Below are positions 1 through 32,233 of a stretch of 32,233 bases of DNA, piece after piece. A model generated the notes under the pieces. That model did not search any database and was not told where the DNA came from. It saw only the letters and a list, made by a program, of their open reading frames with translations. The DNA lies in NCBI GenBank assembly GCA_003138975.1, contig PLHQ01000037.1, forward strand, positions 35,418 to 67,650, written 5' to 3'. The translations under genes were made by a program, and so were the position numbers. Position 1 is the first letter of the stretch. Each line of letters starts with the position of its first letter. The DNA comes from Acidobacteriaceae bacterium. GTDB taxonomy: Bacteria > Acidobacteriota > Terriglobia > Terriglobales > Acidobacteriaceae.

Positions 1-413
1 ATCGCCAAAGCTCCGCCAATCGCGGCCACATCCAGTCCAGAATAAATGGGATGCCGTAACCGCGCATAAGGCCCGGTGCGGATCAGCTTGTGATCTTTCT
101 TGATCGTGATCCGGGCACTCCAATACTGTCCCAGGTGCCAGCGTGCCCACAACGCCAGCGCGATTCCGGCCCAGGTGAAAGCAACGCCCGTGACGGCTAC
201 AGCGTAAGTGCGGGGGATGACTCTATGACCGAGAATCCCTATCTCTGGCTCATCTGTGAAAAGTAGAACGAAGCCGGCAATTTCAAGAAAAAGAATTCCG
301 TAGCGCGGCGCAAACGACTCTTTCCGCTCCGTCCTCCGCGTCTTGAGTGCACCCACCGCCCAAAAGGCAACAAAGACGATCCAAGGGCCCTCGATGAGAT
401 AGCGCCAAGTCAT
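1..413 (-). CDS. isoprenylcysteine carboxyl methyltransferase (ICMT/PEMT) family protein, 3' end outside window
   Basis: The reading frame opens at the ATG at 413-411 and runs off the left edge, giving about 137 residues without a stop. The N-terminal part has hydrophobic stretches (WIVFVAFWAVGAL, GILFLEIAGFVLLF, YAVAVTGVAFTWAGIALALW) that look like membrane segments. The end matches the hallmark of the ICMT/phospholipid methyltransferase fold: LGQYWSARITIKKDHKL, then IRTGPYARLRHPIYSG, where the GPY.RHP region helps bind S-adenosylmethionine. Family members are integral-membrane SAM-dependent methyltransferases; bacterial ones usually have unknown small-molecule or lipid substrates. Only 35 bases separate its start from the stop of holA upstream on the same strand, so it may be the last gene of that operon. 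The C-terminal part is missing only because the window ends. Confidence 0.8.
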   Translation of the reverse strand, partial: MTWRYLIEGPWIVFVAFWAVGALKTRRTERKESFAPRYGILFLEIAGFVLLFTDEPEIGILGHRVIPRTYAVAVTGVAFTWAGIALALWARWHLGQYWSARITIKKDHKLIRTGPYARLRHPIYSGLDVAAIGGALA

Positions 414-448
414 TCTTTACCCAGAGGCCAGAAAGCTAGAAGCCGCCT

Positions 449-1573
449 TCACACGGGCAACTGTTCCTGCATCCATCCCGGCGCTTCCAGCTTCGACTCG
501 GTCGTCAGATCCATCACCAGACGTTCCAGAACCATCCGTTTGCTCACGGGATTGGAGCGCAGAGCGAGATCGGCCTTCGCGACCAGGCGAATCGCGCGCG
601 TCAAGTCGCGGCGGGACTTGTAGCGGCGGGCTTGCTTGATAATATCGTCGGCGGCAAATGGAGGCACTCGAAATCCCTGCCAGAGAGCGGCCCAGAGCAT
701 GCGCTGGTCGCGCACGTTGCGCTCGAGAATCACCAGCATCTGGCGGAAGGTTTTGGCCAGCATGTAGATGTGTCCGATGGCGGCTTCTTCGCCGTCGCCT
801 GACGACAACATCGCATCCAGCACTTCCAGCGCGCGCAGGCGGTCTTTGGCGGAGATGGCGTCGGTCAACTCGTAGAGCGAACGCTGTTTGGCGGCAAGCA
901 CCATGGTCTCAACGTCGCCCAGCATGATGCGGTTTCGGGCGCCGACGTAGAGCATCAGCTTCTCCAGTTCGTTGGAGATCATCATCATGTCGCCGCCGAG
1001 TGCGTCGACCAACTCGCGGGCGCCGTCGGCATCGATTTTCACGGCGCGGCCGGTGCAATAGTCGGAGATCCAGCGCACGGCCTCGCCCTCTTCCACACGC
1101 GCCAGTTCGACAATGCCGCAGTACTGGCCCATAGTTTCGCGGATGCGCTGGTAGCGCTCTTTGTCCAGCATCTCCATGCGGCGAACATCGGCGGGAATGC
1201 TGATGTGGTCGGCGACGAAGACCAAGAGAGCATCGGGATTCGGGTTCTTGCAATAGTCTTCAATGGCAGCGAGCTTTTCATCGTTCGAGCCGCGGCCGAA
1301 AAGATTCTTCACGCCGCGCACAAAAAATACCTGGAACGGCGACATCAGCGAAGGCGTGCGGGCGCGATCGAGCACTTCGGCGAGATCGTTTTCGGCGAGA
1401 TCGAACTCGAACAGGCTGAAGTCGCGAAGATCGGCCGGAACCAGGTGCTCGATAATGGCGTCCCGGAAACGCTTGCGGAAGAAAGCTTCGTCGCCAACGA
1501 ACACGTATGCCGGACGCAGTTTGTGCGACTCAAGCTCGCTAACGAACCGCTCCGCCTGGGCAAAAGCCCGCAT
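449..1573 (-). CDS. holA: DNA polymerase III subunit delta
   Basis: A 374-residue protein, close to the usual 330-350 of HolA. It begins with the typical delta N-terminus (LRPAYVFVGDEAFFRKRF). A middle AAA+-like region follows (ALLVFVADHISIPADVRR; GGDMMMISNELEKLMLYVG is the classic delta signature). The helical C-terminal collar domain ends the protein (GHIYMLAKTFRQMLVILE). Delta is the clamp-loader subunit that opens the beta sliding clamp. As usual for the family there is no functional Walker A motif. The ATG at 1573 has a GGAGGAG ribosome-binding site about 6 bases upstream. It follows lptE by 47 bases on the same strand, an lptE-holA adjacency also known from Enterobacteria. Confidence 0.93.
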   Translation of the reverse strand: MRAFAQAERFVSELESHKLRPAYVFVGDEAFFRKRFRDAIIEHLVPADLRDFSLFEFDLAENDLAEVLDRARTPSLMSPFQVFFVRGVKNLFGRGSNDEKLAAIEDYCKNPNPDALLVFVADHISIPADVRRMEMLDKERYQRIRETMGQYCGIVELARVEEGEAVRWISDYCTGRAVKIDADGARELVDALGGDMMMISNELEKLMLYVGARNRIMLGDVETMVLAAKQRSLYELTDAISAKDRLRALEVLDAMLSSGDGEEAAIGHIYMLAKTFRQMLVILERNVRDQRMLWAALWQGFRVPPFAADDIIKQARRYKSRRDLTRAIRLVAKADLALRSNPVSKRMVLERLVMDLTTESKLEAPGWMQEQLPV

Positions 1574-1620
1574 CAGAACTCCTCCGCCTTCGATAACAGC
1601 TTCGCCTCAAACTCTAGCAT

Positions 1621-2139
1621 TTAGAAGCCCTCCAGAATGTTAGAGACCAGGGTTCGCGCGAAATCCTGGGAGAGCCGACGGAAGGCGGGCGAGTCCTCTT
1701 CGAAAAAGCTGACCAGGTCCTGCGAGACTTCGTACTGCTCGCGAAACAGGTACGAAGGATTCTGATACAGCACTTTGCCCTGCCGGTCCGTGAGCGAAAC
1801 CTTCATGCTCATCACCACCAAAACGCTGGCGGCCTGCCCGGTTGCGGAATTATACGTGAGCGGAGTCGAAGAGGTTGAAAGCACGGTACCACGCAGCGTA
1901 GCGTCGGCAGCTTCACCGGGGTCGTTGAGAATGTGATAGTGCGTGCGGGTCGTGAATTCACGCACGACAGACGCTGTGAGCATCTGTTCGATGCGGTACG
2001 TTGTGGTCACGTTTGTAAAAGCCGGGATGGCAATCGTCTTAACGTTTTCCGGAAGCTGCACGGCATGACCAGTTGTGTGGTATCCGCAACTGGTGGCCCC
2101 AGCGACCAATACCAGCCATGCGGCACGCCGCCACTTCAT
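1621..2139 (-). CDS. lptE: LptE-family LPS-assembly lipoprotein
   Basis: I place the start at the ATG at 2139, giving 172 residues. This ATG overlaps the stop of the upstream Asd-like gene in an ATGA, and a signal sequence follows at once (MKWRRAAWLVLVAGATSC, with a lipobox-like ATSC at residue 18). The mature part starts GYHTTG and continues VKTIAIPAFTN then YRIEQMLTASVVREF, the standard LptE pattern. LptE is the outer-membrane lipoprotein that plugs the LptD barrel during lipopolysaccharide insertion. An in-frame extension upstream to 2232 would overlap the preceding gene by nearly 100 bases and has no signal character, so I rejected it. The -3 residue of the lipobox is Ala rather than Leu, so lipidation is likely but not certain. 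Confidence 0.85.
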   Translation of the reverse strand: MKWRRAAWLVLVAGATSCGYHTTGHAVQLPENVKTIAIPAFTNVTTTYRIEQMLTASVVREFTTRTHYHILNDPGEAADATLRGTVLSTSSTPLTYNSATGQAASVLVVMSMKVSLTDRQGKVLYQNPSYLFREQYEVSQDLVSFFEEDSPAFRRLSQDFARTLVSNILEGF

Positions 2140-3215
2140 TGGATTTTTCCCACCGGGCGCGTTGCGATCATGCTCTCGGCGCATTCGACCGCAGTGATGG
2201 CTGCGACCCGCAGGTTGTCCACGGCCGCCCATAGCCAGACCCCATTGGGCCGCAAAGACTCGGCCTTCAATGAAACCAGGATGTTCGCCTGACCAGCCGT
2301 GTTCACGTTGCTCGGCTGCGAATCTTCTTCCTCTCCCGCGACCGTTACGTGATCGCCGGAGAGAGCCTGCGATAATTTCCCCTGATCCACGGCTTGGGCC
2401 ATCTCTAGAAAGATAGCGAGTCCGTGGCCATGAAAAACTGGAGGCTGCACAACCATCAGCGCGGGCAGAGGCGCCTCCGTTCCGGCAAGCTTTTGATAAT
2501 GGCGCCGCACGCGCTGTTCCAGCGAATCAAGCGACAGCTTTGAGTTCTGGCCGTAGCGCGCAACCATGTTGAACGCAACCTGAGTATCGAAAACGTCCTT
2601 GGGCAGGGTCTGGAACGACAACAGATTGACGGTTTGCTGATGCAACTCGTCCATACCTCTTTGCCCCTGTTCGGACGCTGGTTCGAAAACCGTCGCCACC
2701 GCGCTACGAATCGCGCCAGTCTTGCGCACGCGCAGCAACAGCAGCGCGAGAGTAACAGCCGCGGGATGAGCCACAACGCATGGAGCTGGCTGCAAGTCCG
2801 GCTGCCATATCTGTCCGCGCTCGCGCTCCACCCAGAGAGAGCGGATCGTGGCGCCAGGTTCCTGTTCCAAGGCGCCGGAAAGATCAACGATGGCACTGCC
2901 GGCATCGCGGGCACGCTTCCAGTTCTGGCGCGTGCATTCCACGTCGGCGGCAAAGAAAGTGAAATCCATTTTGGTGAACTGCTCGGCGCGTACGCTCTGG
3001 ATGAAGTTGATCTCGTCGCCCGTCGCTTCGAGCTGTCCGATGGACTCGTCGTCATCGAGAAGGCGCACATCCACCGCGGGGAAGTTGCGCTCGTTGAGCA
3101 TCTCGGCAACTTCCTTGCCTTTGAGCGTGCCCGCACCCACGATGGCCACGCGATAAAGGTGGCCGCGGGCGGAAGCGGAAACGGACGGTACCGCAACCTT
3201 GGACGGACTACTCAT
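2136..3215 (-). CDS. aspartate-semialdehyde dehydrogenase-like protein lacking the catalytic cysteine
   Basis: A 359-residue homolog of the Asd/ArgC superfamily. The N-terminal Rossmann motif is AIVGAGTLKGKEVAEML (residues 25-40). A dimerisation domain follows that includes DLSGALEQEP. At the position of the catalytic motif (N-P-x-C-S/T-T in true Asd) the protein reads HPAAVT (150-155), so the nucleophilic Cys is Ala153. This resembles the USG-1 type of Asd paralogs, and dehydrogenase activity is not expected. The start is the ATG at 3215, which overlaps the pssA stop as ATGA and has GGAGG 13 bases upstream. An in-frame ATG at 3278 lies inside pssA and is unlikely. The 3' end overlaps lptE by four bases, so translational coupling on both sides is likely. 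Confidence 0.82.
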   Translation of the reverse strand: MSSPSKVAVPSVSASARGHLYRVAIVGAGTLKGKEVAEMLNERNFPAVDVRLLDDDESIGQLEATGDEINFIQSVRAEQFTKMDFTFFAADVECTRQNWKRARDAGSAIVDLSGALEQEPGATIRSLWVERERGQIWQPDLQPAPCVVAHPAAVTLALLLLRVRKTGAIRSAVATVFEPASEQGQRGMDELHQQTVNLLSFQTLPKDVFDTQVAFNMVARYGQNSKLSLDSLEQRVRRHYQKLAGTEAPLPALMVVQPPVFHGHGLAIFLEMAQAVDQGKLSQALSGDHVTVAGEEEDSQPSNVNTAGQANILVSLKAESLRPNGVWLWAAVDNLRVAAITAVECAESMIATRPVGKIQ

Positions 3216-4075
3216 GAAGTCTGTGAAGCCTCCTTGTAGGTGGGCGGCGGCGGCTGTCTCCGGCGGCGAAATATCCACTGCAAGCGCCAGAACACACCAG
3301 AGAACGTATAGAGCAGCGCAATACCGAAAAGCATAGGCCGCGAGAACTGCCAGATTAGAGCAATCAAGAGCGCGATAAAAATGATGAGCCGGAACGGTCG
3401 GCGCGAACCGAAATCAATGTCCTTGAAACTATAGAATCGCCAGGTGCTCACCATCAGATAGCCCACGGCGGCAACCATTGCCAGCCAGGTGATGGCCGTG
3501 TACCAGGATTCGAGCGGAACTCCTCCCTGAAAATGAACGATGGCGGCAATCACGCCTGCGCCTGCCGGAATGGGCATACCGACAAAGTACTTCTTTCCTG
3601 GCCGGCCGGGATTCGAAGGCTGCGGATTTGTCGTGATATTGAACCTCGCCAAACGGCTGGCTCCGGCCATCAGAAACAAGAAGCTGGCAATCGCCCCCAG
3701 TTGCGTCAGCTTGATGTTCCAATCCGTGAGTGCGACCGGCGGCATCAAGTGGAATCCCCAGGTCCAGGCCAGCATCGCCGGAGCCACGCCAAAGGTGATC
3801 ACATCTGCCAGCGAGTCGAATTCCTTCCCGAAGTCGCTGCTGGTTCCGGTCATGCGGGCAACGCGCCCATCTAGTCCATCGAATAGGACCGCAAAGCCGA
3901 TCGCCTTGGCAGCGTTGTCCAAATGCCAGGAGTTCAAGGCGCTGGCGTGGACAACCTCAAGAATGGCATAGAAGCCGGCTGCCATATTCCCCGTAGTGAA
4001 CAGGGAAGGGAGAATGTACATCCCCTTGCTCATACGGCGCGGTCGCCGCTGGTCCGGGCGTTGCGCGAGGTCCAT
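3212..4075 (-). CDS. pssA: CDP-diacylglycerol--serine O-phosphatidyltransferase
   Basis: A 287-residue integral membrane protein of the CDP-alcohol phosphatidyltransferase family. The diagnostic D-G-x2-A-R-x8-G-x3-D-x3-D motif is complete at residues 69-91 (DGRVAR, then G83, D87 and D91). It is preceded by an N-terminal segment typical of the PssA subtype (YILPSLFTTGNMAAGFYA). Several hydrophobic helices follow. It makes phosphatidylserine from CDP-diacylglycerol and serine at the inner membrane. The ATG at 4075 shares its A with the psd stop (TAATG), a one-base overlap pointing to coupled translation of two consecutive steps of phosphatidylethanolamine synthesis. Confidence 0.92.
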   Translation of the reverse strand: MDLAQRPDQRRPRRMSKGMYILPSLFTTGNMAAGFYAILEVVHASALNSWHLDNAAKAIGFAVLFDGLDGRVARMTGTSSDFGKEFDSLADVITFGVAPAMLAWTWGFHLMPPVALTDWNIKLTQLGAIASFLFLMAGASRLARFNITTNPQPSNPGRPGKKYFVGMPIPAGAGVIAAIVHFQGGVPLESWYTAITWLAMVAAVGYLMVSTWRFYSFKDIDFGSRRPFRLIIFIALLIALIWQFSRPMLFGIALLYTFSGVFWRLQWIFRRRRQPPPPTYKEASQTS

Positions 4076-4740
4076 TATCTTGCCCCTTCCGTGGCCGAAT
4101 GTGTTCCAGCAGTTGCCAGCTCGCTCTTCGGCTGCAAATGAGCCAGCACGCTTGCCCCGCCACGAACCCGGTCGCCGACCTTCACTTTCACGTTGGCAGC
4201 AGAGTCCAATATTACGTCGGTGCGCGAGCCAAACTTGATCAGCCCAACACGCTGGCCACGCTCTAAGCGATCGCCCACTTCCGGATGGAAGACGATTCTT
4301 CGCGCCAGCAGTCCGGCGATCTGTTTGAAGACGACCGTCTGACCATCGCCTTCTACGCGGACGATATTCTGCTCGTTTTCCTCGGCGGAAGCTTGGTTCA
4401 TTGCATTCAGGAATTTCCCGCGCTGATAACGCACCTCGCGGACGAAGCCAGCAATCGGTGAGCGGTTCACGTGAACGTCAAAAACACTCAAAAAAATGCT
4501 AATGCGGAGGTGTTTTTCGGTGCCGACCGTCACCCAGGAGACATCTGTCACCTTACCGTCCGCGGGCGAAACCACTGCATCTGCGGCATCGGGAATAGAA
4601 CGTTCAGGATCGCGAAAGAACCACAGGAAAAATAGAGCAAGCAACAGCGGGACAAGGGCCCAAGCCGGCCGCGCCAACCACCCAACCAGCATCCCTGCTG
4701 CAATCAAACCCAGCGCGTAAAAGTAGCCGTCACGAACCAT
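4075..4740 (-). CDS. psd: phosphatidylserine decarboxylase (archaeal/short type)
   Basis: I choose the ATG at 4740, giving 221 residues starting [11 protein letters not shown], with two N-terminal hydrophobic segments (about 6-42). The core contains [22 protein letters not shown] and [15 protein letters not shown], all typical of the short Psd-A subfamily. FGSRTDV near residue 170 carries the Gly171-Ser172 site, where the proenzyme self-cleaves to give the pyruvoyl cofactor. The product converts phosphatidylserine to phosphatidylethanolamine and is the partner of PssA encoded just downstream. The frame stays open upstream to 4803, but that extension lies over a likely promoter and lacks a membrane-protein N-terminus. 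Confidence 0.9.
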
Positions 4741-4753
4741 GAGAGTAAAACTA

Positions 4754-4759
4754 ATTATA
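4754..4759 (-). promoter_or_regulatory. candidate -10 box for the psd-pssA operon
   Basis: The minus strand carries a perfect TATAAT, 13 bases upstream of the psd ATG. No good -35 hexamer lies at 16-18 bases. If it is used, the transcript would start only about 6 bases before the ATG, making psd almost leaderless; consistent with that, no Shine-Dalgarno sequence precedes the ATG. This rests on one hexamer only. Confidence 0.35.
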
Positions 4760-4800
4760 GAGCAGGGGCGAGCGACAATGGCTCGAGTTTGGGCTAAGTG

Positions 4801-4829
4801 CAAATAAAGAAAGGCGCTGATTAGCGCCC
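4801..4829 (-). terminator. intrinsic terminator after the DUF465 gene
   Basis: On the minus strand a perfect 6-bp stem GGCGCT-AATC-AGCGCC (4828-4813) is followed by a T-rich tail (TTTCTTTATTT). It lies 57 bases past the DUF465 stop and just before the psd promoter region, which is where a minus-strand terminator would be expected. The T tract is interrupted, so efficiency may be moderate. Confidence 0.6.
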
Positions 4830-4885
4830 ATGAGGAGATACAAAAATCCCCCGCGGCAACGGCCGCCCTTTCAATGGCCAGGAGA

Positions 4886-5116
4886 TTATGCTACGTGCGT
4901 TCCGTACTGCTGCCGGTATTGCCGCTCAATCGATTGCATCTGGTCTTTGAGCCGCAGCTTCAGCTTCTTGAGCCGGACTTCCTCCAGCTTTTCATCTTCG
5001 CTGAGGTAACGTTTTTGGGTGAGTGAATCAAGACGGGTGGAATATTGCATATGCTCCTGAGCAAGCTTGCGAAGTTCATCATGATTGCTCAGGAGAGCGT
5101 CATTCGGAGTCAGCAT
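4886..5116 (-). CDS. YdcH/DUF465 family small protein
   Basis: A 76-residue acidic/basic helical protein. It has the DUF465 pattern: an N-terminal helix with [11 protein letters not shown], then [18 protein letters not shown], and a Lys-rich helix with [14 protein letters not shown]. These proteins form short antiparallel coiled coils and have no established function. The ATG at 5116 has GGAGG nine bases upstream. It stands alone between rimI (99 bases upstream) and a terminator downstream, so it may be the last gene of the tsaB-rimI unit or a single-gene transcript. Confidence 0.85.
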
Positions 5117-5215
5117 CCAGGCAGACCTCCAATAGGGGATTCTCCGGTAAACCTACCACAGCCCCAAAACTGGTTCAATGCCATATTTCTGGTGCAGTCT
5201 CGTTCTGAGAAACCT

Positions 5216-5689
5216 CTAAGAAATGCGGCGCCGGTACAATAGCGCATTCTCTCGCGGAGCGCTGTAGTAGCTTTTGCGCGCGCCGGTCTCTTCGAAACCC
5301 GCCTTCCTATATAAGCTGCGGGCAACCTGGTTGGACTCGCGGACTTCGAGAAATATGGCGCTTCCATTTTCCGCGCGCACGTGTTCGATGAACTCGTTCA
5401 GGAGGCTAGTACCTATGCCGCGTCGCCGGGCGCCTTCGGCGACGATGACGTTTTCCAGCTCCCATTCGGTATCAACCCTATGCGCGATCAAGAAGCCAAG
5501 AAGTTCGGGTGCCTCGCTTGGAGGTTTCCCTCCGAGTTCAACCACCCATCCGACACGTTGGGACAAGGGATTACTCGTTGTCAACACACTTTCATATTGG
5601 GCCCTGGGCCAATGAGCGGCAGTTGGGCTCTCCTGATCGAGAACCATCATGGCGGGAATATCAGCCGAGTTTGCACGTCGGACGCGCAC
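5216..5689 (-). CDS. rimI: ribosomal-protein-alanine N-acetyltransferase-like GNAT
   Basis: A GNAT-fold acetyltransferase. The acetyl-CoA loop is ENVIVAEGARRRGIGTSLLN, followed by FLEVRESNQVARSLYRKAGF, the classic RimI C-terminal signature. RimI acetylates the N-terminus of ribosomal protein S18; in bacteria that carry it beside tsaB it may act on other proteins too. I favour the GTG at 5689 (157 residues, beginning VRVRRANSADIP), one base past the tsaB stop. An in-frame ATG at 5722 would add 11 residues and overlap tsaB by 32 bases. Neither has a strong Shine-Dalgarno at ideal spacing (GGAG lies 16 bases before the GTG). The tsaB-rimI order is widespread, which supports the name. Confidence 0.85.
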   Translation of the reverse strand: MRVRRANSADIPAMMVLDQESPTAAHWPRAQYESVLTTSNPLSQRVGWVVELGGKPPSEAPELLGFLIAHRVDTEWELENVIVAEGARRRGIGTSLLNEFIEHVRAENGSAIFLEVRESNQVARSLYRKAGFEETGARKSYYSAPRENALLYRRRIS

Positions 5690-5690
5690 G

Positions 5691-6377
5691 CTATGAACCG
5701 ATTCGCTCCAGCATCTCGGCATCGGTGCGGCGAATGTAGTTTGCCTCTAGCTGCTCGGCCGTTACCGTCTCGCCGGCCTCAATCTTGCGCCAGCCCAAGT
5801 GGGCAACTGCAGCCGCGGAGATTGGCGTTAAGGTTAACACCGACAATGCGGCTTCGCTAGCCGCTTGGGCAAGAGCGCGATCTGGAGTCACCACGGTCCA
5901 TCCCCGTGCCTGCGCAAAGAATTCAGTACGCGTCAGAATACACTCTCGCGGGGTGTTGCCAGCTTTGACCGGGATTTCATACTCCCCGACGTACACATCG
6001 CTGCGGCCCGCATCGAGCGCAGCCATCACCTTGCCCTGAGCGCCACTGGTAAACACGCACACTTCAAGCAACGATACCGCCGCGATTGGCTTACCTAACA
6101 CCTCAGCTAGAGCCTTGACCGCGGCCAAGCCGATCCGAAGGCCCGTGAACGATCCCGGCCCGGACGCCACGGCAAGGGCACCGATATCGTTCTTGGTGAA
6201 TCCGTGACTGGAGAGCAGGGCAGCGATTTGCGGAACAAGCTGCGCGGAAAAAGTGCCGCCGGCCAGGGGCACGGTCTCGATCAATTCCGCGTCGTTGAGA
6301 TCGGCGGACCGCTCCCCCGCTCGCGCCAGCGCGATGCTGCCATGCTTGCCGGAAGTATCGATGGCGAGAAGGAGCAT
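5691..6377 (-). CDS. tsaB: tRNA threonylcarbamoyladenosine biosynthesis protein TsaB
   Basis: A 228-residue protein of the ASKHA fold. It starts MLLLAIDTSGKHGSIAL (phosphate-1-like motif) and contains the TsaB/YeaZ hallmark GALAVASGPGSFTGLRIGL. TsaB is the non-catalytic partner of TsaD and, with TsaE, makes the t6A37 modification on tRNAs reading ANN codons. The ATG at 6377 is the obvious start from the conserved N-terminus, although no clear Shine-Dalgarno precedes it. The gene lies 54 bases downstream of mce and directly upstream of rimI. Confidence 0.93.
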   Translation of the reverse strand: MLLLAIDTSGKHGSIALARAGERSADLNDAELIETVPLAGGTFSAQLVPQIAALLSSHGFTKNDIGALAVASGPGSFTGLRIGLAAVKALAEVLGKPIAAVSLLEVCVFTSGAQGKVMAALDAGRSDVYVGEYEIPVKAGNTPRECILTRTEFFAQARGWTVVTPDRALAQAASEAALSVLTLTPISAAAVAHLGWRKIEAGETVTAEQLEANYIRRTDAEMLERIGS

Positions 6378-6431
6378 GAGGAAAATGACTTGATTTATCT
6401 GTGAAAATTCGTGGAGATTCGCGGCCGATTT

Positions 6432-6824
6432 CTATCCCTCCACCAACTCCAGCAGCACGCCGCCCGTGCTCGCGGGATGCACGAAAACATATCGGTGGCC
6501 GCCCGCGCCAGTCTTGATCTCCTCCGAAACCAGGCGCACGCCGTCTTTCTTTAGCCGCTCGACGGCTGCAGGCAAATCGGGCACGCGCAGGCACACGTGA
6601 TGCAACCCTTCGCCCCGCTTGGCGATAAATTTGGCGATCGTCGAATCATCCGACGTCGCCTCCAACAGCTCCAATCGGCTCTCGCCCACCGGGACCATGA
6701 CCAGCCGAACCTGCTCCTGCTCCACCGTTTCTTCCGGAGAGACGCTCAGACCCAGCTTCTCGTAGATCGACTTCGCCGCCGCCAGCGACTTCACTGCGAT
6801 GCCGAGATGATCGATTTGAGCCAT
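6432..6824 (-). CDS. mce: methylmalonyl-CoA epimerase
   Basis: A 130-residue vicinal-oxygen-chelate protein with two beta-alpha-beta-beta-beta modules. Metal ligands are visible as His6 (IDHLGIAV), a His in GEGLHHVCLRV, and the C-terminal Glu in GVLLELVEG. Length and motifs match methylmalonyl-CoA epimerase, which interconverts the S and R forms of methylmalonyl-CoA in propionyl-CoA metabolism. The ATG shares one base with the meaB stop (TGATG), so the two are co-translated. Glyoxalase I is a relative, but the HLGIAV/GEGLHH pattern and the meaB neighbour favour the epimerase. Confidence 0.92.
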   Translation of the reverse strand: MAQIDHLGIAVKSLAAAKSIYEKLGLSVSPEETVEQEQVRLVMVPVGESRLELLEATSDDSTIAKFIAKRGEGLHHVCLRVPDLPAAVERLKKDGVRLVSEEIKTGAGGHRYVFVHPASTGGVLLELVEG

Positions 6825-7777
6825 CAGCTTTTCCCCGCATTCGCGGCGATTTCTTCGATCAGCGTATACGGATCGCGCTTGTGCTCCGCCACCTCAGCCG
6901 CATAGCGTGCTACGCCGCCATCCGCCATGTGCTCCCGAGCTTTTTCGAGCATGGCGTCGCGCAGCATCTCGATCAGCCGCTCCTGCCAGTTTTCGACGCT
7001 CTTGTGCATCGCCAGATTTTCCTTCTGCAAGTACGCCTCATAGTCTGCAACGGCGTCCGCCAATTCCTTGATTCCCATTCCCTGGCTTGCGACCGTCTTG
7101 ACGATTGGCGGCGTCCAACCATCATGCCGCATTGCTAGTGACTGCAGCGTGCGGATCTCACGCTCCACATGTTCGGCGCCGTCGCGGTCGCTCTTGTTGA
7201 TCACGAAAATATCCGCAATCTCCATGATGCCTGCTTTGAGCGTCTGCACATCATCGCCCATGCCCGGCACGAGGATCAGAATCGTGACATCGGCCAGACG
7301 CACGATGTCTACTTCATCCTGGCCGACGCCCACGGTTTCAATCATGATGAGGTCGCGGCCAGAAGCGTCTAGCACTGTGGTGACATCGGCCGTAGTGCGG
7401 GCCAGCCCGCCCAGCGAGCCGCGCGTCGCCATGCTGCGAATATAGATCCCGGGATCCGAAAAATGATCCTGCATGCGGATGCGGTCGCCCAGAATCGCTC
7501 CGCCAGTGTAAGGACTAGTTGGATCTACGGCGATGATGCCCACCGTGCGATTGTCTTTGCGATAGAAGCGTGCAAGCTGATCGACCAGCGTGCTCTTCCC
7601 CGCTCCTGGAGGCCCGGTCAAGCCGAGGACGCGCGCCTTCCCGCTGTGCGGAAACAACGCTTTCAGCAACTCAGACCATCCCGGCGCGCGGTTTTCCACG
7701 GTCGAGATGGCGCGAGCCAGCGCCCGCACGTCGCCGGAACGAAGCTGGTCAATCCAGAGCTTGGTGTCGTGGTGCAA
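6824..7777 (-). CDS. meaB: methylmalonyl-CoA mutase-associated GTPase MeaB
   Basis: A 317-residue G3E-family P-loop GTPase. The Walker A motif is GPPGAGKST (55-63). Also present are VDPTSPYTGGAILGDRIRM, the switch-region MIETVGVGQDEVDI, and the NKSD guanine-specificity motif. MeaB protects and reloads adenosylcobalamin-dependent methylmalonyl-CoA mutase. The start is a TTG at 7777, the first possible initiation codon after an in-frame stop; it gives the usual 50-residue lead before the P-loop. The first 29 bases overlap the 3' end of the DUF4870 gene in another frame. No mutase gene lies in the window, so MeaB and Mce must serve a mutase encoded elsewhere, or just outside. Confidence 0.92.
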   Translation of the reverse strand: MHHDTKLWIDQLRSGDVRALARAISTVENRAPGWSELLKALFPHSGKARVLGLTGPPGAGKSTLVDQLARFYRKDNRTVGIIAVDPTSPYTGGAILGDRIRMQDHFSDPGIYIRSMATRGSLGGLARTTADVTTVLDASGRDLIMIETVGVGQDEVDIVRLADVTILILVPGMGDDVQTLKAGIMEIADIFVINKSDRDGAEHVEREIRTLQSLAMRHDGWTPPIVKTVASQGMGIKELADAVADYEAYLQKENLAMHKSVENWQERLIEMLRDAMLEKAREHMADGGVARYAAEVAEHKRDPYTLIEEIAANAGKS

Positions 7778-8234
7778 ACAGGTCAGTGTAAAGCAGAGGG
7801 AGACAAACTGAAACTGAAGAACAGATCACGCCAGAAATTCGCCCCCCCGGCCCGATCCGCAGAATTCTGCGGGCTAGCCGACCGAGCACGGGATATTCAG
7901 CCCATTCGCCGCGTCCAGCCTTGATTCCGTACACAATGGCCACCACCAGCATAAACACCCACCAGCCCATCATTCCCAGCCACATAACCGGGAAAAGGAC
8001 GATGAATCCCGGAGGAAGAGAGCCGTGCAGGGCTGCCGGCTGATGAAACGCAATTCCCGCGAATGCGACGGCGAAAAATGCTCCCATCAAGATCATCACG
8101 AAAAAAAAGTACAGCCCCTGCAGCAGCAGGGCCTGGAGCGCAGGGAAAGAAACGAACCGCGAATTACGCTTGACGAGAAAAATCACAAGTGGGGCAATCC
8201 ATCCGCCGACGAGCTGCAGCACATGGGCCAGCAT
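7749..8234 (-). CDS. DUF4870 domain-containing membrane protein
   Basis: A 161-residue protein with three or four hydrophobic segments. The sequence opens MLAHVLQLVGGWIAPLVIFLV, continues through FVSFPALQALLLQGLYFFFVMILMG, and includes VMWLGMMGWWVFMLVVAIVYGIKAG before the conserved YPVLGRLARRIL. That order (N-terminal helix, FHA.QALLLQ-like segment, terminal YP.lG...) is DUF4870, a family of unknown function common in bacteria. The last 30 or so residues (Cys- and Ser-rich) go beyond the usual domain end and overlap the start of meaB. The ATG at 8234 is preceded by a GGACGAG that lies in the arm of a leader hairpin. Confidence 0.75.
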   Translation of the reverse strand: MLAHVLQLVGGWIAPLVIFLVKRNSRFVSFPALQALLLQGLYFFFVMILMGAFFAVAFAGIAFHQPAALHGSLPPGFIVLFPVMWLGMMGWWVFMLVVAIVYGIKAGRGEWAEYPVLGRLARRILRIGPGGRISGVICSSVSVCLPLLYTDLFAPRHQALD

Positions 8235-8243
8235 TCATCGTGC

Positions 8244-8266
8244 ACTCGTCCTGCGTCGGGACGAGT
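8244..8266 (-). promoter_or_regulatory. leader hairpin covering the ribosome-binding site of the DUF4870 gene
   Basis: A perfect 8-bp inverted repeat (ACTCGTCC at 8244-8251 and GGACGAGT at 8259-8266) with a 7-base loop ends nine bases upstream of the ATG at 8234. On the minus-strand transcript the 3' arm reads GGACGAG, the only purine-rich sequence near the start. Folding would therefore hide the site. A regulatory role is inference. Confidence 0.4.
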
Positions 8267-8316
8267 TGGTTGATCACTGCGGCGTCGGACGCGGGACCTC
8301 CGGAGGAGGAAAACTT

Positions 8317-8345
8317 ACCATACCCCTGACGGCGTGCCAAGGCAA
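8317..8345 (-). promoter_or_regulatory. candidate sigma-70 promoter for the DUF4870-meaB-mce unit
   Basis: On the minus strand TTGCCT (8345-8340) and TATGGT (8322-8317) are separated by exactly 17 bases, each matching four of six consensus bases. It lies in the 189-base gap between the acyl-CoA dehydrogenase stop and the DUF4870 start. The predicted transcript start near 8310 would give a leader of about 75 bases that includes the hairpin at 8244-8266. Confidence 0.35.
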
Positions 8346-8423
8346 GGCTCGGGTCGCGGACGGCAGCTCGAGCTACAGAATCCTCACGCTTGGTCTGCAT
8401 GGGTTGATCTTCGAGAGACGAGG

Positions 8424-9566
8424 CTAGTCCTTCAACAGCTGTCGAGCGATCACGAGCCGCTGAATCTCGCTGGTGCCCTCGCCGATGGTGCATAGCTTCA
8501 CGTCGCGGTAGTACTTCTCTGCGGGATAGTCTTTGATGAAGCCGTAGCCACCGTGAATCTGCACGCCTTCGTTGGCGCACCTCACGGCAACTTCGCTGGC
8601 ATAGAGCTTCGCCATGGATGACTCCAGTGTCGTCTTCATCCCGGCGTCTTTCATCGACGCCGCCCGCAAGGTGAGTAGTCGCGCAGCATCAATCTCCGTA
8701 GCCATGTCGGCCAGCTTCCACTGGATCGCCTGATACTCGCCGATCGCCTTGCCGAATTGCTTGCGTTCCTTGGAATATTTCAGCGCGGCCTCGTATGCAC
8801 CCTGGGCCATGCCCAGCGAAAGAGCCGCAATCGAGATGCGGCCGCCATCGAGCACGCGCATCGCGTCGATGAAGCCGTCGCCTTCCTTGCCCAACAGATT
8901 CTCCGCCGGAATCACGCAGTCTTCAAAAATCATCTCTGCCGTGTCGCTGGCTCGCAACCCGAGCTTGTTCTCTTTCTTGCCGGGGCGGAATCCCTTGGTA
9001 TCTTTCTCAACGATGAAGGCCGAAAGGCCGTGCGTATTGGCGGCGCGGTCGGTCACAGCAATCACGACGATTACGTCCGCATAGTGGCCGTTTGTGCAAA
9101 ATGTTTTCGTCCCGTTAAGTACCCAATTGCTACCCTTGCGCCTCGCAGTCATGCGGGCGCTGCCTGCGTCCGATCCGGAAGAGGGCTCGGTCAATCCCCA
9201 TGCGCCGATAAACTCACCGGTCGCAAGTTTGCTGACGTACTTCTTTTTTTGCGCCTCATCCCCGGCAAGGAAGATGTGATTGGAGCAGAGCGATGTGTGT
9301 GCGGCGACGATGATTCCCACCGAGCCATCCACGCGCGACAACTCCTCGATCGCGATGACATATTCCACGTAGCCCATGCCCGCGCCGCCGTACTCGGTGG
9401 GGAACACTGTTCCCAACAATCCGAGCTTGCCCAGTTCTTTGATGGTAGTCAGCGGGAACTCGCACGCCTCATCCCATTTCATGACATTGTGTGCGATCTC
9501 GCGTTCGGCAAATTCGCGGACGCTTTTCTTCAAATGCTGCTGCTCGTCATTCAGTTGAAAATCCAA
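8424..9566 (-). CDS. acyl-CoA dehydrogenase
   Basis: A 380-residue flavoprotein of the short/medium-chain acyl-CoA dehydrogenase class. Motifs in order: [19 protein letters not shown] at the N-terminus, [14 protein letters not shown] (FAD/substrate loop), [36 protein letters not shown], and [18 protein letters not shown] at the end, where the Glu in GEGTSE fits the catalytic base. It oxidises acyl-CoA to enoyl-CoA and passes electrons to ETF. The start is best placed at TTG 9566, because GGAGGA sits three bases before it and homologs begin MDFxL. The frame is open to TTG 9590 but that adds only Gly-rich residues. Confidence 0.92.
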
Positions 9567-9569
9567 GAT

Positions 9570-9575
9570 TCCTCC
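9570..9575 (-). promoter_or_regulatory. Shine-Dalgarno GGAGGA deciding the TTG start of the acyl-CoA dehydrogenase
   Basis: The minus strand reads GGTGGAGGAATC then TTG at 9566. The strong GGAGGA at 9575-9570 ends three bases before the TTG. If initiation were at 9590 this site would lie inside the coding region, so it supports the shorter product. Confidence 0.6.
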
Positions 9576-9757
9576 ACCTGCTGCACTCAATCACTGATTA
9601 CACCATAGCAATAGATTTAGGGAGAAGTTACCGCGGAGATATGTAGCTGAAAGTGTGCAAAGCCCCGCTAATACTGACGACTACGCGTATGTACACTCTC
9701 TGCCCGACCGACCGGATGGTTTGGCGCCTATCGACCTTACTCTCGCTCAGGCGATAG

Positions 9758-10945
9758 TCAGCGAACCGATTCTTCCGCCAGAATGAATTTCTCGAACACA
9801 TCGTTCGACAACAATCGACCGCACGACGTCAGGCAGACGAAATCCCATCGACGCTCCATCAGACCGCCTTTGATTAGCTCTGCAATTGCGGCACGAGCTT
9901 GCTTGACGGTGTCTTCGCCGAATTTCGCGGCGAGTTTCTGCAGGCGGATGCCCCGCGTCAGTCGCAGCCCAAGGAAACAACTCTCCTCGAACGCTGCCTG
10001 GCGCGAGACTGCAGTTCGCTGCAAAGCTGAGCCACTCATGTACTTTTCCAGGGAGTCGGCCGGCGCGAATCGTACTGCGTCAAGGTCTTCTGTGGCAGAA
10101 TCCAGCATCGAATGCGCGTCCACGCCAAAGCCGAAGTAGGGCTGCCGCGTCCAATACTTCAGATTGTGTTGTGACTCAAAACCTTCGCGCGCAAAGTTGG
10201 AAATTTCGTATTGCGCAATCCCGGCTGATTGCAGGCGCTCACAGGCAGTGCGGTAGAAATCTGCAATCGCTTCTTCGTCCGGCACAAGGTGCGCATGGTA
10301 GCGCGTACCCCCTGCCAAAAGTTCGCGTCCGAGACGCGAGTCTTGGTCCACCTCGAGCATGTAGACACTCACATGCGAAGCGCCGGTCGCGATGGTTTCT
10401 GCCAGAGAGAATTCCCAACTCTCGGCGGTCTGGTCCGGCAACCCCGCGATCAGATCGATGTTGATATTCGTAATCCCCGCAGCGCCCAGCCGAACAATGT
10501 CCTCGAGCACGGTCGCGCGTTTGTGCATGCGTCCAACCGCTGCCGCTTCCTGGTCCACAAACGACTGCACCCCGAGGCTCATGCGGTTCACGCCGCAGCG
10601 CAGCAGACTCTCCAGCATGGCTCCGGTAAGCGTGCCGGGAGCGCACTCGACTGTGACCTCCGCTTCGGGCTTCACCACAAACTGGGATCGCACCGTCGCA
10701 AAAACTCGCTCCAGTTGCGCGGCGTCCAGCACGGTCGGCGTACCCCCGCCGAGATAAATGGAATCGACAGCGCGCTGCATCCTGCCGCCCATTTCCTCCG
10801 CGACCTTCTGGGCGTTCTCAATGTCGGCACAAACGCGATCCAAGTAGCGCTCGAATACCGCCCGTGAAAACACGCCGGAGGCGAAGTTGCAGTAACTGCA
10901 CTTGGTGCGGCAGAACGGGACGGAAATGTAGATACCGAGAGGCAC
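9758..10945 (-). CDS. hemW: radical SAM family heme chaperone HemW
   Basis: A 395-residue protein beginning PLGIYISVPFCRTKCSYCNF. The C-x3-C-x2-C cluster (C12, C16, C19) followed by x-F is the HemW form rather than coproporphyrinogen dehydrogenase HemN. SIYLGGGTPTVLDAAQLERV, GVNRMSLGVQSF and NINIDLIAGLPDQT follow as in the family. The C-terminal HemN domain includes YEISNFAREGFESQHNLKYW. HemW binds heme and a 4Fe-4S cluster and delivers heme to respiratory enzymes. The start is GTG at 10945; upstream ATGs are out of frame. It is transcribed divergently from the ABC exporter gene across a 142-base gap. Confidence 0.9.
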   Translation of the reverse strand: MPLGIYISVPFCRTKCSYCNFASGVFSRAVFERYLDRVCADIENAQKVAEEMGGRMQRAVDSIYLGGGTPTVLDAAQLERVFATVRSQFVVKPEAEVTVECAPGTLTGAMLESLLRCGVNRMSLGVQSFVDQEAAAVGRMHKRATVLEDIVRLGAAGITNINIDLIAGLPDQTAESWEFSLAETIATGASHVSVYMLEVDQDSRLGRELLAGGTRYHAHLVPDEEAIADFYRTACERLQSAGIAQYEISNFAREGFESQHNLKYWTRQPYFGFGVDAHSMLDSATEDLDAVRFAPADSLEKYMSGSALQRTAVSRQAAFEESCFLGLRLTRGIRLQKLAAKFGEDTVKQARAAIAELIKGGLMERRWDFVCLTSCGRLLSNDVFEKFILAEESVR

Positions 10946-11087
10946 TTCCAGACCATTATCCCATTTACGAGCCCCAAACCTTTTCCATCCTCTCGACTGC
11001 CTTCGCCATCTATTTGGGTTACCCTGTTAGCAGCGCGATTGGCGCTGTTTCAACCCGGATCGCCAATCGACGGATCACAAGAAACCG

Positions 11088-13043
11088 ATGTCGCAGGAAG
11101 AAGAAGTATTAGGTAAAGCCTATGACAGCCGACTGATGGCGCGGCTGCTGCAGTATTTGCGTCCCTATCGCTGGCAGGTAGCGATCGCGCTCGTTTCGAT
11201 CTTGCTGAAGTCTTTCGCCGACGTACTCGGTCCCTATCTCACCAAAGTGGCGATTGATCGCTATCTGTCTCCCGCCAAAGGGTTATCTTCCGGTTTCTGG
11301 AGTTGGCTCAGCCCGCGCGCGATCACCGGCATTGCTCAAATTGCATTGATTTATGTTGGACTGCTGGTCTTCAGCTTTTTGCTCGACTTCCTGCAGACCT
11401 ATTTCATGCAGTGGACCGGCCAGAAAGTGATGTTCGATCTCCGCCGCCAGATCTTCCGGCATTTGCAGCGGCTACACGTTGCCTTTTTCGACAAGAACCC
11501 CGTTGGCCGTCTTGTGACGCGAGTTACTACCGACGTGGATGCGTTGAACGAGATGTTCACTTCCGGCGTTGTGTCCATTTTTGAAGATCTATTCGTGCTC
11601 TTCGGCATCTTGGGAGTAATGCTGTGCATGAACTGGAAGCTGGCGCTGATCACTTTTGCCGTGCTGCCCTTCATCGTTTATTCCACAAAGATTTTCCGCG
11701 ACCGCGTGCGCGATTCCTATCGACGCATCCGCGTGGCGATTGCGCGTATCAACTCATATCTGCAGGAGCACATCAGCGGGATGGTTGTGCTGCAACTTTT
11801 CAATCGCGAGCGCAAGGCCTACAACCGGTTCTCGGAAATCAATCGCAATCACATGGACGCGTACAAAGACGCGATCATGGCCTACTCGGTTTACTACCCT
11901 GTGGTCGAGATTCTCTCCGCAATCGCGATTGCCTCCGTCATCTGGTTTGGCGGCGGCGACGTGATGAGAAATGTTCGCGCGAACAGTGTGGCCGTGCAAT
12001 TCAATTGGAAGACACTGGTGGCATTTCGCCTGGTGCCGACTGTAGCGTCGCTGGGCGTGCTGGTCGCCTTCATCCAATACGCTTTGCGGTTCTTCCGTCC
12101 GATCATGGACTTCAGCGAGAAGTACAACATCCTGCAGTCGGCCATGGCCGCCAGCGAACGCATCTTCAAATTGCTGGACACGCCTGTGCAGGTGGTTTCG
12201 CCCGCAGTCACCACGCGCCCTGCGGGACCAGGCCGAATTGAATTCGATCACGTATGGTTCGCCTATCACGACACGGCAGAGGGCGATCAAGCTCCGGACT
12301 GGGTTCTTCGTGACGTCACATTCACCATCGAGCCCGGCGAAACCGCGGCCATCGTCGGCCACACTGGCGCCGGCAAGACCACGCTCATCTCACTGCTGCT
12401 ACGCTTCTACGATGTCCAGAAAGGCGCGGTTCGAATCGACGGAGTAGACATCAAAGACATGGATCTCGCCGAGTTGCGCAGCCGTTTCGGCGTGGTTCTG
12501 CAAGATCCATTCCTGTTCAGCGGGACCATCGGAGGGAATATCAGACTCGGGACGCAGCGCATTCAGGATAAAGACGTAGAGAAGGCCGCCGAAGACGTAA
12601 ACCTCGCCGACTTCATTCGCGCCTTGCCAAAGGGCTTCGATGAAGAAGTCCGCGAACGCGGCTCGACGCTTTCCACCGGTCAGAAGCAGCTCATCTCATT
12701 TGCGCGCGCCCTGGCCCACGAGCCGAAGATTCTGATTCTCGACGAAGCCACTTCCAGCGTGGATACCGAAACTGAATTCCGCGTGCGCGACGCGTTGAGC
12801 CGCATGGTCGAAGGACGCACGTCGTTGATCATTGCCCACCGGCTTTCTACGGTGCAGCGCGCAGATAAGATCATCGTGATGCACAAAGGCCAGGTACGCG
12901 AAATGGGCACGCACCAGCAACTCTTGGCCCAGCGCGGCATCTACTTCAAGCTCTATCAGCTGCAATACAAGGACCAGGAGATCAGCATGTCGCGGATGCC
13001 TTCGCCTACGAGTTCCGAAGTCACCACCAGCGCCGATGATTAG
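11088..13043 (+). CDS. MsbA-like ABC exporter (fused permease and ATPase)
   Basis: A 651-residue half-transporter. Residues 1-345 form the six-helix exporter domain (for example ALVSILLKSFADVLGPYLT and QKVMFDLRRQIFRHLQRLH). The ATPase domain has Walker A GHTGAGKTT (424-432), Q-loop VVLQDPFLFSG, signature LSTGQ (528-532, Gly to Thr in LSGGQ), Walker B ILILDEATSSVD, and H-loop IIAHRLSTVQRAD. It likely exports a lipid or other hydrophobic substrate as a homodimer. Close to TM6 it carries about 25 residues (around 292-322) that MsbA-type proteins usually lack. lpxB lies 1.2 kb downstream, so lipid A flipping is an attractive but unproven role. The ribosome-binding site is weak. Confidence 0.88.
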   Translation: MSQEEEVLGKAYDSRLMARLLQYLRPYRWQVAIALVSILLKSFADVLGPYLTKVAIDRYLSPAKGLSSGFWSWLSPRAITGIAQIALIYVGLLVFSFLLDFLQTYFMQWTGQKVMFDLRRQIFRHLQRLHVAFFDKNPVGRLVTRVTTDVDALNEMFTSGVVSIFEDLFVLFGILGVMLCMNWKLALITFAVLPFIVYSTKIFRDRVRDSYRRIRVAIARINSYLQEHISGMVVLQLFNRERKAYNRFSEINRNHMDAYKDAIMAYSVYYPVVEILSAIAIASVIWFGGGDVMRNVRANSVAVQFNWKTLVAFRLVPTVASLGVLVAFIQYALRFFRPIMDFSEKYNILQSAMAASERIFKLLDTPVQVVSPAVTTRPAGPGRIEFDHVWFAYHDTAEGDQAPDWVLRDVTFTIEPGETAAIVGHTGAGKTTLISLLLRFYDVQKGAVRIDGVDIKDMDLAELRSRFGVVLQDPFLFSGTIGGNIRLGTQRIQDKDVEKAAEDVNLADFIRALPKGFDEEVRERGSTLSTGQKQLISFARALAHEPKILILDEATSSVDTETEFRVRDALSRMVEGRTSLIIAHRLSTVQRADKIIVMHKGQVREMGTHQQLLAQRGIYFKLYQLQYKDQEISMSRMPSPTSSEVTTSADD

Positions 13044-13073
13044 GGCCAGTCCGAACGAAGCATCGCCAAGAAC

Positions 13074-13802
13074 ATGCCTCAGTCAAAACGAGTTTTCCTT
13101 TCTGCTGAATGGCGAGACCTCGTGATGTTGAACTACGAGGTCGAACCCAGCCTGTTAAATCCGTACGTTCCACGCGGCACGTCACTGGATTCATTCAATG
13201 GAAGAACATACATCAGCCTTGTGGGCTTTCGATTCTGCCGGACCAGGTTACTTGGACGTTTTCCGGTTCCGTTTCATGCCAATTTCGATGAGGTGAACTT
13301 ACGCTTCTACGTCCGGCGGAAAGCGGGCAGCGATGACAGGAGGGGAGTTGTTTTCATCGCCGAAGTTGTGCCCAGACGCGCAATCGCGACAACGGCTCGC
13401 CTGGTGTACGGCGAAAACTACAGATATTCTCTAATGAAGCACCGCATCGAGACGGAAGGACTGAGCAAGACGGCTGCGTATCAGTGGCAGGTTGACGGCC
13501 GGTGGTGCAAGATCTCTGCTCAGACCGTTGGCCCTCCAAAACATCCAGGACGGGGGAGTTTGGAACAGTTCATCACCGAACACTACTGGGGCTCTTCGGG
13601 TCAACGATCCGGTGGTTGCCTCGAATATCATGTCTCGCATGTCCCGTGGCAGGTGTGCGCGGCCGCTACCGCTGGATTTGAGGGGGACGCCAGCTCTCTT
13701 TATGGGCACCAGCTTGGAACGGTTGTTCAACGACGCCCTGACTGCGCGTTCGTGGCAGATGGCTCGCCGGTCATCGTCTTCAGGGGTGATAGGGTTCAAT
13801 GA
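13074..13802 (+). CDS. YqjF/DUF2071 family protein
   Basis: A 242-residue protein with clear DUF2071 features. The N-terminal part reads MLNYEVEPSLLNPYVPRGT, then FNGRTYISLVGFRF, then FHANFDEVNLRFYVRRK. It ends with the family-typical DGSPVIVFRGD. DUF2071 (YqjF) has an acetoacetate-decarboxylase-like fold and no settled function. It starts 31 bases after the ABC exporter stop, and its stop overlaps the next gene in ATGA. The pairing with a DUF393 (DCC family) thiol-disulfide oxidoreductase recurs in bacteria and suggests they act together. Confidence 0.85.
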   Translation: MPQSKRVFLSAEWRDLVMLNYEVEPSLLNPYVPRGTSLDSFNGRTYISLVGFRFCRTRLLGRFPVPFHANFDEVNLRFYVRRKAGSDDRRGVVFIAEVVPRRAIATTARLVYGENYRYSLMKHRIETEGLSKTAAYQWQVDGRWCKISAQTVGPPKHPGRGSLEQFITEHYWGSSGQRSGGCLEYHVSHVPWQVCAAATAGFEGDASSLYGHQLGTVVQRRPDCAFVADGSPVIVFRGDRVQ

Positions 13803-14233
13803 TATCTCCGAAACGTGAATCGGGAGGCGCTCCTCCTCGCGAAGGTTGGATACTTTACGATGGTGGATGCGGGTTCTGCTTTCGTTGGGTCCACTTCTGG
13901 AAGAAGGTAGTTGAACGGAGGGGCTTTGCAATTAAAGATCTGCAGTCCGCTACTGTCGACGGCGGTTTGAGAATTCCACAAGAGAACCTGCTGGACGACA
14001 TACGAGTTTTGACGCGTACCGGAAAATTGGAATCGGGTGCTAACGCGTATCTCTATGTGGCACGGCGAATCTGGTGGGCATGGCCTTTCTACGCAATCTT
14101 CCGTTCGCCAGGTTCTAATTGGATGCTTGGGTGGGGTTATCGCTGGTTTAATCGAAATCGGTACCGAATCTCTCGGCATTGTCCGCTACCGCAACGAGCC
14201 GGGGATGGGCACGTTGCGAAAAACGGCATGTGA
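13799..14233 (+). CDS. thiol-disulfide oxidoreductase DCC family protein (DUF393)
   Basis: A 144-residue protein with the family motif YDGGCGFCFRW (Asp21, Cys24, Cys27), a C-x2-C redox pair after a short beta strand. C-terminal segments such as RIWWAWPFYAIFRSPG and YRWFNRNRYRIS are typical of DUF393. The family is predicted to be thioredoxin-like; substrates are unknown. The ATG at 13799 overlaps the DUF2071 stop by four bases. No signal peptide is seen, so it is probably cytoplasmic or membrane-associated through its Trp-rich segment. Confidence 0.87.
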   Translation: MISPKRESGGAPPREGWILYDGGCGFCFRWVHFWKKVVERRGFAIKDLQSATVDGGLRIPQENLLDDIRVLTRTGKLESGANAYLYVARRIWWAWPFYAIFRSPGSNWMLGWGYRWFNRNRYRISRHCPLPQRAGDGHVAKNGM

Positions 14234-14270
14234 ACCTCTCTAGCCACATCATCGGCCTTACAATGCTCTC

Positions 14271-15524
14271 TTGCGAATCCTGATCTCAGCCGGCGAAGCT
14301 TCCGGGGAAATGTATGGCGCACAGCTCATCGAAGCTCTCCACCGGGCTGCCGATCGCAATGCCGCGGAGCTTCGCTCCGCGGGACAACCGGGGGCGGCTG
14401 TCCCCACACAAGCATCTCAATCAGGACCAGCATGTCGCTCCACACGAGCATCGCAACTTGAATTCTTCGGCGTTGGCGGAGAGCGCATGCGGGCTGGGGG
14501 CTGCGACATTGTGGTTGATGCGAAGGACCTCTCCGTCGTCGGCATCACGGAAATTCTCAGTCATCTTCCTAAGATCTATGGCCGCTACCGGCTCCTGATT
14601 AAGGAAGCCGACAGGCGCAAACCTGATCTCGCCATCGTCATCGACTCGCCCGCGTTCAACTGGCGCGTAGCGCGGCAGTTGAAGAAACGCGGTATTCCCG
14701 TGGTTTACTACGTCGCGCCGCAGTTCTGGGCATGGCGACAAGGACGGGTTCGGTTGCTCCGCGACTACATCGATAAGGCGTTGGTGATTTTTCCGTTTGA
14801 GGAGAAGTTCTATCGCGACCGGGGAGTGGATGCGATCTTCGTGGGCCATCCCCTCGCTGACTTGCCGCAGCCGGCAATCGGGCGCAGCGACTATGCCGTG
14901 CAATTTCATCTCGATCCAGCCAAACCCTGGATCACACTCATGCCCGGCAGCCGCGTCAAGGAAGTAAGCATGAATTTGCCGACTATGCTGGAAGCGGCTG
15001 CCCAGCTCGGCCGCGAGTACGAATTTCTACTGCCGGTCGCACCCACACTCGACCGCGCCTTCCTGAAGAGCTTAATTGACCGACACGGCATCACACTTGT
15101 GCCCGAATCCCTGCCTGCCCTTTGGCATTCGCGCGCCGGCATCGTCGCCAGCGGCACTGCGACAGTGGAGGCCGCGATGATGCGCACTCCGTTCGTGATG
15201 GTCTACCGCGTTTCGCCTCTCACTTATATGCTGGGCAAGCCGCGAGTGAAGGTCCCGCACTTTGCCATGGTTAACCTGATCGCCGGGGAACAAGTCGTCC
15301 CGGAGCTGGTGCAACAAAACTTTACAGCTTCGAATGTGGTCGCCCAAGTACAGGATATCCTCCCTGACGGTGCCGCACGCACGCGAATGGTGGAGGGTCT
15401 GGCTCGAGTGAAAGCCAAGCTCCGCGCGCCTGAGAGTGCCATGGAAGGTCCGGCACAACACCCGGCCGACCGCGCCGCCACAATTATTTGGTCGATCGGA
15501 AATTCGATAAGATCTCACAGCTAG
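14271..15524 (+). CDS. lpxB: lipid-A-disaccharide synthase with an in-frame insertion
   Basis: A 417-residue GT19 glycosyltransferase. It contains ILISAGEASGEMYGAQLIEAL, FFGVGGERMRAGG, VVGITEILSHLPKIY, YYVAPQFWAWRQGRV, VGHPLADLP, LMPGSRVKEV, and SGTATVEAAMMRTPFVMVYR. LpxB joins UDP-2,3-diacylglucosamine and lipid X to form the lipid A disaccharide at the inner membrane. The start is TTG at 14271, because the conserved N-terminus begins there and no in-frame ATG lies nearby. Between EALHRA and LEFFGVGG there are about 32 extra residues (about 27-62), rich in Ala, Gln, Ser and Arg. They are encoded by a palindromic repeat element (14362-14456). The reading frame is otherwise intact, so the enzyme is probably functional. 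Confidence 0.93.
   Translation: MRILISAGEASGEMYGAQLIEALHRAADRNAAELRSAGQPGAAVPTQASQSGPACRSTRASQLEFFGVGGERMRAGGCDIVVDAKDLSVVGITEILSHLPKIYGRYRLLIKEADRRKPDLAIVIDSPAFNWRVARQLKKRGIPVVYYVAPQFWAWRQGRVRLLRDYIDKALVIFPFEEKFYRDRGVDAIFVGHPLADLPQPAIGRSDYAVQFHLDPAKPWITLMPGSRVKEVSMNLPTMLEAAAQLGREYEFLLPVAPTLDRAFLKSLIDRHGITLVPESLPALWHSRAGIVASGTATVEAAMMRTPFVMVYRVSPLTYMLGKPRVKVPHFAMVNLIAGEQVVPELVQQNFTASNVVAQVQDILPDGAARTRMVEGLARVKAKLRAPESAMEGPAQHPADRAATIIWSIGNSIRSHS
14362..14456 (+). repeat. palindromic element inserted in lpxB
   Basis: Hairpin 1 is a perfect 9-bp stem CCGCGGAGC (14362-14370) and GCTCCGCGG (14374-14382) with loop TTC. Hairpin 2 overlaps its end: GGGACA (14381-14386) and TGTCCC (14399-14404), extended inside by CC/GG. 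These are followed by a 17-base imperfect direct repeat (14404-14420 and 14440-14456, 15 of 17 identical, 36-base period). The whole lies where LpxB homologs have only a short loop. It resembles REP-like palindromic elements that insert in coding sequences. No second copy is seen in this window. Confidence 0.65.
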
Positions 15525-15609
15525 CCTACCCCCAAATTCGTGCATCAGACATACAGAGATAGAGAAAAAGGTAACTTGGTAGAAGAGATACGTTTGGCTA
15601 GGCTATGAA

Positions 15610-15660
15610 GATCGGCAGGATTTTGCGCTGCTTGAATTAAGTACTGGGCGCGTGCCGATC
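15610..15660 (+). repeat. inverted repeat in the gap between lpxB and the secreted-protein gene
   Basis: GATCGGCA (15610-15617) and TGCCGATC (15653-15660) form 8-bp arms around 35 bases. An inner 4-bp GCGC pair (15625-15628 and 15648-15651) could extend the fold. The rest of the 213-base gap (15525-15737) shows no gene. It could be an operator or a structured leader; nothing more can be said. Confidence 0.35.
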
Positions 15661-15737
15661 CTGACACAAGTTCAGGCGGACGCAACAAGCAATACGCATA
15701 AAGATTGGCTCTGAGGGGTTGGGGGAAAAGTTCGCGC

Positions 15738-16880
15738 ATGAGCGGCATGGACAGAAATCTGCGGGATTGGCTTCGCGCCGTGAAGTGGGTTCTCGTATCG
15801 TGGATATCCGTCATCGGCATGTCGAGTAGTCTTTCGGCTATAGCTCAATCGCAGCAGGTTCCCTTGACTGGCGTACCGGAAGCATCAGCTTCAGCCCCGC
15901 TGGATGCCCCTAGTCAGCCACAGTTGGGAAAAATTAGCGGTACGGTGGTTGATCCAGATGGGGCCGTTATCGCCAATGTGAAAATAACCATAGCGCAGCA
16001 AGGGGTGACATCGAAAAGAGGAGCGCTTTCCGACGGCGACGGACACTTCGCTCTTGCAGACGTAGCTCCAGGACCGTTTCAACTGTCCCTTACGGCATCC
16101 GGCTTTGCGCCTCTGGAGAAGTCTGGAGTTCTGCGCGCCGGGGAGGACTACGTTATTCCCCAGATCGCACTCGTTGTTGCTCCCGCCGATGTAGACGTGG
16201 AGGTGACAGTGGCACCAGAACAAGTGGCGGAAGATCAGGTCAAGGCGGAAGAGAAGCAGCGTCTGCTCGGCGTCTTTCCGAACTTTTATGTCAGTTACGT
16301 TCCCGATGCGGTTCCTCTTACGACGAAGCTGAAGTTCCAGCTTGCCTGGAAATCAACCGTAGATCCGGTCTCATTTGGAATAGTGGGCGCCGTCGCCGGC
16401 ATTGAGCAAGCCGACAATACCTTCAGCGGATATGGACAGGGAGCGCAGGGCTACGCGAAGCGCTACGGCGCCGCTTATGCCGATCTTGTATCGGGAACTT
16501 TTATTGGCAGCGCGATACTGCCATCCCTGCTGAAGCAGGATCCACGTTATTTCGTGAAGGGGACGGGCAGCCGGCAATCGAGGGTTCTGTATGCCATTGC
16601 GAATTCCGTCATCTGTAAGGGCGATAACCGGCACTGGCAGCCCAATTACTCTTTTATTATCGGAGACCTCGCGGCGGGCGGTATTTCCAATCTGTATTAT
16701 CCCGCCCAAAATCGCAATGGGGCGGCGCTAACCTTCGAGAATGCGCTCATCGCAATTGGCGGCGGCGCGATCGGCAATGTCATTCAAGAATTTTTCCTTC
16801 GCAAGATCACGCCCCATGTTCCCCCTCAAGACCCGGCCAAACCTAGCGTTCTCGGTGCCGGCAGTCCGCTAGACCCATGA
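15738..16880 (+). CDS. secreted protein with carboxypeptidase-regulatory-like domain, unknown C-terminal half
   Basis: From the ATG at 15738 the product has 380 residues. A signal peptide is visible (basic start, then WVLVSWISVIGMSSSLSAIA, cleavage near residue 36). Residues 64-148 form a CarboxypepD_reg beta-sandwich: GKISGTVVDPDGAVIANVKI, then SDGDGHFALADVAPGPFQLS, then LTASGFAPL. The rest (about 160-380) has Gly- and Ala-rich hydrophobic stretches (LIAIGGGAIGNVIQEFF) and a Tyr/Pro-rich middle; I do not recognise a family. Such proteins are numerous in Acidobacteriota, where the N-terminal domain also precedes TonB-dependent barrels; this one is too short for such a barrel. An in-frame TTG at 15705 is possible but would put extra residues before the signal. 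Confidence 0.75.
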   Translation: MSGMDRNLRDWLRAVKWVLVSWISVIGMSSSLSAIAQSQQVPLTGVPEASASAPLDAPSQPQLGKISGTVVDPDGAVIANVKITIAQQGVTSKRGALSDGDGHFALADVAPGPFQLSLTASGFAPLEKSGVLRAGEDYVIPQIALVVAPADVDVEVTVAPEQVAEDQVKAEEKQRLLGVFPNFYVSYVPDAVPLTTKLKFQLAWKSTVDPVSFGIVGAVAGIEQADNTFSGYGQGAQGYAKRYGAAYADLVSGTFIGSAILPSLLKQDPRYFVKGTGSRQSRVLYAIANSVICKGDNRHWQPNYSFIIGDLAAGGISNLYYPAQNRNGAALTFENALIAIGGGAIGNVIQEFFLRKITPHVPPQDPAKPSVLGAGSPLDP

Positions 16881-16921
16881 GCGCAGTTCGTTAGTCAGGC
16901 GGCGGGGATGGTGACCTTTTT

Positions 16922-16982
16922 CCTAACCCTTGTGCTGACAGCATCCTTTGGATGAGAATCTTCATCATAGAAATGGTTAGGC
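16922..16982 (+). promoter_or_regulatory. candidate operator pair upstream of the M1-like gene
   Basis: CCTAACC (16922-16928) and its reverse complement GGTTAGG (16975-16981) flank a 46-base spacer that also holds GACAGCA (16937-16943). The same pieces, CCTAAC, GACAGCA and ATGGTTAGGC, occur in the same order upstream of the permease gene (20534-20595). This suggests a shared transcription-factor site. The spacing differs by nine bases. Confidence 0.35.
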
Positions 16983-17005
16983 CCATTTCCGGGAGACTCT
17001 CCTTA

Positions 17006-19024
17006 ATGCAGATTCAGCTTCGGCGCCCACAGAGCGTCCTTTCGGGTACCTCTGCCCTGCTGGTGTTGATTCTTATTTCGACCCCTTCCTGGGCTGCCGA
17101 GAAAGCGCGCCTGCGGGTTGACGATTACCAGATCGAGGCCGAACTGACGCCGCATCTGCATCAGATTTCGGCGCGGGCCAAAGTCAAATTCACCGCCCTT
17201 CAGGATCTGAACACCGCTATCTTCGAACTGCATAACGGGTTGCGCGTCACAAAGGTCCTCGACGACCAGAACCAGCCGCTATCGGCCGAGCGGGTCACGC
17301 AGGATTCGACGGTGCGTGTGCCCCTTCCCGCTGGCTTGACTAAGAACGATTCGACCACCCTGACGTTCGAATACGAAGGTGAGATTGAAAACGCCGACGA
17401 CAGCCCAGTCCCGGGGCTCAAACTTGCCTATATTGGCGACGACACCAGCTACCTGCTCTACGCCGGACGCTGGTTTCCAGTAAGCGGCTACGGACTCAAC
17501 CGCTTCACCTCGACGATCAGCGTCACCGTGCCTGCTCACATGCTGGTGATCGGAAGCGGAAAATCCACGGTCACCGATAATCCGCCCTCGAAGAAGCCGA
17601 ACAGCAACGGGCTTCCTACGAAGACATTTACTTTCGTCGATGAAAAGCCGAGCTTCCCTGGCACGATTGTTGCGGGCATCTTCCAGGAATATAAGAGCGA
17701 CGAAGCTGGGATGGACCTGCACATCTTTTTTAAGCCCGACCACCAGAAGTTGGCTCCCGAATACACGACGACGGCAGTTCAAGAATTTACTTACTTCATC
17801 ACTCTTTACGGCACTCCGTTGTCGCAACGGCTCAATGTCGTGGAACTGCCGGGCGACACCGTTCCCTACGCGTGGGCACCGGAAATCGCCGGTATGGGTG
17901 GCCCCTCGATCACGGAGAAAACGAACTATCGCTTGCTAGCGAATGCCATTGCCCACCAATGGTGGGGAGTGTCGATTAGTCCGACAACGAAGGATGACTG
18001 GTGGCTGGTTGACGGATTTTCCCGTTACTCTGAAGCTATGTATGTGGAGAACGCCGCCGGGGCTGCCGGGCTGGAAGAAGCGGTGAAAGACATGTCCGTG
18101 GGAGCGCTGGCCTACGACAACATTCCGCTCTCCAGTGCCAGCAAGCTTGATCCCTTCTCCACCGAGTTTCAGTCGCTGGTGACCGATAAGGGCGCGATGA
18201 TCCTGCACATGCTGCGCTGGGTGCTGGGCGAAGACAAATATCTTAAGACGATGCGCCAATTCGCCGAGAGATATTCGGGCAAATCGGCCAGTACGGATGA
18301 CTTCCGCGCCATCGCCGAGAAATATTATGGGGAACAGCTTACATGGTTCTTCTCGCAATGGCTCGACTCGACCGGTGCGCCCGAATTCAAGTTGAAGTAC
18401 ACCACCTACCGTTTAGGCAGCAACAAAGGATTCCGCGTGACGGGTGAAATTTCCCAGGATCTCGATCTGTTCCGCATGCCCGTGGACCTGCGTATTGACA
18501 CAGACGGCAAAACGGAAGACAAGAAACTCGAAGTGGTGGGCACGAACTCAGCCTTCACGGTTGAAACCTTCGGGCGCCCGCGGCGAATCGCAATCGATCC
18601 CGACCACCGCGTCCTCACCAACTCTTCGGATGTAAAGCTGCGCGCTTCCATTCTCCGCGGCCAAGCTTTACAGCAGCAGGGCGATCTTGCCGGTGCGCTG
18701 GCCGAATTCAATAAGGCAATCGACCTCAACAAGAACAGTTCCCTCGCCCACTACCGCATCGCAGAGATTTTCTTCCTGCAGAGAAACTACCAATCCTCAG
18801 CAAACTCCTACCGATCGGCTATCAACGGCAACGGGGAACCGCGGTGGACTGAAGTCTGGAGCCATATCCAGCTGGGCAAGATCTTTGACATCACCGGCCA
18901 GCGAGAGCGCGCCATCAACGAATACCGGCAAGCCATCCAGACCAATGACGATACTTTCGGCGCTCTCGAGGAAGCGCGCAGGTATCTGCAAAAGGCTTTC
19001 GAACGGCCAAAAAACAAAGAGTAA
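17006..19024 (+). CDS. M1-peptidase-like pseudoenzyme with C-terminal TPRs, secreted
   Basis: A 672-residue protein from the ATG at 17006 (GGGAG ten bases upstream). The signal peptide ends about ISTPSWA-AEK. An M1 N-terminal beta domain is followed by the peptidase-like domain. In active M1 enzymes H-E-x2-H-x18-E binds zinc and catalyses; here the aligned residues are Asn313, Ala314, His317 and Asp336 (ANAIAHQWWG, WWLVDGF), with spacing exactly kept. The exopeptidase G-x-M-E-N motif is replaced by GMGG (296-299). It is therefore probably not a peptidase. The C-terminal 120 residues contain about three TPR units (GQALQQQGDLAGALAEFNKA, AHYRIAEIFFLQRNY, GKIFDITGQRERAINEYRQA). A peptide- or protein-binding role in the periplasm is inferred. 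The in-frame ATG at 16952 would lengthen the N-terminus ahead of the signal. Confidence 0.83.
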   Translation: MQIQLRRPQSVLSGTSALLVLILISTPSWAAEKARLRVDDYQIEAELTPHLHQISARAKVKFTALQDLNTAIFELHNGLRVTKVLDDQNQPLSAERVTQDSTVRVPLPAGLTKNDSTTLTFEYEGEIENADDSPVPGLKLAYIGDDTSYLLYAGRWFPVSGYGLNRFTSTISVTVPAHMLVIGSGKSTVTDNPPSKKPNSNGLPTKTFTFVDEKPSFPGTIVAGIFQEYKSDEAGMDLHIFFKPDHQKLAPEYTTTAVQEFTYFITLYGTPLSQRLNVVELPGDTVPYAWAPEIAGMGGPSITEKTNYRLLANAIAHQWWGVSISPTTKDDWWLVDGFSRYSEAMYVENAAGAAGLEEAVKDMSVGALAYDNIPLSSASKLDPFSTEFQSLVTDKGAMILHMLRWVLGEDKYLKTMRQFAERYSGKSASTDDFRAIAEKYYGEQLTWFFSQWLDSTGAPEFKLKYTTYRLGSNKGFRVTGEISQDLDLFRMPVDLRIDTDGKTEDKKLEVVGTNSAFTVETFGRPRRIAIDPDHRVLTNSSDVKLRASILRGQALQQQGDLAGALAEFNKAIDLNKNSSLAHYRIAEIFFLQRNYQSSANSYRSAINGNGEPRWTEVWSHIQLGKIFDITGQRERAINEYRQAIQTNDDTFGALEEARRYLQKAFERPKNKE

Positions 19025-19037
19025 TCAAAGGGACGCT

Positions 19038-19913
19038 TCAATCACTCTTTGTCCCGGTTCCCAAAGCTTTTACCTTTCTTGCGCCGGAAAGCAATCTGGG
19101 ACTTTGATCAAATTGTCGCGTAGCGCCGAACGGCAGAACCTCACACGGCAGAGTTTCGCGCCGATGAGCATCGCCAGTAGGCGTGGTGAAACAGCGCATT
19201 TCACGAAGCCGGTGACGCATGTATGGAGCCGGCGAATCTTGTTCCCACCGGTCATGAGCCGGCGTAAATGCCTCGAAGCGTACCTTTTGTAGCGCGGCTT
19301 CCTGGAGCGACTCCGGTCGCGGCCGATCAACGACTGGATCCCCTGCGCTGCTCAATCGCTTGATGCGCGCTACGGCCCGGTGGACCACGCGGGCGAACTC
19401 TTCCCCGTCTCCATTTTTCCGACCTTCCCGCAAATGCTGCTTTGCATCCGCGACAGAAAACCAGGTACGGTTTCGGTTGGACTCTTTCGGTTTGCAGAGC
19501 CGTAGTACTTGGCAGAGATGAGCGCTGACTATATTGTCTTTCGCAGAGGAGCTTGCAGAAATCCGTGAGGCGCTCTGCCTCCGGCAAACATACCGGGTGA
19601 ATGAAGCTTCTTCGATCCGTCCGTGAACCCCAGCTTCCTCGAAGGCCTCGATTGCCGCCGCCTGAGCATGGCTTAGCCCAGGTTCGGCGCTCCCCTTGGG
19701 GAATGTCCAGCGTTTGCTCCCGCGAGTCTGAACCAGCAGAAATTCGATAGTGCCGCGGCGGAGGCGGTAGCAAACCGCCGCAACTTGTTCGCACTCGCTT
19801 ATCTTGCAAAGTTGCGACACCCGCACCGACTTGCCCGATGACCCAAGTTTGCGGAGTGTCGATGGGATCATAGTCAACCGCGGATCTCGCGGATTTCTCA
19901 CAGCAGCTCTCAT
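19038..19913 (-). CDS. Nudix hydrolase with degenerate box and Arg-rich C-terminal tail
   Basis: A 291-residue frame. Residues about 42-185 form a Nudix domain: CEQVAAVCYRLRRGTIEFLL, then RWTFPKGSAEPGLSHAQAAA, then IEAFEEAGVHG. In the Nudix box (G-x5-E-x7-R-E-U-x-E-E-x-G-U) the first Glu is Leu and the Arg is Ile, while the E-x2-E-E-x-G metal-binding part is kept. The FPKG and EAFEEAGV wording resembles the diphosphoinositol-polyphosphate-phosphohydrolase-like subgroup. The last 100 residues are Arg/Pro-rich with no recognised domain. The start is uncertain (ATG at 19913 or 19871, neither with a clear ribosome-binding site). It converges with the M1-like gene, with 13 bases between stops. Confidence 0.72.
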   Translation of the reverse strand: MRAAVRNPRDPRLTMIPSTLRKLGSSGKSVRVSQLCKISECEQVAAVCYRLRRGTIEFLLVQTRGSKRWTFPKGSAEPGLSHAQAAAIEAFEEAGVHGRIEEASFTRYVCRRQSASRISASSSAKDNIVSAHLCQVLRLCKPKESNRNRTWFSVADAKQHLREGRKNGDGEEFARVVHRAVARIKRLSSAGDPVVDRPRPESLQEAALQKVRFEAFTPAHDRWEQDSPAPYMRHRLREMRCFTTPTGDAHRRETLPCEVLPFGATRQFDQSPRLLSGARKVKALGTGTKSD

Positions 19914-20103
19914 CGCAATAGAGTGCCCGATGCCATCCTCTTCTGCCTAGAGCACAGCTTGGTTCTCGATGGCGAAAGTTTGCCGAGTTTTGTCCGCGGC
20001 GCGGCCACTGGAATCTTTCTGCATACTTGCATCCCGATTAGGAGAAAAGACACTATTGATCTTTCAGCGGCCGCACCGGCGCCAGGAGAATGCCTTGGAG
20101 AAC

Positions 20104-20442
20104 ATGTACTGTCTGCGTTGCAATCGCCCGATTGAAAGCGGACAGAAATCTGTTGCTGTCTATCTGTTCGCGCAGACCGTCGGAATCAAACCAAGGCAAA
20201 AGTCCGCGGCGCAGCGGATATGCTTTTGCCCGCAATGCTCGGTCTCTCTGGCTATGGGTCCGCCGCCGGAGGGAGCTCTCAACCTGGCCGCCTGGGACAT
20301 GATCCGCGACCTCGTCGCTTCGGACCCAGCTTTGAATCAGGCTGCATGGGAGAACTTGGGTGCAGTCCTAGGCACACTACCGCCGACGGGCACGGCTGGC
20401 CCTCGTCTTTCAGCAACATCCGGCGGGTACTTCGAGTTCTAA
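20104..20442 (+). CDS. small zinc-ribbon protein
   Basis: From the ATG at 20104 the product has 112 residues. C-x2-C pairs at Cys3/Cys6 (MYCLRCNRPI) and Cys42/Cys45 (CFCPQC) form a probable zinc ribbon, with a further Cys40. The C-terminal 60 residues contain a helical stretch (NLAAWDMIRDLVASDPALNQ) and a low-complexity end. I do not recognise a named family. The frame is open upstream to 19969, but that part lacks conserved character, and GGAG lies just before 20104 (spacing short, three bases). It is divergent from the Nudix gene and 227 bases from the permease gene downstream. Confidence 0.65.
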   Translation: MYCLRCNRPIESGQKSVAVYLFAQTVGIKPRQKSAAQRICFCPQCSVSLAMGPPPEGALNLAAWDMIRDLVASDPALNQAAWENLGAVLGTLPPTGTAGPRLSATSGGYFEF

Positions 20443-20533
20443 TCGAAACATAGACGAGTCACATCTTCAGGAATCACCACCGGCGGATTCTCCACTCCGG
20501 AGCTAACCTTTTTCACCTCCATCCTGTCTAACC

Positions 20534-20595
20534 ACCTAACGACAGCAGGGAACTTCGCATGACCCGGCTGCGTATTACTGATCAGATGGTTAGGC
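20534..20595 (+). promoter_or_regulatory. candidate operator pair upstream of the permease operon
   Basis: CCTAAC (20534-20539), GACAGCA (20541-20547) and ATGGTTAGGC (20586-20595) repeat the pieces found upstream of the M1-like gene, including an identical 10-mer. CTAACC also occurs just before, at 20513-20518 and 20528-20533. The remainder of the 227-base gap holds the hairpin at 20632-20662 and nothing gene-like. Confidence 0.35.
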
Positions 20596-20631
20596 GGGAT
20601 TGAGACCCCTCGCCTGAACGTTGCCCGGGGG

Positions 20632-20662
20632 CCCTCACGCCCCTCCCCGGAGGCGTGGGGGC
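20632..20662 (+). promoter_or_regulatory. leader hairpin before the first permease gene
   Basis: GCCCTCACGCC (20632-20642) pairs with GGCGTGGGGGC (20652-20662) through 11 bp including one G-U pair, with a 9-base loop. It ends seven bases before the ATG at 20670. Its loop and 3' arm contain GGAGG (20649-20653), so it may set ribosome access. It has no T tract after it, so it is unlikely to be an intrinsic terminator. Confidence 0.45.
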
Positions 20663-20669
20663 ACATTCT

Positions 20670-21917
20670 ATGCGAATGCTTCTCGACATCATCCGGCAGT
20701 CGCTCTCCACGCTGTGGGCGCACAAGTTGCGCTCCTTCCTCACTATGTTCGGAATTGCGTGGGGCGTGGGCTCTCTGCTGCTATTGGTAGGGCTGGGAGA
20801 AGGATTCCGCAGCGGTCAGGACAAGAACCTAGCCGAACTGGGTCAAGACATAATGTTCGTCTTTCCGGGCCGCATCCCCGCCGTGGCCGGCAGCTACCAG
20901 TCGGGACAACCCTACTACCTGACCTACGGCGACTACTTTGCCATTCGCGATCAAGCCAAATTTCTGCGTGCCGTTTCTCCGGTGCTGGAGCGCGACGACA
21001 TCCGCGCGGTCAGCGACTATGGATCCACGAACGGACAAGTCTTCGGAGTGGTTCCCGAGTACAGCGATATTCGCAACATGCCTATCGAACCGGGGCGCTG
21101 GTTCAATGACGAAGACAACACCCAGCATCGTCGCGTGGCCGTCGTGGGATGGGAACTGCTGAAGAATATGTTTCCCGGCGAACCGGCCGTGGGCAGCACC
21201 ATCCTGCTCAATGACATGGATTTCAAGGTCATCGGCGTAATCCCGAAGATCGGCAAAGAGGGCGAGAACGGTACCAACCATCGTATCTTCGTGCCCTTCG
21301 ACACCATGCGCATGCTTTTTCCTCTGAAGGCGCAGAACTCGGAAAATGCGATTTCCTTCATCAACTACCGGCCTATTAAGAAAGAGTTGCACGTTGAGGC
21401 TAAGAATGAAGTCCACGCCATCATCGCGCGACGGCATGGTTTCGATCCCAGTCTCGACGACGCTTTCATGGACTGGGATACGATTGACGGCGCGATCCGT
21501 GTAGGAAAGATCTTTGACGCCATGGATTATTTTCTCGGCGTCGTCGGACTCGTCACCCTCGGCTTGGGCGCCATCGGCATCATCAACATCATGCTGGTTT
21601 CCGTCACGGAGCGAACGCGGGAGATTGGCCTGCGTAAGGCTCTCGGCGCCACACATCGCAACATCATGACGCAGTTCTTCGTGGAGGGCGCATTTCTCAC
21701 GGTGTTTAGCGGTGGCATCGGGCTGGCAATTTCAGGAGCATTCGTGGCCTTACTGGCGCAATTGCCGTCGCCGGAAGGATTCGACACGCCGCGCATCGTG
21801 CCCACTTCCGCCGTCGTCGCCATTGTTTCGCTGTCGGTGGCAGGGATCGTGGCCGGCCTTTATCCCGCGCGCAAAGCAGCGCTGCTTCCTCCCGTGGAAG
21901 CGCTGCGGCAAGAGTAA
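20670..21917 (+). CDS. MacB-type ABC transporter permease (1 of 2)
   Basis: A 415-residue permease from the ATG at 20670. TM1 follows the cytoplasmic N-terminus (LWAHKLRSFLTMFGIAWGVG), then a large periplasmic MacB-PCD domain (about 45-280). An FtsX domain with three helices ends the protein; MLVSVTERTREIGLRKALGA is the diagnostic FtsX loop, and LYPARKAALLPPVEALRQE is the typical C-terminus. Such permeases drive tripartite efflux or lipoprotein-release systems with a separate MacB/LolD-type ATPase. None is encoded in the window. The next gene is a paralog 18 bases downstream, so the two likely form a heterodimer. Confidence 0.88.
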   Translation: MRMLLDIIRQSLSTLWAHKLRSFLTMFGIAWGVGSLLLLVGLGEGFRSGQDKNLAELGQDIMFVFPGRIPAVAGSYQSGQPYYLTYGDYFAIRDQAKFLRAVSPVLERDDIRAVSDYGSTNGQVFGVVPEYSDIRNMPIEPGRWFNDEDNTQHRRVAVVGWELLKNMFPGEPAVGSTILLNDMDFKVIGVIPKIGKEGENGTNHRIFVPFDTMRMLFPLKAQNSENAISFINYRPIKKELHVEAKNEVHAIIARRHGFDPSLDDAFMDWDTIDGAIRVGKIFDAMDYFLGVVGLVTLGLGAIGIINIMLVSVTERTREIGLRKALGATHRNIMTQFFVEGAFLTVFSGGIGLAISGAFVALLAQLPSPEGFDTPRIVPTSAVVAIVSLSVAGIVAGLYPARKAALLPPVEALRQE

Positions 21918-21935
21918 ACGAAGGTTGGAGTAGCT

Positions 21936-23174
21936 ATGTTTGGTGAACTGGGCAAGCAAGCATTCAACGCACTGAAACACAATCGGCGGCGCTCCGTACT
22001 CACCATGCTGGGCATGGCGTGGGGCATTGCCACGGTTGTACTGCTGCTGGCCTACGGTTCCGGATTTCAGAACGCTTTGATGATTGCCTTCCGCACCTTC
22101 GGCGGAAACCTGGTTGCAATTTTCCCGGGACGTACCTCGATACAGGCCGGAGGCACCAAGGCGGGCGTACAGGTTCGCCTAACTCGCGACGATCTCGACT
22201 TCATTCGCGCAGAGTGCCCCATGCTGACCCGCATTTCTCCCGAGGTCGACAAGCAAAGTCTCGTAGCGTTCGGCACCCGCAGCGCAAGCTATAGCGTACA
22301 CGGCGTGTACTCCACCTACGAAAAGATTCGCGCTTTGGATGTGGGCGAAGGCACATTCTTCGGCGAACGGGAAGATTTCACTCACACCCGTGTAGCCGTC
22401 ATCGGGTCCACGGTGAAGAAGAAACTCTTCTCCGGTCAGAATGCGCTGGGAGAGAGTATTCGCGTCGACGGCATCTCCTACAAGGTTCTTGCAGTGTTGC
22501 AGCACACTATTTCCAACGGCGATGAAGACATGAACTCGCTGGTTTACGTGCCTTACAGCGCAATGAGCGACCTTAAGAATAGCTACTATCTTGACGGCAT
22601 CATGATGGATTACGAAGGCGACCACAGCAAAATGGTCGAGGCCGTGCGCAACTCCATGGCCTTTCATCACAACTTTAATCCCAAAGATGATCGTGCCATC
22701 TTCGTTTTCGACGCTGTAAAAGATCTCGCTGACCTCACCGTCATCACCGTCGGAATCAAGCTTCTGCTGGGATTTATCGGGCTGCTGACGCTGGGAATCG
22801 GCGGCGTCGGCCTGATGAACATCATGCTGGTTTCGGTGACGCAGCGTACCCGCGAGATCGGCGTGGAGAAGGCCTTGGGCGCGCATCGCTGGCACATTCT
22901 GTTCCAGTTCCTGGCCGAAGCTTTGGTGATTACCGCTCTGGGCGGGCTATTGGGCGTGGTGTTGGCTTATCTCGTCTCCTGGTCCGTAGGTTCGCTCACT
23001 CTTTGGAGCGCATTCATCGACGACGCCAGCGAAGGGGATATTCATCTCTACATTGATACTGCCACTTTAATCTGGTCGACGGCGATTCTGAGTTTCGTCG
23101 GCATTATCAGCGGCATGTTGCCCGCGATCAAGGCCGCGCGGCTCGATCCGATTGAAGCGCTGCGTTACGAGTAG
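21936..23174 (+). CDS. MacB-type ABC transporter permease (2 of 2)
   Basis: A 412-residue paralog of the preceding permease with the same layout. TM1 lies in RSVLTMLGMAWGIATVVLLL, then comes the periplasmic core. The FtsX domain carries MLVSVTQRTREIGVEKALGA and the protein ends AIKAARLDPIEALRYE. A clean GGAG lies five bases before the ATG at 21936. With its upstream neighbour it probably forms a heterodimeric permease that borrows an ATPase from elsewhere. The two proteins differ enough in the periplasmic part to suggest old duplication. Confidence 0.88.
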   Translation: MFGELGKQAFNALKHNRRRSVLTMLGMAWGIATVVLLLAYGSGFQNALMIAFRTFGGNLVAIFPGRTSIQAGGTKAGVQVRLTRDDLDFIRAECPMLTRISPEVDKQSLVAFGTRSASYSVHGVYSTYEKIRALDVGEGTFFGEREDFTHTRVAVIGSTVKKKLFSGQNALGESIRVDGISYKVLAVLQHTISNGDEDMNSLVYVPYSAMSDLKNSYYLDGIMMDYEGDHSKMVEAVRNSMAFHHNFNPKDDRAIFVFDAVKDLADLTVITVGIKLLLGFIGLLTLGIGGVGLMNIMLVSVTQRTREIGVEKALGAHRWHILFQFLAEALVITALGGLLGVVLAYLVSWSVGSLTLWSAFIDDASEGDIHLYIDTATLIWSTAILSFVGIISGMLPAIKAARLDPIEALRYE

Positions 23175-23260
23175 GGCTGCGCGTCCAGCTGGGACCAAAG
23201 GCTGATCAAGCGAGAAGCAGATCGGCACCGCAGCTCTACGCAAGCGATACAATCTCTCCC

Positions 23261-23563
23261 ATGCCCGAAACTGCCACCGCCCGGCTCGATCGGGTTCTCG
23301 ATCAGCTACGGCTGTACGAGCATCCTCTCCTAAATTTTTCAGCGCGGGTCAAGGGTGAAGGCGTGGAAGTTACCATTCAGTTCAAAGACACGGCTATTCC
23401 GGTGCACACCTATCGTTTCGATTTGCATCCTCGCGACCTCGATCATCCGCAGTTTGAATGGAGCTTTCAGCGCCAACTCTACGACGCACTGCACGATTAC
23501 TTCGTTGAAATGTTTACCCGCACGCCGCAGGATCGCGTCGAGCGTCGCCAGAAGGAATTGTGA
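23261..23563 (+). CDS. conserved hypothetical protein, 100 residues
   Basis: A 100-residue soluble protein rich in aromatic and charged residues (LYEHPLLNFSARVKGEGVEV, then YRFDLHPRDLDHPQFEWSFQ, then YDALHDYFVEMF). It reads as an alpha/beta domain: beta strands in the middle and a long C-terminal helix. No signal peptide, no cysteines. I do not recognise a family. Its stop overlaps the GTG start of the MidA-type methyltransferase gene by four bases (GTGA), which suggests coupled translation and a related task. Confidence 0.75.
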   Translation: MPETATARLDRVLDQLRLYEHPLLNFSARVKGEGVEVTIQFKDTAIPVHTYRFDLHPRDLDHPQFEWSFQRQLYDALHDYFVEMFTRTPQDRVERRQKEL

Positions 23564-24705
23564 ATCCCATACGTCAGAAGATCGAGGAGGAAATCCGCGA
23601 CCGCGGGCCTATATCTTTCTCACGCTACATGGAACTCTGCCTCTACGATCCTGAGCTTGGCTACTACTCCCGTAACGCGGAACAGTTCGGCAAAGCCGGA
23701 GATTTTTACACGTCAAGCGATGTGCATGCCGTTTTCGGTCGCCTGCTCGCTCGCCAGTTCGACGAGATTTGGCGCGCTCTGGGCTCACCCGAGCGCATCG
23801 AACTGGCGGAACTCGGCCCCGGTCGGGGCTTGTTTGCGCAAGATGTGCTTGGTTGGTCGGAAAATAAATTCCCGGGTTTCTTTCGCGCTTTGCGCTATCT
23901 CTTGGTCGAAAACTCTCCCAGGTTGCGCGAACGAATCAAAGAGATTTTGAGGCCTTACCTTGATTCCGGAAAAGCCAGACTGGCCGCGCTCTACCCTCTC
24001 GAAGGAGAATCATCCTCCGACGCCCCAACAATGATCTTCGCCAACGAGTTCTTCGATGCTCTGCCGGTCGAAGTTCTCACTTCAAAGGGTTCTCTGTGCG
24101 TCGACACGCGCGACAGCCATTTCATTGAAACTTGGGCTCCGTCTTCTCCCGAAGAACTGGAATTTCTCGACCGCTATTCAGTCCATCCCGAGCCGGGCGA
24201 ACGCCTCGAAGCGGCGCTGGCCGCACAACAACTCATTGATCGCGTCGCCGCCACCGTCAGGCGCGGATTCATGATCGCCATCGACTACGGCTACACTCGC
24301 GATGAACAACTCGCCGGACGCCATCGCGGAACGGTGAAGGCCTTGCGCCAGCATTCGGTCAGCGCCAATCCGTATGAAGCTCCCGGTGAACAGGACATCA
24401 CTGCCGACGTGAACTTCACCGCGCTCGCCGCTGCCGTCGAGAGACACGGCATGCAGACGCACAAACTTATAACCCAGTCGCAATTTCTGATGGGCATTGG
24501 CGAAGCGAATCAGTTTGCTGATGCCTTTGAAGAATGCCGCGTGCCACAGGAGCGAGCGAAAGTTGCGCTGCAACTCAAGCATCTGGTCACCCCCGCAGGC
24601 TTGGGCGAAAGCTTTCACGTCCTGATTGGAAGTAAGGGAGTCGAGCCGGAGAAAATGGAATCTTTATCCGGTTTAAATTTTGGCCGCAGGTCAATTGCTC
24701 GTTGA
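23560..24705 (+). CDS. SAM-dependent methyltransferase, MidA/NDUFAF7 family (DUF185)
   Basis: A 381-residue class I methyltransferase. Family markers in order: GPISFSRYMELCLYDPELGYY, GDFYTSSDVHAVFGRLLARQ, the SAM motif AELGPGRGLFAQDVL, FANEFFDALPVEVL, AIDYGYTRDE and DVNFTALAAAVERHGM. Mitochondrial NDUFAF7 methylates an Arg of the complex I subunit NDUFS2; the bacterial role is not established. The start is the GTG at 23560, overlapping the upstream 100-residue gene. It converges with the 3-hydroxyacyl-CoA dehydrogenase gene with nine bases between the stops. Confidence 0.9.
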   Translation: MNPIRQKIEEEIRDRGPISFSRYMELCLYDPELGYYSRNAEQFGKAGDFYTSSDVHAVFGRLLARQFDEIWRALGSPERIELAELGPGRGLFAQDVLGWSENKFPGFFRALRYLLVENSPRLRERIKEILRPYLDSGKARLAALYPLEGESSSDAPTMIFANEFFDALPVEVLTSKGSLCVDTRDSHFIETWAPSSPEELEFLDRYSVHPEPGERLEAALAAQQLIDRVAATVRRGFMIAIDYGYTRDEQLAGRHRGTVKALRQHSVSANPYEAPGEQDITADVNFTALAAAVERHGMQTHKLITQSQFLMGIGEANQFADAFEECRVPQERAKVALQLKHLVTPAGLGESFHVLIGSKGVEPEKMESLSGLNFGRRSIAR

Positions 24706-24714
24706 TCGCGAGTT

Positions 24715-25644
24715 CTAGCGCTTAATCCCCGCGAGCGTATTCGCTTTGTTGGGAACAGATGCAGCGGCCATGGGCTCGGCGGCTGCGACCTCGGGGTAGT
24801 CATATACTCCTCGTCCCGACTTGCGTCCCAACCGTCCCGCCTTCACATACTGCACCAGCAGCGGCGCGGGACGGTATTTTTCTCCCAGCGATTTGTGCAG
24901 ATACTCAAGAATGTTCAGCCTCGTATCCAACCCAACCAGATCAACCAACTCGAACGGTCCCATGGGATGATTGAGGCCAAGCTTCAGCGCTTTGTCGATG
25001 TCCGCCGCCGAGGCAATGCCTTCCTGCAGCATGTAAAACGCCTCATTGCCGATCATGGCGTTGATGCGGCTGGTGATGAAACCCGGCGCCTCTTTGATGA
25101 CTACAACTTCCTTCCCCAATCGCTTTCCGACCTCGACGGCGGCAGATAGCGTGTCTTCGTCAGTCTCCAAAGCCCGCACCACCTCGAGCAGTTTCATCTT
25201 ATGCACTGGATTAAAAAAATGCATCCCAACGCACTTCTTGGCCCGGTAGGTCACGCTGGCAATTTCCGTGACACTGAGCGAAGAAGTGTTAGACGCGAGT
25301 ATCGTCGTCGGACGGCATATCTTGTCGAGCAGCGTGAAGATCTCAATCTTCGACTCCATCTCTTCTGGGACGGCTTCAATCACCAGATCGGCTTCGCGCG
25401 CCGCTTCTTCCACTGACCCCGCATATTCCAATCGCTGGAAAGCTGCATCGGCATCCGGCGGCGACACTTTCCCTAACTCCACTGCTCTATCGAGATTGGT
25501 TCGAATTTCGCTCTCGGCTCGACGCAGCGCACCCGGCAGCAGGTCCTCCAGGATAGTGCGGTAGCCGCCGACGGCAGCAGCGTGCGCGATGCCCCGGCCC
25601 ATAATCCCCGCGCCGATCACCGCGATAGTCTTAACTTGAGGCAC
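24715..25644 (-). CDS. 3-hydroxybutyryl-CoA dehydrogenase
   Basis: A 309-residue protein from GTG 25644. NAD-binding motif: KTIAVIGAGIMGRGIAHAAA. Catalytic region: ILASNTSSLSVTEIAS (Ser/Asn), GMHFFNPVHKMKLLEVV (catalytic His), APGFITSRINAMIGNEAFYM. The C-terminal domain has LGLNHPMGPFELVDLVGLDT and GRLGRKSGRGVYDY. This is the short form that oxidises 3-hydroxyacyl-CoA with NAD(P). The GTG shares a base with the stop of the 65-residue gene (TAGTG), which fixes the start; a frame open to 25770 is shadow. With the acyl-CoA dehydrogenase at 8.4-9.6 kb it fits beta-oxidation or butyrate-type metabolism. Confidence 0.92.
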   Translation of the reverse strand: MPQVKTIAVIGAGIMGRGIAHAAAVGGYRTILEDLLPGALRRAESEIRTNLDRAVELGKVSPPDADAAFQRLEYAGSVEEAAREADLVIEAVPEEMESKIEIFTLLDKICRPTTILASNTSSLSVTEIASVTYRAKKCVGMHFFNPVHKMKLLEVVRALETDEDTLSAAVEVGKRLGKEVVVIKEAPGFITSRINAMIGNEAFYMLQEGIASAADIDKALKLGLNHPMGPFELVDLVGLDTRLNILEYLHKSLGEKYRPAPLLVQYVKAGRLGRKSGRGVYDYPEVAAAEPMAAASVPNKANTLAGIKR

Positions 25645-25841
25645 TACTGGGCCACCACCTTTTCCTTTTCCAGATCCTTGATGGCGTCGTTCAGCGCATT
25701 CCCCGCGGTGCGCAAACTGTCCGCCAAGCGCTTGCGCTCCTCGACGTTCATGGCGGGAATTGAAATGCAAATACGACGCAACGTGGTCGTGATGTCGTCC
25801 ACGTAATTCATCGAGCGAATAAGTTCACCTGATGCAAGCAT
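25644..25841 (-). CDS. small hypothetical protein coupled to the 3-hydroxybutyryl-CoA dehydrogenase
   Basis: A 65-residue protein, mostly helical and charged (VDDITTTLRRICISIPAMNV, then ERKRLADSLRTAGNALNDAI). It has an AGGAG exactly five bases before the ATG at 25841. Its stop TAG overlaps the next start by one base. I do not recognise a family. The good ribosome-binding site and coupling make it a likely real gene. It opens a 259-base divergent gap (25842-26100) that holds no other gene. Confidence 0.75.
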   Translation of the reverse strand: MLASGELIRSMNYVDDITTTLRRICISIPAMNVEERKRLADSLRTAGNALNDAIKDLEKEKVVAQ

Positions 25842-26040
25842 GAGGGCTCCTGTATATTTAACGACTTTTGGTCCGCTCCACTCGACTAAAGTGTCGCAGG
25901 CCGAACTTCTATTCTGGACGTGTCGGCGAATTTAGTAAAGGTAGACGGAGAGCTTACAGTTTTTCTGATTCTAGAATGCGGAATTGCTTAACCGTGGCTC
26001 GTTTCTTCGTTTGTTAATAACGATTCAGCATGCAACGGCT

Positions 26041-26046
26041 TATAAT
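26041..26046 (+). promoter_or_regulatory. candidate -10 box for the HAD phosphatase gene
   Basis: A perfect TATAAT lies 54 bases before the ATG at 26101 in the divergent gap. The -35 at 17-base spacing is TAACGA, a poor match, so this is a single-box call. The rest of the gap is relatively AT-rich, as expected for a promoter region. Confidence 0.4.
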
Positions 26047-26100
26047 TCGTATCGATTCTTTTAATGGGCCCTATGCTCTCACCGCGAATCTAAGGATCAT

Positions 26101-26934
26101 ATGGCTGATAAGCTCTTGAAACGCTATATTTTCGCGAGCGACTTTGACCAAACGCTCACCTTCAATGACTCGGGATATGTGCTGGCCGAGTTGGTCGGCA
26201 TTCCAACCGCCGAATTTGAACGTAAGGCCAAAGGCATGGCCAAAATCAACCTAGTTCAGCAGGGAGCCGAACTCGCTTACCTTCTGCTCCACGACCCGGA
26301 ATTCAAAGCCAAGGTGCGGAAAGAACATCTTCATGAAGTCGGGAAGCGCATTCGTCTGAAAGGTGATATCAAACTGCTTTACCAGATCCTGGCAAGCGGC
26401 GTGGACGGACACTTTTTTGATTTTTACGTTCTTTCCGCCGCGCCCGTGGAAGTGATCCACTCTGCCCTCGAAGGCATCGTTCCGAAAGATCACGTCTTCG
26501 GCACCGAGTTCCGTTATAAGCCTTCCGGCGAGATCGAAAGCATTGTTCGTGCCACCGCAGGCTACGGGAAGGTGGCGGTCCTCAACCAGTTACTGGCCGA
26601 GCACGTCACCGGACCTGATCACGTCATTTACTCGGGGGATGGCAGCTCCGATATTCACGTGATGTTGCAACTGAATGCGCGGGATGGCCTTACCATTGCC
26701 GTCTCAGAGTCGCCGCACGTTTCGCAGATTGCCAAGCGCACCGTGCTCAGCACCAGCGCTCTGGCGGTGCTGGCGCCCATTCTCGAAGAAGTAGTCGGCT
26801 GGGAACGTTCGCGCATTCGCACTTTCTTCGAGGCCAACGGCATGCTGATCCAGGAGTGGGAGCGTGTTCGCACCGACTGGCTAACGGTGCGCGCAGCCGC
26901 CGCAGACGATTCAGAACCAGTGAGCGTTGCGTGA
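26101..26934 (+). CDS. HAD-superfamily phosphatase (phosphoserine-phosphatase-like)
   Basis: A 277-residue HAD protein. Motif I is SDFDQTLT (Asp14, Asp16), with the DxDxT nucleophile. Motif II is [11 protein letters not shown] (Ser), motif III the Lys in [10 protein letters not shown], motif [14 protein letters not shown]. Length and the helical cap fit HAD-IB phosphatases such as phosphoserine phosphatase or MtnX-like enzymes; the substrate cannot be told from sequence. AAGGA sits four bases before the ATG. The hemerythrin gene follows 40 bases downstream, or overlaps if it starts at the upstream TTG. Confidence 0.85.
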
Positions 26935-26974
26935 TAATGGGGCCTTTTCCTCACAAGTCCTTGACGGCGATTTC

Positions 26975-27469
26975 ATGCTGCGTAATAAAAGTCTGATTCC
27001 GCTGTCTCACCAACACCAGCGAGCCCTGGCTCTGTGTGTACGCATCGATCGCGCGCAGCCAATCCCCGACGCAGACCTGCAGGCTTGGCAGGAGGAGATC
27101 GGGCAGCATTTCGAACAGGAAATCAAATTTCATTTCGCTGCGGAAGAATCTGAGCTCTTCCCTGCTGCTCGCGGGTTCCCAGAATTGGTCGGATTGGTAG
27201 ATGAACTGATCGCGGAGCACGACTCGCTACGCGAATCTTTTTCCAAAGCTGAGGCGGGTCGCATGTCCGTGGAAGGCCTGCCCGCTTTCGCGCGGCAGCT
27301 CTCCGCACACATCCGCCAAGAAGAGCGCCAGCTCTTCGAGCGCATGCAGCAGTTGATGGATCCAGAACAATTGACAACTCTCGGAAGACGTTTGAAAGTC
27401 GCTCTCCAGGATGCGGCACAGTCCTGCATCTTGCCGAACGACGCAACGAGGCTGCGCGCGAAAAGTTAA
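26975..27469 (+). CDS. hemerythrin domain-containing protein
   Basis: From the ATG at 26975 the product has 164 residues and a four-helix hemerythrin pattern. Candidate iron ligands: His12/His14 (SHQHQRAL), His45 and His53 (FEQEIKFHFAAEESELFP), Glu57, His82 (EHDSLR), His112 and Glu116 (HIRQEERQLFE). This matches the 5-His/2-carboxylate di-iron site, so it probably binds oxygen, NO or iron. A TTG at 26927 would start in the end of the HAD gene and add 16 residues with no conserved character; I prefer the ATG, though its ribosome-binding site is weak. Confidence 0.85.
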   Translation: MLRNKSLIPLSHQHQRALALCVRIDRAQPIPDADLQAWQEEIGQHFEQEIKFHFAAEESELFPAARGFPELVGLVDELIAEHDSLRESFSKAEAGRMSVEGLPAFARQLSAHIRQEERQLFERMQQLMDPEQLTTLGRRLKVALQDAAQSCILPNDATRLRAKS

Positions 27470-27499
27470 TCCGCTCCTTCGTCGCGATTGACCGCGTGG

Positions 27500-29320
27500 T
27501 TACGACTTACAGCCGTGGTGGCGCCTGAATTCCGTCGCGCCTTCCCTTCCCATATAGCGTTCCAGCACAGCAGATTCAGTTTTCCGTAGATCGACCACCA
27601 CGAAGCCATCGAGCACGTTGGAAAACTTTCGGTCCACATTAAAGGCCAGCATTTTGCCGCCGATCTTCGCATATTGCCGCAGCAGGATGGGCAGTCCTTT
27701 GCCGTCGGTTTCTACATCCGTGATCGGTTGCGATAGGTCCTCCAGATCGCGCAAAGCGGCACACATAGCACGGCAATCCCAAGGCCGCAGCCCAGCTGGA
27801 CGAAATGGCCGTCGTGGTTCGATCATCCCCGCCAAATCGTCTTCTCGCATGCGCGCTTCGAAGAAGCGGTAAATCATCTCGCGCGAGGCTTTGCTGTAGT
27901 CGTTGCTGATACTCACAGCGCCGAACAATACCGAAATCTTCGCGTGCGTCACCAGCAACCGCGCAATTCCCTTCCACAACAAAAGCAGCGGAGCGTACTG
28001 GCGCTGATATTCCGGCCTTATGAAAGACCGCCCCAGTTCCAGCGCTGGACCAAGCTTCTCGAAAACCCGCACATCGTAACGGAACAGCGTGCTGGTATAC
28101 AACCCGTTCACTCCACGTTCAGCAAGAATCTCGGCCGTGTTGCCCGCACGGTAAGCCCCCACAAGTTCCTGCTTGGTCTTGTGCCACAACAACACATGCC
28201 AGTAATACTTATCGAAACGGTCGAGATCTCGTTGTTTGCCAGTGCCTTCGCCAGCTCCGCGAAACGTCACTTCCCGCAGCCGCCCCAGTTCCTGCAACAT
28301 TCGCGGCGTCTCATTGGCGTTCACCAGATAGACTGCCAGATCGGCATTCTCCACCAGGCAGCGATCGCTAGCGAGACGGTTCAACTCCGCCGCCAGGACT
28401 TGTGCTGGCTCCGCGGGAGCGACCGGCTTCTGCACCTTCTCTGAAATCTTGGAACGCACTCCCACCGACCAGGATTTCTCCGGCCGGCTCCGGCGCGCCA
28501 GCAGGTAGGTGCGCCACCGCAAATATTCAATTGCCTCTCGATCATCGCCGATGCCGGCCACGGACTCAGATGGAATCTCACTGCCCACGCGGACTTCCAC
28601 CGTCCGTCCTTCCCGCTGAAGAAATTCCTGCAGCAGGAAGGCAGTTCTCAGGCGCGGATGAATCATCCCGAATAGATGGAAGCTCACGCTGTTCCGTCCG
28701 CAAAAGTAAACCGGGAGCGCGGTGGCTCCCGTTCGTCGAATTAGACGCACTGCCGTATCGTTCCATACCGGATCCACGATTTCCGCCTGCGGAAATTGCC
28801 ACTGCGAGACTTCTCCCGCGGGAAAGATGGCCAGCATTCCACCGTTCCGCAGCCAAGTTAGCGCCTCGCGGACCGAGCGGCGATTCGTGTCGATGCTGTT
28901 GGAGCAGGCGCCGCGGTCGCTCTGGAATGGATCCACGAATATGCAGTGCCGCGCGAGTTCGGGCACATCGCGCAGCAGGTAATTTGTCATTACCTTTACG
29001 TCCGGACGAACGCGAGTCAGCAGCACCGCCAGCATCGCCCCATCCAGCATTCCAAATGGATGGTTGGCCACGACGACGACCGGTCCAGTCGCGGGAATTC
29101 GCGCCGTGTCCGCTCCATCCGCGTGCAGCTCCACCCGCATCTCCGCCAGCAGGTTCTCAAGCCCAAAACCCTCGGGAGATCGCTGTACACGGCGGTAAAG
29201 TTCCCGCACTTTTTCTACGGGAACAAACTTCTCTGCCAAGGCCGGAATGCCAGGAAATCCCGCGACCTGCGCCAACACTTCCGCCTGCGTCTCTTCCCCG
29301 TGCAATTGGTTGGATGGCAT
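27500..29320 (-). CDS. fused PlsC-type and GNAT-type acyltransferase, ornithine-lipid-synthase (OlsF)-like
   Basis: A 606-residue protein with two acyltransferase domains. Residues about 75-270 form a PlsC-like domain: VVVVANHPFGMLDG (H87, D93; five residues between instead of the usual four) and AIFPAGEVS (166-172). Residues about 325-530 form an OlsB-like GNAT domain: REVTFRGAGEGTGKQRDLDRF, then ELVGAYRAGNTAEI, then LELGRSFIRPEYQRQYAPLL. In OlsF one protein performs both N- and O-acylation of ornithine. The substrate here is not provable from sequence; glycine or other amino acids are alternatives. No signal peptide; it starts at ATG 29320 without a clear ribosome-binding site. Confidence 0.78.
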   Translation of the reverse strand: MPSNQLHGEETQAEVLAQVAGFPGIPALAEKFVPVEKVRELYRRVQRSPEGFGLENLLAEMRVELHADGADTARIPATGPVVVVANHPFGMLDGAMLAVLLTRVRPDVKVMTNYLLRDVPELARHCIFVDPFQSDRGACSNSIDTNRRSVREALTWLRNGGMLAIFPAGEVSQWQFPQAEIVDPVWNDTAVRLIRRTGATALPVYFCGRNSVSFHLFGMIHPRLRTAFLLQEFLQREGRTVEVRVGSEIPSESVAGIGDDREAIEYLRWRTYLLARRSRPEKSWSVGVRSKISEKVQKPVAPAEPAQVLAAELNRLASDRCLVENADLAVYLVNANETPRMLQELGRLREVTFRGAGEGTGKQRDLDRFDKYYWHVLLWHKTKQELVGAYRAGNTAEILAERGVNGLYTSTLFRYDVRVFEKLGPALELGRSFIRPEYQRQYAPLLLLWKGIARLLVTHAKISVLFGAVSISNDYSKASREMIYRFFEARMREDDLAGMIEPRRPFRPAGLRPWDCRAMCAALRDLEDLSQPITDVETDGKGLPILLRQYAKIGGKMLAFNVDRKFSNVLDGFVVVDLRKTESAVLERYMGREGATEFRRHHGCKS

Positions 29321-29440
29321 GTTAAAGAAATAGCGCAGGCGCTTTGCAGCAGGATGAAGAACAAGTTAAAAGCTGATGAAATGTAGCTGGACCGGAAACC
29401 AGAAAGTAACCAAGCGTAACCAGCGCGGAAAATGGTTTCG

Positions 29441-31195
29441 CTATATCTCCAGCCGGAAACGAGTCTCCGCCAGCCCATAGAGTCTGCGCCAGACCAGCCG
29501 ATTGATCGTGACCACGGTGGCCGCCATCATCATGGTCGCGGCCAGCAGCAGGTGGAAATCCCCGCTGTCGGTAGCTTGCTGGATGGTCGCACCCAGTCCC
29601 GTTGTGGTGTAAATCTGCCCTTTGAAATGAAAGTATTCGGCGACGATGCTCGCATTCCACGCTCCACCAGAGGCCGTCACCAAGCCGGTTACGAGATAAG
29701 GAAAAATTCCTGGAAGGATCAGCTTCTTCCAGCGCTCAATGCTTTGTATCTGGAACACGGAGCAGCATTCCTTCAGATCCGTTGGGATGGCCATCGCGCC
29801 AGCAATCACGTTGAACAATACATACCATTGCGTCCCTAGCAACAGGACGACAATCGACGCCAGCCCAAGTCCGCCTCCCAGCTGGATGAGCACGAGCAGG
29901 ATTACCGGCAGCAGCGCGGTAGCTGGAACGGAAGCCGCAATCTGTGCCAGCGGTTGCGCGATGCGCGCCAGCCGAGGATTGAATCCGATCACCACTCCCG
30001 CTGGAATCGTCCACAGCGCACCGATCAGCAACGCAAGATTCACTCGCAAGAAAGTTGCACCCAAGCCAAGTGCGGCCTCACGCAATTCAGCCTTCTGCAG
30101 CCCGCTGACAATGATCGCGACGCGCACCACGCCGTAGCCGATACCAACCAGCGCCAGCACGGCCAGGGTGCGCACCAACCAGTCCCGCCACGGGGCCGCG
30201 GCTTGTTGTGGCACTTCTTCCGTATGCTTCCGCGCAAAATGTAGAAGCAAGCGTTCACCCAGCGGCCGCAACGTCTTCTGCCGAATCTTGGCAAGCCCGC
30301 GGGAATGCTCAACCAGGTTGAGAACCCACGACCGCAGACTGTCGGTGCTCTCCACCTGCTCAACCTTGAACTTCTCCGCCCAAGCGATCACCGGCCGCCA
30401 AATAAATTGATCCAGCAACACGATCACGGCAACCATCGTGGCCACGCCCCAAAAAATAGAACTCATATCCCCAGCGCTGGCTGCTGTTTGCAGGTATGAC
30501 CCTAAGCCGGGCAGACGAAAGTCGCGCTGCCCCAGCACGAACATTTCGCAAACCATCAGCGCGAACCATCCGCCGGCCACCGACATCATCGAATTCCAAA
30601 CTAATCCGATCGCTGAAAATGGCAACTCCATCTGCGTGAAACGCTGCCACCAACTGAAGCGGTAAATCGTCGCCGCCTCCCGCATTTCTTGCGGAATGCT
30701 TTTCAACGACGCGTAAAAGCTGAAGGCCATGTTCCATACCTGGCCGGTGAAAATGAGCAGGATCGCTCCCAACTCCACGCCCAGTTGCCTTCCGGGAAAA
30801 AGCGCCACCATCGCCAGCATTACTCCAGGAAGAAAGCTGAGTACGGGAATCGACTGCAGCACGTCGAGCAATGGGATCATGAAGCGCTCGGCGCGCTGGT
30901 TATACGCCGCCACATAGCCGTACACCAACGTGAATCCCAGGCTCAAGACGTAAGCGATGGTGATGCGCAACAGCGAATAACCGGCGTAGGCCGGCAGCGC
31001 GCGCAGGCTGCGCGAAATTTCGACCGCAGGAGTGAAGGGACCAAGCCACCCGCGACCGACCGTCACCACGGCGTAAAACAGCGCAATCCCAGCCGCGAAC
31101 ATGATGAGATCGGGCAGGTGCGAAGTTTCGAGGCTCGGCAGTTGCGACCACAAACGATACGCCGAGAATCCCCGCAGGCTGATGCTTCTTTTCAT
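29441..31195 (-). CDS. NitT/TauT-type ABC transporter permease with two fused permease domains
   Basis: A 584-residue membrane protein with two BPD_transp_1 domains. The first (about 60-275) has the EAA loop EMREAATIYRFSWWQRFTQM, followed by ELPFS. The second (about 370-580) has ECCSVFQIQSIERWKKLILP. A cytoplasmic linker of about 90 residues joins them. Such fused permeases pair with one ATPase subunit in the nitrate/sulfonate/bicarbonate group. The ATPase gene is directly upstream (33 bases); no substrate-binding protein gene is seen inside the window. Substrate unknown. Confidence 0.88.
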   Translation of the reverse strand: MKRSISLRGFSAYRLWSQLPSLETSHLPDLIMFAAGIALFYAVVTVGRGWLGPFTPAVEISRSLRALPAYAGYSLLRITIAYVLSLGFTLVYGYVAAYNQRAERFMIPLLDVLQSIPVLSFLPGVMLAMVALFPGRQLGVELGAILLIFTGQVWNMAFSFYASLKSIPQEMREAATIYRFSWWQRFTQMELPFSAIGLVWNSMMSVAGGWFALMVCEMFVLGQRDFRLPGLGSYLQTAASAGDMSSIFWGVATMVAVIVLLDQFIWRPVIAWAEKFKVEQVESTDSLRSWVLNLVEHSRGLAKIRQKTLRPLGERLLLHFARKHTEEVPQQAAAPWRDWLVRTLAVLALVGIGYGVVRVAIIVSGLQKAELREAALGLGATFLRVNLALLIGALWTIPAGVVIGFNPRLARIAQPLAQIAASVPATALLPVILLVLIQLGGGLGLASIVVLLLGTQWYVLFNVIAGAMAIPTDLKECCSVFQIQSIERWKKLILPGIFPYLVTGLVTASGGAWNASIVAEYFHFKGQIYTTTGLGATIQQATDSGDFHLLLAATMMMAATVVTINRLVWRRLYGLAETRFRLEI

Positions 31196-31228
31196 GCGAT
31201 GGCTTTTTTCCTCAACAGGAATTCTCGG

Positions 31229-32233
31229 TCAGGCTTTTGGCGTGAGAGCTGAGCCCTGGTTCTCAACCGTGTGTTCTACGATTTCGCTTTGCATTGCTTC
31301 GGTTTGCGTCAAACGGCCGCTCTCACGATCGTAATCGAAGATTTCGGCATACCGGCCCCAGTTCATGGCCGTATCCAACTGGCGCTGTACTTCCTCTTCT
31401 GAGAAATGCTCATCCAGAATGTCGTGAAAAAATTCGTCAGCAATAGAATGGTCAGACTTCCGCTTAAGAATGCTGTCGATCTGCTTCAGGATTGTGACGT
31501 GCTCCAGCGCGGCCTCGCGGAACAGAACTTTGCGCCGTTGGATGTCAGCATCGGCGAACGTAGCCCCCTGCGGCGAGAGTTGCACATCGCCCTCCTTCAA
31601 CCAGGCGAAGCCGAGCAGAACGCAAGCCTCGAGGATAGGCAACAAGTCTTCGACGTCCATCACCAACTCTTCGCTGAGGCGAAAGAGGTCCTCGTGTCCA
31701 CCGCGATCGTGAAGCAACTCGAGCAGGCCGGCGATTCCGCCCACGCGTGCGTGCGGCAGAATCTGGTACTTGTTCGTCCGGACCGGCGCTTGCGCCCTCT
31801 TCAGTCCGCCCGGCGGCACGATGATCTCTCCCGTACTCTCCGGATCCGGCAGAGCGTGTTCGACATCCGGCTCGGTCATCACTTTGTAGATGTAATCCAC
31901 CAGTTCAACAAAACGGCCGGACTTGCGGTCGCGAGGATGCGAGAGCTTCACGTTAAAATCCGAGCGGATGCGAGCCGGATTTCTTCCCAGGACCACGATT
32001 CGGTCCGCCAGTATTACGGCCTCCTCGATGTTGTGCGTGACGATGAAGATTGCGCTGGTCGGCATCTTCCTGTTGAGCCAGAGCTCCAGCAGTTCGCCGC
32101 GCAGGTTTTCCGCCGTCAACACATCGAGAGCGGAAAATGGTTCGTCCATGAACAACACTTCCGGTTCAACCACGAGCGCCCGCGCGAACCCCACCCGCTG
32201 TTTCATCCCTCCGGAAAGCTCCTTGGGATACGC
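31229..32233 (-). CDS. NitT/TauT-type ABC transporter ATP-binding protein with AAA-associated C-terminal domain, 5' end outside window
   Basis: The frame enters at 32233 and gives 334 residues without its N-terminus (Walker A and Q-loop lie beyond the edge). The signature [19 protein letters not shown] opens the fragment, then Walker [13 protein letters not shown], then H-loop [20 protein letters not shown]. After residue 160 comes an extra domain ([20 protein letters not shown] through the [20 protein letters not shown] segment) that matches the AAA-associated C-terminal family found on such ATPases. It pairs with the fused permease downstream. Confidence 0.9.

Follow-up and report, generated by a model that had tools for sequence, protein, structure and literature searches.

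A REP element family of one acidobacterial genus and its in-frame copies in a loop of lpxB

REPs with GTAG/CGTC tags are described in PMC3733652 (2013) as short tagged palindromes present in many copies, some of them intragenic, including copies in repair genes and tRNA synthetases. The same source records the GTGG variant of the tag in Opitutus terrae and a REP at about the same site in recB of two Xanthomonas species. TnpA-REP systems or REPtrons, as outlined in PMC8266576, group together a tyrosine transposase gene and nearby tagged hairpins, the tag lying 5' of the stem. The Rickettsia RPE, as reviewed in PMC2229807, are palindromes 105-146 bp long; numerous conserved genes of a single lineage contain them in frame and translate them, and a guanylate kinase with an RPE insert was translated and active, with altered substrate affinity. 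Translated intragenic REPs and palindromes are already known in other lineages, and the unusual part of the case described here is recurrence at one site across a genus. Our search of the open-licence literature found no study of REPs in this genus.

The element treated here lies in lpxB of an Acidobacteriaceae bacterium. Like the REPs described in PMC3733652, it is a short tagged palindrome, multicopy and partly intragenic; it differs from them in that GTGG is the usual tag, in a second hairpin that covaries, and in that one site is filled in most sampled species, in both orientations. Its family, like the RPE, enters many conserved genes in frame (14 genes). Unlike the RPE of PMC2229807, it is about 50 bp long, bears a REP tag and has a transposase partner in relatives; membership in the RPE was considered and rejected, as its model spans 54 positions and its host is an acidobacterium, against Rickettsia palindromes of 105-146 bp. 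As in the REPtrons of PMC8266576, tagged hairpins stand beside a transposase gene in relatives, where activity is putative; unlike them, the genome studied here retains hairpins without an intact transposase.

The window, by which we mean the whole stretch of DNA analysed (32,233 nucleotides), contains at 14271..15524 on the + strand an open reading frame for lipid-A-disaccharide synthase, LpxB (417 aa; Pfam LpxB, E 1.7e-87; TTG start as listed). lpxB is in general an essential gene; here it gives a single match in the window's genome, and its product fits its family over the full length. When aligned with six empty and three forward-insert lpxB genes, the whole insert covers 14346..14453 (+). 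Residues 26-61 (36 residues) replace 3 residues of the empty LpxB of relatives and therefore 33 are extra, giving a loop of 42 residues against 9 in empty LpxB; a preliminary description had recognized the in-frame insert correctly and put it at about 32 residues. The pre-insertion site is blurred in this alignment, and the 5' stretch of the insert, outside the element proper, is common to forward lpxB copies. MITEs are marked by terminal inverted repeats and a target-site duplication; the blurring of the site obscures any such duplication, and an inverted pair of 10 bases (90%, spaced by 131 bases) that flanks the insert, within the lpxB coding sequence and outside the element, is taken as chance.

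The element proper, in forward orientation at 14358..14411 (+), encodes AELRSAGQPGAAVPT and is the sole match within the window at E<=10 (59.6 bits, E 1.2e-11) to model R1, which has 54 positions and was built without the window's lpxB copy. It is made up of the two adjoining hairpins that had been described beforehand: hairpin 1, CCGCGGAGC-TTC-GCTCCGCGG, at 14362..14382 (+) with 9 perfect base pairs, and hairpin 2, GGGACAACCG-GGGG-CGGCTGTCCC, at 14381..14404 (+) with 6 bp, one A.C mismatch and 3 bp. The mismatch of the window's copy falls within codon CAA (Gln), and the consensus letter gives CAG, likewise Gln, so that the broken pair is a synonymous position. Across the family the stem of hairpin 2 is nearly invariant, whereas hairpin 1 is variable but covarying. 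The GTGG tag, a variant of the REP tag GTAG, lies 5' of hairpin 2 on the - strand at 14404..14407 and is exact in 21/27 model copies, before the conserved stem on the minus strand. A tandem tail at 14404..14457 (+) is built of roughly three units of 18 bases, or six codons, with decay in the middle unit; its self-identity reaches 74% for a period of 36 and 51% for one of 18, against a next best of 40% among periods 6-39. The 17-base direct repeat reported earlier (15/17; 14404-14420 and 14440-14456, start-to-start 36) exists but belongs to this local tandem tail and not to the element. When as many as 3 mismatches are allowed, the pattern of hairpin 1 occurs on average 0.01 times in the shuffled window. 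Taken by itself, the RNA fold does not stand out (z -1.69; 14 of 200 shuffles equally good), and the strong evidence is repetition in the genome.

That repetition is extensive. BLAST of a 117-base stretch found 41 places in the genome at E<=10, the lpxB copy included, the better matches spanning query bases 22-63 or so; R1 found 62 matches at E<=1 and 57 at E<=0.01. An alignment of 27 of the 30 fetched copies (all but that in lpxB and the aberrant L024 and L027) has 92% of its cells paired. Over the whole structure, double-sided changes occupy 20 cells compared with 6.8 in shuffles (0/500 as high), and 5 pairs carry such a change compared with 3.1 in shuffles (31/500 as high); in hairpin 1 of these 27 copies, 4 of the 7 pairs are altered on both sides. 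In a survey of 61 genomes under stricter filters, the element is present in all 37 of the genus, with 13 to at least 94 copies each, and in none of the 24 outside it, all of which belong to other families, so that the contrast is one between the genus and other families. By LpxB, the named relatives are Ca. Sulfotelmatobacter and other Acidobacteriota.

The element has the features by which REPs are recognized to differing degrees. It is a short palindrome (20-50 nt being the usual range) in many copies, and a tetranucleotide of the GTAG type precedes the stem as GTGG. A REP-type tyrosine transposase is encountered in relatives and not in the window's genome. As to a mostly extragenic location, 15/57 copies lie in frame in genes; 20/57, namely lpxB and the copies in 19 ORFs, were examined with profiles, and the other 37 may be extragenic or genic. 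Because its copies are dispersed, carry the GTGG tag and flank a REP-type transposase clade in relatives, the element is a new REP family. The preliminary view of a REP-like element of this lineage agrees with the tag variant, the flanking clade and the distribution in 37/37 genomes against 0/24. What would have refuted that view does not hold on either count: the insert is neither universal in LpxB (32 of 83 distinct proteins are empty) nor without other copies in the genome.

REP-type transposases were identified at E<=1e-15 in 18 of 22 relatives of the genus, and R1 was searched in 42 such loci (23 + 19). Strong R1 copies stand on both sides of the transposase gene at L275, L289, L290 and L293, and L300 has one copy behind the gene and a cut one in front; the five proteins form one clade (91/87). 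Weaker flanking copies are found at L291 (47.7 and 33.2 bits), a faint pair at L295 (21 bits), and a copy about 900 bases from the gene at L269. The proteins of L291 and L269 fall outside the clade, and if both are counted the label needs 3 tree changes. The window's genome, 98.6% complete, has no REP-type transposase match at E<=1e-15, the best remnant of the clade's protein being 46 residues (E 0.0017); its REP copies look orphaned, since no intact cognate transposase accompanies them. Five of the 23 genus genomes with REPs have no REP-type transposase at this threshold (G000, which is the window's genome, G006, G008, G021 and G022). Genes matching the Pfam Y1_Tnp model were also considered as partners and rejected: among the best matches per genome, R1 occurs at 1/22 genus loci, more than 1 kb away, neither Y1_Tnp gene of the window's genome has an R1 match nearby, and L032 and L237, the only ones typed, are IS200/IS605, the link to the element having come from the REP-type model. 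Y1 gene number and REP number are correlated over 37 genomes (rho 0.41, p 0.012), and both grow with genome size. Contig 115 of the window's genome holds a Y1-type transposase frame with an internal TAG (L031), with no REP match in the locus.

In-gene copies are not rare: 14 conserved genes contain at least 15 of the 57, each in frame and with the protein family matched on both sides of it. The scan covered 19 ORFs over 19 copies, picked by open frame and codon score, and the count is a lower bound because there are further open frames besides these. The genes are lpxB, metH, an Lhr-type helicase, mutS2, a UbiD-family decarboxylase (two copies), valS, uvrC, selA, a zinc dehydrogenase, a DUF1385 protein, a PAD_porph (agmatine deiminase-like) protein, hydantoinase A, an FtsX/MacB-type permease and a DinG/YoaA-type helicase, the copies in the last two being weak model matches (35 and 30 bits). 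A ROK kinase (L150), whose profile match ends before the insert, probably also carries an in-gene copy; L149, L154, L158 and L178 were left out because a family was lacking or a domain lay on just one side. The in-gene copies do not all use the same reading frame of the element; several are represented. The copy in the zinc dehydrogenase sits between its two domains, and that in valS is within a linker of variable length, which carries a family copy in G007 as well (54.5 bits) and weaker ones in G016 and G021 (34.5 and 28.6 bits); valS genes of other genus loci have different linkers. The two copies in the UbiD-family decarboxylase gene (L155 and L173, contig 104 of the window's genome) are separate and both in frame.

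The lpxB site itself was compared at 110 loci, 30 of them among those listed by a search of the genus and 80 being the best of 179 named loci; 109 are usable and give 83 distinct LpxB. In 32 of these, nine residues separate EAL from FG[VAI]GG and the site is empty, while 51 have a longer stretch there, of up to 73 residues, three of them exceeding nine by only 3-6. Comparison among relatives, as suggested in the preliminary description, accordingly reveals both presence and absence, and the insert fails as a functional domain of LpxB, since the 32 empty proteins do without it. Sorted by hand, 18 of the 51 inserts are forward and 8 reverse; 5 are double, a further 5 have a different hairpin 2 (B), and 15 fall in none of these classes, although some rows are degenerate and at least L135, placed among the last, matches R1. 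Among the genus-search loci 9/30 are empty. In the 47-row LpxB alignment, insertions of at least 5 residues are found at the loop in 26 rows, near residue 270 in 9 + 3 and at the C-terminus in 15. Genomes with an lpxB insert are richer in REPs (median 84, n=21, against 38, n=9; p 0.014), on counts scored up to a ceiling of 94 per genome and by a test that ignores relatedness. On the LpxB tree built without the insert, a weak tree made by a quick method with 43/80 inner branches open, the empty and insert states require 20 changes, at least 5 of them forced by starred branches; shuffled labels require 25.6, so the states cluster somewhat. Sister rows differ: L037 has an insert and L080 is empty (99*), and L071 is forward and L076 reverse (97*).

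Divergence was measured in 12 copies, 11 of the 18 forward ones and L075, with L046, L084, L088, L067, L098, L099, L100, L101 and L107 left out. The mean per-site difference is 0.098 in the element and 0.304 in the 23-base 5' flank; in the rest of the same lpxB genes, fourfold sites differ by 0.531, and the first, second and third codon positions by 0.144, 0.104 and 0.488. Given 0.098 against 0.531, the element should be younger than the species split, exchanged between species or constrained. Within it the third codon position is favoured (0.065/0.043/0.181 at positions 1/2/3). The lpxB frame has a pN/pS of 0.26, compared with 2.4 and 1.1 for the two remaining forward frames; the antisense frame that shares wobble sites gives 0.20, and the remaining antisense frames 2.5 and 1.3. 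A codon-phase permutation gave 0/2000 as extreme when the 12 related lpxB copies were set against 16 of the 27 dispersed copies, those fitting the strict pattern, as some are shifted by hairpin 1 indels; pN/pS by frame is cleaner, yet also comes from related sequences. The codon-position pattern and pN/pS fit translation of the element in lpxB. The earlier proposal that it is translated inside this gene gains support, at the level of sequence, from a frame that stays open, from the codon-phase pattern and from the genome's having just one lpxB match. In an AlphaFold model of LpxB from 47 sequences (mean pLDDT 86.4), a helix at residues 9-37 precedes a strand at 64-69, and residues 42-60 between them are structureless with pLDDT below 50 (44-46 over residues 41-60). 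The insert is thus modelled as extending the loop that links helix 1 with strand 2, which is predicted to be disordered and is presumably on the surface.

We consider it probable, at roughly 0.8, that a REP family of the genus, spread by a transposase, has arrived repeatedly and in both orientations in this loop of lpxB, where it was tolerated and then constrained as protein. A REP-type tyrosine transposase would spread the two-hairpin, GTGG-tagged family, and one copy would have landed in the lpxB frame, in the segment that joins helix 1 to strand 2. Inserts of a length that is a multiple of three and with an open frame would be tolerated because the loop is predicted to be disordered and presumably lies on the surface. 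REPs would have reached the loop more than once, some being lost or exchanged, the inserted sequence would then have come under constraint as protein, and the junction probably grew by 18-base tandem duplication. Family membership, the further in-gene copies, the mixture of empty and filled relatives and the codon-phase pattern are observed directly. Weighing against this account are the lack of an intact cognate transposase in the window's genome, the five genomes of 23 that have REPs but no REP-type transposase at E<=1e-15, the 5' flank common to forward lpxB copies and the weakness of the tree.

Homologous exchange of lpxB among species, rather than repeated transposition into the site, as the main route by which the inserts spread is a serious though not the favoured possibility. 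The forward copies share their 5' flank, so many of them may stem from one event or from interspecies exchange; in the window and in 13 named loci alike, R1 begins to match at 87 bases into lpxB, the element is far less diverged than the fourfold sites of the remaining gene, and insert states are scattered over the LpxB tree. Reverse, double and second-hairpin (B) inserts, however, are not derivable from one forward insert by exchange alone, and the same family is present in other genes. Fresh hits and exchange may both have a share in the filling of the site. A preference of the transposase for a target sequence at the lpxB site, in place of tolerance by the loop, is unlikely: an R1 copy lies at the loop in 30/80 named loci (counted by hand) and elsewhere in lpxB in one (L128, weak), but the few aligned flanking bases of the 27 dispersed copies have no visible conservation and some loop inserts, such as L115 and L129, have no family match. 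Retention of the hairpins as an RNA or DNA signal regulating lpxB is highly improbable; their pairing is conserved family-wide, but 32 of 83 LpxB of relatives are without the insert, the window's copy has its broken pair at a synonymous position and a fold z of only -1.69, and Rfam gives no match at E<=1 within 14200-14600. An assembly or annotation artefact is practically negligible, for although the genome is a draft in 223 contigs, inserts at this site are present in genomes assembled separately, and 109/110 loci are open in frame through it (L136 being cut by a contig end).

Under the reading of repeated arrival and tolerance, the genus offers a natural series in which the same few codons of a conserved enzyme are either empty or hold a forward, a reverse or a double insertion. 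This series makes it testable how REPs enter genes, whether selection keeps several frames of the element open, and whether mobile palindromes, once translated, remain neutral or are incorporated into the working protein. A stronger reading, in which the loop is a standing acceptor of REPs, a variable translated loop under selection that takes protein sequence from them, is doubtful; if it were true, REPs would supply protein sequence to an essential lipid A enzyme, beyond mere tolerance.

Some further copies and palindromes were observed in lpxB genes and elsewhere. L128:3817-3870 is a weak R1 match (31.8 bits) near the second variable region of the gene, at about window residue 270. L039 and L068, which represent the same gene, contain a 5' part of lpxB with the REP tandemly doubled, the first copy leaving the frame and meeting stops. 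The window's genome also has, at 7 places and with up to 2 mismatches, a different palindrome, GGACGGGCGNNNCGCCCGTCC (contigs 12, 107, 108, 215 and others; reversed control 0), which is similar to the hairpin 2 that L037 and L065 have in their lpxB.
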